A stretch of DNA of 56,853 nt. Origin: an uncultured Coriobacteriaceae bacterium. Lineage in GTDB: Bacteria; Actinomycetota; Coriobacteriia; Coriobacteriales; Atopobiaceae. The notes under the pieces are model-generated. The model saw only the letters and a program-made list of their open reading frames with translations, searched no databases and had not been told where the DNA came from. Below are positions 1 through 56,853 of this stretch, in pieces. Both the position numbers and the translations under genes were made by a program. The DNA is taken from positions 1 to 56,853 of the forward strand of contig CANEFS010000004.1 of assembly GCA_947426865.1 (NCBI GenBank), given 5' to 3'. How positions within the stretch are numbered: the first letter of the stretch is position 1; each line of letters opens with the position of its first letter.

Positions 1-77
1 GGGCGCCACCTGCGGTAACGCCCAAAACTAGACACACTTTTTGTCCTATAGCCCTCGGGCGACCCAAGAAAGGATAA

Positions 78-118
78 AGAAAAACAGGTCAGATAACCAT
101 TTCAGATTATCCAACCTG
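78..118 (-). terminator. displaced host terminator of tRNA-fMet
   Basis: On the minus strand a 12-bp stem (arms 107-118 and 85-96, two G-U pairs) is followed by a T-run (complement of 78-84). It lies just downstream of the displaced tRNA 3' fragment at 128-173. I infer that it was the original terminator of the initiator tRNA gene before the element inserted. The rest of positions 1-127 shows no gene. Confidence 0.7.
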
Positions 119-127
119 CCAGTCTAG

Positions 128-173
128 TTGGTCGCGGGGGCAGGATTTGAACCTACGGCCTTCGGGTTATGAG
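128..173. repeat. attachment site, distal copy (tRNA-fMet 3' fragment)
   Basis: This 46-bp stretch matches 8705-8750 with two mismatches (158 G/A and 162 T/C). It spans the tRNA from the anticodon loop to the CCA end, but no 5' half follows it, so it is a truncated copy left at the far edge of the element. One difference changes the base pair 27-43: this copy would give U27-A43, while the intact gene has U27-G43. The other is at position 47 in the variable loop. Confidence 0.85.
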
Positions 174-284
174 AAGAAAAGAAGTCGTTGAAGTATACTG
201 TTACCCTTTATTATAATGACTTCAATATATTGTATGAACTGGGGTTTGTCAAACTTACCATCTGGGAGGCTATATTATATTGTT

Positions 285-327
285 CGCCCCATTTTCGCCC
301 CATTTACTTTATTGTTCGCCCCGTTTT
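285..327. repeat. CGCCCCATTTT repeats, left end (candidate arm sites)
   Basis: Three direct copies of an 11-mer, CGCCCCATTTT at 285, CGCCCCATTTA at 296 and CGCCCCGTTTT at 317, lie between the attachment repeat and the integrase gene. The same word occurs at the other end of the element (8610-8620 and inverted at 8627-8636). Paired clusters inside both ends are typical of integrase arm-type or excisionase sites. That role is inferred. Confidence 0.5.
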
Positions 328-330
328 CAA

Positions 331-336
331 TATAAT
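331..336 (+). promoter_or_regulatory. -10 element before integrase
   Basis: TATAAT lies 37 nt before the preferred integrase start. No good -35 is visible, and the third CGCCCC repeat (317-327) abuts it, so integrase binding there could repress its own gene. The -10 is read from sequence; the regulation is inferred. Confidence 0.4.
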
Positions 337-373
337 AAGGTCGTAGATATAAATACTCAAAATGGAGCGCAAA

Positions 374-1861
374 ATGAGCAGACGAATAGAGATACTCACT
401 GAACCCGAAATAAAGAAACTCAAACGAGGTGGCTACTCCGTTCGCTTCCGCATTCCCCCACATCACGGATTACCAGAAAGTAAAAGTCCACGAAAGAAAC
501 TCCAAGTGAAGAGCATAGGGGCTGCCCGTAAAGAGGCGGAGGATTATCGCAGGGAACTTGAAGACGAGATAAATGATTACAGGAATATCACCAATATCAC
601 TTTCGGTGACTATGTAAGACGATGGCACGAAGACAGAGTTGAGATGGGCGAAAAGGCTATCGGGACGCTTGAAGTTGAAGAACTCTATATCCGACAGATA
701 GAAGAGGCGGCACTTGCGAAGATAGAACTCAAAGAGATTGACGAGAACGACCTTGATAACTTCAAACTGGAAAACAAGAAGTTAGGACGCTCAAACGACA
801 GACAAGACAAATTGCTAAAACTGGTAAAGCAGGTGTTGAAGCACGCTGAAATACGCAGGGAGATAAAGCACAATCCCAGCGGAGCGGTTGCGAACATAAA
901 GAGAAACATCCTGGATAAGCGAAAGGCACTCACAAGGGAAGACCAAAAGCGTCTAATAGAAGCCTTGGAAAGCGAAGACATAACGGGAAAGACCGTTGTA
1001 GTTCGCATTGCGTTCTCAACTGGTTTCAGGCGTGGTGAGTGCCTGGGGCTTCAATGGGGAGATATTGACTTCAAGAAAAAGACGATAAGCCTTACACGCC
1101 AACTGACCTCAAAAGGAGAATACGCACCCCCAAAGTTCGGCGGGAGCGGCGTCATACCCATCGGGGACGTTCTTGTTCGCTATCTTCGCCGCTGGAAAGA
1201 CAAAACCTCAAAGCAGTTCTATCACGGAAAGAAGGTTCCGAAAGAAAGTCCCGTTTGTAGGAACGACAACGGAGAGCAACTACAAGCAGCGAACTTTGAC
1301 AAGTGGCGGCGTGATTGGTTCGTAGCACACGGGCTCGGCGAATACACAGAAGTCAAGGAGACTTGGGATAGCAAGGGGCGCAAGCGATACCACAAAACGG
1401 GCTATAAGGGCTATCGCCTACACGAGTTGCGGCACACTATGGCAACCGAACTCGTTGGCAACGCCGACCTGAAAACGGCACAAACGATTATGAGACATAC
1501 CAATATCAACACAACAGCAGGGTATGTCCACGAGATTGACGAGAATGTTCGCAACGCCGCCAACCTACTTGATGATATGAGAGAAAACGGTAGCGAGTTG
1601 GAGCAAGTGGAGGAGCAGTTAGCGAAAGACGAAAAAACATTCTGGGAAGACAGGAGAGCCGATAAAGAGCAAGCATACAAGCGGCAAAAAGGGAAATGCG
1701 GCGAATGCGGAAAGAGTTTTGAAATAGGCAAGTTGGTAGGAACGCTCATTACGCCCGTCTCAAAGGGCGGCACGCTCACGAAAGGCAACTATTATCTTGT
1801 TTGCCAGCAATGCGAAAAGAAAAAAGCAACCGAGAGCACTAATCATCAGATAACTCATTGA
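374..1861 (+). CDS. int: tyrosine site-specific integrase with degenerate HNH tail
   Basis: This is a phage-type tyrosine recombinase that would insert and excise the element at tRNA-fMet. Counting from an upstream ATG at 362, it has an N-terminal arm-binding region, a SAM-like core-binding domain at about 80-180, and a catalytic domain with R223 (TGFRRGE), H354 and R357 (HELRH), H379 (RHT) and nucleophile Y388. The ATG at 374 is preferred because GGAG lies 6 nt before it, while the ATG at 362 has no ribosome site. Oddly, residues 435-490 form an HNH-like zinc module (CGEC ... CQQC) whose catalytic Asp-His is replaced by Gly-Thr. It resembles the intact HNH of the DUF262 protein in the same element. 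The 3' end overlaps the convergent rep gene by 23 bp. Confidence 0.93.
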   Translation: MSRRIEILTEPEIKKLKRGGYSVRFRIPPHHGLPESKSPRKKLQVKSIGAARKEAEDYRRELEDEINDYRNITNITFGDYVRRWHEDRVEMGEKAIGTLEVEELYIRQIEEAALAKIELKEIDENDLDNFKLENKKLGRSNDRQDKLLKLVKQVLKHAEIRREIKHNPSGAVANIKRNILDKRKALTREDQKRLIEALESEDITGKTVVVRIAFSTGFRRGECLGLQWGDIDFKKKTISLTRQLTSKGEYAPPKFGGSGVIPIGDVLVRYLRRWKDKTSKQFYHGKKVPKESPVCRNDNGEQLQAANFDKWRRDWFVAHGLGEYTEVKETWDSKGRKRYHKTGYKGYRLHELRHTMATELVGNADLKTAQTIMRHTNINTTAGYVHEIDENVRNAANLLDDMRENGSELEQVEEQLAKDEKTFWEDRRADKEQAYKRQKGKCGECGKSFEIGKLVGTLITPVSKGGTLTKGNYYLVCQQCEKKKATESTNHQITH

Positions 1862-2711
1862 ACCACTCTTTGAACACTGTGGTCTCAAACCCTGCTTTGT
1901 CATTCCTAATCGTTTTGATTGACGAAAAGGTTTGCTTATGGGTTTTCCTATACTCGCTCGCTTCCTTTTCGCTCATTTGGCGCTTGGTAGGTCTCTTCAC
2001 TCCACGAGAACAACGGTAGATATTAAAGCCAGCGGGATACAGATGAAGCCCACCACCTTTGATAATGGCTTTCTTCTCGCCGTTTATCTCCTTCACATCG
2101 TCACCCAACCCGTCGTCCACGAACACATCCGAAAGGTATGCCGAAAGGTATGCTCCAAGATTGTCCACATCGTCAACCTTTGAAACCTTCGTGAAGCCGT
2201 GCTGCCATATCCTTCCAATGTCGTCATTGGGCAGGAACGGGGCTTTGCTTTGATAGAAGAGAAGCAAGTGGAAGTGAAACCGCTGTTTTCTGTCTGGTGT
2301 CTCATTCGGAGCATTAGGTTCGCACACAACAAGATATTCGGGCTTCTCAAAGCCGCACTTGGAACTCCATCGGACAAACCTCTTCCAAAAAGCGGAAAAG
2401 TCCCTGTATAGCGTCTCGCTATCGTCTACGGGGTCAGCATAGGTAAGCGTGACAAAACGAACCTTGTGAGGGTCGGTAGCGTTTGCGTTCACAATCCCTC
2501 TGATTGTGACGAACGTCCGAAGCAACGAGCGGTGACATTGGGAACGGTTCACGCTTCTCTCACCGTATTCGCATATCTCGCCAGTCGTTAGGTTCACAAA
2601 CTCATTCTCTGAAATCTTCTTTGCTCTACAAGTCCTATTCGCCTTCGTCGTTTGGGTGATTATCGTTATGTTCCCTTGTCGCTCAAATGTGGTGTAGAGA
2701 GTATCCTCCAT
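1839..2711 (-). CDS. HUH-type rolling-circle replication initiator (Rep)
   Basis: This 290-residue protein fits the replication-associated G2P/ORF2-type family, which nicks one DNA strand at an origin and starts rolling-circle replication. Visible motifs are motif I FVTLTY (86-91), the metal-binding HFH of motif II (145-147) and a motif III region with Tyr188 and Tyr192 (AYLSAYLSD), one of which is the likely nucleophile. In AICE-type elements the Rep multiplies the excised circle. It is last in the minus-strand backbone and converges on the integrase with a 23-bp overlap. A large hairpin lies 38 bp upstream of its start. I am confident of the HUH fold but not of the exact subfamily. Confidence 0.8.
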   Translation of the reverse strand: MEDTLYTTFERQGNITIITQTTKANRTCRAKKISENEFVNLTTGEICEYGERSVNRSQCHRSLLRTFVTIRGIVNANATDPHKVRFVTLTYADPVDDSETLYRDFSAFWKRFVRWSSKCGFEKPEYLVVCEPNAPNETPDRKQRFHFHLLLFYQSKAPFLPNDDIGRIWQHGFTKVSKVDDVDNLGAYLSAYLSDVFVDDGLGDDVKEINGEKKAIIKGGGLHLYPAGFNIYRCSRGVKRPTKRQMSEKEASEYRKTHKQTFSSIKTIRNDKAGFETTVFKEWFNELSDD

Positions 2712-2748
2712 TTGAAGCGGCGCAATCTGTGTAGGTAATCAAGTAAAG

Positions 2749-2796
2749 GGAGCGGATTGCTTCGGGCTTGGCTTCGCCGCCCTACGCAATCGCTCC
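2749..2796. other. nested hairpin upstream of rep (candidate origin)
   Basis: Arms 2749-2760 and 2786-2796 pair over 11 bp with a single bulged G. The 25-nt loop contains a second hairpin (GGGC and GCCC flanking GGC-TTC-GCC). It sits between the rep start and the preceding lipoprotein gene. There is no T-run, so a terminator is unlikely. A double- or single-strand origin for the Rep is plausible but inferred. Confidence 0.45.
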
Positions 2797-2803
2797 AACG
2801 AAC

Positions 2804-3001
2804 CTATCTATGGTTCTCAATCCATTTCTCGCATTGCTCTTTTGCTCCAACGAACTCAACCTTTCCAGTAGAGTTGTGTATGACCTCGCAATACCTATCG
2901 TCTGCGGTCTCAACAATGCTGTATTCAGGCTGGTTCTTCTTGCTCCCAGAGCAAGCCCAGAGCAGCAATATCAAGGTTATTACCCCTATCAGATATTCCA
3001 T
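2804..3001 (-). CDS. small lipoprotein-like protein
   Basis: A 65-residue protein of unknown function. Residues 1-17 form a hydrophobic signal segment ending in WAC at Cys17, followed by a polar domain with two more cysteines. The lipobox (LLWAC) is imperfect because Trp takes the -2 position, so it may be a simple membrane anchor instead. The start lies only 4 nt after the stop of the HTH gene, so the two are probably translated together. In small conjugative elements, proteins of this size at this position are often exclusion or entry-blocking factors, but nothing in the sequence proves it. Confidence 0.55.
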   Translation of the reverse strand: MEYLIGVITLILLLWACSGSKKNQPEYSIVETADDRYCEVIHNSTGKVEFVGAKEQCEKWIENHR

Positions 3002-3005
3002 AGCC

Positions 3006-3176
3006 TTACTTCCCTTCCATAAGCCTCTTCACAGCGGAGATGGTGGCGCTGCTGGTGTTCAACTTGCTCTCAATCTCCCTGTATGTCTTTCCTTCAGTGA
3101 TTGCCTTGGCAATCGCTTCTCTCTTCTCTTGCTTATCTACCTCGTGCTTGTAGAGGTAGCCTTTCTGCTTTTTCAT
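3006..3176 (-). CDS. small helix-turn-helix protein
   Basis: This 56-residue gene begins inside the end of the FtsK-like gene (44-bp overlap). It has a lysine-rich N-terminus and a C-terminal helix-turn-helix resembling resolvase or TrpR-type repeats: AIAKAITEGKTYREIE as the first helix and turn, then TSSATISAVKRLM as the recognition helix. It probably binds DNA, perhaps as a regulator or an excisionase of the element. It overlaps the gene before and nearly touches the gene after, as expected in a compact operon. The function is inferred from fold and place only. Confidence 0.65.
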   Translation of the reverse strand: MKKQKGYLYKHEVDKQEKREAIAKAITEGKTYREIESKLNTSSATISAVKRLMEGK

Positions 3177-4482
3177 AGGTGGTGTCCTTCGGTCTCAAAT
3201 GCTTCGTCTCTTCAACAATGCGTTTTTCTGTTTTTTCGTCTATATATGCCGCTTTGAACAGGCGGGGCTTGTTCATATACCCCTCGCAGAAGATGTAGCC
3301 AACGCCTTTTGATGAAATGGGTATCTCGCAACTCGGTGCTTCGTCCGCTCTTGTGTCAAACAACATTTCGTCACTTCGTGCGTCGCCGCTGCTGAACCCA
3401 AGCAGGTTTGAGGTCAAGAGGCTTCTGGTCGTCGTATCAACGAGACCAGACATAAACCGCTGCGTAATCAAAAAGATTGACATTCCATAGGCAGCGTTGC
3501 GGCTTGCCGCAACAAAGACAGCCCTATCAATTTCATCGCCTATCTTCCGTGGCTTCTTGCCGTCTGGGTCTTCAATGACAGAGGCTCGCAAGATGGCGTA
3601 TTCGTCAATAATCAAAGTGATGTGTGGGAGTTCTTCGGAGAACCCTTCAATCTTCTTCAAGCCGTGGAGCAAGCAATAGGCTTTGCGTCTCTCTGCTTCT
3701 CTGTTCAAGGCATTTACCACATTGAGAATATCTATCGGGTCGTCGTGAAGTTCAGCCCTGCTCTCGTATGCCTTGAAGTCCATAATCTTGTTTGAACAAA
3801 CTATTAGGCGCTCGTTCTTCAACTGTGAGAGCATTGCTATGAAAGACGAGGTAGCAGCCGATTTTCCTGACCTTGACTGACCTGATAGCATTCCGCTCAC
3901 AACTCCGTCAAGCGTCATATAGGCAGTCTCGCCAGTGGCATATCTCCCTATCGGTATCCGCTCCCGTGTCGGCTTCTCTTTCATATCATTAAAGAGGACT
4001 TTCATAGCCGTCAGGGTCGTTATCTCTGTCTCGGTGTAATAAATAATCTCGTAGCCGAAATAACCGTCATCGTTTGGTGGAAGTTGCTCAACATCAACCC
4101 TGATAGCCTTGAAGATGGGTAGGCTCTCTTCAACTATCCGTCTCAACTTCTTTTCCGTTGAGCCGTATAACATCGGGTGGTAGATGAAGCGAATGGGGTT
4201 CTCATCCAAGCACTCGAACTGCTCTTCATCCTGTGGTTTAATCCCACCTTTTCGCAAGCAGTCCAAGAACTGCTCTTTCAGTTGTTTTCTATTCCTATCC
4301 CGCCCGTCCTGTTGAAGCGATACTTCGCTTTCTGGGTGTCTGATTGAGTTGTAGATAATGCCAAGCGATAACCATAGGGGGAAGATAGCTGCGGCGTATA
4401 ACCCGAAGAGAGCCAAGACGCCGCAGACGATGAAGCCAAGTGACAGGATAGAAAGACGCAGGTGGTCTTCAATCCAGTCCAT
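3133..4482 (-). CDS. FtsK/SpoIIIE-like DNA translocase (TraB/TcpA-like)
   Basis: This 449-residue protein has two N-terminal membrane segments (about 8-30 and 31-46) and a RecA-like motor with Walker A GQSRSGKS (201-208) and Walker B LIIDEY (about 290-295). It matches the FtsK-type translocases of AICEs and the coupling proteins of Gram-positive conjugative elements, which pump DNA through the membrane. It is the only transfer-type gene in the element, and no relaxase is present, consistent with TraB-style transfer of double-stranded DNA. It starts 4 nt after the Pra-like gene stop. It lacks an obvious gamma domain, so any sequence reading would depend on other parts. Confidence 0.85.
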   Translation of the reverse strand: MDWIEDHLRLSILSLGFIVCGVLALFGLYAAAIFPLWLSLGIIYNSIRHPESEVSLQQDGRDRNRKQLKEQFLDCLRKGGIKPQDEEQFECLDENPIRFIYHPMLYGSTEKKLRRIVEESLPIFKAIRVDVEQLPPNDDGYFGYEIIYYTETEITTLTAMKVLFNDMKEKPTRERIPIGRYATGETAYMTLDGVVSGMLSGQSRSGKSAATSSFIAMLSQLKNERLIVCSNKIMDFKAYESRAELHDDPIDILNVVNALNREAERRKAYCLLHGLKKIEGFSEELPHITLIIDEYAILRASVIEDPDGKKPRKIGDEIDRAVFVAASRNAAYGMSIFLITQRFMSGLVDTTTRSLLTSNLLGFSSGDARSDEMLFDTRADEAPSCEIPISSKGVGYIFCEGYMNKPRLFKAAYIDEKTEKRIVEETKHLRPKDTTYEKAERLPLQARGR

Positions 4483-4486
4483 AATC

Positions 4487-4816
4487 CTATTCCTTCACCT
4501 TGCCCATCTTCTCTGCTGAAAAAGCCAGTTGAGCACGGTTTCCGCTGTTATAGGCAAGAGCGGTCAAACCAACGAAAGCGATGGGGGAGAACTCTGGCAA
4601 CTGCGGTTCTTGTGGTAGTGCCGTCTTCACTGTAATGGTCTCGGGCTTGGTTGCCCCTCTCTGCTTGACAAGGCAGACAATACCGAAGAGCGGAGTTCCA
4701 TTCTCGTCCCTGTCCTGCTCATTGGTCGCTTCTCCGTCAACATATTTCATTCTTGGCTCTGCGGATAGATAGCGGATGTAGTCAAATCCATTTTGGTCAA
4801 CGAATACCCTGTTCAT
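4487..4816 (-). CDS. Pra-like replication/excision activator
   Basis: A 109-residue protein with the pattern of the actinomycete 'plasmid replication, integration and excision activator' family (pSAM2 Pra): a central DRDENGTPL segment, a short beta stretch, a proline-rich turn, then IAFVGLTALAY and a basic-aromatic end. Pra proteins switch on replication and excision of AICEs. The assignment rests on remembered family patterns, not on a search. A good ribosome site (GAAGGA) precedes the start. It sits directly before the FtsK-like gene. Confidence 0.55.
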   Translation of the reverse strand: MNRVFVDQNGFDYIRYLSAEPRMKYVDGEATNEQDRDENGTPLFGIVCLVKQRGATKPETITVKTALPQEPQLPEFSPIAFVGLTALAYNSGNRAQLAFSAEKMGKVKE

Positions 4817-4966
4817 GGCTGTATTCCTTCCGTTCTCGGCGGGGTTTATTCCCTGCTCACTTTTGGAGTTTATGGTTCAGAAGTGTTGTTTCCCGAATAG
4901 TCAGATTGGACTTTCAGGCTGTTTTCTCTCATTCGGAAACCCTTGTTTGAATGGACGCTTGAAGCG

Positions 4967-5290
4967 TTAGAAATCCTGTATCAGATAACCGCCGTTTGAG
5001 AGACGGAAAAACAGCGTCCTGGCTTCCAACTCATCTCCCAGCAGTTCAAGGCGTTCTTCCTCGTCTTCGCAATCGCCCTCGTCAACGAGATAACCGTAGT
5101 CTTCAAACAATGCTTTGCTGTTTTCGTATTCAGACCATTCGCAGCAAACGGCTACTACATCCAACTCACCATCCATGTCATCAAGCATTTCATAAAGCAG
5201 TTCATAGCCTTCGGGCGAATAGTAGTCACGTCCCATATTCCTGAACTGTTGCTCAAACTCGTATTGAGAAAGCGTCATGAACACCGTCAT
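4967..5290 (-). CDS. acidic phage/plasmid-type hypothetical protein
   Basis: A strongly acidic 107-residue protein of unknown function. Its middle (LDVVAVCCEWSEY) resembles a small family common in phages and plasmids, in which an ICCEFTEY-type motif is conserved. The high negative charge could suit a DNA mimic or anti-restriction protein, but this is a guess. The start at 5290 is set by AAGGAG 6 nt upstream. It is first in the minus-strand backbone operon. The 150-nt gap to the next gene (4817-4966) holds only a short inverted repeat near 4952-4965. Confidence 0.6.
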   Translation of the reverse strand: MTVFMTLSQYEFEQQFRNMGRDYYSPEGYELLYEMLDDMDGELDVVAVCCEWSEYENSKALFEDYGYLVDEGDCEDEEERLELLGDELEARTLFFRLSNGGYLIQDF

Positions 5291-5503
5291 CTGAAACTCC
5301 TTTTCATTGTCTTGTCTTCAATAGGAGTTTCGTTCGGCGAAGTGTCCCCGCACGAATAGGAGTATTCGGTTTTATCTAACGGGTTCTATTCCGACAAAGC
5401 CCCTATTTGCTGGCTTATGTGTAAATACATATTCGCATGGACGAAACAAATATCCCAATCCACGAAACGCTCTGAACAGGGGTTCTTTGTCGGAAATGTC
5501 GGA
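5291..5503. other. non-coding segment with inverted and direct repeats
   Basis: This gap separates the backbone operon from the cargo operon. It has two copies of AATAGGAGT (about 5320 and 5356). It also has a long-range inverted repeat with arms 5391-5404 and 5478-5493 (CCGACAAAG/CTTTGTCGG plus CCCCT/AGGGG), and a smaller inverted repeat in its loop (TATGT/ACATA near 5415-5430). It probably holds the promoter of the backbone operon and may hold a cis-acting transfer or replication locus. No coding sequence is evident. Confidence 0.45.
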
Positions 5504-5535
5504 AAAGAAAAAAATCCCGCCTTCGAAAAGCGGGA
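5504..5535 (-). terminator. rho-independent terminator of cargo operon
   Basis: On the minus strand a 6-bp stem (TCCCGC at 5530-5535, GCGGGA at 5515-5520) with a 9-nt loop is followed by seven T residues. It lies 38 bp after the last cargo gene and ends the methyltransferase/DUF262 transcript. Confidence 0.8.
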
Positions 5536-5572
5536 AACACGGAAACAAAAAGAGCAGAGAGAGGATTGTTAT

Positions 5573-5905
5573 TCAGTCCATGTCCTCGTTCAAGATTTCT
5601 TTAACGATTTCTTCCATCTCTGGGTCATCATTGGTCATGTGATAATAGGTATCCCAAACGCTTTGTGGGTCTTTCATAACGCCCCGTCTGTAACAATCCG
5701 TAAGACGGTCACTGTTGGGGTCATAAACCATTGCCGTTAGATAATCAGTGAACCATTCAACAACGTCCCATGGATTACTTGTCTTGCGTGTCTGGTCACT
5801 TTTACGACTCCAATACAGTGCTTCTTTAGAATAGTTCTTTTTCACCATTTCAATGGCTATGTTCTTCATCTCAAAGTATGGGTCTAAATACTCTTCTTCT
5901 TTCAT
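5573..5905 (-). CDS. hypothetical protein, last gene of the defence-like cassette
   Basis: A 110-residue acidic protein that I do not recognise. It is rich in Asp, Glu and aromatic residues, has no membrane segment, and looks mostly helical. It begins 9 nt after the DUF262-HNH stop and is followed by a terminator, so it belongs to the same transcript. It could be an accessory or immunity-type partner of the nuclease. That is inferred from position only. Confidence 0.6.
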   Translation of the reverse strand: MKEEEYLDPYFEMKNIAIEMVKKNYSKEALYWSRKSDQTRKTSNPWDVVEWFTDYLTAMVYDPNSDRLTDCYRRGVMKDPQSVWDTYYHMTNDDPEMEEIVKEILNEDMD

Positions 5906-5914
5906 GTCATCGCC

Positions 5915-6997
5915 TTATTTGTTACTCTTCCTGCGGTTACAATCCCTACAGAGCATTTGGCAGTTATCGGCAGTCGTCTTGCCGCCCTCTGACCACGGCG
6001 TTATATGGTCTCCTTCCATCTGCTCCAAGGCGAAATGACCACCACAAGAAGGACATATGCCGTCCTGTCTCTCATACGCTTCACGCTTCATAGTATCTGT
6101 GAAAGCACGGATTGAAAGATGGCGTTCATCGCCGTCAAGAACATAGGCGTATATACCCTTCTTGTTAGTGATGTCGTCGTCCATCATCAGTTCTTTTATC
6201 TGTTGTTCTAACTCCGTTGGGTTCAAGGTTTCATCCTTGTGGGCGGCATACAGCCCACCCCAATCAAGACCCTTCATTTCTCTGCGGTAGTTCGGAAATG
6301 TCGCTTTCACCCAGTCTATAACCTTTTGGAAGTAAGCCCACTCAACGCCAGCGTTGCTGTCGTGCTGGTGTTCTGCCATATATTCCTCAATGTTGTTGTT
6401 GCTTATCCATTTCAGGACGGTTTGGAGATAGTCCTGTCTGATTGGGCTTCCAGTCAGATAGTCCTTGCCTTTGCGATAAGCCACGCAGTTGGTCTTGGAG
6501 AAGTATCGCTTTGCGTCCGTTAGCCACTCGCCAGCGTATACGGCATTCCTCAACTCTTGGTCAGTCAACTTCTCGCCAGCGATGTTGATAGTCCTGAACC
6601 AGTCAAGTTTCTCGCTATCCTTACCCTCACAAATGTAGATAGTGAGAGGATAATCAAGTATCTGATTTTGCTCGTCAGCCGTGAGGTTGTGAAAACCACG
6701 GTAGTCAACGGTGAAGTTCCCATCAAGATATTCACAAAAACTAATGGTTCGTTGCTGACCGTCCAGAACCTCGTAGTTCCCGTCATCGGTCTTTACCCAA
6801 TACATCACATTCAAAGGAAAGCCCTTCGTAATGGTGTCTATGACAGCATTTCTCTTTGCGTCGTCATAGACGAACTCACGCTGATACTTGGGACGAATGG
6901 AGAGTTTCCCATCAAGGGCATACACGCCCTCCTCATCATCGTTTATGTAGCCTTGGTAGACCTCTCCTACGGTTGTCTCGTGAAGTGTGATGTCCAT
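5915..6997 (-). CDS. DUF262 (GmrS/ParB-like) plus HNH nuclease
   Basis: A 360-residue protein joining an N-terminal DUF262 domain to a C-terminal HNH nuclease. DUF262 is ParB/sulfiredoxin-like and has the hallmark YQREFVYD near 38-45 and DGQQR at 79-83. The HNH has Cys315/Cys318, Asp330-His331 (GDHITPWSEGG), Asn345 and Cys350/Cys353, all intact. DUF262 fused to a nuclease occurs in GmrSD and SspE-type enzymes, which use NTP to attack foreign or modified DNA. Its start codon overlaps the stop of module 2 (TAATG), so its translation depends on ribosomes arriving from the methyltransferase region. A restriction role is likely; its target cannot be read from the sequence. Confidence 0.85.
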   Translation of the reverse strand: MDITLHETTVGEVYQGYINDDEEGVYALDGKLSIRPKYQREFVYDDAKRNAVIDTITKGFPLNVMYWVKTDDGNYEVLDGQQRTISFCEYLDGNFTVDYRGFHNLTADEQNQILDYPLTIYICEGKDSEKLDWFRTINIAGEKLTDQELRNAVYAGEWLTDAKRYFSKTNCVAYRKGKDYLTGSPIRQDYLQTVLKWISNNNIEEYMAEHQHDSNAGVEWAYFQKVIDWVKATFPNYRREMKGLDWGGLYAAHKDETLNPTELEQQIKELMMDDDITNKKGIYAYVLDGDERHLSIRAFTDTMKREAYERQDGICPSCGGHFALEQMEGDHITPWSEGGKTTADNCQMLCRDCNRRKSNK

Positions 6998-7266
6998 TAG
7001 TGTCTTCTCCTGACGAACGCACGGGCATAGACCTTCACATAGGTCTTCCCATCAACTATGTAATATGTCTTCCCATCGGGGGGCGTGGCAACTTCAATCG
7101 CCGCCCCGTCATTTAGTTTTGAGACCTTGCTTTTTTTGCCCGAAGATGAGATTTGTGTTTGCTGCCCGTAAGTCTTCGTCCGTATCTCGTCCCAACTTTG
7201 GGATACGCCCAGTATCTCAAACTGCTCTGGATTGTATTCATTGAGGAATGTAATCGGAACACCCAT
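6997..7266 (-). CDS. methyltransferase C-terminal module 2
   Basis: This 89-codon frame encodes a domain homologous to the end of EcoRI-family adenine methyltransferases: GVPITFLNEYNPEQFEILG, then a variable part, then a KTYVKVYARAFVRR ending. It can start by itself at the TAATG overlapping the stop of module 1. The same frame is also open upstream all the way to the AG tract. The residues just before the ATG (HIEWCSGL) resemble those before module 1 (IHYTSGV), which suggests it evolved as the end of a longer protein. Its stop overlaps the DUF262 start. It is a diverged duplicate of module 1 and could change target recognition or complex formation. Confidence 0.7.
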   Translation of the reverse strand: MGVPITFLNEYNPEQFEILGVSQSWDEIRTKTYGQQTQISSSGKKSKVSKLNDGAAIEVATPPDGKTYYIVDGKTYVKVYARAFVRRRH

Positions 7267-7535
7267 TAGACCACTACACCATTCAATATGGTCTTCCGAA
7301 CCAATATACGAGCGTATTTCTCTTTCCCGTTTATCTCGAACCTGTGTCCAGGCTTCGGATTGTCCGCCACGTATCTGTCCAGCCCTACTATCTGAAACTG
7401 TTTCGGGTTGTATTTGTCGAGAAAGGTTATCGGAACGCCCATCACGCCGCTCGTGTAATGTATCTGCTCCTTGGGAACAATCGACGCAAGGAGATTGTTC
7501 CTCTCTCTCTCTCTCTCTCTCTGACGCAAACGCAC
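7266..7535 (-). CDS. methyltransferase C-terminal module 1 (out of frame now)
   Basis: This open frame (nominal GTG at 7535, 89 codons) runs through the AG tract and then encodes the family's usual C-terminus: GVMGVPITFLDKYNPKQF, then INGKEKYARILVRK. It is out of frame with the upstream methyltransferase at the present tract length. With 10 or 13 AG units the two would join into one protein of about 408 residues. A separate start at 7535 is doubtful, since no ribosome site is evident. I read it as the phase-variable tail of the methyltransferase rather than a separate gene. Confidence 0.65.
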   Translation of the reverse strand: MRLRQRERERERNNLLASIVPKEQIHYTSGVMGVPITFLDKYNPKQFQIVGLDRYVADNPKPGHRFEINGKEKYARILVRKTILNGVVV

Positions 7536-8494
7536 TCGTTACCGTTCTCGTCTATACGGTCACTACCCAATTCAAAGCCAGCGTCAAGTAACCTCTGCTT
7601 GTATTCAATCGGAACAAGATAACCCTCTTCGTAGTCGCAAGGTATGTCTGCCACCTTGCCAACTTCTATTGCGTCGTAGTTGTCGTATTTGGGGTATTTC
7701 TTCGAGTCATATTTCTCGCACAAGATAAGGTTCTCGTGTCTCTTTTTTATATCAAGATTGGTGAACCAGCATATATTCCCCAGACTACGCCATTTCTGAC
7801 CACTTTCATCAACCCAAAACCTTGTTTCTCTTGGCTCGTAGTAGTCGGGAACGGTGAATGCCATATCCCCCGATTTATAACCCAACCACACTCTGTCCTC
7901 TTTGAGAAGGGGGAACACTTCTTTGTAGGTGATGGCGTTCTGACTTCCAATGATAACGAACTTCTTGCCGTGCTCCATAAGTTGGGCTATATATTCCCTA
8001 AACAGGCTGAATGGAGGGTTCGTAATCACGATGTCGGCTTCGTCAAGTAAAGCGACGCATTCAGGGCTTCGGAAATCTCCGTCACCCTCCAATGGTGTGA
8101 GAACATTTTTGTCGTTTTGTAGGAGGTATTCGACATCGGACAGGTCAATCTTTCCGTCCTCGTTGTTGTCAACCACCTCTGTTATCTCTATTTTGTGAGG
8201 TCGCTCTCCTTTATCCTCTTCTTCAAAATCATCGAACAAGGAGAGTTGCGTTTGAGCAACAGGTGAGCCTTTATAGCAGGTGGATATGAGTTTTTTCAAT
8301 CCCAAGCGATTGAAGTTCATAGCGAAGTATTTGAAGAAATTGCTCTCGTAAGGGTCATCGCAGTTGAGAAGAATCGTTTTATCCTTGAAATGCTCCTTAT
8401 AATGCTTCAACTCATTTTCAATATCAGAGAGTTGCGTGTAAAACTCATCCTCTTTTGCTTTCATAGCATTTGAAAGTGATTTGTTGCCAGCCAT
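7442..8494 (-). CDS. EcoRI-family adenine-specific DNA methyltransferase, phase-variable
   Basis: As sequenced this is a 350-residue protein of the M.EcoRI-type N6-adenine methyltransferase family. The catalytic motif NPPF is at 159-162 (VITNPPFSLF), followed by conserved GSQNAITYKEVFPL and YDAIEVGKVADIPCDY. After residue 324 it enters an (AG)11 tract read as Arg-Glu repeats and ends 19 codons later with the tail GTISLRRLFPRSRYITRAA, which looks like an unselected frame. The stretch EGYLVPIEYKQRLLDAGFEL before the tract may be a third, degenerate version of the C-terminal module. The start at 8494 has GAGG upstream. The cassette promoter and a 15-bp palindrome lie just before it. The present form may be inactive or have altered specificity. 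Confidence 0.85.
   Translation of the reverse strand: MAGNKSLSNAMKAKEDEFYTQLSDIENELKHYKEHFKDKTILLNCDDPYESNFFKYFAMNFNRLGLKKLISTCYKGSPVAQTQLSLFDDFEEEDKGERPHKIEITEVVDNNEDGKIDLSDVEYLLQNDKNVLTPLEGDGDFRSPECVALLDEADIVITNPPFSLFREYIAQLMEHGKKFVIIGSQNAITYKEVFPLLKEDRVWLGYKSGDMAFTVPDYYEPRETRFWVDESGQKWRSLGNICWFTNLDIKKRHENLILCEKYDSKKYPKYDNYDAIEVGKVADIPCDYEEGYLVPIEYKQRLLDAGFELGSDRIDENGNECVCVRERERERGTISLRRLFPRSRYITRAA
7501..7522. repeat. (CT)11 / (AG)11 dinucleotide tract
   Basis: Eleven uninterrupted CT units (AG on the coding strand) lie inside the methyltransferase gene. A tract of this kind gains or loses units by slipped-strand mispairing. Every reading frame through it alternates Arg and Glu codons and has no stop, so a change in length only switches the downstream frame. 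Confidence 0.95.
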
Positions 8495-8516
8495 AGTTCA
8501 CCTCGTATACTCCAAT

Positions 8517-8531
8517 GTTATGAACCATAAC
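8517..8531. promoter_or_regulatory. 15-bp palindrome before methyltransferase
   Basis: GTTATG-aac-CATAAC is a perfect inverted repeat between the putative -10 (8557-8562) and the methyltransferase start at 8494. It is well placed to be an operator or methylation-sensitive control site. No matching regulator gene is identified; the small HTH protein at 3006-3176 is one candidate. Confidence 0.5.
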
Positions 8532-8556
8532 TTCACAACACAGTTTCACATTCCAT

Positions 8557-8562
8557 ATTATA
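8557..8562 (-). promoter_or_regulatory. -10 element of the cargo operon
   Basis: TATAAT on the minus strand, 63 nt upstream of the methyltransferase start. No strong -35 is seen at the expected distance, so this is a moderate call. Confidence 0.5.
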
Positions 8563-8609
8563 AATCGTCTTGTTTGGCTTCGCTTTATCCAGGAATAAAC
8601 GGTAAATCT

Positions 8610-8636
8610 CGCCCCATTTTCGTCCCAAAATGGGGG
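8610..8636. repeat. CGCCCCATTTT repeats, right end
   Basis: One direct copy of CGCCCCATTTT (8610-8620) is followed, after a 6-nt spacer, by an inverted copy (8627-8636), forming a palindrome. The same word occurs three times at the left end of the element. It is a candidate integrase arm or excisionase site. Confidence 0.5.
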
Positions 8637-8665
8637 TTATAGGACGAAGTCTGCCCCAAATTGTG

Positions 8666-8697
8666 AAAAGAGGTCAGAGAAAATATCCTCTGACCTC
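8666..8697 (-). terminator. terminator of tRNA-fMet supplied by the element
   Basis: On the minus strand a perfect 10-bp stem (8688-8697 with 8670-8679) and an 8-nt loop are followed by TTTT. It lies 9 bp after the tRNA CCA end. It differs from the terminator beside the displaced tRNA fragment (78-118), so the element seems to carry its own replacement. Confidence 0.75.
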
Positions 8698-8704
8698 GTC
8701 TTTC

Positions 8705-8782
<78 letters not shown>

Positions 8783-8812
8783 ATAAGTTTGCGCGTATCA
8801 GCGCGGAAGGAA

Positions 8813-8841
8813 ATACTACCGCGCACCCCGGCAATTGTCAA
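8813..8841 (-). promoter_or_regulatory. promoter of tRNA-fMet
   Basis: TTGACA (complement of 8836-8841) and TAGTAT (complement of 8813-8818) are separated by exactly 17 nt on the minus strand, upstream of the tRNA. It is a near-consensus housekeeping promoter. Confidence 0.85.
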
Positions 8842-8941
8842 ATTATTTCCGAGAAAAAATTGCGACGCCTTTATCCGCAGTGCGTTAAGTGCGCTGCACG
8901 GCGCTAAGTGCGCTCATTAAGCCGTAAGGGCTTTGGATTTT

Positions 8942-10291
8942 TTAAGCAACTTCGTGCGGCTTCGCGAAACGCCCCACCAAATCCTGAAGCACCTCCACGT
9001 TCTTCTCGAGAGAAGGAACGGGAACGAACTCGCGCACGGAGTGACATTCGCATGCACCGGTGCCAATATTAGGGCAAGGAAGCCCGCGGAAAGTGAGTTG
9101 GGCGCCATCAGTACCACCGCGGCAGGGGCGCACTAAAGGCTTGACGCCGTTAGCCTCAAAGGAAGCGACGACCTCGTCCACTAAAAATTCCATGCCCTTA
9201 AGTTTCTCGGCCATGTTGCGATAGTCCTCTTTGATGCGAACCGTCATCACTTCGTAACCATACGCGTCGTTGATCTTGGCAGCGGCGTTTTGCAAAAATT
9301 CTTTGCGCGCCTCGAAATTCTTGGCATCGAAATCACGAAGGATGTAGTTTGCGTGCGCAAAATCGGGCTTGCCCTTCAAGCGATAGCAGTGGTAATAGCC
9401 CTCGTAACCGTCAGTGTCCTCGGGGCGCTCGTTCGTAGGAATCATATCGTCAAACTCGCGCCAGACCGAAAGCGCATTCACCATCTTGTCCTTAGCGAAA
9501 CCGGGATGCACGACGATACCCTCGATGTTAATCGCGACATCGCAGGCGTTGAAGCACTCATAATTCAGTTCCCCAACAGCCTCACCGTCAATCGTGTAAC
9601 CCCACGTCGCTCCAAAATTTTCTAAGTCGAGAAGAGCCGCGCCATGTCCCAACTCTTCGTCCGGAACGAAGGCAATCTTGAGTGTGGGGTGAGCAATGGT
9701 TGGGACTTCTGCGATGCGAGCAACGAGCGCCATGATTTCTGCGACGCCGGCCTTATCGTCAGCCGACAAAAGCGTCGTGCCATTGGAGGTGACGATGTCT
9801 TGTCCTTTAAAGCTCTCCAAATCTGCCACGTTTTTGGGGCTCACATAAACGAGCTTCCCCTTGTTGTAGCCAATCTCTAAATTGCCGCCCTCGTAGTGCA
9901 CGATTTGCGGCTTTACTCCAACAGCGGGAGCGTCTGGCGTGGAATCTATATGAGAAATAAGCGCTAAGGCTGGAAGATTTTCAGCGCCTGCTGAAGCAGG
10001 AACAGAAGCGGTGACATAGGAGTGAGCATCAACGGAAACGTCTTCTGCTCCAAGCACGCGAAGCTCGTGTGCAAGAAGGTGAGCCATGTCGAACTCTTGC
10101 GGATTAGAAGGGGTCTCCTCGGAATTGAGGGGGTCAGATTGCGAGTCAATCTGCACGTAGCGGCAGAAGCGTTGAACCACATCGCTGAGGTCGGTAGCTT
10201 GTTCAATCTCCTCCGTCGTCAGAACGACGTTGCTTAATCTAGCGGAGGGCTTTGTCTCTTCGTTCGCTGCGATACTCACTTGGAGCGCCAT
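8942..10291 (-). CDS. pepT: peptidase T (tripeptidase)
   Basis: PepT is a cytoplasmic zinc aminotripeptidase of the M20 family, which frees N-terminal residues from tripeptides. Visible features are the metal motif ALISHIDSTPDAP, the second site LLSADDKAGVAE, the catalytic VPDEELGHG with the Glu pair, YTIDGEAVGEL and the RGGTDGAQL region near the end. The start at 10291 has AAGGAG 6 nt upstream; a longer frame from 10327 is less likely. The gene begins 53 bp inside the 3' end of the activase gene. At 449 residues it is slightly longer than the usual 405-415. The 157-nt gap to the tRNA (8785-8941) holds the tRNA promoter and nothing else convincing. Confidence 0.92.
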   Translation of the reverse strand: MALQVSIAANEETKPSARLSNVVLTTEEIEQATDLSDVVQRFCRYVQIDSQSDPLNSEETPSNPQEFDMAHLLAHELRVLGAEDVSVDAHSYVTASVPASAGAENLPALALISHIDSTPDAPAVGVKPQIVHYEGGNLEIGYNKGKLVYVSPKNVADLESFKGQDIVTSNGTTLLSADDKAGVAEIMALVARIAEVPTIAHPTLKIAFVPDEELGHGAALLDLENFGATWGYTIDGEAVGELNYECFNACDVAINIEGIVVHPGFAKDKMVNALSVWREFDDMIPTNERPEDTDGYEGYYHCYRLKGKPDFAHANYILRDFDAKNFEARKEFLQNAAAKINDAYGYEVMTVRIKEDYRNMAEKLKGMEFLVDEVVASFEANGVKPLVRPCRGGTDGAQLTFRGLPCPNIGTGACECHSVREFVPVPSLEKNVEVLQDLVGRFAKPHEVA

Positions 10292-13200
10292 GTTCTCTCC
10301 TTCTTTTCTCGGCAGCGGCCTGTGCATGCCTAATCATTTCCTGTTGCGCTTCGGACAATTGTAGGGCTTCTTCGGCTTCCTGTCCTTGAACATGTGAAGC
10401 GCATAAATTAGTTGCATTGCGCTTGGCCTCTTTGGCCAAAGCTTCTTGTTGAAGACGCGCTTTTCGAAGGTATGTCTTGTCGCCGTGTGCGGCGGCTTCT
10501 AAGGCCGCCTCTGCAAACGCTTCGTTCTTCTTGGCAAACGTCTCATCTTTCTCTTGCGCTTGATTTTCTTTTGCCACACTAATCATGAGCTTGATGCGAT
10601 TCAACTGATTCACTTCTGACGCACCCGGATCGTAATCGACCGCAACGATATTAGCTTGTGGATTCATCGCTCGGAGGCGTTTAATGACGGACTTGCCGAC
10701 GACGTGATTGGGAAGACAGGCGAAAGGCGAGGCAACAATGATATTGGGTGTGTCGCCTTCAATCAACTCAACCATCTCGGCGGTTAAGAGCCAACCCTCC
10801 CCCATCGTATTGCAGAGCGAGAGAACCTTTTTCGCTTTGTCCGCCAAATCAAAGATGTGAGGGGTTGGTTCGAAGCGGGCGGTCTCTGAAAGCATTTTGT
10901 TGATGGGCTCGCGTAAGCCTTCGATAAAGTTAATGGCGAAGTTTTTGGCGAGGCGGCTTGTCCATTTCGTTCCAAGTTCATGCTTCATATTTTCAGCACT
11001 GGCTAAACCAAAGAGGAAGAAGTCGACGAGTCCTGGCACGTGCGCCTCGCATCCTTCGCGCTCGATGAGATCGACAACTTGGTTGTTGGCAGTGGGATGG
11101 AACTTCACAAGAATTTCTCCCACAACACCCACACGCGGTTTCGAGCGGTCATCTTTGAGCGGCAAAATCGAATACGCATCGATAGTGCGCTGACAGAGCT
11201 TATAGAAATCTTTCTTACTGATGGTAGGAATGAGCTTCTCGGCTTCTTGCATGACTTGAGCAAATAGTTCGTTCGCGCTTCCTTCAATCTCTTCGTAGGG
11301 GCGCACGCGATAGAGAAGCTGCATCATCAAGTCGCCAAACATCAACGCGAAAATTGCGCGCATAAGAAGCATCGGGTGCTTCATGAAATTAGTTGGCTTG
11401 ACCAGGTCGAAGCCAGGATTGTCTTCGTCTAAGTCTCCCGCAACCGCAAGCGAGATGACAGGAATCTCAGGGTGGCCCGCGTCCTTAAGGGCTTTTCTGA
11501 TAAGAGCAATGTAGTTCGTTGCGCGGCACCCGCCCCCTGTTTGAGAAATGAGAACGGCCGTTTTGGAGAGATCGTACGCGCCCGACTCAATCGCTTCCAT
11601 AATCTGTCCCGTGACCAAAATAGAGGGATAACAAATATCGTTGTTCACGTATTTCAAACCCGCATCAACCGCCCCTCTGTCGACGCTTGGCAGCAAAACG
11701 AAGTTGTAACCTTGCGAGCGAATAAGAGGAGCCACAAGAGCAAAGTGAATCGGGGCCATTTGAGGACAGAGAATCGTATATTTTGCTTCTTGCATCTCTT
11801 TCGTGTAGCGAACTTTGTTGAAGGCAACGGATTTGGTTTGAGGCTTGACGCCCACAGTTGCCTCGTTTTCCTCAGCGGCTTCGGCATCCTGGTCATTCAG
11901 CGCTGCCAAAAGCGAACGAATACGAATGCGTGCAGCCCCCAAGTTTGAAAACTCGTCAATTTTTAAGACCGTATAGATCTTCTCGTTCTTCTCAAGAATT
12001 TCTTGGACCTGATCAGTTGTAAGCGCGTCCAGTCCGCAACCAAACGAATTCAGCTGCACGAGATTGAGATCGTTGCGCTCAGCCACGAAGCGGGCAGCTC
12101 GATAAAGACGCGAATGATACATCCACTGGTCAACGACACGGATGGGCCTCTCGGGACGAATGTGGTGTGCGACCGAGTCTTCCGTCAGCACGGCGAAATC
12201 AAAACTTGCAATAAGGTCGGGAAGGGCGTGGTTTATCTCAGGATCGATGTGGTAGGGACGCCCTGCGAGCACGATGCCGCGCTTGCCGTTCTCCTCCATC
12301 CAACGCAGCGCTGCATCACCCTTCTCGCGCATCGTCTGCTTGAACGCCTCATCTTCTTTCCAGGCAACCCTGAGCGCTTTTTTAATTTCTTTTCTCGAGA
12401 GCGCAGGGAGCGACTTCTCCTTTAAATACTCATTCAAAACTTCATCAAGACGCCGGGCCAGCTCCTTGGGATTGTCGTAGGGTAAAAACGGCGCGAGGTA
12501 ATGTACGCCAGGCGCGCCCAGCTCCTCGACATTCAGCTCGAGCGCCTGCGGATAACTCATGACGATGGGACAGTTGTAATGGTTGCCGGCCGTCTCGTCC
12601 TCCTGGCGCTCCCAACGCACGCACGGCATCCAGATAGCGTCCACTTTTTTGTCGAGCAAATTCATGATGTGGCCATGACTGAGCTTTGCCGGATAGCACA
12701 CGGATTCAGAAGGCATCGATTCAATTCCCGCCTCGTACGTTTTCTTCGTTGAGGGGTCACTTAACACAACCGAGAAACCCAGCTCAGAAAAAAGCTTGTG
12801 CCAGAAGGGGAAGTTTTCGTACATGTTGAGGGCGCGCGGCATGCCAATCGTCCCACGACTCGCTTCCTCTTTTGAAAGGGTTGGGCGCGCAAAAAGAAGT
12901 TGCTCTTTTTCTTTAAAGAGGTTGGGAACTTTTTTATTTTTGGTCGCGCTACCGGCGCCCTTTTCGCAACGGTTGCCGGTAATGAAGCGGCGTCCCTCAC
13001 TAAAATCGTTAATCGTCAGAAGGCAGGCGTTAGAACAACCCTTGCACGTCACTTTCGTAATCTTTGGCGAAAGCTCTTTAATCTCTTGCGCCGAAAGAAG
13101 CGTCGAGCGACCTTCTTTTCCAGCTCGCTCGCGGGCAAGAAGGGCCGCGCCGTAGGCACCCATGACGCCTGCGACATCCGGGCGGATAGCGTCTTTGCCT

Positions 13201-14993
13201 AAGAACTTCTCGAAAGCACGAAGGGTCGCGTCACTTAAAAACGTTCCGCCTTGCACCACGATATGCGAGCCAATCTCGTCCTTGTCGCGAAGCTTGATAA
13301 CCTTGAAAAGCGCATTTTTGATAACGGAATAGGAAAGCCCGGCGGCAATATCTCCCACCGTGGCGCCTTCTTTTTGCGCCTGCTTCACGCGGCTGTTCAT
13401 GAAGACGGTACAGCGGCTTCCCAAGTCGACGGGGTGCTTGGCGAAAAGAGCCTCTTTTGCGAACTCCTCAACGGTAAATCCCATCGCGTTTGCAAATGAT
13501 TCAATGAACGAACCGCAACCGGAAGAGCACGCCTCGTTCAGCATTATGGAAGTAATAACGCCATCTTTCACGTTCAAACATTTCATGTCCTGGCCACCGA
13601 TATCCAAAATAAATTGAACGTCGGAAACGAACGCTTGAGCGCCGCGCAGATGCGCAACTGTTTCAATCTCTCCTGAGTCGGCCTTCAACGCCTCTTTCAA
13701 AAGGGCTTCGCCGTAGCCGGTGGTGGTCACGTGAGCAATGTAGGAAGCAGCCGGCAGCACGTCGTAAAAAAGCTTCATGATTTTTTTGGCTGTGCCTAAA
13801 ACGTCGCCGTTGTTATTGCCGTACCAGGTGTAGAGCAGCTGTCCGTCGTCTCCGACCATGGCCGCCTTCATCGTCGTCGAGCCCGCGTCGAGCCCTATAT
13901 AGACAGGCCCCGCATACGTTTCAATGTCTCCCTTGGGCACAACTTCCGTGTCGTGGCGATTCTTGAAAGCGACAAAGTCTTGCTCGTCTTTGAAGAGTGG
14001 CTCCAGACGCTCAACCTCTGAGCCTTGCGTCTCGCCGAGAAGATCCAGGCGAGAAATGAGTTCGGTGAGGTTTTGTGCAGCGGTCGAAACTGAGGCGGCG
14101 GCTGAGGCAGAAACGGCGCTCGTTCCAGACGTGGGTTTCTCGAAAGAGAGATCTTTAGCCGCCAGCGCTGCGCCCATCGCAACAAAAAGATGCGCGTTTT
14201 CAGGAACGATGCGATGAGTCTCGTCCAAATTCAGCGTCTTGTAAAAGCGCTCGCGCAACTGATCAAGATATTGCAGTGGACCTCCCAAGAAGGCAACGTG
14301 CCCTCGGATGGGGTGCCCGCAGGCAAGCCCTGATACCGTTTGGTTTGCAACGGATTGGAAAATTGAGGCGGCAATATCTTCTTGCGGAGCGCCTTCGTTT
14401 AGCAAAGGCTGCACATCCGTTTTTGCGAAAACGCCGCATCGACTAGCGATGGGATAGATGTGCGTTGCCGACTTTGCAAGCTCGTTCAGGCCGGTTGCAT
14501 CTGTGTGCAGAAGGGCGGCCATCTGGTCGATAAAGGCGCCTGTGCCTCCGGCACACGTTCCGTTCATGCGCTGCTCGATGCCGGAGTCAAAAAAGATGAT
14601 TTTCGCATCCTCGCCGCCGAGCTCTATCGCAACATCCGTTTGAGGGATGAGGGTCTCGATAGCGCGCTTGGACGCGATGACTTCTTGCACGAAATCGAGG
14701 TCCAGCCACTGCGAAAGAAGCAGGCCGCCAGAACCGGTAATGGCTACCGCTAAGGGAGCGTCCCCTATCGCCTTTTTCGCATCAAGAAAAAGTTCGCGAG
14801 CTGTTGCTTTAACGTCGGTGTGGTGACGCTGATAATTTTGGTACAAGACGTTGTTGGCATCGTCGATGACGACAAGCTTGACGGTCGTCGAGCCAACATC
14901 GATTCCTAAAAAAAGTTGGCCGGAAGCGCCCGGCCCTTGGGGCTCGCCCATCACGGGCGCTCTCCCAATCTTATGTTCAGAACTTCTCTTCAT
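10239..14993 (-). CDS. tandem 2-hydroxyacyl-CoA dehydratase activase-type protein
   Basis: A 1,584-residue protein with two BadF/BadG/HgdC-type ASKHA ATPase domains (about 25-290, GIDVGSTTVK; about 368-630, GLDAGSTTMK). Each has a cysteine able to share a [4Fe-4S] cluster (GTCAGGTGAF and EACSSGCGSF). A cysteine cluster follows near 660-700 (CKGCSNAC ... CEKG), then a DUF2229 region and a HgdB/D-like region, and a charged coiled tail. Relatives use ATP to push one electron into radical dehydratases or to activate other iron-sulfur enzymes. The true substrate of this fused type is not established. The start at 14993 has a weak ribosome site; ATG 14951 with GGGAG upstream is an alternative. Confidence 0.85.
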   Translation of the reverse strand: MKRSSEHKIGRAPVMGEPQGPGASGQLFLGIDVGSTTVKLVVIDDANNVLYQNYQRHHTDVKATARELFLDAKKAIGDAPLAVAITGSGGLLLSQWLDLDFVQEVIASKRAIETLIPQTDVAIELGGEDAKIIFFDSGIEQRMNGTCAGGTGAFIDQMAALLHTDATGLNELAKSATHIYPIASRCGVFAKTDVQPLLNEGAPQEDIAASIFQSVANQTVSGLACGHPIRGHVAFLGGPLQYLDQLRERFYKTLNLDETHRIVPENAHLFVAMGAALAAKDLSFEKPTSGTSAVSASAAASVSTAAQNLTELISRLDLLGETQGSEVERLEPLFKDEQDFVAFKNRHDTEVVPKGDIETYAGPVYIGLDAGSTTMKAAMVGDDGQLLYTWYGNNNGDVLGTAKKIMKLFYDVLPAASYIAHVTTTGYGEALLKEALKADSGEIETVAHLRGAQAFVSDVQFILDIGGQDMKCLNVKDGVITSIMLNEACSSGCGSFIESFANAMGFTVEEFAKEALFAKHPVDLGSRCTVFMNSRVKQAQKEGATVGDIAAGLSYSVIKNALFKVIKLRDKDEIGSHIVVQGGTFLSDATLRAFEKFLGKDAIRPDVAGVMGAYGAALLARERAGKEGRSTLLSAQEIKELSPKITKVTCKGCSNACLLTINDFSEGRRFITGNRCEKGAGSATKNKKVPNLFKEKEQLLFARPTLSKEEASRGTIGMPRALNMYENFPFWHKLFSELGFSVVLSDPSTKKTYEAGIESMPSESVCYPAKLSHGHIMNLLDKKVDAIWMPCVRWERQEDETAGNHYNCPIVMSYPQALELNVEELGAPGVHYLAPFLPYDNPKELARRLDEVLNEYLKEKSLPALSRKEIKKALRVAWKEDEAFKQTMREKGDAALRWMEENGKRGIVLAGRPYHIDPEINHALPDLIASFDFAVLTEDSVAHHIRPERPIRVVDQWMYHSRLYRAARFVAERNDLNLVQLNSFGCGLDALTTDQVQEILEKNEKIYTVLKIDEFSNLGAARIRIRSLLAALNDQDAEAAEENEATVGVKPQTKSVAFNKVRYTKEMQEAKYTILCPQMAPIHFALVAPLIRSQGYNFVLLPSVDRGAVDAGLKYVNNDICYPSILVTGQIMEAIESGAYDLSKTAVLISQTGGGCRATNYIALIRKALKDAGHPEIPVISLAVAGDLDEDNPGFDLVKPTNFMKHPMLLMRAIFALMFGDLMMQLLYRVRPYEEIEGSANELFAQVMQEAEKLIPTISKKDFYKLCQRTIDAYSILPLKDDRSKPRVGVVGEILVKFHPTANNQVVDLIEREGCEAHVPGLVDFFLFGLASAENMKHELGTKWTSRLAKNFAINFIEGLREPINKMLSETARFEPTPHIFDLADKAKKVLSLCNTMGEGWLLTAEMVELIEGDTPNIIVASPFACLPNHVVGKSVIKRLRAMNPQANIVAVDYDPGASEVNQLNRIKLMISVAKENQAQEKDETFAKKNEAFAEAALEAAAHGDKTYLRKARLQQEALAKEAKRNATNLCASHVQGQEAEEALQLSEAQQEMIRHAQAAAEKRRREHGAPSEYRSERRDKALR

Positions 14994-15068
14994 CTTTTCT
15001 CAAATAAAAAGGCCCATACGCGCTTTTTCATTTCCCCCACTCATATTAAATTATGGTTTCTCGCAAAT

Positions 15069-15084
15069 TGTTTCACGTGAATTA
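15069..15084. promoter_or_regulatory. parS-like ParB-binding palindrome
   Basis: TGTTTCACGTGAATTA matches the bacterial parS consensus TGTTTCACGTGAAACA at 14 of 16 positions, with the whole central core intact. It lies in the 299-bp AT-rich gap (14994-15292) between divergent genes. Binding by ParB is inferred from the match. The rest of the gap holds a possible TTGCAA/AATAAT promoter (15182-15210) for the plus-strand gene. Confidence 0.55.
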
Positions 15085-15292
15085 TTCTTTGCGGAGAATT
15101 CACCTGATTTTTTCGCAAAAAATCTTCCAAAATGCCTGTCAAGTATCGCACAATTCAAGCGCCAAAGGCAATAGCGCGCGTTTGCAATACTTCCTCATAA
15201 ACGCAATAATTAAAGACTAATCAACGGGCACAAACAGCTTAATCGGACTTGCTCGAAACATTGCAAGAACCACATATTTTTTTTGAGGCGAT

Positions 15293-16546
15293 ATGGCAAG
15301 AAAAGACCGAGAAAGCAGAGATCGTTCCCGCCGGTCCCGTGGCCGAGAAAACCCTCGCGAACAGAGACTCACGAACAATCGTTTCTCGTCCCGCGAAAAA
15401 GAGCGCGTGCCCGCTCAACAGATGCTTGCCCATCGGGAACCGCAGGGCCGCACGAGAAACAACGCTCTCACGAACCCCCATGCATCTACGCAGCCTTCAC
15501 AGCAGGAAAACTTTCGTAGGAACCCTCCTCCACGCAATAAAGAAACGAATCCGCAAACGCAGAAGACCACTCCTTCAATCAACCATCGCGGGCGTGAACC
15601 AGAGGCAACGGCAAAGCTCCCTCAAGAGCGAAAAGCAAATTCTCGCAAGCAGCGCTTCCTCGGCTCGGCACACGACCAGCAACAAAGACGCACCTTCCCT
15701 CTTCGAACGGTGGCTGCCTGCGTCATCGCTGCCATCCTTTTAGTAGGAGGCGTCTCTCTCGCAACGCACTTCTCGACTCATCCCTTGCCGGGCGGAGACA
15801 CAGGACAGACTTCAGCCAACCAAGACGGTCAAAACACGACCGAAAACCTCGTGGCCCAAAAGCTCAACACCATTGCCAGCAACATTGTGACCATTTCCGA
15901 AAGTGTCAACAGTCTACAAGACCAAGGTTATAAAATGGGTTTTGCAACTTCTGCGATTACGAATGGGGCGAACCTTACCTACGACGCGAATCGCTCTTTT
16001 TATAGCGCTTCTTCCATTAAAGGTCCCTACATTCTTTCTACCATTGAGCGCATCGGAAGCATTCCCTCCTCGTTGCGCCAGGACATCGCAGAGGCCATCG
16101 AAAACTCCGACAACGATTCTTACTACACCGTTCTCAACAATCTAGGTGCCGCGGCGATTAACGCAGAACTTGCCTCGGTTGGTGCCTCCGACACGCTTGC
16201 GGCTCGTTCGCCCTTCCTCGACATCACGCCCGCTCAACTCTGTGGGCTTTGGAAAATTTCCTATCCGTTCACCACGAGCAATTCGGCGGCCGCGCAAACG
16301 CTACGCCCTTATTTTGCCGAGACCGTCCGCAGTCAGATTAAAGAGCTGGAGGTTTCCTCGACTTGGTCGAAGGCGGGGTGGATTGTGGAAAGTAACCCCC
16401 ATTACAACGCCACCGTCGACGCGGGTATCGTCAACCGAGACAACCTTGTCTATTGCATGGCGGTGATGACGAACAAGGGCGAGGATTTCGACGCGATTGC
16501 GCCTATCGTGCAAAGTCTTGATGCTATCGAGAAGTGCTTCGCGTAA
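15293..16546 (+). CDS. membrane-anchored serine hydrolase (class A beta-lactamase-like)
   Basis: A 417-residue protein with a long basic, Arg/Asn/Gln-rich cytoplasmic tail (about 1-140), one membrane segment (about 143-165) and an extracellular beta-lactamase-like domain. The serine motif is SSIK (in SASSIKG) and an SDN-type motif appears in ENSDND. The third KTG-type motif is not clear. Proteins of this kind are usually annotated as serine hydrolases acting on cell-wall material; resistance to beta-lactams need not follow. GAGG precedes the start. It converges on murB with a 14-bp gap. Confidence 0.75.
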   Translation: MARKDRESRDRSRRSRGRENPREQRLTNNRFSSREKERVPAQQMLAHREPQGRTRNNALTNPHASTQPSQQENFRRNPPPRNKETNPQTQKTTPSINHRGREPEATAKLPQERKANSRKQRFLGSAHDQQQRRTFPLRTVAACVIAAILLVGGVSLATHFSTHPLPGGDTGQTSANQDGQNTTENLVAQKLNTIASNIVTISESVNSLQDQGYKMGFATSAITNGANLTYDANRSFYSASSIKGPYILSTIERIGSIPSSLRQDIAEAIENSDNDSYYTVLNNLGAAAINAELASVGASDTLAARSPFLDITPAQLCGLWKISYPFTTSNSAAAQTLRPYFAETVRSQIKELEVSSTWSKAGWIVESNPHYNATVDAGIVNRDNLVYCMAVMTNKGEDFDAIAPIVQSLDAIEKCFA

Positions 16547-16560
16547 GCCGCGGCGCGATT

Positions 16561-17538
16561 CTAAAAAGATCCAAGGAACTGAATCTCTGGTTCAAGTTCG
16601 ACACCGAACTGTTTTCTCACTTCAGCTTGCACGTGCTTCACGACGGCTAAAACTTCCGAGGCGGTGCCTCCTCCGACGTTCACAATAAAGCCGTTGTGTT
16701 TCTCGGAGACTTGAATGCCCCCTATGCGAAAACCGGAAAGGCCGGCATCTCCTATAAGCTTGCCCGCAAAGTATCCGGGAGGACGTTTGAAAACCGAACC
16801 GGCACTCGGCAAATCAAGAGGTTGCTTCTCTTCGCGGCGGCGCGTGTAATCCTCCATTTTCGCGCGGATTTTCTCGAAGGGAGCGGTGGTGAGTTCGAAG
16901 GTGGCTGAAAGCACGCAGAGTTTTTCTGCACGAACCTTGCTCATGCGATAACCAAAATTGAGCTCTTCGTTCGTGAGAGTGTGCACCGTTCCGTCGGCAA
17001 AGCGAACCGTCGCCGTCTTCAAGACGTCAGCAATACAGCCCTCGTAAGCACCTGCGTTCATATAGATGGCTCCCCCAATCGTTCCGGGAATGCCGCAGGC
17101 AAATTCAAGACCTGACAGAGAAAGGGCCGCTGCCATCTCGGAAGCATCAATCAGAGAAACGCCGGCCTGCGCCACGAGTTCCGTTCCCTCAACCGAGACA
17201 TCCGTGAGTTGTTGGGAAAGGTCGACAACAACGCCCGGGAAGCCCTCGTCGCTCACAACAAGATCCGAGCCGCGCCCCAAAATAAAAGAGGGCGCGCCTT
17301 GCTCGGAGAGAAGATCGAGAATGGCCTGCGTCTGATTAATACCTGAGGGGATAACGAATAACGCTGCAGGGCCTCCAACCTTAAAGGTGGTGTGCTTTGC
17401 CAGAGGTTCTTTGAGAAGGACGTTTTCCTCGCCAACGATTTCTGCAAGGGCTTGACAGAGAAGCTCTTGTGGATGAGGAGGCTCTGTATTATGTGATGAG
17501 TCTGAAGAATCCACGTTCGCCTTTATTGAGCTTTGCAC
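16561..17538 (-). CDS. murB: UDP-N-acetylenolpyruvoylglucosamine reductase
   Basis: MurB reduces the enolpyruvyl group on UDP-GlcNAc with NADPH and FAD to make UDP-MurNAc, an early step of peptidoglycan synthesis in the cytoplasm. The FAD-binding LGRGSDLVVSDEGF (Asp where Asn is usual), GIPGTIGGAIYMNAGAYG-like block, the proton-donor serine in PSAGSVFKRP and the C-terminal EPEIQFLG glutamate are all present. Two in-frame GTG starts (17538 and 17514) lie in a duplicated GGCGAACGTG segment, each with its own ribosome site. The 325-residue length is normal. Confidence 0.95.
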   Translation of the reverse strand: MQSSIKANVDSSDSSHNTEPPHPQELLCQALAEIVGEENVLLKEPLAKHTTFKVGGPAALFVIPSGINQTQAILDLLSEQGAPSFILGRGSDLVVSDEGFPGVVVDLSQQLTDVSVEGTELVAQAGVSLIDASEMAAALSLSGLEFACGIPGTIGGAIYMNAGAYEGCIADVLKTATVRFADGTVHTLTNEELNFGYRMSKVRAEKLCVLSATFELTTAPFEKIRAKMEDYTRRREEKQPLDLPSAGSVFKRPPGYFAGKLIGDAGLSGFRIGGIQVSEKHNGFIVNVGGGTASEVLAVVKHVQAEVRKQFGVELEPEIQFLGSF

Positions 17539-17586
17539 GTTCGCCTTATTTAAGCTTGCTCGATGCGTTCCTTTGGGAGGCGTCCT

Positions 17587-18762
17587 CTATGCCCAACCCC
17601 AGCGAGCAACAGAGCCGCCGGCCGAGTAATAGTTAATCCAAGCGTCGAGGCTTTGCGTATTGATGTAGCCAATATTGTCGCGCACCTGACCGTTGCCAAT
17701 ATAAATCCCAACGTGTCCGTAAATCTTTCCTGAAGCGGTCCAAGGATGCGAAGGAACCGCAATAATCATGCCCGGTTTCAAGTTAGCGCGATTAGAGCTT
17801 GTGCAATAACGATAATACTGATCAACCGCGTTTCCGCCCGGATAACCGCAACCGGCCGCTTGATAGACCAAACTTACCCAAGCAGCACAAAGGCCAGCTC
17901 CAGGGGAGGCCACACGCGACGTCGCCGCAACGATTTCTGCTCCCTTATCGGAAGGAGCCGGAGACGGGGACGGCGAGGGCGATGGAGAAGGTGAAGGCGA
18001 GGGCGACGGAGAAGGTGTTCCGCCACCGCCATCAATAATCTCTGCGTCCTTCTCGGCAAGAAGTTGCTTCACTTCCGCTGAAAGTCCATTAACGATTGCG
18101 CTTACTTGCGACTGCTTTGCCTTAACCGATTCAAGTTCGGCCTCCTGCTGACTCTTAAGAGCGTCAAGCTCTGCTTTGGTTTGCTCAAGGCTCTGGCGCG
18201 CACTGTCGACTTCGGCAATGAGGTCAGCATCGGATTCGGCAATCTTGCTGAAGTAGTAAATGTTTGAAGAGAGCTCCTCAAACGAGCTGGAAGCCAGAAG
18301 AACGTCCAAGATATTGGTTGAACCATTTTTATAATCGGCGTTCATGCGCTTGCCGAGCACCTCGCGCTTCTGAGCAAGCTCCACTTCTTTCTGAGCAATT
18401 TGTTCGTTGACCGCCTCTGAAGCCGTCATCGTGTCGGAAAGTTTTTGAGCCGACTCTTGGCTCTGCTTAGCGATTTCTTCAATCTGTGCCTCAGCGCGAG
18501 CGAGTTCAGCCTGGGCCGAGGAAAGCGTTTGAGCAGGGACCGAAGCAGGCGTCGTAAAGAGAGAGGCGCCCATCAAAAGAGATATAAACGTAGCAAGCGC
18601 AAACCCGCCCATGCGGCGCGCGCTCTTCTTAAAAGGAGCCTTTGCCTGAGAAGTCTTCTTGTGAGAAGTCAGAGGGGAAGAAATCATATCGCCCGAGGTA
18701 TTCTCAGAAGAAATTTTTTCTCCAGAATTATGCTTAAGATAATTGTGGTGTACGTGCTTCAT
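17587..18762 (-). CDS. secreted coiled-coil NlpC/P60- or CHAP-type cell-wall hydrolase
   Basis: A 391-residue exported protein. A polar N-terminus of about 50 residues precedes a signal segment (FALATFISLLMGASLF), then a PcsB-like coiled coil (about 80-245), a Ser-Pro repeat linker, and a C-terminal cysteine peptidase-like domain with the likely Cys in AGLCAAW and His in YGHVGIYIG. Such proteins cut peptide bonds in peptidoglycan during division, and in other bacteria the coiled coil contacts FtsEX, also encoded in this window. AAGGAA precedes the start. The long pre-signal tail is unusual. It is followed by murB. Confidence 0.85.
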   Translation of the reverse strand: MKHVHHNYLKHNSGEKISSENTSGDMISSPLTSHKKTSQAKAPFKKSARRMGGFALATFISLLMGASLFTTPASVPAQTLSSAQAELARAEAQIEEIAKQSQESAQKLSDTMTASEAVNEQIAQKEVELAQKREVLGKRMNADYKNGSTNILDVLLASSSFEELSSNIYYFSKIAESDADLIAEVDSARQSLEQTKAELDALKSQQEAELESVKAKQSQVSAIVNGLSAEVKQLLAEKDAEIIDGGGGTPSPSPSPSPSPSPSPSPSPAPSDKGAEIVAATSRVASPGAGLCAAWVSLVYQAAGCGYPGGNAVDQYYRYCTSSNRANLKPGMIIAVPSHPWTASGKIYGHVGIYIGNGQVRDNIGYINTQSLDAWINYYSAGGSVARWGWA

Positions 18763-18887
18763 TTTTGTTCCTTTTTTTCACCGCGTGGCTGGTCGATTAA
18801 TCATTTTGCGCCTGGTTCGCCTTTCAAGTTCACCGAAGTGCTCTGGGGATTAACCATCTGCTGTTGGTTCTTAAAAGCCCATATATG

Positions 18888-19766
18888 TTAGCAGTTAAGA
18901 ATCAAAAAGACAATGAATCCTCCACAAACTGCACACATGGCAAAGTCGAGGAGGCGGAAGGAAAAAGAAGTCAGATACGTGCGCTTTTGTCCCACTTCGT
19001 AGGCCCTTGAGTCCAAAGCGGCCGAGAGATTCGTGGCATGTCGCAAAAGGGCACGCAAAAGGGGGACGACGGTGGCCGTGATGGCCCTCTCTTGGGATGC
19101 GGGATGCAACTCTTTCCTCTGGCTTTCCTCTTGGCTTGCTTGCTGGGCTCCTTGTTGCTTTGCGCTCTTTTTTGCCACGCGCTTTCCACTGTGTGTTGTG
19201 GCGCGGTTTCCACTGTGCTTTCCCCGCAGCTCTTGGGCTTCTCGAAGTGTTCGATACTCCCTCCCCACGACCGGAAGAAAGCGAAGCGAAAGCACCATAA
19301 CATCTGCCAGTGCATCTATTGGAATCTTAATTAAGCGAAGGGGTGAGAGAAGAGATTGGATGGCTCGGGCGCAAAGGGGCGCGGGAAGTGCGGTGAGCAA
19401 AAGGGAACCCCATAAAACCAAAAGCGTAAGGCGGCAAGAAAAAAGGAGGAATGTGCGAATGCCAGCTGTCGTAATGCTCACAATCCCCCACTGGAAAAGG
19501 GGCGTTCCTTCCAAATTGAAAAAGAGATTCAGACTCGTAATGAAGATGAGGACAAGAGCCGGCCCAAGAGCGTTTTTGAAAACGGTGATTGGGTTGGCTT
19601 TCACAATGGCGCATAAGATGAGCCAAAAGAGGAGGGCGAGAAAAAACTCAAAGAGGCTGTGGATAAGGAAGGTCCCCACCATGCAAAGCGCAACGGAGCA
19701 AACGACGGCCCGAGGGTCCGCTGTCCAAACCGGACGGCGTGTGGCTGTTTGTTTTGACCGGCGCAT
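18888..19766 (-). CDS. ecfT: ECF transporter transmembrane (T) component
   Basis: EcfT is the membrane scaffold that couples ATPases to the substrate-binding S component in energy-coupling factor vitamin importers. The 292-residue protein has four to six membrane segments and the two coupling helices with Ala-Arg-Gly-like motifs (REAQELRG and ALDSRAYEVG), which dock into the ATPases. A hydrophilic Lys/Gln/Ser insertion separates them. It lies 18 bp after the fused EcfA gene, in the order S-A-A'-T. Confidence 0.88.
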   Translation of the reverse strand: MRRSKQTATRRPVWTADPRAVVCSVALCMVGTFLIHSLFEFFLALLFWLILCAIVKANPITVFKNALGPALVLIFITSLNLFFNLEGTPLFQWGIVSITTAGIRTFLLFSCRLTLLVLWGSLLLTALPAPLCARAIQSLLSPLRLIKIPIDALADVMVLSLRFLPVVGREYRTLREAQELRGKHSGNRATTHSGKRVAKKSAKQQGAQQASQEESQRKELHPASQERAITATVVPLLRALLRHATNLSAALDSRAYEVGQKRTYLTSFSFRLLDFAMCAVCGGFIVFLILNC

Positions 19767-19784
19767 GAGAAAGTTCGTTTTCCT

Positions 19785-21743
19785 TTACGCCTCATGCGTT
19801 TGATTCGTTTGGTGCGTCCCGCTGTTGACAAGGTCGTCAGCAAGCTCACCCACGTCTGCGGGATAAGGATGCTCTTTACCAAAGATTTTCTCGGCCACCT
19901 GCATCGTCCAAGGAAGCTCAACATTGAACCGAGAGAGAAGTTTTTCCTGCGCGAAAAAGTCCTTAGGAGGAGCGGCAAACTGAATCGTGTTTTTCGCAAG
20001 GAGCGCCACCTGTCCTGCAACGGCAGCTTCGTTCATGTCGTGGGTTGTGAAGAGAATCGTTTTACCCTTTGCAGCGAGCTTCAACAGGATGTTTCGGAGG
20101 CGTTTGGCAGCCGCAAAGTCTAGGCCTGCAAAAGGTTCGTCGAAAGCAAGCACGTCCGGCCCCATCGCGATAATTCCTGCGATAGCAACGAGGCGGGCCT
20201 GACCGGTGGACAGCCCAAAGGGAGAAGCTTCTGAGAGGTGCTCGATGCCAAGGTCGCGCAAGGTCTCCCTCGCCCGCGACGCCGCCTCCCCTTCCGAGAG
20301 CCCCAAATTTAGAGGACCGTATTGAACGTCTTGCAGCACCGTTTCTGCGAAAAGTTGGCGCTCGGGGGCTTGCATGACGTAGCCCACTTTTGCTGACCAA
20401 TTCTTCTTGCGTTTTTTATAATGCAAAAACCTCGTCTCATAAAGAGGCGTTTCATCTTCAACGAGAATCTCTCCATCGAAATTTGGAAAAAGCCCGGCGA
20501 TAGCTTTAAACAGCGTTGTCTTTCCTGCACCTGTCTCCCCTATGAGAGCGCATGTCGTTGCGGGCTCAACAGAAAGAAAGACGCTGCGGAGAACCTCTTT
20601 TTCGCCCACATTTTTGGGCGTCTCTTTGCTCCCTATGACGCTCGCGTTTTTCTCATCGTTTTTGTAAGAGAAAGAGAGATCTTTAATCGAGACACTCTTT
20701 TGCGAAGCATCTTCTTTTTTTCTGTCTGCAGCAGGCTCTGCTTTTGCGTTCGCGGCAGGCTCTGCTTTTGTGTTCATGGCAGGCTCTGCTTTTGCGTTCC
20801 CATCGCCTTCGCGCGCATCGTCTGCGTTTGCAAACGTTTCCGTCCGCATCACGAATTTCTTCTCGAGAGAAGCGATGAGCTCGTCTTCGTAAGGCGTATG
20901 CGAGACTTCAAGGCCGCGCTTCTCCAAGGCCAGCTCAAGTTGTTGGGCGAAGGGCAAACCCAAACCAAGCTCCCGCATTTTTTTCGGGTCGTCAAAAACC
21001 TCCGACGGCGTTCCTAATGCCGCAACTTTTCCCGCATTCAAAACCAACACACGCTCAGCCGAAAGCGCCTCCTCTACCGAGTGCGTAATAAAGACGGTCG
21101 TGAGCGAGAAGTCAGAAAGCGACTGGAAAAGAGTCTTGCGCGTCGCTGCATCCAAGTGCGAAGCAGCCTCGTCCAGAATTAAAAGTTGGGGCCGCATTGC
21201 CAACGCCGAAGCCAAAACCAACTTCTGCTGCTGCCCGCCAGAAAGCGTCATGGGATTCGCGTCACGCAACTCTAATAACCCAAAACGCTCAAGTGAATCG
21301 GCCAAAACCGCTTCGATTTCCTCCCGAGAAAAACCTAGATTCTCGGGGCCAAAAACGATGTCGTCTGTCACCGTCATGCCCACAATTTGATCTTCGGGCT
21401 CCTGAAATACCATCGCAATTTTTTTGCGCGCGCATGCGTAGGCCTCCGCATGCGGAGCGTCATTCTCAAAACAGGTTTCAGAAAAGAGCTCGACAGTTCC
21501 CCTATCAGGGGCTTCAAGCCCCGCAATCAAGCGAGCAAGGGTCGACTTTCCTGATCCATTTGCACCAACAATAGCCAGGCTCTTCCCCTGCTTTATTCCA
21601 AGTGATACTCCTTTAAGCGCCCACGTTTCTGTCGACGCTTCGTCTGCGCCTTCCGCTCCTTTTTCTGCCTCCACGCTCTCTTCGTAGCTGTAGGAAACAT
21701 CCGTGAGGCGCACTATTTCTTTCACAGGGTTTCTCGGTGTCAT
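19785..21743 (-). CDS. ecfA: fused ECF transporter ATPase EcfA-EcfA'
   Basis: One 652-residue chain holds both ATPases of an ECF transporter. The N-terminal half has Walker A GANGSGKST, Q-loop QEPEDQIVG, signature LSGGQQQK and Walker B LLILDEAASH. The C-terminal half has Walker A GETGAGKTT, Q-loop QAPERQLF, a variant signature LSTGQARL and Walker B LAFDEPFAG. The linker carries three 8-residue repeats (NTKAEPAA-like). In most bacteria these are two genes. The start codon directly follows the stop of the S-component gene. Confidence 0.92.
   Translation of the reverse strand: MTPRNPVKEIVRLTDVSYSYEESVEAEKGAEGADEASTETWALKGVSLGIKQGKSLAIVGANGSGKSTLARLIAGLEAPDRGTVELFSETCFENDAPHAEAYACARKKIAMVFQEPEDQIVGMTVTDDIVFGPENLGFSREEIEAVLADSLERFGLLELRDANPMTLSGGQQQKLVLASALAMRPQLLILDEAASHLDAATRKTLFQSLSDFSLTTVFITHSVEEALSAERVLVLNAGKVAALGTPSEVFDDPKKMRELGLGLPFAQQLELALEKRGLEVSHTPYEDELIASLEKKFVMRTETFANADDAREGDGNAKAEPAMNTKAEPAANAKAEPAADRKKEDASQKSVSIKDLSFSYKNDEKNASVIGSKETPKNVGEKEVLRSVFLSVEPATTCALIGETGAGKTTLFKAIAGLFPNFDGEILVEDETPLYETRFLHYKKRKKNWSAKVGYVMQAPERQLFAETVLQDVQYGPLNLGLSEGEAASRARETLRDLGIEHLSEASPFGLSTGQARLVAIAGIIAMGPDVLAFDEPFAGLDFAAAKRLRNILLKLAAKGKTILFTTHDMNEAAVAGQVALLAKNTIQFAAPPKDFFAQEKLLSRFNVELPWTMQVAEKIFGKEHPYPADVGELADDLVNSGTHQTNQTHEA
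20731..20802. repeat. three 24-bp repeats in the ecfA linker
   Basis: Three tandem 24-bp units (20731, 20755, 20779) encode the Ala-Lys-Glu-Pro linker between the two ATPase domains. They keep the reading frame, so copy changes would only alter linker length. Confidence 0.85.
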
Positions 21744-22364
21744 TTAAGTTCCAATCGCTTTGCTGAGAGGCTTATATAAAACGAGCGTGATGAGGGCGTT
21801 CAACGTGGCCTTTATGAGATTGAAGGGCAGAAGTATAGGCACCACGAGCCCTAGCACTACCTCGAAAGTGAGGCCGGTATAGAGAGGTGTCAGGCAGAGG
21901 TTGAGCAAAATCGCGAGGCCAATTTGCACGATGCTTGCAACGATGAGGGCAACAACGGCTCCGGCTCGCGTGCGGCGAAGCGCATAGATGCTTGCGGCCA
22001 CAAGCACGGTCACGACATTTGTCAGAAGCGCGATGATGGCTCCGATGGGCTCGACGAAAAGATGAGCGCACCAGGGAAGTACGGCAACGACAGCGCCGGT
22101 TGCCTGTCCAAAGGCAAGGCCCGCAATGAGGGCAACGACTCCGCTCAGGTCGTATTTCAAAAAGGGGGCAGCGGGCAAGATGGGAATCTCGATGAAGCTG
22201 AGAAGGAGAGCGGCAGCCACAAAAAGGGCACAAAGGGAAATCCTCTTAGAGTCCCAAAACGAGGAAGCGCCTTCTTTGGTGGAATGTCTTTTTGGTTTTC
22301 GGTTCGAAGGGGACATGGTAAAAAGTGTTGACCAATAATCGTCGGCGCCTCCATAAGCCTTCAT
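21744..22364 (-). CDS. ECF transporter S component, RibU-like
   Basis: A small membrane protein of 206 residues with about six helices. The segment PFLKYDLSGVVALIAGLAFG fits the riboflavin-binding family RibU, so riboflavin is the likely substrate. The N-terminal 40 residues are polar and may be an extension; an internal ATG at 22316 is another possible start. Neither start has a clear ribosome site, but the ATG at 22364 lies 4 nt after the upstream stop, which favours coupled translation. Riboflavin specificity is inferred. Confidence 0.8.
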   Translation of the reverse strand: MKAYGGADDYWSTLFTMSPSNRKPKRHSTKEGASSFWDSKRISLCALFVAAALLLSFIEIPILPAAPFLKYDLSGVVALIAGLAFGQATGAVVAVLPWCAHLFVEPIGAIIALLTNVVTVLVAASIYALRRTRAGAVVALIVASIVQIGLAILLNLCLTPLYTGLTFEVVLGLVVPILLPFNLIKATLNALITLVLYKPLSKAIGT

Positions 22365-22368
22365 CTAA

Positions 22369-23295
22369 TTACAAAGGAAAATCAGCGAAGGCGCTGCAAA
22401 TTCCGTCCAAAATCAGACCGGCCAACATCTGCGCATCGTTGCTCGTAAAAGATCCCTCAAAGTTCGCTTTGTCGGTGGGCAGTTGCAATAAAATTTTCAC
22501 GGGTGTCTCGCGCGAAGAAGAGGCCGCCGTGTGAAGGCGCCGAGCAAAATCTTTGCCCACCTCATCCATCGAGATGAACGAGATGCCAACCGTCCGCGAG
22601 GGAGCGGCTGTGGTGAGCGTGAGAAGCACCTTGATATTGCCTTTCTCGGCCGGCTCGGCTTCATCCATCAAAATGAGTTTTGAGTTTTCGTTTGTGGCAG
22701 AAGCCAAGTTCCAAATGCGCGCCGCAACGTTTCTTGATATCGCATCCACTGCCGAGAGACCCAACGGAATTTCATCCAATACGGAGACGGCGCGAGCAAA
22801 TCCCATGGGGTGCTCGAGAGGGGCCTCCGCTTTTCGCTCATCATCCCAGACGTGGCGCATGCGCAAAATGGCATTGAACGTATCCGGGAAGCACATGCCG
22901 TCTGGCATCATGCCAACGTTCTCTTGAAACTGCTTGACGGCCGCCTCTGTGTGCGGACCAAAATAGCCGTCGTGCTCGCAGGAAAAACCCAGGATATTAA
23001 GGGCTTTTTGAAGCGTTGCCACATCGCGGCCATGAAAGTTGGGGAGGCGTAAATAAAGAGTGCGGTCACCTAAGCTGTACGTTTCATCAACCAGTTTCGA
23101 CCACGTAAGTGCATCAACTTCGTTGCCAAATGGAAGCTTTTGGTCTTCTCGAAATTGAACGATGGCGCCCTCGGTCGTGTCGCCAAAACACTTCTGGTCT
23201 GTCTCCGCCTCATCGATTTCGTAGCCAAGGGAGACGAGACGCGCCTGCACGTCTTCAACCGCAGATCCTGTTTGTTCTTTTTGAATCGGTTCCAT
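22369..23295 (-). CDS. CwlM-like protein with two peptidoglycan-binding domains
   Basis: A 308-residue protein with two PG_binding_1 domains (about 8-70 and 80-150: GDRTLYLRLPNF, DGYFGPHTEAAVKQF) like those of actinobacterial CwlM. The C-terminal part follows the layout of an amidase_3 domain, but I see no zinc His/Glu ligands, so it is probably a pseudo-enzyme. In mycobacteria CwlM is cytoplasmic and regulates MurA rather than cutting peptidoglycan; this protein also has no signal peptide. It is first in a run with the ECF genes. Confidence 0.65.
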   Translation of the reverse strand: MEPIQKEQTGSAVEDVQARLVSLGYEIDEAETDQKCFGDTTEGAIVQFREDQKLPFGNEVDALTWSKLVDETYSLGDRTLYLRLPNFHGRDVATLQKALNILGFSCEHDGYFGPHTEAAVKQFQENVGMMPDGMCFPDTFNAILRMRHVWDDERKAEAPLEHPMGFARAVSVLDEIPLGLSAVDAISRNVAARIWNLASATNENSKLILMDEAEPAEKGNIKVLLTLTTAAPSRTVGISFISMDEVGKDFARRLHTAASSSRETPVKILLQLPTDKANFEGSFTSNDAQMLAGLILDGICSAFADFPL

Positions 23296-23386
23296 CGTCG
23301 CCTATTTTCAGTTCTCTCATAGTCGAGTCTCTTTTTGTTTCGCTCATTGCGTCGCTTATCACTTCTTATTGTCGCGGGGGAGTTTT

Positions 23387-24457
23387 TTAATACGTTCTCT
23401 TCTCGACAAATTCTGCTAACGATTGTAGCGCCTTCTGCGCCTCTGCTCTGTCTGGGTTGGCATCCAGCTCTTCCAGGTGGGCCTCTCGCAAAGAGGTCAT
23501 TGCCCGATTAAGAAGGTCGTGCGAGAAAGTTTCAGCGTAGGCGAAAGCACCCGCCTCTTCAATCAAGTCAACGGCCGCGGCCAGCTCATCGGTCTTCGTT
23601 GTTTGGGAAGAAAGAAACGCCTGAAGCTCCTGCTTTTTGGGTGCTGGCAAATTCTGCAACGCATACGTCGAGAGAAGCGTGCGCTTTCCCTCCGTAATGT
23701 CGGAACGAAAATCTTTTCCTTGCGCTGCCGTCTCACCTTTCAGGTTCAACACATCATCGGTAATCTGAAAGACCACGCCAAGATCCAGACCAAAGTGGCG
23801 AAGCGCCTCAATCACCTCTCCAGAAGCTCCTGCAAAAAGCGCGCCTAAAACAAGCGGCGTTGCCACCGAATACCAAGCGGTTTTAAGCGTCGCCATACGA
23901 AGGTAGTCAGCTGGTGTCACATCCCAGTTCTTCTCGCGAACCCAACCAAGATCAAGCGCTTGCCCTTCCGCGGTGTGGCGCTGCATCGTCGATATTTCTT
24001 TAAGAAGGGCGCGCGCGACGCCATCATCCAACGTCTCGTCTTCCAAAATGCACGCGTACGATTCAATCAAGGCAAGGTCGCCTTGATTAAGCGCCGGCCC
24101 GGTCCCCTCCACTTTGTAGAGGCAAGGGAGACCTCGGCGCGTTTGGGAATTGTCGGCGATGTCGTCGTGGATAAGAGCGGCGGCCTGAAAGTATTCAAGA
24201 GAAGCGGCCACTTGCAGCGCCTCATGCGGATTCGCGCCATAGGCTTGCGCAGCAAGACAGAGCAAAATAGGGCGGGCCCTCTTACCGCCAGAAGCGATGA
24301 AATCTTCTAGGGGGCGATAGAGAAGCGCTTGAATGTCACCTTCACGCGGAAACGCAAAGGCACCCATGAGGGCTGCGTCAACGGCATCGCGCATTTTTTG
24401 GCAGTAGGCAACGAAGAGATTGTCCGTTGCCATAAGAGGGGTATTTTCTTGAGACAT
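23387..24457 (-). CDS. polyprenyl (isoprenyl) diphosphate synthase
   Basis: A trans-isoprenyl diphosphate synthase that condenses isopentenyl diphosphate units onto an allylic primer, for lipid carriers or quinones. The first Asp-rich motif is HDDIADNSQTRRG, and the second is FQITDDVLN, with GGKRARP as the substrate Lys-Arg block. The start at 24457 is chosen because the frame farther upstream lies antisense-like over galE and has no family similarity; GAGGG is about 10 nt upstream. That gives 356 residues, a normal length. Chain length of the product cannot be told. Confidence 0.88.
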   Translation of the reverse strand: MSQENTPLMATDNLFVAYCQKMRDAVDAALMGAFAFPREGDIQALLYRPLEDFIASGGKRARPILLCLAAQAYGANPHEALQVAASLEYFQAAALIHDDIADNSQTRRGLPCLYKVEGTGPALNQGDLALIESYACILEDETLDDGVARALLKEISTMQRHTAEGQALDLGWVREKNWDVTPADYLRMATLKTAWYSVATPLVLGALFAGASGEVIEALRHFGLDLGVVFQITDDVLNLKGETAAQGKDFRSDITEGKRTLLSTYALQNLPAPKKQELQAFLSSQTTKTDELAAAVDLIEEAGAFAYAETFSHDLLNRAMTSLREAHLEELDANPDRAEAQKALQSLAEFVEKRTY

Positions 24458-24497
24458 TTTTTGCAATCCCTCGACGTTGCGCTCGCTCGCACGTCCT

Positions 24498-25574
24498 CTA
24501 GCCCTCAAGCCCCTCAGGATTTTTCGACTGCCAGTTCCAAGAATCGCGCACCATATCTTCCAAAGTTTTCTCGGCCTTCCAGCCCAAGATTTTCTCGGCT
24601 TTCGTAGCGTCTGCGAAGTTCTGAGCGATGTCTCCTGCACGGCGCTCTTCGATGACGTAGGGAATCTCCTGGCCCGAGGCGGTCTGGAAAGCCTTGATGA
24701 CCTCGAGGACGCTTGAGCCGGATCCGGTGCCCAAATTGAAAATCTCAACGCCGGTGTGACCCTGCATCCACTGGAGAGCGGCAACGTGGCCGGCGGCTAA
24801 ATCGACGACGTGAATGTAGTCGCGGATGCCGGTGCCATCGGGCGTGGCGTAATCGTCGCCAAAAACGTGCACCTTGTCGCGCTTGCCCACCGCGGTTTGC
24901 GCGATGTAGGGCACGAGGTTGTTGGGAATACCCTTGGGGTCCTCGCCAATAAGGCCGGAGACGTGTGCGCCAATGGGATTGAAGTAGCGAAGCAAAACGA
25001 CGTCCCACTCGGGGTCTGCCGTATAAAGGTCGGTCAAGATTTGCTCAATCATCCACTTCGTCCAGCCGTACGGATTCGTGGCCGGCTTCTTGGGCGACTC
25101 TTCGGTCAAAGGAAGCGTGTCGGGGTCTCCGTAGACGGTGGATGAGCTCGAGAAAATAATCGACTTACAGCCAGCGTTTCCCATCACCTTGCAAAGAGTG
25201 CAAGTGCCAGCGATATTGTTGTCGTAGTACTCCAGGGGTTTCTCGACTGATTCGCCGACCGCTTTAAGGCCGGCAAAGTGAATGACGTTTTTGATGTCAT
25301 GCGCGTCAAAAATGCTCGTCAGCGCCTCTTCATCGCGAATGTCGGCTTCATAGAAGGTCAGTTTTTCAAAGGCCTTCTCGCCCACAATTTCTTCAATGCG
25401 GTCCAAAACTTTCTCGCTCGAGTTTTCGAGATTGTCGACGATGACCACAGAAAAGCCGCTCTCGAGAAGATCAACGACCGTGTGGCTTCCGATAAAACCG
25501 GTTCCGCCCGTCACGAGAACTTCGCCTTGAATTTTTTTCGTGCGTGAAAAAATACGTTTAAAAAGTCCCATCAT
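24498..25574 (-). CDS. galE: UDP-glucose 4-epimerase
   Basis: GalE interconverts UDP-glucose and UDP-galactose with bound NAD in the cytoplasm, for galactose use and surface glycans. The Rossmann GGTGFIGSH, the catalytic SSSSTVYG serine and YGWTK Tyr-Lys pair, RYFNPIGAH and NLGTGSG motifs are present. The first 17 residues (MMGLFKRIFSRTKK...) form an added basic stretch. It lies 40 bp before the isoprenyl synthase. The 226-bp gap upstream (25575-25800) is a divergent promoter region with no gene. Confidence 0.93.
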   Translation of the reverse strand: MMGLFKRIFSRTKKIQGEVLVTGGTGFIGSHTVVDLLESGFSVVIVDNLENSSEKVLDRIEEIVGEKAFEKLTFYEADIRDEEALTSIFDAHDIKNVIHFAGLKAVGESVEKPLEYYDNNIAGTCTLCKVMGNAGCKSIIFSSSSTVYGDPDTLPLTEESPKKPATNPYGWTKWMIEQILTDLYTADPEWDVVLLRYFNPIGAHVSGLIGEDPKGIPNNLVPYIAQTAVGKRDKVHVFGDDYATPDGTGIRDYIHVVDLAAGHVAALQWMQGHTGVEIFNLGTGSGSSVLEVIKAFQTASGQEIPYVIEERRAGDIAQNFADATKAEKILGWKAEKTLEDMVRDSWNWQSKNPEGLEG

Positions 25575-25800
25575 AAAAGTCGTTCCTCTCCTGGAATTTC
25601 GCTTCGAATTTCTCCTGGCGTCTTTCTTGAAAGCGACGTGCGCGCTGCGAGCGCCGACGCATGTTTCTGCTTGTTAATTGTAGCCTACTCACAGAGCGCA
25701 AAGCGTCAATCTTTATTGAATTGAAGGCACGGTGCAAGTAAACTCAAGAACGATTCAAGGCGCTAAAAGTGTGCCGGAAAAAACAACCATAGGAGAAATT

Positions 25801-26103
25801 ATGAGTGAAGAACAAAGCAAGGCCTTTTCGCGTTTCGTGACGATTCTTGGTTCCATCGCGAGCATTTTGTCTGTTTGCATGTTTGTTAGCTACGTTTTTA
25901 ACATGATAGGTTTTGTCCAAAATCCTTCCCCTGACACGGATTTCCCCATTCAAACTTTGGTGGCCTTTATAAACTGCTGCGTATGGACTGCCTACGGATT
26001 CTTGTTGCCCAAGAAAAACATCCCCATTCTTGTGGCCAATACACCGGGCGTTTTTGTAACGCTTGCAACAATTATTTGCTGGTGTGTGGTGATTCCTCAC
26101 TAA
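25801..26103 (+). CDS. SemiSWEET-family sugar transporter
   Basis: A 100-residue membrane protein with three helices. The block NCCVWTAYGFLLPKKNIPIL, with the conserved Trp-Tyr-Gly and Pro followed by NTPG, marks the SemiSWEET (MtN3-type) family, which works as a homodimer for passive sugar movement across the membrane. ATG 25801 is preferred over a longer frame because AGGAG sits just before it. It stands alone on the plus strand. Confidence 0.85.
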   Translation: MSEEQSKAFSRFVTILGSIASILSVCMFVSYVFNMIGFVQNPSPDTDFPIQTLVAFINCCVWTAYGFLLPKKNIPILVANTPGVFVTLATIICWCVVIPH

Positions 26104-26212
26104 TTCGAGAAGTACCTGAGGGCGCTTTTTTCGCCATTTCTCAAGAGGCCCCTTAAGAGACATCAAAAGGCGCAGCTTCCCGAGAAGAACTTCTCGAGAA
26201 GAGCCGTCAAAA

Positions 26213-26247
26213 AGAAAGCCGCGCGATTGCAAGTGCAGCCGCGCGGC
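26213..26247 (-). terminator. terminator after tRNA-Thr
   Basis: On the minus strand GCCGCGCG and CGCGCGGC (26240-26247 and 26218-26225) form a perfect 8-bp stem with a 14-nt loop followed by TTTCTTTTT, 12 bp after the tRNA. Confidence 0.85.
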
Positions 26248-26259
26248 ATGGCAAAAAAC

Positions 26260-26335
26260 TGGAGCCAGCTATCAGGATTGAACTGATGACCTCCGCTTTA
26301 CGAGAGCGGCGCTCTACCAACTGAGCTAAGCTGGC
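26260..26335 (-). tRNA. tRNA-Thr (CGT)
   Basis: A 76-nt tRNA with encoded CCA, a 7-bp acceptor stem (GCCAGCT/AGCTGGC), anticodon loop CTCGTAA and T loop TTCAATC. It reads ACG. A TTGGCG/TATAAA promoter-like pair overlaps the end of the next gene upstream. Confidence 0.95.
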
Positions 26336-26383
26336 GCTTTCACAGCGGACCTTTCACTGAGGAGCTGCTGCGAAGTTTATATT

Positions 26384-27475
26384 CTACATGATTGCCTCGC
26401 CAATTCGGACTTGGCAATTCATAAGAATTTCATTAACGAAATCATTCCAAGATTGAGCCGCAGATGTACTGCTCGTGGAGTATTGCTGAGAGGCAATGTT
26501 AAAAGCAGCCAATGCTTGATCGTAGGTGGCTTGATCAGGATTGAAGCCTTGGAGAGATTCGTAGAAGGCGTTGTCGGTGTTGGCCCAACTGTTTGTTTCG
26601 GCATTCCAATTTGAACCGAGCAAGTTCAAGATGTAGTCCTTATAAGTGGCAGCATCCTTTCCTCCCTCGGGGGCGACAGGAGCTGTTTCGCTCAAGTCAA
26701 TGCCGGTGATTTCTTCTTTCAGCTTGTTGATTCCTGCGGCTTGACGGATGTAATTTTGAACACTTTCCTCATCCAAACCGTAGGAGTTAGCAATCTGCCC
26801 ATAGTCGGTGCTACCTAATTGCGCCTGAGCGTAGTCTTTCATCTCTTCGTCGGTGATAGTGATGCCGCGAGCTGTCACTTCGCTGTTGAGAACGGCAGTG
26901 CGAATGCTTGCAAGAATCGCATCGGCAGAAGGATAGTCATACGTTCCATCACTTTTTTTCGCATTCGTCAGGCCCTCGCCAGACTCTAAAGCCTCGCGCG
27001 CACTTATGAAATTGGGAACGCCTTTGTAAATATACATACCGACGGGGCTGTTGAGCTCGCCCTCCGAAAGGGTCGTTTTTCCACCCAGAGCAAAGCCCGA
27101 ACCAAGAGAATAGAAACCAAGAAGAACGCCGAGAAAAGCGCAGATAACACCCGTAATAATGGTGGCAACGAGGCTCACCTTCCTCGTTTGCTTTTTCTCG
27201 TCAGCCTTCTTTTTCTCACTAGCTGCGGCCTTGGGCTCTAAGGCTTTGGATGCCTTTGCGGTAGTTGCCTTGCGGGTCTCTGTTTTTGCCGCAGGTTTTT
27301 TGGCTGCGGGAGTGGTCTTGACCGTTACGCTTTTTTTAGCGGATGCCGCTGGAACCTTCGTCGCAGTTTTTTTCGCGGTCGAGGCCTTTTTTGCCGTTGG
27401 CCTCGACTTTGTTCCGGCCTTTGCTGATGCGTTTTTAGAGGACAAGGTCTTCGTTATTTTCTTGGCTTGTGTCAT
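26384..27475 (-). CDS. SurA-N-like membrane protein with Lys/Ala-rich tail
   Basis: A 363-residue protein. Residues 1-100 are a Lys/Ala/Thr-rich tail like histone H1, then one membrane segment (about 103-125, VATIITGVICAFLGVLLGF), then an extracytoplasmic helical domain resembling SurA/foldase N-termini (GITITDEEMKDYAQAQLG). No PPIase domain is visible. It may help fold or quality-check secreted proteins. The basic tail lies in the cytoplasm and could bind nucleic acid or acidic partners. Neighbouring genes have similar tails. Confidence 0.7.
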   Translation of the reverse strand: MTQAKKITKTLSSKNASAKAGTKSRPTAKKASTAKKTATKVPAASAKKSVTVKTTPAAKKPAAKTETRKATTAKASKALEPKAAASEKKKADEKKQTRKVSLVATIITGVICAFLGVLLGFYSLGSGFALGGKTTLSEGELNSPVGMYIYKGVPNFISAREALESGEGLTNAKKSDGTYDYPSADAILASIRTAVLNSEVTARGITITDEEMKDYAQAQLGSTDYGQIANSYGLDEESVQNYIRQAAGINKLKEEITGIDLSETAPVAPEGGKDAATYKDYILNLLGSNWNAETNSWANTDNAFYESLQGFNPDQATYDQALAAFNIASQQYSTSSTSAAQSWNDFVNEILMNCQVRIGEAIM

Positions 27476-27559
27476 GGGACATCTTTCTTTTAATGTTCCG
27501 TCGTGTTTTTCGGAGCCATAATAATAGCGCTCTTTAACGCGTGTTGCGCACCTTACGCT

Positions 27560-28507
27560 CTATTTTCTTTTTTTCTTCGCGGCGCTGACTTTCTTTTTAG
27601 ACGTACCGTTGTTCGTTTTCTTTGCGGCGGTTGAGGATTTTTTCACAGTAGTTGCGGGTTTCTTCGCTGCGCTCGCCGTTTTCTTTTTTGTGGCAGCCGC
27701 TTTCTTTGTAGAAGTTGTCGCTTTCGACGCTGCTTTCGTCGTTTTCTTTACAGCTTTTTTAACCGAGACACCCTTAGAAGTTGTCTTTTTAACCGTCGCT
27801 TTCGCGGCAGCTGCCTTTTTCGTCACCGGCTTTGTGGCCTTCTTTGGCGCTGTCTTGGCAATCTTTTTCGCAGCTGCTTTCTTGGGCGCAGGCTTTGAAC
27901 TCGTTTTTGTCGTTGTTGGTTTTTTCGCCGGCGCTTTTTTGGGCTTTATGCCCTTTGCTGCTCTCAAAACATCGTTCGAAAGTTTTTTGATAATCGGCAA
28001 CGTCGAATTTTGCGCATCAAATTTAATCCGGGAAACAACAGCCTTTTTGATGTCTGGATCGATAGGAGCCGAAACGAACCCTTCCAGCGCCGCAAGCATT
28101 TCTCGGTATTGAGAGTCACCGTGATACACCTGAATCGACTCTTCAAGCATCGGCCAAACTTTCTTGGAGAAGGCCTTCGTTTGACTTCCCATAGCGCTTA
28201 TGAAGCGGAAGGCGGCCAAGCGCACAGTGGAAGAGCCTTCGTCAAAAAGGGATGGCTCGGCAAAATCGACCGCATCGGAAAACGCTTTCACGTTGCCTTT
28301 AACCACTTGCGTCAAAGAATTCAGGAGCTCCCAGCGCGTTTGAGCCTCGGGGCGCTCAAGAGCATCGAAAATATCGTCGGTAAAGTCGAGGATACTTTCT
28401 GGCTTAGCAATTATGTTCTCGGCGATGGCATGTGCCGCATCCTGGCGCTTTCTGCGTGAGGGCGAGGACAGGTCATCTACGATTTTTGCAAGCTCTCTTT
28501 TATTCAT
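27560..28507 (-). CDS. HEAT-like repeat protein with histone-H1-like tail
   Basis: Residues 1-185 are helical repeats of HEAT/armadillo type (LSSPSRRKRQDAAHAIAENI, RLAAFRFISAMG and similar). Residues 190-315 are almost wholly Lys, Ala, Thr and Pro (KKAPAKKPTTTK, AAKKAAAK) with no acidic residue, as in bacterial H1-like proteins. It probably binds DNA or RNA through the tail. A CGGAG site 7 nt before ATG 28507 sets the start. A specific function is not known to me. Confidence 0.75.
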   Translation of the reverse strand: MNKRELAKIVDDLSSPSRRKRQDAAHAIAENIIAKPESILDFTDDIFDALERPEAQTRWELLNSLTQVVKGNVKAFSDAVDFAEPSLFDEGSSTVRLAAFRFISAMGSQTKAFSKKVWPMLEESIQVYHGDSQYREMLAALEGFVSAPIDPDIKKAVVSRIKFDAQNSTLPIIKKLSNDVLRAAKGIKPKKAPAKKPTTTKTSSKPAPKKAAAKKIAKTAPKKATKPVTKKAAAAKATVKKTTSKGVSVKKAVKKTTKAASKATTSTKKAAATKKKTASAAKKPATTVKKSSTAAKKTNNGTSKKKVSAAKKKRK

Positions 28508-28575
28508 GGATATCTCCGATTTCTTCTTCGCGGTTCAGTTTCTTTTTGTTGCGTCGCTTTTTTGTGGATGAGAAT

Positions 28576-29238
28576 TTATTTGCCGTCGCTTTCCTGGGCG
28601 TTCTCTTTCGCGCCGCCCGCTCCCTCTTTTGCGCTTTCGGCGCTCTTGTTCACGCGCCTTCTTGTGCGAGTCGTGCTGGGTTGCACTCTACTTTTTTGCG
28701 CTGGCTTTTTCGCCTCTTGTTTTTGAGGCGCCAAGAGCTGTTCGTAAAAAATGAACTCATCGCAATTGTCGGCCAAAAGAGAGCTCGTGGAAGCTTCCAT
28801 TCCAACCCCTACCACGTACTTTCCATACTCCTTCAATTTCGAGACAACCGGCGAAAAGTCCGAGTCCCCTGAGAGAATGGCGAACGTATCGATGGGCTCG
28901 CGCGTCAAGCACATCTCGACAGCGTCGACGGCCAAGCGAATATCGCCTGAGTTTTTGCCGGTCACAGCGCGATCGGGAATCTCGATAAGTTCAACGCCGA
29001 GTTCGTGCAAGGGTGTAACAACATCGGCAAAACGACTCCAGTCACAATAGGCCTTCTTGGATACGATGCGCCCCATTTTCAAAAGGCGCTGAAAGATAAG
29101 GTTGATGTCGGGACGAGGGCCGGCGTTTTGATGGAGGCCGGGCTTCTTTTTTGTTGGCTTCCCCGTTCCCAAAGCCAAGTTTTCATAGTCAATCAAAACA
29201 GCAATCGAATTGCTGCTCACATTATTATTTTGCGTCAT
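28576..29238 (-). CDS. NYN-domain (LabA/PIN-like) protein
   Basis: A 220-residue protein with a NYN domain, a PIN-like fold found in RNases. The acidic metal site is formed by LIDYENL at the start, DIRLAVDAVEMC, and AILSGDSDFSPVV. The last 50 residues are a basic and then acidic low-complexity tail. It may cut or bind RNA. Its start overlaps the upstream stop (ATGA), so it is co-translated with the membrane protein gene. Confidence 0.85.
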   Translation of the reverse strand: MTQNNNVSSNSIAVLIDYENLALGTGKPTKKKPGLHQNAGPRPDINLIFQRLLKMGRIVSKKAYCDWSRFADVVTPLHELGVELIEIPDRAVTGKNSGDIRLAVDAVEMCLTREPIDTFAILSGDSDFSPVVSKLKEYGKYVVGVGMEASTSSLLADNCDEFIFYEQLLAPQKQEAKKPAQKSRVQPSTTRTRRRVNKSAESAKEGAGGAKENAQESDGK

Positions 29239-29723
29239 GAATTGTACCTTCTATTTCGTTTAGTTTTCTTCGCCTTTTTCTTGGCGGCGTTTTCGTTTTT
29301 TTCGCCCGAGGGTTTCTCGGCGCCTTTCTGGACGGCACCTTCTTTACCAGTGGCTTTCTTGCCAGCCTCTTCCTCATCCTCCGAGGTCGGCAACTTCCGC
29401 CCGGCAAACTTCTGCGCCATCTTGAACGGACCCAAATCTTTTCCGTAGCTCATCGTCATGCCCGCAATCAGGCCGCCCAAAGCTCCAATCGTCAGAAAGC
29501 CCAGCACAACGTAGCCGGTCAAGCAAATGGCCGCTGAGAAAACAATCGTCAGCCCGTAGGCAATCGCGCTTTTCTGCAGGTATTCCTTCTTACTCGTAAC
29601 GTTTTTCGTCAGTTCGGAGCCAATCTGAAAGCCGACGATAATACCGAATATCGCCAGCACGATGCTGACGATAACAATGACGAACGAGTCGTTTGAGGCG
29701 TATGCAGGAATGGTTTCTTCCAT
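29235..29723 (-). CDS. membrane protein with basic C-terminal tail
   Basis: A 162-residue protein with three membrane segments (about 14-34, 52-72, 74-92) and a charged C-terminus that turns strongly Lys-rich after residue 120 (AAKKKAKKTKRNRR). I do not recognise a family. It is joined by ATGA overlap to the NYN gene. The basic tail matches a theme in the neighbouring genes. The start has only a weak ribosome site. Confidence 0.65.
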   Translation of the reverse strand: MEETIPAYASNDSFVIVIVSIVLAIFGIIVGFQIGSELTKNVTSKKEYLQKSAIAYGLTIVFSAAICLTGYVVLGFLTIGALGGLIAGMTMSYGKDLGPFKMAQKFAGRKLPTSEDEEEAGKKATGKEGAVQKGAEKPSGEKNENAAKKKAKKTKRNRRYNS

Positions 29724-29742
29724 ATGATGCTTTCTATCTGCT

Positions 29743-29820
29743 TCTACTTTTTAGCGTTACTGCAACTTTCAACTTCTACTTTTTAGCGTTGCTGTTACTT
29801 TCAGTTTCTACTTTTTAGCG
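29743..29820. repeat. tandem ~33-bp repeats at the 3' end of degV
   Basis: Three near-copies of a unit containing TTCTACTTTTTAGCGTT occur in a row. On the minus strand each repeats the last codons and stop of the degV gene (GCTAAAAAGTAG), so the gene end appears to have been duplicated twice downstream. They fill the gap between degV and the next gene. Confidence 0.8.
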
Positions 29821-30989
29821 ATGCCAAGCTTTGCAGCCACGCTGCCTTCCGGCGCCTTCTGCTTTCTGCGGTCAGGCCCCCAAAAGACGAGCGCCACCAT
29901 CCCTGGCCCCACGTGCGAGCCAATCACGGGCCCAACAGAGGAGCGAATAACAGGGATTTCCTCGCAGTTTTCAACTTTTCTAAAAAGAGCCTCCAGCCAA
30001 TCACCGTCATGCTCAGCATCAGCCGTGGCAATGCCCACCGGCGAGATTCTCTCGCCACCCGACTCTTCAATGTAGTCGTTGATGATGGCCTTCAGCGCCT
30101 TCTTGCGCCCGCGGCAAATACGCTTCAGGGTAAGCGCGCCCGTCTCGTCGTAGGAAAGCTCCGGCTTGATGTCGAGTTTTCCGCCAAGAGACGCCGCAAC
30201 AGCAGGAATCCTTCCACCGGCGGCCAGCGCGTTCAAGCTCTCGAGAGTAAAAAGGCCGTGCACGTAGTAGCGTGCCTCGCGAACCCATTCGACCAGCTCT
30301 TTGGCTGAGGCTCCCAGGTTTGCCTGATGAACCGCCTCGATTGCCAGAAGTTGGGCGGCAAGCGAGGGGCAATGGTTGTCAATAACGTAGAGCTCGAAGT
30401 CGGGAAACTCTTCCTTAATCATGTCAGCCGCTTGGCGCGCCGCATCAATAGAAGAGGAAAGCGCGCGCGGAAAACCCAGGTAAATGGTGGGCGTTCCCTT
30501 TTTGGCCGCGCTCTTAAAAATCTCGTAATAGTGGCCCGGCGTCACGGCACTTGTGGTGGGAATCGTGCCCTTGCGCATCTTGTTGTAAAACTCAGGCGCT
30601 GTCACCGACTGGAACATATCGTCGATATGCTCCTCGCCATCCACCGTGTAAGGAAAGCCAATAATGGTGACACCCAGCGCTTTTGCGATGTTAGGGTTAA
30701 AGTCGCCCGGCGTATCAACGATAATGTAGACGTTAGGATTTCCGAGAAAACTCTTGGGTCGATTGACACCGCTTTTCGCAGCGATAATCATCTCATCAAC
30801 GGATTCGTTCGCCTCCGTCCCCTGAGAAGCGCGACCGGCTTTCGCTGTTTGCTCCAGCTTCGCCGCTTTCGCCGTCTTGTGCGTCTTGTCCGCTTTACGT
30901 GTACGGGGAGTCTTAGCCGTCTTGGTCGCCTTCGCCTTCGTCTTGTCGGCAGCTTTATCGGCGGGTTTCTCGGCAGCTTTTTTTGCCAT
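29808..30989 (-). CDS. DegV-family fatty-acid-binding protein with basic tail
   Basis: Residues about 80-393 form a DegV domain, which binds a fatty acid and, as FakB, presents it to the FakA kinase. The TTSAVTPGHY and GHVGPG-like (GSHVGPGMVAL) motifs are visible. Residues 1-75 are a Lys/Ala/Thr-rich extension (KPADKAADKTKAKATKTAK), absent from ordinary DegV proteins. The final GIAKK and stop are repeated downstream in DNA. No fakA gene is in this window. Confidence 0.88.
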   Translation of the reverse strand: MAKKAAEKPADKAADKTKAKATKTAKTPRTRKADKTHKTAKAAKLEQTAKAGRASQGTEANESVDEMIIAAKSGVNRPKSFLGNPNVYIIVDTPGDFNPNIAKALGVTIIGFPYTVDGEEHIDDMFQSVTAPEFYNKMRKGTIPTTSAVTPGHYYEIFKSAAKKGTPTIYLGFPRALSSSIDAARQAADMIKEEFPDFELYVIDNHCPSLAAQLLAIEAVHQANLGASAKELVEWVREARYYVHGLFTLESLNALAAGGRIPAVAASLGGKLDIKPELSYDETGALTLKRICRGRKKALKAIINDYIEESGGERISPVGIATADAEHDGDWLEALFRKVENCEEIPVIRSSVGPVIGSHVGPGMVALVFWGPDRRKQKAPEGSVAAKLGIAKK

Positions 30990-31083
30990 AGTCTCTAAAT
31001 TCTCTCTTTTGATTGGATGCTTAGGATCGAATAAACGTACTCGCGGGGCGCCAGAAAGCTTTGCACGGCACCCCTGAGCTGCT

Positions 31084-31674
31084 CTATTTTTCTTCCGTAT
31101 CAGGCTTCAAAATACCGTAGCCACCGTCCTTGCGGCGATACACCACGTGGACGTTTCCGGTTTGCATGTCCTCGTAGACGAAAAAGTCGTGGCCGATAAG
31201 GTCGGTCTGGACCAGCGCCTCTTCCTCGGTGAGTTTCGTGAAGGGGATATATTTCGTGCGAACGAGAAGGTCGTCTTCGTCAATCGCATCCTCGTCGTGT
31301 AAGACTTGCGCCTCCATGGGGCTGTTTTGCTGGATGTCCTCGAAGCCCTCGCGTTTTGCAGCGCGCTGACGGCGGTCAATCATCTTCGTCTTGAACTTGC
31401 GAAGCTGGCGGGCGGCCATACGAGATGCCTCATCAATGGCGGCATACATGTCCTCTTTCGTCGCCGAGACGCGCACAACGTAGCCCTTCAGGCGAATCGT
31501 AAACTCCGCGGTAAAGTGATCTTTCTGATTCTTGTAAATCTGAGGGCGCAAAACCACGTCAACCGAGGTTGGCTCGGCCTCAATAACCCTGAGCGCGTCC
31601 TCAACTTTTGCAACCGAGTGCTCGCGAAGACCCTCGGTGACCTGCATTTTTCTTCCAAGAACTTGAATATCCAT
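31084..31674 (-). CDS. hpf: ribosome hibernation promoting factor, long form
   Basis: A 196-residue protein with an N-terminal S30AE domain that sits in the decoding site (residues 1-105, MDIQVLGRKM) and a C-terminal dimerisation domain (about 135-190, VRTKYIPFTKLTEEEAL, ending GGYGIL). It pairs ribosomes into inactive 100S particles in starvation. AAAGG precedes the start. Both length and layout match long HPF. Confidence 0.95.
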   Translation of the reverse strand: MDIQVLGRKMQVTEGLREHSVAKVEDALRVIEAEPTSVDVVLRPQIYKNQKDHFTAEFTIRLKGYVVRVSATKEDMYAAIDEASRMAARQLRKFKTKMIDRRQRAAKREGFEDIQQNSPMEAQVLHDEDAIDEDDLLVRTKYIPFTKLTEEEALVQTDLIGHDFFVYEDMQTGNVHVVYRRKDGGYGILKPDTEEK

Positions 31675-31738
31675 AACGTGCCTTTCTTCGCGCTGCGACG
31701 CCTTTCTTCTCGCAGCTTTGCGTGTTGTTGCTTATACC

Positions 31739-31826
31739 CTTCAATCGTTTCTCGAGAAAATCCCTCTTTGAAAAAGTCGCTTCTCGAGAAAATCTTGTTT
31801 TCGAGAAAATCGTAGTCCGAGAAACC
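31739..31826. other. cluster of TCGAGAAAA repeats
   Basis: Between hpf and the next gene, three copies of CGAGAAAATC (within 31748-31762, 31780-31794 and 31798-31811) and one CCGAGAAACC (31816-31826) lie within 80 bp; the first two extend into the palindrome TTCTCGAGAA. They are forms of the word repeated across this chromosome. No terminator T-run is present. Confidence 0.6.
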
Positions 31827-32807
31827 CTAGTATTTATGCAGGGCATTCGCGCCTGCTGTCGAGCCGTCCCCCGGGCCGTACGACTGCGAAGAGCTGAGCT
31901 TCGTGCCACTCGTCTCTCCTGAAACATCCGTGTTGTTTGCCGAAGTCTTAAAGTCGGTGAGGCCGTCGCCACCAAGCTCCATCACCGTTCCTGTCCAGCG
32001 ATAATCGATGGCGTTCAAAACGCCGTTGCGAGAAATTTCGTTCAGCGCATCCTCGATGGCCTTGATAAGAACGCTGTTCGTAGCGTTGACGCCGATGCCA
32101 ATTTTTGTGGGCGCGAAAAGCTGTGTGGCGAAATAAATGTCGTCGTAATCCATGGCCAAATTTGCGCCCGAAACTGCAGGTGCGGCCACGTAATCAACTT
32201 TGCCCTCTTGGAGCGCTTGGAATGCATCGTCCAAGTTTTTGAAGGTCTGCTGTTGCATCTTGAGATTCGACTTAGTCACGATTGTCTCGGTCGCGGAACC
32301 CCTAACGTAGCCAATCGATTTGCCCGTCAAGTCCGAGATGCTCTCTATTTTCTGGTCCTGCTCACCTTTCGAGAAGAGCCCGACGCCCGACTCCAGATAC
32401 GAAGAGACGACGGCCATGCCATTAGCATTTTTCGAGCTCACACCCATCACCATGTCGAGCGATTCTTTTCTCGCCTGCTCGGTTGAGCTCACCTTATAAA
32501 ACTCCACGTTAAGGCCCAATTCTGAGGCAACCGCAGCCGCCACATCGATATCGAGACCGGTGGGCTGATTGTTGACGTCACCTGCGTACTGGGGACTTCC
32601 AGCCTTTTCCATGTAACCAACCTTGAGCTTCCCTGACTCAGAAATGGCGGGAGGCGTGAGGGAACTCGTCATGTTGGCGTTAGCTTTGTCGGCTGCGTCT
32701 TGATAAGAAGCGAAAGAAAGCCCCGCGCAACCTGAAAGGGGAAAAATCAGCAATGCGGCTACAAGGGGGGCAAAAATGCGAGTCGCGAGTTTCTCGGCTT
32801 TTTTCAT
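31827..32807 (-). CDS. solitary amino-acid-type ABC substrate-binding lipoprotein
   Basis: A 326-residue family 3 solute-binding protein with signal peptide and lipobox LSGC (Cys27), so it is anchored outside the membrane. The core (KLKVGYMEKAG, QPTGLDIDVAAAVA, LTGKSIGYVRGSATE) is typical of polar amino acid binders. No permease or ATPase gene is adjacent, so it may serve a transporter elsewhere or act as a sensor. The Ser/Gly-rich C-terminus is probably disordered. Confidence 0.85.
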   Translation of the reverse strand: MKKAEKLATRIFAPLVAALLIFPLSGCAGLSFASYQDAADKANANMTSSLTPPAISESGKLKVGYMEKAGSPQYAGDVNNQPTGLDIDVAAAVASELGLNVEFYKVSSTEQARKESLDMVMGVSSKNANGMAVVSSYLESGVGLFSKGEQDQKIESISDLTGKSIGYVRGSATETIVTKSNLKMQQQTFKNLDDAFQALQEGKVDYVAAPAVSGANLAMDYDDIYFATQLFAPTKIGIGVNATNSVLIKAIEDALNEISRNGVLNAIDYRWTGTVMELGGDGLTDFKTSANNTDVSGETSGTKLSSSQSYGPGDGSTAGANALHKY

Positions 32808-33208
32808 AATGGTAACGTCGTCCTTTTCTAACTTTTTAGCCTTGTTTGTGCTGTTAATCTGCGTTTTTTTGTTTTAATCGGTTCTTTCAATAGGTCGTTT
32901 CAATAGGTTCTTCTCGGCTGACCTGGTTTTTGACCCCACACTCGCGTGCTGGGAAATTCCTCTCCTTCCGCGGCTTTTTGCCGCTCACAAGAAGGGCACG
33001 GCTTACATCTAGAACGAGCCATGATAGCGCCCGAGTTAATCTTTGCAGGCATGCAAGCAGCTTTGGCAGCTTCGCAGCTTCAGCAGTTTTCGCATGCGGG
33101 CGAGTTAGCGCAACTCAAGCGTTTACGTGGATCCTTTTGGCCTCGTCTACCTTGGATTAGAGCGTTTTCGCTCGCAACCACAGACCCGATCGAACCTATC
33201 ACCCTATT
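32808..33208. other. 401-bp segment without a supported gene
   Basis: The part next to 32807 should hold the promoter of the binding-protein gene. Short open frames exist on the plus strand, but they lack ribosome sites and overlap comFC antisense. I see no RNA gene or repeat here. Confidence 0.5.
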
Positions 33209-34078
33209 TTACCAGGTTCTACAGACGCTTGCGCCCGTAATTGAGGAGGCTCCGCGAGACAATAAGGTGCGAGCCGCTTCCCTTATGGAGGCCCCGGAAG
33301 TAATAACATCGTCGATGAGCAGCAGATTTGTGCCCGCAACCGGCTCTACCACCTGAAACGTGCCTTTCGTGTTCGCTTTTCTTTGCTCGCGCGTAAGCTG
33401 GCGCTGATCTTGAGCTTCGCCGCGCATGAGGGCATCAATGACGGGAATACCCAGCTCAGCGGCGAGAGCGCGCGCAACATTTTCCATGTGGTCGAAACCA
33501 CGGCGCTGGAAGGCAGCAGACGTTGCTGGGACAAAAACGATACCGTCCAGTTTCTCTGGCATGAAACGGGCCTCGCCGGCGTGACGGCGGCGCAGGTGGC
33601 GCACGCTGAGCGCCTGCGAAAGGCTCACCTTCCTTGCTGCCTTTTGGCTCGTCTGCCAGCCGGCCGCCTCGTCAAGTGCGGTTGCAATACTTAAAGCAAG
33701 CACGGGAGCCAGGCGTTTTTCGTGGTCGTCTTTATACACGGAAACCATGCGCGCGGACGTGTCGCCAAAAATAAAAGCCGAGACACACGCCCTGAGCTCC
33801 CAATCATTCACGCATTCTGAGCAGGTCAACCAACCGTAGGGCGCGCCGCACACAGGACAGGCCCAGCGCTGGTCAATCCAGTAAAGCTTCTGCTTGCACG
33901 CATCACAAATGAGTTCGCCCGGCCGGTCACAAAGCACGCAGCGCGTCGGCCACGCAACTTCTTGCGCGATACGTCTCGCTTGCTCGAGAAAAACTGTGAG
34001 CTCCAACTCCGCTTGCCTTTCCGGGACTTGTCCGCGTCTTGGCTTGAACCCCTCGCTTTGTATACTCTTGCGCGCCAT
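33209..34078 (-). CDS. comFC: ComF family phosphoribosyltransferase-like protein
   Basis: A 289-residue protein with an N-terminal zinc ribbon (CVLC, CDAC, CPVC, CSEC) and a C-terminal phosphoribosyltransferase-like domain with the LLIDDVITSGAS motif. ComFC helps single-stranded DNA entry in natural transformation. The start at 34078 is chosen because the frame upstream runs antisense-like through tatD; its ribosome site is weak. No other competence gene is in the window. Confidence 0.85.
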   Translation of the reverse strand: MARKSIQSEGFKPRRGQVPERQAELELTVFLEQARRIAQEVAWPTRCVLCDRPGELICDACKQKLYWIDQRWACPVCGAPYGWLTCSECVNDWELRACVSAFIFGDTSARMVSVYKDDHEKRLAPVLALSIATALDEAAGWQTSQKAARKVSLSQALSVRHLRRRHAGEARFMPEKLDGIVFVPATSAAFQRRGFDHMENVARALAAELGIPVIDALMRGEAQDQRQLTREQRKANTKGTFQVVEPVAGTNLLLIDDVITSGASIREAARTLLSRGASSITGASVCRTW

Positions 34079-34175
34079 CGTAGGCCCAGAAAGACCTCGG
34101 GTTGGTAAGATTTGGCGAATTTGTGTCGGATTTACCGGGATTGTTAAGTTTTTCGTAAGGTTGAAATGGCTCCGT

Positions 34176-35090
34176 TTAGGCTTCGAAGCCGAAGAAGCGG
34201 TTGGCATTTTGCCAGAGCGCCTCGTACGTTTCTTTTTGCGTGGAGATTCCCGCATCTTCTCTAACTTGAGCCAAGCAAGCGCAGACGAAAGAGACCATCG
34301 CCGGTTCGCACTCTTGACCGCGAAGGGGTACCGGTGCCATGTAGGGACTGTCCGTTTCGGAAAGGAGACGGTCCAGAGGACAGGCGCAAGCAGCGTCGCG
34401 AATCGCATCGTCTTTCACAAACGTCGCGGCTCCCCCAAAGGCAACCGAGCAACCAAGCTCGACGAAGGGCAGAAGCATATTCGTGTCGCCCGTGAAGCAA
34501 TGCAGGTCGGCACCGGCTTCAGGAAGGCCGGTTTTCTCGAGAATTTTGAAGGCATCGGCATGGGCAGCAAATGTCGTGTCGTTTTTCTCGTCTCGGATGT
34601 GAAGCTCGACAGGGAGCGAATAATCGTGCGCAAGATTGAGCTGCGTCTGGAACACGTTTTGTTGAACTTTTTTATCAACGTCGCAGGTATAGTCCAGTCC
34701 AATTTCTCCGATAGATTTTACGTGGGGCGATTCGAACGCCTCGATAAGGGCAGTGTGGACCTCGCGCGTGAAGTCGGCGGCGCCATAAGGATGGACGCCG
34801 TAGACGAAAACGGTCTTGGCAAGGAGCTCGGATTGAGGAAGGAGGGAGGTCCATTTCTCCCAGAGCTCATTCAGCCCTTCGCGCGAAAGGTCCGCTTCGA
34901 TTTTTGAGGCCGTTGGGTCAACCGGGACGCCCAAAAGGCGCACGCCAACCGCTTCCGCGCGCTTAATTTGCTCTACTGCCGAGCGCGTCTCGCCTAAAAA
35001 AAGGTGGGTGTGCGTATCGGCAATGGGCGCGAGTGGTTCAGGCGCCGCAAAGCGCTTTCCTTTTTTGTTCTCAAAATAAAAAGTGGCCAT
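34176..35090 (-). CDS. tatD: TatD-family metal-dependent deoxyribonuclease
   Basis: TatD-type TIM-barrel hydrolases use two metals to trim DNA. The motifs ADTHTHL (His-x-His), GEIGLDY, ELHIRDE, DLHCFTG and SETDSPYMAP are present. The gene lies between rsmA and comFC on the minus strand, in the common metG-tatD-rsmA neighbourhood of actinobacteria. GGAAAG lies close to the start. The 304-residue length is slightly above the usual 260. Confidence 0.93.
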   Translation of the reverse strand: MATFYFENKKGKRFAAPEPLAPIADTHTHLFLGETRSAVEQIKRAEAVGVRLLGVPVDPTASKIEADLSREGLNELWEKWTSLLPQSELLAKTVFVYGVHPYGAADFTREVHTALIEAFESPHVKSIGEIGLDYTCDVDKKVQQNVFQTQLNLAHDYSLPVELHIRDEKNDTTFAAHADAFKILEKTGLPEAGADLHCFTGDTNMLLPFVELGCSVAFGGAATFVKDDAIRDAACACPLDRLLSETDSPYMAPVPLRGQECEPAMVSFVCACLAQVREDAGISTQKETYEALWQNANRFFGFEA

Positions 35091-35208
35091 TTTCTTTCCG
35101 TTTCTTGCGCGTGGCTGCCCGTAAACTTTAGCGCGAAATTAGGTTTCCTCTGTGTTTTTAGGGCTTGCGCTCCTCGCTGTTAATCTTGCGTCCTGAAAAT
35201 CCCAAACT

Positions 35209-36153
35209 CTACTTTGCGTCGCTCCCGTCTTTGTAGCGGGCGAAAATGTGGCAGAACTCTTCAGGCGAAAGTGCCTCGGCGCGTATCTTCGCATCAATTT
35301 TCAATTCCGAGAAAATCTCTTCGAGCCGCTCTCTGTTATAGCCATTTGCGGCAAGCACTTTCAACATCTGCTTGCGCCTTTGAGAAAACGCGGCGTCAAC
35401 GAAGGCGGCAACCTCTCGTTTTTGGGCAGCACTCAGACTTTGGCAGAAGGGAGAGGCGGCGCCTTGTTCTATCAAAACGACGGCCGAGTCGACGTGGGGC
35501 GCCGGCAAGAAATTGTTTCTTCCTACTAAAAAGAAATCGGCAACATGCGCCCAAAGCGCGAGCTTAACGGTGTAGGCGCCGTAAATTTTTGAGCCCGGTT
35601 TTGCTCGCATGCGCTCGGCCACTTCCCTCTGCAGCATAACGACAGCTCGCTCAAGTAAGGGAAGCTCTTGAAACGCATCCAACACAATCGTAGCGGCAAT
35701 TTCATACGGCAGGTTCGAGATGAACTTCGTGGGAAGCAGACCCGGTGCCCCCACCAGCTCATCAAGGCGAGAAAGGTCGACGGACAAGGCATCAGCCTCC
35801 AAAACTTTTAAGGCCTCGGTTGCGGCTTGCTGTGACGTCGTCCCTTCCTTACCTGCTTCCGCCTCACCAAGCGCCCTTGCTGAATGTTCGCGAAGCGCGT
35901 CCAAAAGCGTTGAGTCCTTCTCAATAGTAATAACTTCCTTAACGCGTGGCAGGAGCGCCACCGTCAGCGTCCCCAGGCCGGGGCCAACCTCCAAAACGAT
36001 GTCTTTAGGGTGAAGATCGGCGAAGGCGAGAATTTTCTCGATAACGTTATCTGAGATAAGGAAGTTCTGGCCAAGGGCGTGCTTGGTGGCGAGGCCGAAC
36101 TTCTGGAGCGCCTCTTTCGTCGCCGTTGGATTTGCGAGAAAAGAGGTTGCCAT
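35209..36153 (-). CDS. rsmA: 16S rRNA dimethyladenosine transferase
   Basis: RsmA (KsgA) methylates A1518 and A1519 of 16S rRNA late in small-subunit assembly. The QNFLISDNVIEKIL start, AdoMet motif LEVGPGLGTLT, catalytic SNLPYEIA and a C-terminal helical domain are present. An insertion of about 25 residues rich in Ala/Glu/Gln follows strand 2 (EAGKEGTTSQQAATEA). No clear ribosome site lies before ATG 36153. Confidence 0.94.
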   Translation of the reverse strand: MATSFLANPTATKEALQKFGLATKHALGQNFLISDNVIEKILAFADLHPKDIVLEVGPGLGTLTVALLPRVKEVITIEKDSTLLDALREHSARALGEAEAGKEGTTSQQAATEALKVLEADALSVDLSRLDELVGAPGLLPTKFISNLPYEIAATIVLDAFQELPLLERAVVMLQREVAERMRAKPGSKIYGAYTVKLALWAHVADFFLVGRNNFLPAPHVDSAVVLIEQGAASPFCQSLSAAQKREVAAFVDAAFSQRRKQMLKVLAANGYNRERLEEIFSELKIDAKIRAEALSPEEFCHIFARYKDGSDAK

Positions 36154-36217
36154 CGCTAATTTAGATTTTTGCTGTTGGTGTTAGTCGAAGGGCGCTGCAC
36201 CCCCAACAAACGCACGC

Positions 36218-37897
36218 TTAAGCTTCCAGGTCCTTGGGGTCTAAGCGCGGAAAGAGGGCGTCGCCCTTCTCGACCGGCTGCTCCAATTTCAGATTTCCCC
36301 AAACGCATATCTCATCAAGCGTTGCGCCTGGGTCAGACATAGATCTTGAAACAGAAGCATCCCCTGAAGTTGCACCGCAGCCTCTCTCTTCTAGCTGGCC
36401 AAAGCGACGCAGCGCCTCGGCAGAAGTCTCCGGCATGAAGGGCATCAACAGGTGGGCAGCGATACGAATAGCTTCCAAAAGATTCAAGATAACCATTTGC
36501 AACTTAGGTAGCGTGGCCTCACTCTTTGCAAGCGTCCAAGGCTCCATATCCTCAATGTAGTGGTTGGCGGCGTGTATGAGCTTGAAGACTTCTGCGAGCG
36601 CCTCGTCGTAGCCAAACTCAAACGCCGCATGGTTGAAGCGATCCACCAAACCGGTGACAATTTCTTTTAAGGGGTTCTCGGCATCGGGCCAACCCGCCAG
36701 GGGACCGGGCACCTTACCATCGAAATATTTCGCACTCATATTAAGCGTCCGAGAAACCAAGTTGCCCCACGAATTTGCGAGGTCAGTGTTGTAAACCTGG
36801 GCCATGCGACTCCAGCTAATCGAGCCGTCGGCACCCGGCTTTACGTCACTCATAAAGAAGTAGCGAAAGCCGTCGACGCCCAAAAGGTCCACGACGGATT
36901 GCGGGGTGATGGCGTTGCCGCGGCTCTTGCTCATTTTCGTCTCGTCGCCCGTTTTTTCGTCCTTAACGAGAAGGAAACCGTGCACGAAAACCTCATCTGA
37001 GACCTCGATACCTGCCGCCATCAACATGGCAGGCCAAATCACGCAGTGGAAGCGAAGGATGTCTTTGCCGATAAGTTGCGCGTTCGCGGGCCAGCGATAC
37101 GAGAATTTCTCGGCGTCTTCTGCGAAGCCGGCGGCGGTCAGATAGTTGATAAGGGCGTCAAACCAGACGTAGGTGACGTGCTTGTCGTCGAAGGGAAGCG
37201 GAATTCCCCAGTCAAACGAGGTGCGCGAAACCGAAAGATCCTTCAGGCCGCCTTTCACAAAGCTGACCACCTCGTTGCGGCGAATTTCCGGCTCGATAAA
37301 GTGCGGGTTCTTTTCGTAAAGTTCCAAAAGCGGCTCTTGAAAGGCGGAAAGCTTGAAAAACCAGCTCTCCTCCTCCACGCGCTCAAGCGGACGACCGCAA
37401 TCCGGGCAAAGGTGCTGACCCTCCGTACCCTTCTTCTCATCCGACTGATGCACCTGCGTCTCGGTAAAATACGTCTCCTCCGGCACACAATACCAGCCGT
37501 CATAAGTATCTTTGTAGAGATAATCCTTGGCGAGCAAATCCTCCCAAAGCGTCTGCACCGCCTTTGTGTGGCGCGGCTCGGTCGTGCGGATGAAATCGTC
37601 GTTTTCGATGTTCAAGAGGCCGAGAAGATCTTTGAAAGCCGGCACTAAAGAATCGCACCAGGCCTGCGGGCTCATGTCGTGCTCGGCCGCTGCTTGGGCG
37701 ACCTTTTCTCCGTGCTCGTCGATGCCTGTGAGAAACAGGACATCAAAGCCCATTGCTTTTCTTAAGCGGGACTGGACATCAGCCATGACGGAGGTGTAGG
37801 CATGGCCAAGGTGGGGCGCCGCGTTCACGTAATAGATGGGCGTCGTGATGTAATAGCTGGGCTTTTTGGGCGGGTTTTTTTCTTTTTCTTCGCTCAT
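36218..37897 (-). CDS. metG: methionyl-tRNA synthetase
   Basis: MetG charges both elongator and initiator tRNA-Met. The HIGH-type motif is HLGHAYT near residue 30 and the KMSKS motif is KMSKSRGN near 330. A zinc-binding CPDC site lies in the connective peptide, but only one CxxC pair is clear. At 559 residues it has an anticodon-binding domain and no C-terminal EMAP-like domain. The leader has unusual 11-bp phased repeats. Confidence 0.96.
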   Translation of the reverse strand: MSEEKEKNPPKKPSYYITTPIYYVNAAPHLGHAYTSVMADVQSRLRKAMGFDVLFLTGIDEHGEKVAQAAAEHDMSPQAWCDSLVPAFKDLLGLLNIENDDFIRTTEPRHTKAVQTLWEDLLAKDYLYKDTYDGWYCVPEETYFTETQVHQSDEKKGTEGQHLCPDCGRPLERVEEESWFFKLSAFQEPLLELYEKNPHFIEPEIRRNEVVSFVKGGLKDLSVSRTSFDWGIPLPFDDKHVTYVWFDALINYLTAAGFAEDAEKFSYRWPANAQLIGKDILRFHCVIWPAMLMAAGIEVSDEVFVHGFLLVKDEKTGDETKMSKSRGNAITPQSVVDLLGVDGFRYFFMSDVKPGADGSISWSRMAQVYNTDLANSWGNLVSRTLNMSAKYFDGKVPGPLAGWPDAENPLKEIVTGLVDRFNHAAFEFGYDEALAEVFKLIHAANHYIEDMEPWTLAKSEATLPKLQMVILNLLEAIRIAAHLLMPFMPETSAEALRRFGQLEERGCGATSGDASVSRSMSDPGATLDEICVWGNLKLEQPVEKGDALFPRLDPKDLEA

Positions 37898-37920
37898 TTT
37901 TTCTCTCGCAAACTCTTATG

Positions 37921-38040
37921 ACAATTTTTTCTTACCGGTTTTTTACCGAGTTCTTACCAAAATCTTACCGCTTCCGTGCCGGGCTCTCCCCGGCTCCTTA
38001 CCAGTTTCGCACCGGCCCCTTGCTGGGCCCTTACTGAGGT
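37921..38040. promoter_or_regulatory. 11-bp phased TTACC repeats before metG
   Basis: TTACC (GGTAA on the coding strand) recurs at 37932, 37943, 37954, 37965 and 37998, with TTACT at 38031. All are spaced by multiples of 11 bp, and degenerate units fill the gaps. The coding-strand stretch GGTGCGAAACTGGTAAGG (38013 down to 37996) recurs with one mismatch upstream of pyk. Identical spacing by a helical turn suggests a cooperative DNA-binding site. The rest of the 190-bp gap to rsmI shows no gene. Confidence 0.6.
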
Positions 38041-38087
38041 CTGGTAATGTGCCCTCCTATGATACCAAGAGAGCTTTACAAGAAAAA

Positions 38088-38975
38088 CTAAGATGCTTGC
38101 AGCTGAAGCAGAAGAACGTAGGCTTCATTGCGGGAAATGCCCGTCTCTTTAGAAAGCTTTTTCGCAAGAGAAGAGATTGAGGCATCCTGTTTGAGAACCT
38201 CGCGCGCTCTTTCCACCACTTCTTCGTGCGTGAAAGAGTTGCGCTTCTCGACAACGGGAGCTTCAGCCAAAACGATAACGCACTCCCCTTTTACCTCTTT
38301 GCCTTTGTACGCCTTTTCAAGTTCTTCTGCGGTTCCGCGCACGACTTCTTCGTGAATCTTCGTCAGCTCGCGAACGAGAGCTGCCGAACGCTTCGGAAAA
38401 ACTTCGGCAATGGCCTGGAGTGTCTTGGGCGTACGATGCGGCGACTCGTAAAAAATAAGAGAGCCAGGAATAGAGGCAAGCTCTTCAAGGCGCGCGGTTT
38501 TCTCGGAATCTTTGCGGGGCAAAAAGCCTTCAAAAAAGAAGTGTTCGGTAGGAAAACCCGAGGCAACAAGTGCTGTTATCGCAGCGTTGGGGCCGGGAAT
38601 TGTCTCAACATCGACCTCGGCAGAAAGTGCGGCATCCACCAGCTTCTGGCCAGGATCTGAAATGCCTGGCATGCCAGCGTCGGACACGAAGGCGACAAAG
38701 CGTCCGGCCGCGACGTTTGCGAGAATGGAGGGAATCACGTGAGCAAGAATGTTTTCGTCGGCGCGCTCAAGCTTGGTGTGGATGTGCAACGCACTTAAAA
38801 GCTTGCGCGTTACGCGCGTGTCCTCGCAATAGATGCAGTCAGCTTCGCTGAGCACGGTTTCTGCGCGCTTCGTAATGTCGCCCAAATTTCCAATGGGCGT
38901 GCCCACGATAAATAACTTGCCAGAGGAATTTTTGTTTTTTGAATCGTCCACGATGGGGGTGCTTCTTGCTGCCAC
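38088..38975 (-). CDS. rsmI: 16S rRNA 2'-O-ribose C1402 methyltransferase
   Basis: RsmI methylates the ribose of C1402 in 16S rRNA. The TP(I)GNLGDITKRA block, EDTRVTRKLL, the SDAGMPGISDPGQKLV motif and the PGPNAAITALVASG loop identify the family. The start is GTG at 38975 with GGAATAAG upstream. The 295-residue length is normal. Confidence 0.95.
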   Translation of the reverse strand: MAARSTPIVDDSKNKNSSGKLFIVGTPIGNLGDITKRAETVLSEADCIYCEDTRVTRKLLSALHIHTKLERADENILAHVIPSILANVAAGRFVAFVSDAGMPGISDPGQKLVDAALSAEVDVETIPGPNAAITALVASGFPTEHFFFEGFLPRKDSEKTARLEELASIPGSLIFYESPHRTPKTLQAIAEVFPKRSAALVRELTKIHEEVVRGTAEELEKAYKGKEVKGECVIVLAEAPVVEKRNSFTHEEVVERAREVLKQDASISSLAKKLSKETGISRNEAYVLLLQLQAS

Positions 38976-38999
38976 TAAACGACTTATTCCGGCCTCGCC

Positions 39000-40043
39000 C
39001 TACTCAAAAAAGCTCTTCTCGAAACTAGAAAGCGTCACGCGCGCATCCCAGGCCGAGAGCTTCGTCTCGGTCTTCCAGGTCTGAAAGAACCAGCCATTCG
39101 TCTTCTTGAACGACGCGATCTGCGCGGAGGCGAAAATGCGCTCTTGCGCGATGCGCCCCTCGTAGGTCGGTGAAGAAATGCCCACCGGAAGCGCGGCCGA
39201 CCACTCGCCAATCAGCACGGGCAACTTCGAGTGCAAGACGCGATTTATGTCCTTGCGCGACCGCCGCACAATCTGGCGCACGACCGAGGACTCGGTGCCG
39301 TCAATCTGGTCGCCGTAGTGATACATATGCAAGTCGAGAAAAACGTTGGCGTAATGCTCATGGTTCATGAAATATTTCCAGGCACCCGCCGCTCCCGCTG
39401 CCGAGAAAACCACCGCAGCAGTTCTCGGGGATTCCTTGCGCACAACCTCGTAGGCGTCGCGGTAGAAATTGCGCAGGATATGTAGAGGAATGCCGGGCTT
39501 TACCGAAAAACCAATCCAGCGCTGAGCAATCGGCTCGTCCAAGGGCTCGATGCCAAAGAAAGCTTTGTGCGATTTGTAGCGGGCGACCAGTCGCTGAATA
39601 ACCTCTAAGGCAGGCGCGCGAAAAACGCCTGTTGGGTCCAGCAAAAGTTCCTGGTCAGAGGCGTCGCCCGTTCCAGAAGGCGTCGACGCCATGCAAAGCA
39701 AAATCTGCAAATTGTACTTCTCGGCCCAATCGAAGGCGGCATCCACATACTCAATCGAGCCAGGACGCGTACCGGGGCGCGGACCGTCCTTACCAAAAAC
39801 TGACCAAGCCACCGGCAGGCGCACGGCATTGAACCCGCGAGCCGCAATCTGGGCAAAATCTTCCTCGGTGATGAAGGTGTCGCGATGCTCTTTAACCAGC
39901 GCCTCGAACTTTTCCTGGCCCAAGGCCGACGCAAGATTAAGCTCGTCAAACGTGCCGGAAGAGGCAAAAAGCGAAGGCGTCACCCACGGCTCAAGCACGA
40001 GCCAGCCAGCCAAATTCACTCCGCGCAATTTGTCGAGAAGCAT
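39000..40043 (-). CDS. GH5-family glucanase (exo-beta-1,3-glucanase-like)
   Basis: A 347-residue glycoside hydrolase of family 5, closest by eye to fungal-type exo-beta-1,3-glucanases (GVNLAGWLVLEPWVTPSLF near the start). The acid/base Glu is in LDEP, where Asn-Glu-Pro is usual, and the nucleophile Glu is in IGEWS. No signal peptide is visible, so it may act inside the cell on imported sugars. The Asn to Asp change next to the acid/base could lower or alter activity. AAAGG precedes the start. Confidence 0.82.
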   Translation of the reverse strand: MLLDKLRGVNLAGWLVLEPWVTPSLFASSGTFDELNLASALGQEKFEALVKEHRDTFITEEDFAQIAARGFNAVRLPVAWSVFGKDGPRPGTRPGSIEYVDAAFDWAEKYNLQILLCMASTPSGTGDASDQELLLDPTGVFRAPALEVIQRLVARYKSHKAFFGIEPLDEPIAQRWIGFSVKPGIPLHILRNFYRDAYEVVRKESPRTAAVVFSAAGAAGAWKYFMNHEHYANVFLDLHMYHYGDQIDGTESSVVRQIVRRSRKDINRVLHSKLPVLIGEWSAALPVGISSPTYEGRIAQERIFASAQIASFKKTNGWFFQTWKTETKLSAWDARVTLSSFEKSFFE

Positions 40044-40126
40044 CCGCGCCTTTCACCCTTCATTCGATTATTTCCGAGAAACCCCCAGAATTGATAGTGC
40101 ACGCTCTGGTTTTGCAGGTAAAAAGA

Positions 40127-40202
<76 letters not shown>

Positions 40203-40218
40203 ACGTTGTGCGAGAAAG

Positions 40219-40224
40219 AGTATA
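40219..40224 (-). promoter_or_regulatory. -10 element of tRNA-Phe
   Basis: TATACT on the minus strand, about 17 nt before the tRNA 5' end. The -35 is not clear. Confidence 0.5.
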
Positions 40225-40335
40225 ACAAATTCAGGCGCCAAAGAGGACAAAAAGCAGAACCTCGTGAGAAAAGGCGGGCAAAAATTTTTCCAGGCGCCCT
40301 TAAGGCAAAAAACGCCAACAGCTCCGCGAGCGCGC

Positions 40336-41466
40336 TTAGTACTTGTTGTGCACCACCTCGGCCGAGCCGCGCAGGTTCTCAATTTCAAACTTTTCGCCGT
40401 TGTCCAGCACCACAAAGCCGTTCAGCTTTCCGTAAACCTGGTGCTGGTCGGAGATAATCACCTTCAAATCGATGTAGTCAAAGCGGTCGAAATCCGGGGT
40501 AAAGACCAGATCAAGGCGCCCTTCATCGTCGGTGATATGCCAAGGCTTCAAAAGGTCGTAGGTTTTCTCAACATTTTTTTGGAAACCGTCGCCCTTCATG
40601 GGTACGCCAAAATCAACGCGGCCCAGCTTGTGCGCGTGGCCGTCCAGGAAAAACATGTTTTCCGAGGCAGCACTCGTGTCTCCAAAGCCATAACCCAGAT
40701 TAAAGCCGATAACGTGGCCGTCTTGCTCGCCTTGCGCCGCGCCCCAATACCAGTAATTGTCGTAGGTCCAAACGCCGCGCCCCCAGTCGAGAAGCCCAAA
40801 GGCGGGGCCGGCCTCTTTAGAAGAGCCGCTCTTAAGAGGATAAAAGTTGTGCGTGAAGTCGCCTATGGTAAACGAGCCGTACGCCGCCATGCCAATCATT
40901 TTCTGGTTGTAGTAGAAAGCGTGCTTGTTCTCTTTCCATGGCGTCGCAATCACCATCGAGTCCTCGGGGATGTCAGTCAGCTCGACGTGAAAATCGATTG
41001 GCTTACCCTCCCAGAAATTGTCGAAATGGACGTTGAGCTCGCGTGTTCCGTCGTCTTTCACCTCAAAATGGAAGTTCGATTTCTTCGTCGAGAAACTCGA
41101 GATGCCCACGTTGGGATGCTCGGGCATGTGAAATTTACCAAACGGCAGCGCCGTCATTTCCGAGCGCGTCAGAAATTCGTTGCGCTTGAAATCCATCACA
41201 GAAATGGAGAGAAGGCCCGCGTAAGACATATCGCCCAACGTGACCGCGACCGCAAAATCATCGTCATTTACCAGGTAGTAATCCCATTCTTTAATCCTAA
41301 AGCCAGGCGCTTTAATCGCTTTTCGCACATAACTTTTCACGGATTTCGTCGACCAGCCCGCTTGAATCAAGCGCCCACGCTTGTCGAGAAGATCACCCGG
41401 CTCTAGGACAGTTTGCGTTTCGCGAGGGGCGGCAGGAGTTTGCTGAGAAGAAAAATCGTTATCCAT
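40336..41466 (-). CDS. DUF2804 family protein
   Basis: A 376-residue protein of the DUF2804 family, whose function is not established. Motifs recalled from the family include IKEWDYYLV, NPFY-like FNLGYGFGD, WGRGVWTYDNYWYWG and a C-terminal HQVYGKLNGF. It looks like a lipocalin-type beta barrel without signal peptide. The start at 41466 has AAAGGAAAG upstream; an ATG at 41487 is less likely. It is divergent from pyk. Confidence 0.82.
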   Translation of the reverse strand: MDNDFSSQQTPAAPRETQTVLEPGDLLDKRGRLIQAGWSTKSVKSYVRKAIKAPGFRIKEWDYYLVNDDDFAVAVTLGDMSYAGLLSISVMDFKRNEFLTRSEMTALPFGKFHMPEHPNVGISSFSTKKSNFHFEVKDDGTRELNVHFDNFWEGKPIDFHVELTDIPEDSMVIATPWKENKHAFYYNQKMIGMAAYGSFTIGDFTHNFYPLKSGSSKEAGPAFGLLDWGRGVWTYDNYWYWGAAQGEQDGHVIGFNLGYGFGDTSAASENMFFLDGHAHKLGRVDFGVPMKGDGFQKNVEKTYDLLKPWHITDDEGRLDLVFTPDFDRFDYIDLKVIISDQHQVYGKLNGFVVLDNGEKFEIENLRGSAEVVHNKY

Positions 41467-41520
41467 AGCTTTCCTTTCTTGCGCCACCAGTGTAGCCCAA
41501 AAGCAATCAGTCTGCAGAAA

Positions 41521-41538
41521 GGTGCGAAACCGGTAAGG
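41521..41538 (+). promoter_or_regulatory. GGTGCGAAACCGGTAAGG element upstream of pyk
   Basis: This 18-bp word differs by one base from that in the metG leader and lies at a similar distance from the start codon (114 nt here, about 100 nt there). It sits about 45 bp upstream of a TATAAT with a poor -35, a place suited to an activator. Confidence 0.5.
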
Positions 41539-41582
41539 TTAAGAAAGGTGCAGCTTCCCAACTTTGCCTACGTGTAAGCCTC

Positions 41583-41588
41583 TATAAT
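41583..41588 (+). promoter_or_regulatory. -10 element of pyk
   Basis: TATAAT, 63 nt before the pyk start, with no good -35 at the expected distance. Confidence 0.55.
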
Positions 41589-41651
41589 AAGAAAAAAAAT
41601 GGAAACAATCGAAAAGGCGTGCTAAACAAAGACAGAAATAAAGGAGTATTC

Positions 41652-43175
41652 ATGCCACTACCACCTTCTGCAACTGACATCACCTCCACCCCCAAAAACC
41701 GTCACTCAGCTGAAAACGTCCTCTATCCCGACGCTCGCCAACAGAAGCGCACGAAAATCGTGTGCACCATGGGCCCCTCCACAGAAGACGACAACGTTTT
41801 GCGCGAGCTGATGAAAGCCGGCATGAATGTCGCTCGTTTCAACTTCAGCCACGGAGACCATGCCTACCACGAAACGGGCATGAAGCGCGTCCGCAGAATT
41901 TCCAAGGAACTTGGACTGAACGTCGCAATCATGCTCGACACGAAAGGCCCCGAAATCAGGACGGGGCTTCTCGAAAACCATGGAAGCGTCATGCTCCCCG
42001 AGGGCGGCCAGACTATCATCACGACAAGCGATATTGCTGGCACGGCCGAGAAGTTCTCGCTGGACTATAAAGACCTTCCCCAAGAGGTTGAGCCGGGTGC
42101 TCTCATCCTTATCGATGACGGTCTGATTGAGCTTGAAGTGACCTCGGTTAAGGGCGACGAAATTTTTTGTAAAATTCTTAGTGGAGGTGAGCTGGGAGAA
42201 CGCAAGGGAGTAAACGTTCCCGGTGTTGCCGTTAGGCTTCCGGCTATCACTGAGCAAGACAAAGAAGACATTATCTTTGGTTGCAAGTTGGGAATCGATG
42301 CCATCGCCGCTTCCTTCATCCGCGACGCCGCCGGCGTGCAAGAAATTCGCGACCTCTGTGCCGAGCAGGGCTGCCCGCGCATTAGCGTCTATCCAAAAAT
42401 TGAGTGCGCACGCGCCGTCGACAACATCGACGAAATCTTGGACGTCGCCTCCGGCATCATGGTGGCCCGCGGCGATCTTGGTGTAGAGGTCCCGCCTGCC
42501 AAAGTCCCGCACCTCCAAAAGCAAATCATCCATAAATGTAACGAGGCTTACAAGCCAGCCATCACCGCCACGCAAATGCTCGACTCGATGATTCACCACC
42601 CCCGCCCCACGCGTGCCGAGACAACCGACGTGGCAAACGCTGTCCTGGATGGCACCGATTGCGTGATGCTCTCGGGCGAGACAGCGGCCGGAAAGTACCC
42701 GGTTGAGGCCGTGAAAACGATGGCTTCCATCTGCATAGAGACCGAACATTTCTTAAAGCAACGCAGCCACTACTACGATCGCGGCGGCATTAAAAACATC
42801 AATGGCGCCATTGGCTTTGCGTCTGTGACAACGGCTGACCGCTGCAATGCCTGCGCCATCATCGTGCCCACCGCACAGGGGCGAACCGCTCGTATCGTCG
42901 CAAACTTTCGCCCCAAGCTTCCCATCTATGCGATGAGTCCCTCGGATATAACGATTAGAAAATGCGCGTTTTACTGGGGCGTTGAGGCGTTCAAATCAAT
43001 TACACAAGGCACGCTTTCTGCCACTATCTACGACGCGCTCAACATTGCGAGAAAAGAGCAGAAGGTGGCCTCGGGTGACCTCGTTGTCGTAACGGCAGGA
43101 GACCCCCAGACCTCGCCCACCCAAGGGGACTTCATCACCAGTACGAACATGATGATGGTGGCACAAATTCCCTAG
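41652..43175 (+). CDS. pyk: pyruvate kinase
   Basis: Pyruvate kinase makes ATP and pyruvate from phosphoenolpyruvate. The TKIVCTMGPS start, ARFNFSHG, MLDTKGPEIRTG, the KIECARAVDN lysine region, VARGDLGVE and ATQMLDSM motifs are all present. The start at 41652 has AAGGAG upstream. The first 40 residues form an unusual polar extension before the family start. It heads a plus-strand run with two phosphatases. Confidence 0.97.
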   Translation: MPLPPSATDITSTPKNRHSAENVLYPDARQQKRTKIVCTMGPSTEDDNVLRELMKAGMNVARFNFSHGDHAYHETGMKRVRRISKELGLNVAIMLDTKGPEIRTGLLENHGSVMLPEGGQTIITTSDIAGTAEKFSLDYKDLPQEVEPGALILIDDGLIELEVTSVKGDEIFCKILSGGELGERKGVNVPGVAVRLPAITEQDKEDIIFGCKLGIDAIAASFIRDAAGVQEIRDLCAEQGCPRISVYPKIECARAVDNIDEILDVASGIMVARGDLGVEVPPAKVPHLQKQIIHKCNEAYKPAITATQMLDSMIHHPRPTRAETTDVANAVLDGTDCVMLSGETAAGKYPVEAVKTMASICIETEHFLKQRSHYYDRGGIKNINGAIGFASVTTADRCNACAIIVPTAQGRTARIVANFRPKLPIYAMSPSDITIRKCAFYWGVEAFKSITQGTLSATIYDALNIARKEQKVASGDLVVVTAGDPQTSPTQGDFITSTNMMMVAQIP

Positions 43176-43249
43176 GCCATACAAACAGCGACACAAGCAG
43201 CAATACCAGCAGCGACACAGACCGGGATACAGACAGAAAGATTTCGTCT

Positions 43250-44164
43250 ATGCACCTCACCGAGACCCAACAAAAAGAACTCAAAGAAACGGGCGCACCT
43301 CTAAAAATTGGCTTTTTCGACATCGACGGCACGCTCCTTTCCTTCAAGACGCACGAGATTCCAAGCTCGGCGCTTTTCGCTCTCAAGACACTTCACGAAA
43401 ACGGCATGCTCCTCTACATCGCCAGCGGACGCGCACCCTTCCAGCTCCCCAAAAACATCCTCCACGGCGAGGGCGACTTCCCCGGCTTCGACGGCTTCCT
43501 CTGCAACTCCGGCCAAATCTGCATGGATATGCGCGGCGTTTTTCGCAAAGTTCCTCTCGACACCGAAGACATCCAAATCATCAAAGAAAACGTCGATAAG
43601 CACGGCTTCGACCTCTCGGCCATGACCGACGCGCGCATCTGCGTGAACCACCGAGGCCCACGCGTGCAAAAGCTCATTAAGGAGGCGAACGTCACGTTTG
43701 AAGACGGCGACCTGGAGAGCCTTGGCGACGAGCCCATCTACCAGATGAACGCCTTTGTAACCCCCGAGGAAGAGCCCTTCATTTTCGCTGCTACGAAGCA
43801 CGTTCAAGGCGTGCGCTGGTGCGACGATTTTGTCGACATTATCCCTCTTGAAGGCGGCAAGGACGAAGGGATCAAGGCCGTTTTGGACCACTACGACTTC
43901 ACGCGCGAGCAAGCCTTTGCCTTTGGCGACGGCGGCAACGACGCGACGATGCTCGCCTACACCGGCGTGGGCGTGGCAATGGGAAACGCGGATTTTCGCG
44001 CTAAAGACCAGGCCGACCTCATCACCACCAACATCGACAACAACGGCATCTACAACGCCTGCGTGGCGCTCGGCCTCATTCCTGACGCGCTTGGGCTTAC
44101 AGAAAACCTTTCAGCCGAGAAAATCACAGCTAAAGCAGGCCACGAGGTCTTAATGCTAAAATAA
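43250..44164 (+). CDS. Cof-type HAD phosphatase
   Basis: A 304-residue HAD hydrolase of the Cof/type IIB group, acting on small phosphates such as sugar phosphates. FFDIDGTLLS is motif I, ASGR motif II, KDEGIKAVL motif III with Lys, and FGDGGNDATML motif IV. The substrate cannot be read. It follows pyk by 74 bp. Confidence 0.9.
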   Translation: MHLTETQQKELKETGAPLKIGFFDIDGTLLSFKTHEIPSSALFALKTLHENGMLLYIASGRAPFQLPKNILHGEGDFPGFDGFLCNSGQICMDMRGVFRKVPLDTEDIQIIKENVDKHGFDLSAMTDARICVNHRGPRVQKLIKEANVTFEDGDLESLGDEPIYQMNAFVTPEEEPFIFAATKHVQGVRWCDDFVDIIPLEGGKDEGIKAVLDHYDFTREQAFAFGDGGNDATMLAYTGVGVAMGNADFRAKDQADLITTNIDNNGIYNACVALGLIPDALGLTENLSAEKITAKAGHEVLMLK

Positions 44165-44242
44165 GCAGACTTAAAAATTGAGGCTTATCGCACCACCTTA
44201 CGAGCTTGGGTCCCCAGGTCCCATTGCGAAAAGGATAAAAAG

Positions 44243-45943
44243 ATGACGAACCCCGCCCACGCGCACGACACCGAAACGATAGAAGCCCTGCGCAAGGTCA
44301 ACATAATCGGCCACCGCAATCCTGATACAGATTCTATCTGCTCGGCGATTGCCTACGCCTATCTCAAAAACGCGCAAGGCCGCAAGATTTTCGTTCCCCG
44401 TCGCGCGGGCGCGCTCAACCGCGAGACCTCCTTCGTCCTCGACTACTTCAATATCCCCGAGCCCGCTCTCATCACCTCCGTCCGCCCGCAAATCAAAGAC
44501 CTCGCCTACGACAAGCAAAAAGGAATCGACGGCAACATGTCGCTTCTCTCGGCCTGGACGATGATGCGGGAGAAGGCGCAGGACACCCTTGTCATCACAG
44601 AAGGCGAAGGGCTCCAGGGCCTCATTACCGTTAAGGATATCGCCAACGCAAACATGGCCATCTTCGACAAAGACCAGATCTCGCGCGCGAAAACCCCTTA
44701 CAAAAACATTCTCGAGACGCTCAAAGGCAAGATGATTGTGGGTGACAAAAACGCCCGCGTCGAGAAGGGCAAGCTAGCCGTTGGCACCAGCGCCGACATC
44801 ATGGAAGACGTCCTTTCCAAGGGCGACATGGTGCTTGTCTCGGACAAATACGAAACGCAAAACTACGCCATCGAGGCCGGCGCCTCCTGCCTCATCATCT
44901 GCTGCGACGCGCCCGTCTCGAAAGCGCTTATCGCCAACGCCAAGGCGAACGGCTGCACGCTCATTGCGACGCCGTATGAGACGTACTCGGCGACGCGCAT
45001 TATTTCGATGTCCGTGCCCGTCTCGTCCATTATGCTGCGCGAAAATATCGTCTCATTTTCCGAGAATACCACGGTCGAAGAGGCGCGAAGGATTATGAGT
45101 GCCTCGCGCCACCGCTTTTTCCCCGTCCTGAAAGAGGACGGAAGTTTCGCAGGCGTCCTCTCCTCCTCCAACTTGATTGACATCAACCGCAAGCACGTCA
45201 TTCTCGTCGACCATAACGAGGTGTCGCAGGCGGTCGACGGCCTCATTCACGCCAAGATTATGGAGATCATCGACCACCACCGCATAGGCAACATCGAGAC
45301 CGCCGCGCCCACGTTTTTCAGAAACGAGCCGGTGGGCTGCACCTGCACTATCGTCAAGAAAATATTTGACGAGGCAGGCGTGAAGACTCCCGCAGACATC
45401 GCCGGCATCATGCTTTCGGCCATACTCTCCGACACGCTAACGTTTCGCTCCCCCACCTGCACAGAAACGGACAAAAAAGCCGCCCATGACCTCGCCAAAA
45501 TCGCAAAGGTCGACATTGAAACCTACGCCGACAAAATGTTCGACGCCGGCTCCAGCGTCGACGGCAGCACGCAGGAAGAAATTTTCAAAAGCGATTTCAA
45601 GGTGTTCAGCCGGGGCTCGGCCCGCTTTGGTGTTGGGCAGGGCTCCTACATGACCGAGAAAAGCCGCAAGGCCGCAGAGGAATTCATCGAGCCCTACCTC
45701 TCGACGGCCGCCTACAACGAAGAGCTCCCCATGGTCTTCTATCTCTTCACGAACATCAAAGAAAAATCGAGCGACCTGCTCTACTTTGGCGAGGAAGCCG
45801 AGCACCTCATCCGCCTGGCCTTCGACGTCGTGCCCCAGGATGGCAAGGCAGTTCTTCCGGGCGTCGTTTCAAGAAAGAAGCAGGTCATCCCCGCTCTTAT
45901 GAGTTCTTTGCAATACCTTCTAGCCGAGAAAGACGAGGCCTAA
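44243..45943 (+). CDS. ppaC: family II inorganic pyrophosphatase with CBS and DRTGG domains
   Basis: A 566-residue Mn/Co-dependent pyrophosphatase that drives biosynthesis by splitting pyrophosphate. The DHH core begins GHRNPDTDSICSA, with DHHRIGN and SDTLTF later; a regulatory insert of two CBS domains (about 75-125 and 255-310) and a DRTGG domain between them binds adenine nucleotides or diadenosine polyphosphates. AAAAGGATAAA precedes the start. Length and order match the regulated type. Confidence 0.95.
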   Translation: MTNPAHAHDTETIEALRKVNIIGHRNPDTDSICSAIAYAYLKNAQGRKIFVPRRAGALNRETSFVLDYFNIPEPALITSVRPQIKDLAYDKQKGIDGNMSLLSAWTMMREKAQDTLVITEGEGLQGLITVKDIANANMAIFDKDQISRAKTPYKNILETLKGKMIVGDKNARVEKGKLAVGTSADIMEDVLSKGDMVLVSDKYETQNYAIEAGASCLIICCDAPVSKALIANAKANGCTLIATPYETYSATRIISMSVPVSSIMLRENIVSFSENTTVEEARRIMSASRHRFFPVLKEDGSFAGVLSSSNLIDINRKHVILVDHNEVSQAVDGLIHAKIMEIIDHHRIGNIETAAPTFFRNEPVGCTCTIVKKIFDEAGVKTPADIAGIMLSAILSDTLTFRSPTCTETDKKAAHDLAKIAKVDIETYADKMFDAGSSVDGSTQEEIFKSDFKVFSRGSARFGVGQGSYMTEKSRKAAEEFIEPYLSTAAYNEELPMVFYLFTNIKEKSSDLLYFGEEAEHLIRLAFDVVPQDGKAVLPGVVSRKKQVIPALMSSLQYLLAEKDEA

Positions 45944-46063
45944 AGAGCATTCTCTGCGCCGGCGGCCTGCCGGCTGCCTGCCGGCCGCCCGCCGCATCGT
46001 TGCCTGCCTGGCCGCCGCGCGACCGAAGCACGCAGGCTGCGCCGCGCAGCCCACCGCCCAGCC
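45944..46063. other. GC-rich repeat-like gap
   Basis: This 120-bp gap between convergent genes is made mostly of G and C, with repeated CTGCCGG and GCCGCGC words able to fold in several ways. It may stop transcription from both sides. No T-run and no gene is seen. Confidence 0.5.
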
Positions 46064-46996
46064 CTACTTCAGCTCCTCAATCTCCACCTGATCAATCAGC
46101 GAGTCCACCCGCTCTTTTGAGGGCGGCTGCGTTCCTGGTTGCATGACAGAACCGGACGCCGTTGCTACCGAGAGTTTCAGCGCTTCCTCGTCAGAAACCT
46201 TCCCCTCGTGCGCCAGAGCAAGTCCGGCGATAATGGCGTCTCCCGCACCAACCGTCGAGCCCACCGGAACAGAAAGTGCCTTCGCCTTCCAGATTTTCTC
46301 GGCAGTGATAAAGAGTGCCCCGTGCGAGCCGCGCGAGACGATGACGTATTGCACGCCCTTCTTAAGAAGCTCCTGGGCCGCCTCAATAATCTCGTCCGTT
46401 TTTGAAAGCGCGCGCCCAACGTACTGGGAAAGCTCGCGCGTGTTGGGCTTGACCAGGTAAGGCTTGGCCTCAATGCCGAACTCGAAAGCCTCTCCGTCAG
46501 CGTCAAGATAGCTCGTCACGCCCTTCTCGGTAAGCGCCGAAATCCAGGTTTTGTACGTGTCGGCCGAGGCACCCACCGGAAGCGAACCCGAGAGAATCAC
46601 GAGGTCACCCACCTCAACGATGCGTAAAAGCATCTTCAGCATGTTATCGATTGTAGCCTGGTCAACCCTAGGACCAACGACGTTAATGTCGGTGTTTTTC
46701 TGAAGCGTTTCGTCCACAATTTTCGTATTCGTGCGCGTCTCGGCCGGGATGTAGAAGGGCCAGCAGTCCACGTGCAGCTCCTCCAGCTGCTTTTCAATGC
46801 GCGATCCCGTGGAGCCTCCCAGAAGCGCAAGGGCAAGCGACTCGCAGCCCAGCGCGGAGAGCGTTTTGGAAACGTTGATGCCTTTTCCGCCGGCGTCGTC
46901 TCGGTCTTCTTTGGCGCGGTTCACTTGGCCGATGGAAAAATCCTCGACGAAAACGGTGCGGTCAAGCGCCGGATTAAGAGTGACGGTATATATCAT
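46064..46996 (-). CDS. fruK: 1-phosphofructokinase (PfkB family)
   Basis: FruK phosphorylates fructose 1-phosphate to fructose 1,6-bisphosphate; related enzymes use tagatose 6-phosphate. MIYTVTLNPALDRT, GGKGINVSKTL, the KPNTREL block and the catalytic GSTVGAGDAIIAG with Asp are present. The start at 46996 matches the family; a longer frame from 47083 does not. No fructose PTS gene is next to it, so 1-phosphofructokinase is the best but not the only reading. Confidence 0.88.
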   Translation of the reverse strand: MIYTVTLNPALDRTVFVEDFSIGQVNRAKEDRDDAGGKGINVSKTLSALGCESLALALLGGSTGSRIEKQLEELHVDCWPFYIPAETRTNTKIVDETLQKNTDINVVGPRVDQATIDNMLKMLLRIVEVGDLVILSGSLPVGASADTYKTWISALTEKGVTSYLDADGEAFEFGIEAKPYLVKPNTRELSQYVGRALSKTDEIIEAAQELLKKGVQYVIVSRGSHGALFITAEKIWKAKALSVPVGSTVGAGDAIIAGLALAHEGKVSDEEALKLSVATASGSVMQPGTQPPSKERVDSLIDQVEIEELK

Positions 46997-47122
46997 GTTC
47001 GGTCTTTTCTTCTCGTGGGCGTAGCTGTTTCTAACGCGGCCCTCTGTCTTACGGCCGCAGTTACTTCTACTGCCGACGGCCAAAGCTTTTCTCCAGCTTA
47101 AGCGCCCTTATCAGGAATTCTT

Positions 47123-47150
47123 ATTCTACCATCCGAGAAAACCTTACCAA
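47123..47150 (-). promoter_or_regulatory. promoter of fruK
   Basis: TTGGTA (complement of 47145-47150) and TAGAAT (complement of 47123-47128) are 16 bp apart on the minus strand, leaving a leader of about 120 nt. The -35 continues into AAGG and then a chromosomal GGTTTTCTCGGA word. The remaining gap to the rubredoxin gene (47151-47389) shows GC-rich sequence and no gene. Confidence 0.6.
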
Positions 47151-47389
47151 CTCTGGATTGCTTGAGCGCAGGCGGGCGGCGCACCTCTTAAGCGGCAGCG
47201 TGCTCCCGCACATCATGCCTTGCAGGCCACATGCTAGCTGCTCCCTCCCAGGCCGGGCCGCGCCCCGCCTCTCAAGCCTTCAGCGCCCCAAGCCCTGCGG
47301 CATAAAACAACCTCGGAGGGGTACAGAAAAAATGTATGTCCATGGGATAGGCAGCTGAAGAAGTTGCATATAAGAGAAGGAGAATTCTT

Positions 47390-47533
47390 ATGGCAGATGA
47401 GAAAAAACAATACACTTTCCGTTGTACCGTTTGTGGCTATGAGGTAACGATTGACGAGCCCGAGCTCCCCGAGGATTTCGTTTGCCCCGTGTGTGGCGTC
47501 GGCCGCGATTTTTTTGAACTTGTCGAGAACTAA
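47390..47533 (+). CDS. rubredoxin-like protein
   Basis: A 47-residue rubredoxin with CTVCG near residue 13 and CPVCG near 33, giving a Cys4 iron site for one-electron transfer. It ends [17 protein letters not shown] is 7 nt before the start. It lacks the longer insert of typical 53-residue rubredoxins between the two Cys pairs. A flavin reductase 600 bp away on the other strand is a likely partner, as the two are fused in Hrb proteins. Confidence 0.93.
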
Positions 47534-47626
47534 AGCCCCCGAAAGCCAAAAATCTCAATCGAACGTCAATCGAGCCCAAGTTCTCTTCTAAAAATCCGAT
47601 AGCTTTTTAAAAGCGAACTTGTTACA

Positions 47627-47660
47627 ATGCCCTTCCCATGCTTTAGTGAAGGGCATTTTT
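47627..47660 (+). terminator. terminator after rubredoxin
   Basis: ATGCCCTTC (47627-47635) and GAAGGGCAT (47648-47656) form a perfect 9-bp stem with a 12-nt loop followed by TTTTT. Confidence 0.92.
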
Positions 47661-47695
47661 CCTTGCTTTGCCGCGAGGAGCAAAGTTTTTTACAA

Positions 47696-48063
47696 GGGGG
47701 CGACTGGTTTCGACTAGATAGCTCTGAGGTAGGAAGCAAGCCGTGGTCTCCTCGCCACGTTAAACAGGGGTAATGTCAACAATTAATTGACAACACTTCA
47801 CTTAATGGGCGTTACGCCCTTGCCGCTTAATATAAAAGCGACACGCTCCTAACAGATGTTCTTCTGGTTTGTTAGATCTGCGTCGTTGACAGAAGATGCT
47901 CGTTTGGATGCGTCGTACAAACCAAACGCTAAGATTGACTCGACTAGGAGTAAGTAGGCCCGTTGCCTCGCCAGCTTCCTCCAAAACCGAGAGGTAACTA
48001 AGCTTGTAGATGCCTGCCGGGGAGTTGTGTAGGACCGGAGTTCGATTCTCCGCGCCTCCACCA
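47696..48063 (+). ncRNA. ssrA: transfer-messenger RNA (tmRNA)
   Basis: tmRNA rescues stalled ribosomes and tags their products for proteolysis. The tRNA-like ends pair as GGGGGCG with CGCCTCC, then ACCA; CGACTGGTTTCGAC and GTTCGATTCTCCG are family signatures. The tag frame is 47789-47830, read as DNTSLNGRYALAA with resume codon GAC (an inference) and stop TAA. Pseudoknot-type repeats follow. The partner smpB lies nearby. Confidence 0.95.
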
Positions 48064-48071
48064 GATAACAA

Positions 48072-48106
48072 AAGGGCTCCTGCGCCGTTGCAAGAGCCCT
48101 TCTTTT
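48072..48106 (+). terminator. terminator after ssrA
   Basis: AAGGGCTC (48072-48079) and GAGCCCTT (48094-48101) form a perfect 8-bp stem with a 14-nt loop, followed by CTTTTT. Confidence 0.92.
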
Positions 48107-48138
48107 TAATCGTTCATTCCTTAGCCGTAGTAAAAATT

Positions 48139-48723
48139 CTATTCTGCCTGGTAACTCGAGGCTTTAGGAGGCGTTTTTCCCTTCAGTTCCTTGTGGTAGT
48201 ACGCATAAGTCAGAGGCGTCTCATCGGACAAAGACTTTGCGTCTTTCACCTCTGCGATGAAAAGCGTGTGGGTCCCGCAAGGGATGGTTTTCTCGACGAG
48301 ACAGGTAAGAATTCCGCAGCTATGCTCGGGAGTGTAGATGTCGCCGAGGGAGGTTTTCTCGGCTGGAATGTCAGCGAACTTTTTGAACTCGTTGGAATTT
48401 CTGAAGCCAAAGCGGCCAATAAAGGGCAGGTCAGCGCTCTGATCGAGAATAGACAGGGCGAAGTGACCGGTCTCCTTGATTGCCTTGCAGGTCTCATTCT
48501 CGTTGTTGACGGCGGTCATGACTCGGATGGGGGCGGAGGTGACCTGCGTTGTGGTGTTGATGATGCAGCCAGCGTCTAAGTCCGAGGTAGAAGTGGAAAT
48601 TGTGTAGAGACCATAGCTGCACTTGAACATGACGGTCGGGTCGAGCTGGGGGTTGGTTGGTTGCGTTTCGGTTGCGTGCGTTTCTGTTGTTTTGGTTGTG
48701 TGCGTGCTTTTTTCTTCAGGCAT
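48139..48723 (-). CDS. flavin reductase-like protein (Hrb N-terminal type)
   Basis: A 194-residue FMN-binding flavin reductase domain. CSYGLYTIST, NTTTQVTSAP, IGRFGFRNSNEF and CGTHTLFIAEV with a final TYAYYHKELKGKTPP match the N-terminal half of high-molecular-weight rubredoxins, which reduce nitric oxide or oxygen through FprA partners in anaerobes. Here the rubredoxin half is missing after the family's usual linker and sits as a separate gene at 47390. The N-terminal 25 residues are Thr-rich. AAAGGA precedes the start. Confidence 0.85.
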   Translation of the reverse strand: MPEEKSTHTTKTTETHATETQPTNPQLDPTVMFKCSYGLYTISTSTSDLDAGCIINTTTQVTSAPIRVMTAVNNENETCKAIKETGHFALSILDQSADLPFIGRFGFRNSNEFKKFADIPAEKTSLGDIYTPEHSCGILTCLVEKTIPCGTHTLFIAEVKDAKSLSDETPLTYAYYHKELKGKTPPKASSYQAE

Positions 48724-48784
48724 TTTCGTTCCTTTCAAAAAGTCCTGTTTCTGGCGGGCTGGGTTTCCTTTGACAAAACCACTG

Positions 48785-49324
48785 CTAGCGTGCGGCGTTG
48801 TTGCGCTCTTTCAACTCGCGGGCCAGGCGGCGGTCGCTTTCGCGCTTGGCCTCCGAGGCGCGCTTGTCATACAGTTTCTTTCCCTTTGCCAGGGCAATCT
48901 TAACTTTTACGCGGCCGTGTTTGTCGAAGTAAAGCTCGAGAGGAACGATGGCCATGCCCTTAGGCTCCGTTTTTTTCTCGAGATATTGAATCTGCTTGCG
49001 ATGCAAAAGAAGACGGCGTGTTCTATCAGGGTTTTTGTTGGCATAGCTACCGTGAGAGAAAGGCGCGATATGAACGCCGTGAAGCCACGCCTCGCCCTTG
49101 CGAATCAGGACGAATGCCTCCGTTATCTGAGCCGAGCGCTCGCGCAAGCTACGAACTTCGGTGCCAAAGAGCTCGAGGCCCGCTTCGAATGTCTCGAGAA
49201 TTTCATACTCGTAGTGGGCGGTGCGATTTTTGGCGAGAAGCTGCTTTTCTGGCTGACCCTTTTTTTTGCCCGCTAGCTGGCCTTTTTTAGAGGCGTCTGT
49301 ATTTTTTTTGTTCGCAAGAGACAT
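48785..49324 (-). CDS. smpB: SsrA-binding protein
   Basis: SmpB carries tmRNA to stalled ribosomes. NRTAHYEYEILETFEAGLEL, GTEVRSLRERSAQ and LALAKGKKLYDKR match the family. The first 30 residues are a Lys/Gly-rich extension. At 179 residues it is longer than the usual 155-160. It is close to ssrA and follows the TPR and RNase R genes. Confidence 0.96.
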   Translation of the reverse strand: MSLANKKNTDASKKGQLAGKKKGQPEKQLLAKNRTAHYEYEILETFEAGLELFGTEVRSLRERSAQITEAFVLIRKGEAWLHGVHIAPFSHGSYANKNPDRTRRLLLHRKQIQYLEKKTEPKGMAIVPLELYFDKHGRVKVKIALAKGKKLYDKRASEAKRESDRRLARELKERNNAAR

Positions 49325-49333
49325 GGGCGGAGC

Positions 49334-50266
49334 CTATTTATTCTCGGCGGGGTTGGTGGAATCGGAAGTGTCGGCGGTGTCGACAGCAGGATTGGAGGAC
49401 GCAGAATCGGAGGTGTCCGCGGCGGTGTCCGCCTCCTGGATGAGGGCGAGCAGCGCTTCGCACGCCTTCTTGCCAATCAGGTCGTTCGCCTTGCCCAAAA
49501 GCTCCTTGGCGAGGGGCTTGTCCTGGGCCTCGGCGGCGTCTTGGGCGCACATTAACAGACAAAGAGCAATCTCTGCATTCGCGCCTTCGGGAAGGCCTTC
49601 CGCCTCCACAATTGGACCGGCTTCTGCCATCGTCATGTCGGCAGGATCTTTCTCCGTGCCCCGCCAAGCCTCCTGAAGCTGCATCGCCAGCGCATCTTCG
49701 TAGCCAAAATTGAGCGCACAGCGAAGAGCTGCTCTGGCCGCCTTGGCGTTTCCCGTGTCAGCAAAGTAGGTCGCAAAGTTGGCGTACGCGCGCACGATAT
49801 GGCGCACCTCACTTGCGCGCGAAAAGACGCTGAACGAGAGTCCTAGCCACTCCTTAATATCTCCGGCAACGCGTCTGACCTCGGCTAAGTCAAGGCGACT
49901 CGCGCAGTTCATGGGGTTCCAGCGAATCGACTGCATGAGAGCCGCGTCGGCCGCGTCGTAGTCGCCAACCCCAATCAGAGCAAACGCAAGCTCCGAGTAG
50001 AGTGCGTCCAACCGCTCCGGCAGGTTGATAATTTTTCGAGGGTCGCGCTCCACGCGCCGGTAGGCCAGCTGATCAAAGAAAGTCGGGAAGGCGAAGTATT
50101 GCGTGTCCTTCGTCGTCTGGCAGTTGCGGTCGATGTATTCTTCGGCGTCCTCTGCCATCTGGGACAAGAGCCCAGTGGCCTCGTCGATCTTCTCATCCGC
50201 CAGAAGCGCCTCGGCGTCTTTCAGGCGCTGGTTAAGCCGGCTGAAATCAGGTGTTTTATTGCTCAT
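49334..50266 (-). CDS. TPR-like hypothetical protein
   Basis: A 310-residue helical protein, probably with tetratricopeptide-type repeats (YSELAFALIGVGDYDAADAA; ARAALRCALNFG). The acidic Ser/Asp/Ala tail after residue 275 is low-complexity. No enzyme motif is seen. Its start overlaps the RNase R stop (ATGA), so it may work with that enzyme or its targets, by position only. Confidence 0.7.
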   Translation of the reverse strand: MSNKTPDFSRLNQRLKDAEALLADEKIDEATGLLSQMAEDAEEYIDRNCQTTKDTQYFAFPTFFDQLAYRRVERDPRKIINLPERLDALYSELAFALIGVGDYDAADAALMQSIRWNPMNCASRLDLAEVRRVAGDIKEWLGLSFSVFSRASEVRHIVRAYANFATYFADTGNAKAARAALRCALNFGYEDALAMQLQEAWRGTEKDPADMTMAEAGPIVEAEGLPEGANAEIALCLLMCAQDAAEAQDKPLAKELLGKANDLIGKKACEALLALIQEADTAADTSDSASSNPAVDTADTSDSTNPAENK

Positions 50267-52425
50267 TTTGTCTCCAAATCCAAATTGATGTAGCCCTTAG
50301 CCACGTCAACCGAGTCAATCCGCACCTCTATCTTTTGCCCAATTTCATACTTTAAGCCGGTTTTCTCGGCAACAAGCGAGAGGTACTTCTCGTCGAAAGC
50401 GAACCAATCGCCGGCAGCCTCCCCTTTCGAGAGAAGCCGAGCGGGCAGAAGGCCTTGGGCGCCCGTTTCGTCCAGTTCGACGAAGGCGCCGAACTCGGTC
50501 ACGCTGACAATCGTACCGCGTTCTGCCTGGTTGATGCGCGGCAAATAGAAAGCGGCCATCATCACGTCGTCCGAAGCGCGCTCGGCCTCAGCGGCGTTTT
50601 TCTCGCCCTCGGTGCAAGCGGTGCAAAGCGCGTCCAGGTTATTTATGAGGTGAACGTAGCTTTTCGCCTTCATGCTCTGACCGAGAAGAGCCTTCACGGT
50701 TCGGTGCACAATGACGTCGGGGTAGCGGCGGATCGGAGAGGTAAAGTGCAGGTAGGCGGGGGCTTGAAGGGCGTAGTGGCCCTCGTTGACCGGCGCGTAG
50801 ATGGCCTTTTTTTGCGCTCGTAAAAGAAGCGTCGAGACGAGAAAGGCGTACGGAGTTTCCTGAGCGCGGTGCAAGACGTCCTCGATGGCGTGGGGGTTTC
50901 CGGCCACGATTTGCTCGGCTTGGTCGTTGGTGACAAGAGAGAGCTCGCGAAGGATGGGGATGGCGGCCTCGAGGTTTTCTTCCTTTGGACGCTCGTGGAC
51001 GCGGTAGGCCGTCTTGAGATCGAGATGAGCGAGCTTAGTGGCGACCGCCTCGTTGGCGAGAAGCATTGCTTCTTCTACCAGCTGCGTTGCGCGCGTGGAG
51101 GTTTTCTTTTCGATTTTGATGGGGACGGGGTCGGCGTTTTTTGGGGCGGTGTTCTTTTTGTCGTCGACGTTTTTATTGGCACCGTCCTTTGACGCGCCAG
51201 CATTAGAGTCCTTAAAGATGAACTTCAGCTCTTGTGACTCGAACTCAAGCGAGCCTTTGGCTAAGCGGCGCTGGTGCCTTTTCTCTGCCAGCTCCGTCAA
51301 GACCAAAAGCGAGTCGGCAATTTCTTCGAGCCGTTTGGTTTTCTCGGCGGGATTTTCTGGAAGGCCTTCGCCCTTCTCGAGAATAGAAAGGACAGAAGCG
51401 TTGAGCTGGGGGGTTTTGGGCTGAGCGTTGTGCTGTGGATTTGCGGGCTGCGCGTCTAAGAACTCCAGAACCGTCTCGTAGGAGAAGCGCCCGGCCGACT
51501 GGATGGTCGAGGGAAAGACGTCCATGCTTTCGATCTCAGCGTCTGCGGAAAGGTCAATCTCCACCGTCATCGCGAGGCGGGGCTTTCCCGGCACGAGCGA
51601 GCAGACGTCGTCGGAGAGCGCGAAGGGCAGCATAGGGACGACCTGGTTTGCCAAGTAGACGGAGCAAGTTCGCTTCTGCGCCTCCTTGTCGAGCGGGGAG
51701 CCGGGTGTCACATAATGCGACACGTCGGCGATGGAAACGGAGAGAAAATAGCCTCCATTCTCGCGCTTTCTCGCAAAAACGGCGTCGTCAAAATCCTTCG
51801 CATCGGCCGGGTCAATCGTCACACAGCAGACGCCGGTGCGGTCTTGGCGGAGGGAGTTTGAAGAGCAGGGTGCTGGTTGATTCGAGTTTTTCGAGGAGAG
51901 GCGCGCGGGCGAATTCTTTTGACCAGAAGCGTTGTCTTGGCGGGAACCGGCGTTTTGACCGGAAGCGGCGTCTTGCCATCCTCTGGAAGTTTGAAGTTCC
52001 TCTGCGCGATGCGCTTCAAGTTCAATCTCTCGCGCGGCGCCCTCAACTTTTTCGGGAAAGCGCTTAGGCAGCTTGTAGCGAGAATAGATTTCCGCGAGCC
52101 CTTTTTGGACGGGCGACAAGCGTTTATAGGGCGAGCGCGCTTTGCCTTTGCCTTTAGCAAAACCCCTGCGTGCATGCTTTTTTTGCTTGCGCGCAAGGGC
52201 CTTTTTTGCCTCGGGGCTGCACCGACCTCGCTTCCAATCTTTTACCGATTTGCTGTTGCGAGAGGCGCTGGCGCCACGAGACTGATTGCGCGATTGATTG
52301 CGCCCGGAAGCGGGCCGAGAAGATTTGCCTGACGCACGGGAGCCGCCAGAAGATCCTGAGCCGCGCTGGGTCCCAGAGCGGGACCCACGCCCAGACTTGC
52401 GCGAGGACGACGACTTAGAAGCCAT
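50263..52425 (-). CDS. rnr: RNase R family 3'-5' exoribonuclease
   Basis: A 720-residue RNase II/R enzyme that degrades structured RNA and helps tmRNA turnover of faulty messages. The catalytic TIDPADAKDFDDAV with its Asp residues, FTSPIRRYPDVIVHR and a C-terminal S1 domain (GTIVSVTEFGAFVEL) are clear. The first 120 residues are Ser/Gly/Arg- and Lys-rich and partly repetitive, and a second low-complexity stretch follows at about 145-190. Recognisable cold-shock domains are absent or highly reduced, which is unusual. Confidence 0.92.
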   Translation of the reverse strand: MASKSSSSRKSGRGSRSGTQRGSGSSGGSRASGKSSRPASGRNQSRNQSRGASASRNSKSVKDWKRGRCSPEAKKALARKQKKHARRGFAKGKGKARSPYKRLSPVQKGLAEIYSRYKLPKRFPEKVEGAAREIELEAHRAEELQTSRGWQDAASGQNAGSRQDNASGQKNSPARLSSKNSNQPAPCSSNSLRQDRTGVCCVTIDPADAKDFDDAVFARKRENGGYFLSVSIADVSHYVTPGSPLDKEAQKRTCSVYLANQVVPMLPFALSDDVCSLVPGKPRLAMTVEIDLSADAEIESMDVFPSTIQSAGRFSYETVLEFLDAQPANPQHNAQPKTPQLNASVLSILEKGEGLPENPAEKTKRLEEIADSLLVLTELAEKRHQRRLAKGSLEFESQELKFIFKDSNAGASKDGANKNVDDKKNTAPKNADPVPIKIEKKTSTRATQLVEEAMLLANEAVATKLAHLDLKTAYRVHERPKEENLEAAIPILRELSLVTNDQAEQIVAGNPHAIEDVLHRAQETPYAFLVSTLLLRAQKKAIYAPVNEGHYALQAPAYLHFTSPIRRYPDVIVHRTVKALLGQSMKAKSYVHLINNLDALCTACTEGEKNAAEAERASDDVMMAAFYLPRINQAERGTIVSVTEFGAFVELDETGAQGLLPARLLSKGEAAGDWFAFDEKYLSLVAEKTGLKYEIGQKIEVRIDSVDVAKGYINLDLETK

Positions 52426-52438
52426 CCCTCTTGCCTAA

Positions 52439-53365
52439 CTAAACCTTTAAGTAGCGACGCATGGCAATCGCCGAGCCAAACAGACCCAGGAGAATGCCGA
52501 TGATGATGAGAGCAAGATAGGTCAGAGCCACCGTTGCCGTACTGACTGAGAAGCTCAAAAACTGAAGAGCGTCCTCAAGATGCGGAACGAAAACGGAGAG
52601 CAAAACTTGCAGGATAACGATGGCAAGTATCGAGCCAAAAAATGCCTCCATCGCGCCTTCCATCAAAAATGGTCCGCGAATGAAACCGTTGCTCGCTCCT
52701 ACCAGACGCATGATGGCAATCTCGCGGCGGCGGGCGGCGATGGCCAAGCGAATCGTGTTGTTAATGAAGACGAAGGCGACAAAGGTCAAAAGCAAGACGA
52801 GCACAGCAGCGATGATGCGAATGTAGTTTGTGACGTTAAAGAGGCGGTCAACCGTATCCTTTCCGTATTGCACCGACTGTGCCGGATCTTCCGGGTCGTC
52901 GCAAATCTTTTGAAAGTTAGCGTCATCTGTGAGTTTCTCGGCTGTTGTTTGAACCAACTTGGGATCGTCCAACTTGATAACGAGGGACGCGGGCACGGGA
53001 TTTTGCCCATCCAAAGCGTCAACGGCAGAGGTGGCGTTGCGGTTCGACATCGTAGTGCGATATTCTTCCAGAGCCTGGTCTTTCGACTTGTACGTCACCG
53101 ACTCGACGTTGTCCCACTTCTCGATTTCTGCCTTCATGGAATCGACGGCACTTTGGTCAGCTCCATCCGAGAGAAACGCCTGAATAGTGACCTTGTCCTC
53201 GACAGATCCCACCATGCGAGAAAGCATTGATGAGCCAATCATGAACAGGCCGATGATGAAGAGCGAGAGGAAAATGGTGACGACAGCACCAAGAGCGGTC
53301 GACCAATTCCTGCGGAAATGGAGGAACGCTTCGTGGAATGAGTAGCGAAAATTAGAGAGCACCAT
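52439..53365 (-). CDS. ftsX: cell division protein FtsX
   Basis: FtsX is the membrane part of the FtsEX complex, which switches on cell-wall hydrolases at the septum. There are four membrane segments and a large external loop between the first two (about 60-180). NFRYSFHEAFLHFRRN at the start and AIAARRREIAIMRLVGASNGFIRGPF are typical. The preferred start 53365 overlaps ftsE by 14 bp; an ATG at 53425 is less likely. A PcsB-like hydrolase (17587-18762) is a candidate partner. Confidence 0.94.
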   Translation of the reverse strand: MVLSNFRYSFHEAFLHFRRNWSTALGAVVTIFLSLFIIGLFMIGSSMLSRMVGSVEDKVTIQAFLSDGADQSAVDSMKAEIEKWDNVESVTYKSKDQALEEYRTTMSNRNATSAVDALDGQNPVPASLVIKLDDPKLVQTTAEKLTDDANFQKICDDPEDPAQSVQYGKDTVDRLFNVTNYIRIIAAVLVLLLTFVAFVFINNTIRLAIAARRREIAIMRLVGASNGFIRGPFLMEGAMEAFFGSILAIVILQVLLSVFVPHLEDALQFLSFSVSTATVALTYLALIIIGILLGLFGSAIAMRRYLKV

Positions 53366-54548
53366 AGTAACCGTAACCTCCTCCTTCTTGATCGCGGATG
53401 ACATGTCCTGCCTCGAGGGCGACAACGCGCTTCTTCATGGAGTCGACCATCTCGCGATCGTGCGTGGCCATGACAACGGTTGTGCCGGTGCGGTTAATGC
53501 GCTCCAAGAGCTTCATGATGCCAAGAGAGATGGCAGGATCCAGGTTTCCGGTGGGCTCGTCGCAGACCAGAAGAGGCGGGCGATTCACCATGGCGCGCGC
53601 GACGCTGACGCGTTGCTGCTCGCCGCCGGAGAGTTGATCGGGGTACATATCGGTTTTCTCGGCCAGACCTACAAGACGAAGAACCTCGGGCACCTGCGTG
53701 CGAATGACCGAGCGCGGCTTTCCAATGCACTCAAGCGTGAAGGCCACGTTTTCGTAGGTGGTTTTGTCGGGCAGCAGCTTAAAGTCCTGGAAGACGCAGC
53801 CAATTTGGCGGCGAAGATAGGGCACTTTCCAGTTGCGCATGCGGCCCAGCTCTTGGCCGGCAACCATGACGTGGCCGTCGGTAGCGACAATCTCGCGGGT
53901 CAGAAGCTTCAAAAGCGTCGACTTACCCGAGCCCGAATGTCCTACGAGAAAGACGAACTCGCCGGGGTAAACCTCGAGCGAAACGTCCTCAAGCGCCGGT
54001 TCGTTGGGGCGCGCCGGGTATATCATCGAGACGTTTTTCATCAAAATCGTCGGGGTGCCCGTGCGCTTAATTTTCTTTGCTGGCCCTTTTGGTGCTAACG
54101 CCGAGAAAACCGACTCGTAGGTTTCTTGCGCGGGCGTCTGCGTGTTGGGAATCGACGTCGTAATTTTCTGGCGCCTCGCAGCGCTTTTATCGCTTTGCGT
54201 AAGCGCGGGGTTTTCCGGGTTGGCAACGGGCGGCGTTAGGTCTGAGAGTGCCTTACCCTGCATTTTTGCCGTTTGAGGAATGACCGCATCGATGCCGTCG
54301 AAAGTCGAATCGGTTTCGGTCGTGTTCTTTTTGGATTCCGAGAAAGTGTGTGCCTTTCTTTTAACAGACGCCGATTTTCTCCCAAGCTTTCCCGTCCTGG
54401 CTGCGCTGCTGGCGGTGCCAGCATGCCGATCGCCGTGGGCACCTGCGTCATGGGTACCATGGGTGCCAGACTCGGGAGATGCTGCATGTGCCGAGCTTCC
54501 CAAATCGTCATCGATATCGGGGATGCGGCCTGCATCAACTTTAGCCAC
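53352..54548 (-). CDS. ftsE: cell division ATPase FtsE with long N-terminal extension
   Basis: FtsE is the ABC ATPase of FtsEX. The ATPase domain starts at about residue 167: Walker A GHSGSGKST, signature LSGGEQQR, Walker B LLVCDEPTGNLD and the H-loop ATHD. It is preceded by about 165 residues of low-complexity sequence (His/Gly/Ala at first, then Lys- and Thr-rich), whereas FtsE usually has about 220-230 residues in all. GTG 54548 is the start because AAGGAG lies 6 nt before it. The extension contains a chromosomal 12-bp GCCGAGAAAACC word. Confidence 0.94.
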   Translation of the reverse strand: MAKVDAGRIPDIDDDLGSSAHAASPESGTHGTHDAGAHGDRHAGTASSAARTGKLGRKSASVKRKAHTFSESKKNTTETDSTFDGIDAVIPQTAKMQGKALSDLTPPVANPENPALTQSDKSAARRQKITTSIPNTQTPAQETYESVFSALAPKGPAKKIKRTGTPTILMKNVSMIYPARPNEPALEDVSLEVYPGEFVFLVGHSGSGKSTLLKLLTREIVATDGHVMVAGQELGRMRNWKVPYLRRQIGCVFQDFKLLPDKTTYENVAFTLECIGKPRSVIRTQVPEVLRLVGLAEKTDMYPDQLSGGEQQRVSVARAMVNRPPLLVCDEPTGNLDPAISLGIMKLLERINRTGTTVVMATHDREMVDSMKKRVVALEAGHVIRDQEGGGYGYYGAL

Positions 54549-54687
54549 AGTTACTCCTTTGGTTTCTGTTTCCAGCTGACTATTTTAACAAAGATGCAAG
54601 TTTTACCCAAAAGGGGGCCGCCCGTGCAATGGCCAAGGCTCCAGCGCCTGGCCGCGACGCCCGCTTTTTGCGCTATTATGGAGAGGT

Positions 54688-56505
54688 ATGAAATTGCAAG
54701 ACCTGAAAGATACATCCCAGCTGAGCGCCCTAAGCTTTCCCGAGCTTGAAGACCTCGCCCAGCAAATCCGAGAAGCCCTTCTTACCAAGGCTTCCCAAGT
54801 CGGCGGCCACCTCGCCCCCAACCTCGGTGTTGTCGAGCTCACGCTGGCACTGCATCGCACGTTCAACTCCCCTGCCGGCAAACTCGTTTTCGACGTTTCG
54901 CACCAGACATACCCGCACAAAATGCTCACCGGGCGCGCGAAGGCTTTTCTCGATCCGGCGCACTTTGGCGACGTCTCCGGCTTCACCTCCCCGCTCGAGT
55001 CCGACCACGACCAGTTCACCGTCGGCCACACCTCGACCTCGGTGGCGCTTGCGCTGGGCCTGGCAAAAGCGCGTGATCTTCTCGAAAAAAACTACCACGT
55101 TGTGACCGTTATTGGCGACGGTTCCCTCTCCGGCGGCGAGGCGTTTGAGGGCCTTGACGCGGCCGGCGACTACCGCGGCAACCTCATCATCATCGTGAAC
55201 GACAACGATTTTTCAATTGCTGAAAACCACGGCGGCATCTACGCGAACCTGGCCGAGTTGCGCCGCACGAAAGGCGAGGCGCACAAGAATTACTTCCGCG
55301 CCCTGGGCCTCGATTACCGTTACGTGGAAGACGGCCACGACCTACAGATCCTCTGCCAGGCGCTGGAGGCGGTTCGCGACACGGAGCGCCCTGTGGTGCT
55401 CCACATCCACACCGTCAAAGGCAAGGGCTATCCTCCAGCCGAGAAAAACCCGGAGCTCTTTCACTCCACGGGCCCGTTTGACCGCGCCACCGGCAAAGCG
55501 CTCGCCGCCGGCCAGACCGATGCCGCAACGCTTTTTGGCGCCGACACCGAACGCATTCTGAAGCGCGCCATCGATCAAGACAAGCACGTGGTGGGTATCA
55601 CTGCAGGTACGCCTTCGATGATGGGCTTTTGGAAGCCCGAACGCAATGAGGCCGGAAGGCACTTCATCGACGTCGGCATCGCAGAACCCGCCGCCGTCTC
55701 ACTTGCCGCAGGCCTCGCAAAAGGCGGTGCGCAACCGCTTTTCGCCGTGCGCTCCACGTTTGTCCAGCGTGCCTACGACCAGATCGCCCAAGACGTCTGT
55801 ATCGACTCGCTGCCTGTGACCTTCGTCATCTTCACGGGCTCGCTCTACGCCATGCACGACATTACTCACCAGGGACTTTCCGACATCCCACTGCTCTCGT
55901 CGATCCCCAACCTCACCTACCTCTGCCCCACCTCGGCCGCTGAGTATGAGGCGATGCTGACCTGGTCGCTCTCGCAGCGCGACCTCTCCGTCGCCATCAA
56001 GCTACCTGGCATTTACCAGGAAGACGCCCCTGTGGCTGCTTCGTGCGCCGCATTGGCTGCTGCACCTGCTGCATCTGCTGCGCCTGCTGCATCTGCTGCT
56101 GCCAAAACGCCTTTCTCGACTTACCAAGTTGTGCGCGAGGGTTCAAAAGTTGCCCTTCTGGGGCTGGGAACTTTCCTGCCGCTTGCCGAGGAAGCCGCGA
56201 AGCTTTTGAAAGAGCAATGCGGGATTGATGCGACCGTTGTGAATCCGCGTTTTTGCTCGGGTGTTGACAAAGCGGGACTGCGGCGGCTAGCCGTGAAACA
56301 CGAGCTCATTGTCACGCTTGAGGACGGACGCGCTGAGGGTGGATTTGGCGATAAGGTGGCGGCGTTTTGCGGAACTGACTCGGTGAAAGTGCTGGTAAAA
56401 GGAATCTCGCAGGAGCTCGTGCGCAAATATAGCGTTGAGGGCCTTCTCGAGAAAAACGGCCTGACGGCGCCGCAGCTTGTGGCTGAGATTCAAGAGCTGC
56501 TTTAA
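54688..56505 (+). CDS. divergent DXS-like thiamine diphosphate enzyme
   Basis: A 605-residue transketolase-type enzyme most like 1-deoxy-D-xylulose-5-phosphate synthase: GGHLAPNLGVVELTLALH, FDVSHQTYPHKMLTGR, GHTSTSVALALG, GDGSLSGGEAFEG and NDNDFSI. The catalytic Glu is in VGIAEPAAV, where Gln-His normally follow. The DRAGxVGxDGxTHxG block is changed to FTGSLYAMHDITHQG, so the arginine that grips the phosphate substrate is missing. An Ala-rich linker replaces part of the third domain. It may make DXP with low activity or use another acceptor. Confidence 0.75.
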   Translation: MKLQDLKDTSQLSALSFPELEDLAQQIREALLTKASQVGGHLAPNLGVVELTLALHRTFNSPAGKLVFDVSHQTYPHKMLTGRAKAFLDPAHFGDVSGFTSPLESDHDQFTVGHTSTSVALALGLAKARDLLEKNYHVVTVIGDGSLSGGEAFEGLDAAGDYRGNLIIIVNDNDFSIAENHGGIYANLAELRRTKGEAHKNYFRALGLDYRYVEDGHDLQILCQALEAVRDTERPVVLHIHTVKGKGYPPAEKNPELFHSTGPFDRATGKALAAGQTDAATLFGADTERILKRAIDQDKHVVGITAGTPSMMGFWKPERNEAGRHFIDVGIAEPAAVSLAAGLAKGGAQPLFAVRSTFVQRAYDQIAQDVCIDSLPVTFVIFTGSLYAMHDITHQGLSDIPLLSSIPNLTYLCPTSAAEYEAMLTWSLSQRDLSVAIKLPGIYQEDAPVAASCAALAAAPAASAAPAASAAAKTPFSTYQVVREGSKVALLGLGTFLPLAEEAAKLLKEQCGIDATVVNPRFCSGVDKAGLRRLAVKHELIVTLEDGRAEGGFGDKVAAFCGTDSVKVLVKGISQELVRKYSVEGLLEKNGLTAPQLVAEIQELL

Positions 56506-56846
56506 TTGAAAGCTTCTAAAATAGGGGCATTTTTCTTTACGCTTTCAAAAAACGGCACTTTATCTTTTTTTCTGTGTCGAACTGAATTTCATGTTTGTGT
56601 AAAAAAGAAGTTTTTTGCAATTTTTTTTAAAGCAAAAAAGCCGATTTATCAAAAGATTTCTTAGTAACACATCTACCTGCGGTTATCGCAAAAGTTGTAC
56701 CCAAAAAGGCCGTTTTAGTCGCAAAAGTTGCATTCCAAAGTCATTGAATTTTGCTTGAATCGAACAGCAAGACTATATAAACTTATACCGTCATTTATAT
56801 TAGCGCATGAGCAAGCATCAAAAAATTAAAGGAAAGGAAGCGTAAG
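56506..56846 (+). promoter_or_regulatory. AT-rich leader with promoter and 11-bp direct repeats
   Basis: This 341-bp gap has two copies of CGCAAAAGTTG (56687-56697 and 56720-56730), 33 bp apart (three helical turns). Downstream are TTGCTT (56751-56756) and TATATA (56774-56779) separated by 17 bp. The repeats are well placed for a regulator of the next gene. GAAAGC/GCTTTC after the DXS-like gene may help termination. No gene is seen in the gap. Confidence 0.6.
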
Positions 56847-56853
56847 ATGAGTT
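56847..56853 (+). CDS. start of a gene cut by the window edge
   Basis: ATG AGT T at the last 7 bases follows a good ribosome site (AAAGGAAAGGAAG) and a promoter-like sequence. Only two codons are visible, so the product is unknown. Confidence 0.55.

Follow-up and report, generated by a model that had tools for sequence, protein, structure and literature searches.

Tyrosine integrases of the XerC/phage type (PF00589, PHROG 1) resemble the integrase described here in the whole core, the catalytic residues, and the use of a tRNA 3′ end as target. The relatives of this type that we examined, however, either stop shortly past the catalytic domain or have tails of unrelated kinds, and none has an HNH tail like that of our integrase. 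That tail falls in the same group as the HNH domain of the DUF262-HNH restriction proteins, which combine a GmrSD-like N-terminal domain with HNH and are linked to EcoRI-type methylases; these proteins nevertheless keep both the catalytic Asp-His pair and the DUF262 N-terminal domain, and the integrase tail is without either (Pfam gave no DUF262/GmrSD_N match, PF03235, anywhere on the integrase chain). The Gme HNH nicking endonuclease (PDB 4h9d) is the tail's best PDB sequence match (E 7e-6) and, with T4 endonuclease VII (1e7l), is among its best structure matches, but both are active enzymes and the tail lacks the catalytic His. DotN of the Legionella type IV coupling complex (PDB 5x1h, 6sz9), a further structure match (Z 4.4–5.0, perhaps reflecting merely a common arrangement), is an HNH-like zinc protein whose role is structural, not that of a nuclease; it is, however, a separate protein in another machine, whereas the tail is part of the integrase. 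The fused integrase is thus a common enzyme in a rare form rather than a new kind of system.

The window, by which we mean the whole stretch of 56,853 nt that was analyzed, starts at a contig end (contig C4 of its genome), and the integrase gene belongs to a Rep/FtsK element of ~8.6 kb whose insertion site is tRNA-Met. The features of this element are as follows.

128–173, no strand: attachment-site repeat on the integrase side, a copy of the tRNA-Met 3′ end (46 bp; 95.7% identity with 8705–8750)
283–325, no strand: candidate arm-binding sites, three TTCGCCCC(A/G)TT direct repeats immediately upstream of the integrase start
362–1861, plus strand: tyrosine integrase with a C-terminal HNH-type tail, 499 aa, in a single open frame (PF00589 and PF01844; a homologue is 85% identical)
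926–1537, plus strand: tyrosine recombinase catalytic domain, residues 189–392 (Pfam)
1595–1684, plus strand: linker helix, residues 412–441, predicted in the tail and full-length models and absent from the closest tail-less relatives
1697–1828, plus strand: HNH-type domain, residues 446–489 (PF01844 over its cut-off; structure matches dominated by HNH nucleases)
1742–1747, plus strand: Thr461-Leu462 at the catalytic Asp-His positions (alignment with DUF262-HNH domains)
1839–2711, minus strand: replication initiator of the REP_ORF2/G2P type (PF23343; 89% identical in Adlercreutzia)
3133–4482, minus strand: FtsK/SpoIIIE-like translocase (PHROG 1358, E 9e-21; Pfam match weak)
4487–4816, minus strand: SCO3933-like regulatory protein (NCBIfam E 6.5e-7, 29.5 bits, below the cut-off of 80)
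5915–6997, minus strand: DUF262-HNH nuclease whose HNH residues are intact; its family is the one nearest to the integrase tail (PF03235 and PF01844)
7442–8494, minus strand: EcoRI-type adenine methyltransferase, paired with the DUF262-HNH protein (PF13651, E 1e-133; the pair is conserved elsewhere)
8706–8782, minus strand: tRNA-Met, the integration target, at the other end of the element (ARAGORN; repeat)

Two small proteins are also encoded between the ends, and the replication initiator gene is convergent with that of the integrase, whose final bases it overlaps. Rep, an FtsK-like protein, and Int thus occur together in one tRNA-integrated unit, and, judged by its gene content, the element is an integrative one of the Rep/FtsK/Int (actinomycete) kind with restriction-modification cargo. 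A short inverted repeat flanks the three direct repeats at 283–325, which are possibly arm-type integrase sites. When a promoter of the tail's own was sought, the only match was a weak promoter-like one on the other strand.

In a class-wide search, the only other genome with a fused tail was that of Adlercreutzia sp. ZJ176, which belongs to a different family of the same order as the source of the window in the genome set used. Its element (locus L061) has ~80% DNA identity to the window element where the two can be aligned, and its main genes match in kind and order, with a few extra small genes; the methylase/DUF262 pair is present in both, and the same tRNA-Met repeats are found at L061 4098–4143 and inside the tRNA-Met at 14998–15075. 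The two integrases (window 362–1861, L061 4345–5808) are 85% identical overall, but this figure combines 92% in residues 5–410 with 53% in the tail, the fall coming past residue ~410. In the Adlercreutzia tail, Gly-Phe stands for Asp-His, and the four cysteines and the last Asn are kept; the window tail has an extra 8 residues relative to it.

The first-pass annotation had called a tyrosine integrase with an HNH-like tail unusual, and within what was searched this proved to be so. Among the loci fetched, several of which are copies of the window or Adlercreutzia locus, 76 open frames match the integrase profile and 52 the HNH profile, but a match to both was seen solely in the proteins of the window and of Adlercreutzia. 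Only two independent sequences of the fusion are known. Nothing beyond Adlercreutzia sp. ZJ176 was found among phages, plasmids, IMG/VR, and GTDB contigs, and scans at the level of class, family, and phylum (398, 138, and 396 overlapping genomes) returned no homologue other than the Adlercreutzia one; these scans reach relatives of the window integrase, and unrelated integrase-HNH fusions elsewhere could escape them. A literature search, with most subscription papers outside its reach, found no description of an HNH-tailed integrase. No HNH tail was found in the other integrases examined, including relatives at 31–41% identity, of which four (L066, L042, L059, and L044, 36–41%) stop soon after the catalytic domain.

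The recombinase core of the tailed enzyme matches PF00589 over residues 189–392 with 75.9 bits (E 4e-21), and its catalytic residues, R223, H354-x-x-R357, H379, and Y388, are invariant across an alignment of four integrases. Because these residues are intact and both elements are flanked by the tRNA-Met repeat, the tailed integrase has probably been active in the past. Three of the tail-less relatives (L074, L075, and L076) adjoin a copy of the tRNA-Met 3′ end or have a tRNA-Met gene nearby, and since they lie by the same tRNA-Met end, the tail is probably dispensable for choosing this target.

By sequence, the tail does contain an HNH-type domain. Pfam HNH is matched by residues 446–489 in the whole integrase (25.1 bits), by the window tail alone (28.6 bits, E 1.6e-6), and by the Adlercreutzia tail (31.6 bits), all above the curated cut-off of 21.4, and a profile of the tail matches DUF262-HNH domain profiles with 99% probability (hhalign). 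The relation between the 3′ part of the integrase gene and the C-terminus of the element's own DUF262 protein, noticed at the outset from the sequence, holds with 39% identity over 56 residues (E 2e-13, as a single comparison), and the region then proposed, 1660–1861, was correct, with the HNH proper lying at 1697–1828. Chance similarity is not a sensible explanation for such matches to an HNH-type domain fused to an integrase. A known integrase domain unrelated to HNH was also considered, in the form of an ordinary recombinase zinc ribbon: the window copy does have a weak match to PF13408 (serine recombinase), but at 20.2 bits this is below the cut-off of 25.3, in both copies HNH scores higher and exceeds its cut-off, the Adlercreutzia copy gives no reported PF13408 match, and neither the mostly HNH structure matches nor the hhalign result fits a ribbon, which makes this explanation very hard to credit.

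C446, C449, C481, and C484, previously read as zinc cysteines, indeed form two CxxC zinc knuckles (the PF01844 subtype) and are present in both copies. The first-pass annotation had placed Gly-Thr at the catalytic Asp-His, but that reading was one residue out, and Thr461-Leu462 stand there; it was right that the last Asn, which comes after the fourth cysteine, has been replaced (by Glu485), and the detail that needed correcting is that the middle Asn, N476, is retained. With its Asp-His pair occupied by Thr461-Leu462, the tail cannot be a canonical HNH nuclease. One might still suppose, from the HNH-type domain and the retained N476, that the tail cuts or nicks DNA through a rearranged active site, but neither copy has the metal-binding Asp or the general-base His, the replacements differ between the two (TL and GF), and we consider residual nuclease activity highly improbable. 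That both known tails are dead HNH modules, as had been proposed for the window copy, is instead supported by the loss of Asp-His and the retention of the four cysteines in each.

In the tail model, which is of moderate quality (mean pLDDT 74.8, low-confidence residues within 55–62), a helix of 31 residues leads into the zinc module. Its matches in Foldseek and VIA-align are mostly HNH nucleases, with the Gme HNH, T4 endonuclease VII, and Cas HNH domains at the top. As a check on the beta-beta-alpha metal fold, these matches, mostly HNH, have modest scores, with E values above 0.001 and Z scores of at most 5.6. The full-length integrase model (mean pLDDT 49.5) was too poor for use.

When the two tails were compared with all the HNH domains collected, each matched DUF262-HNH proteins best. 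In a tree with eight other HNH domains, the tails and the DUF262-HNH domains that are paired with EcoRI-type methylases are set apart from those eight with 97/99 support; because the position of the tails had been an open fork in a first, larger tree (41 rows), this support depends on the outgroups chosen. The proposed relation to the DUF262 nuclease is thus borne out at the level of the family, and the grouping suggests that the tail HNH was probably captured from the methylase-linked DUF262-HNH restriction family. The further idea that domains were exchanged within one element found no such support: inside the DUF262-HNH group the tails do not pair with the DUF262 protein of their own element, being no nearer to it than to others. 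Nor did a recent duplication of the HNH within the element show any trace, or any remaining similarity, at the DNA level.

These relationships bear on a possible link to restriction, in which the dead HNH would mimic that of the DUF262 nuclease, bind the nuclease or its DNA, and so couple or restrain restriction during transfer. The membership of tail and DUF262-HNH in one subfamily and the presence of the methylase/DUF262 pair in both fused elements speak for such a link; however, the tails are not closest to the DUF262 protein of their own element, and elsewhere (L073) a member of the same nuclease family has a tail-less integrase as its neighbor, which shows that the pairing does not hold generally. 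We regard this link as doubtful, and we hold little expectation that a non-cutting HNH copy ties the element's integration or excision to its restriction system, for example through docking to the DUF262 nuclease or to the DNA that the nuclease binds. At L073 (4941–7823), the integrase is 31% identical and a convergent DUF262-HNH gene lies about 640 bases away, so that end-to-end meetings of integrase and nuclease genes from these families do occur.

Whether the tail is maintained was addressed by comparing the two copies. In a pairwise codon model using the synonymous distance of the core, omega is ~0.30 for the tail as compared to 0.03 for the core, and omega = 1 is rejected for the tail (2dlnL 46). 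Neutral simulation of the HNH part gave a mean identity of 0.18 and at most 0.39, against an observed 0.53, and in none of 2000 simulated neutral runs were all four cysteines retained. The tail thus changes at about ten times the rate of the core and is under clear purifying selection; it is looser than the core yet not drifting freely. Third-position identity between the window integrase and L061 4345–5808 is somewhat lower in the tail than in the core, which could reflect a greater age of the tail, recombination within the core, or saturation.

Rapid evolution is also what one would expect of a folded passenger, a chance-fused HNH remnant that is inert and remains folded only because misfolding would harm the integrase. 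The loss of catalytic residues, the extra 8 residues of the window copy, and the existence of just two known copies point the same way, and the tenfold faster evolution together with the drop from 92% to 53% past residue ~410 fits a marginal role. However, a stop codon could cheaply remove a useless tail, and none has arisen in either lineage at a dS of ~1.2, near saturation, while all four cysteines persist. We therefore consider an inert passenger unlikely, although it deserves to be taken seriously.

In the account that we favor, the integrase of a small Rep/FtsK element gained a C-terminal HNH from the DUF262-HNH nucleases that travel with EcoRI-type methylases, and nuclease activity was then lost and the zinc-bound shell retained. 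The catalytic Tyr is followed by a C-terminal helix; just beyond that helix, a helical stalk would carry the HNH-like zinc module, which would act during integration or excision as an accessory part that contacts DNA or stabilizes the synapse, or as a protein-docking surface. The combination of lost cutting residues and a kept zinc shell suggests that the domain was reused to hold DNA or protein, and the DNA-binding clamp suggested by the first-pass annotation is a plausible form of it. Taken as a whole, this account, in which a captured, cutting-dead HNH shell serves as an accessory module contacting DNA or partner proteins, is the best explanation we can offer, and we would give it an even chance of being right. 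It would be a small and clean example of how a mobile element can recycle a domain of a restriction enzyme, here as a part of its integrase that does no catalysis, and because the two copies have different dead-site residues and the same cysteines, the contribution of a dead HNH shell to tyrosine recombination is directly testable.

The EcoRI-type methylase and DUF262-HNH genes form an adjacent pair that is conserved across phyla and often found on plasmids (window 5915–8494; L061; L078–L082; plasmid loci L113, L115, L116, and L117). The pair is a probable restriction-modification system with an unusual nuclease; among the papers searched, none had a title or abstract about it. Near the 3′ end of the window methylase gene (6997–8494, minus strand), the frame breaks at an 11-copy GA/CT tract (7501–7522), after which come two tandem alternative C-terminal pieces (7266–7535 and 6997–7266), both with MGVPITFL, so that the end of the methylase looks phase-variable.
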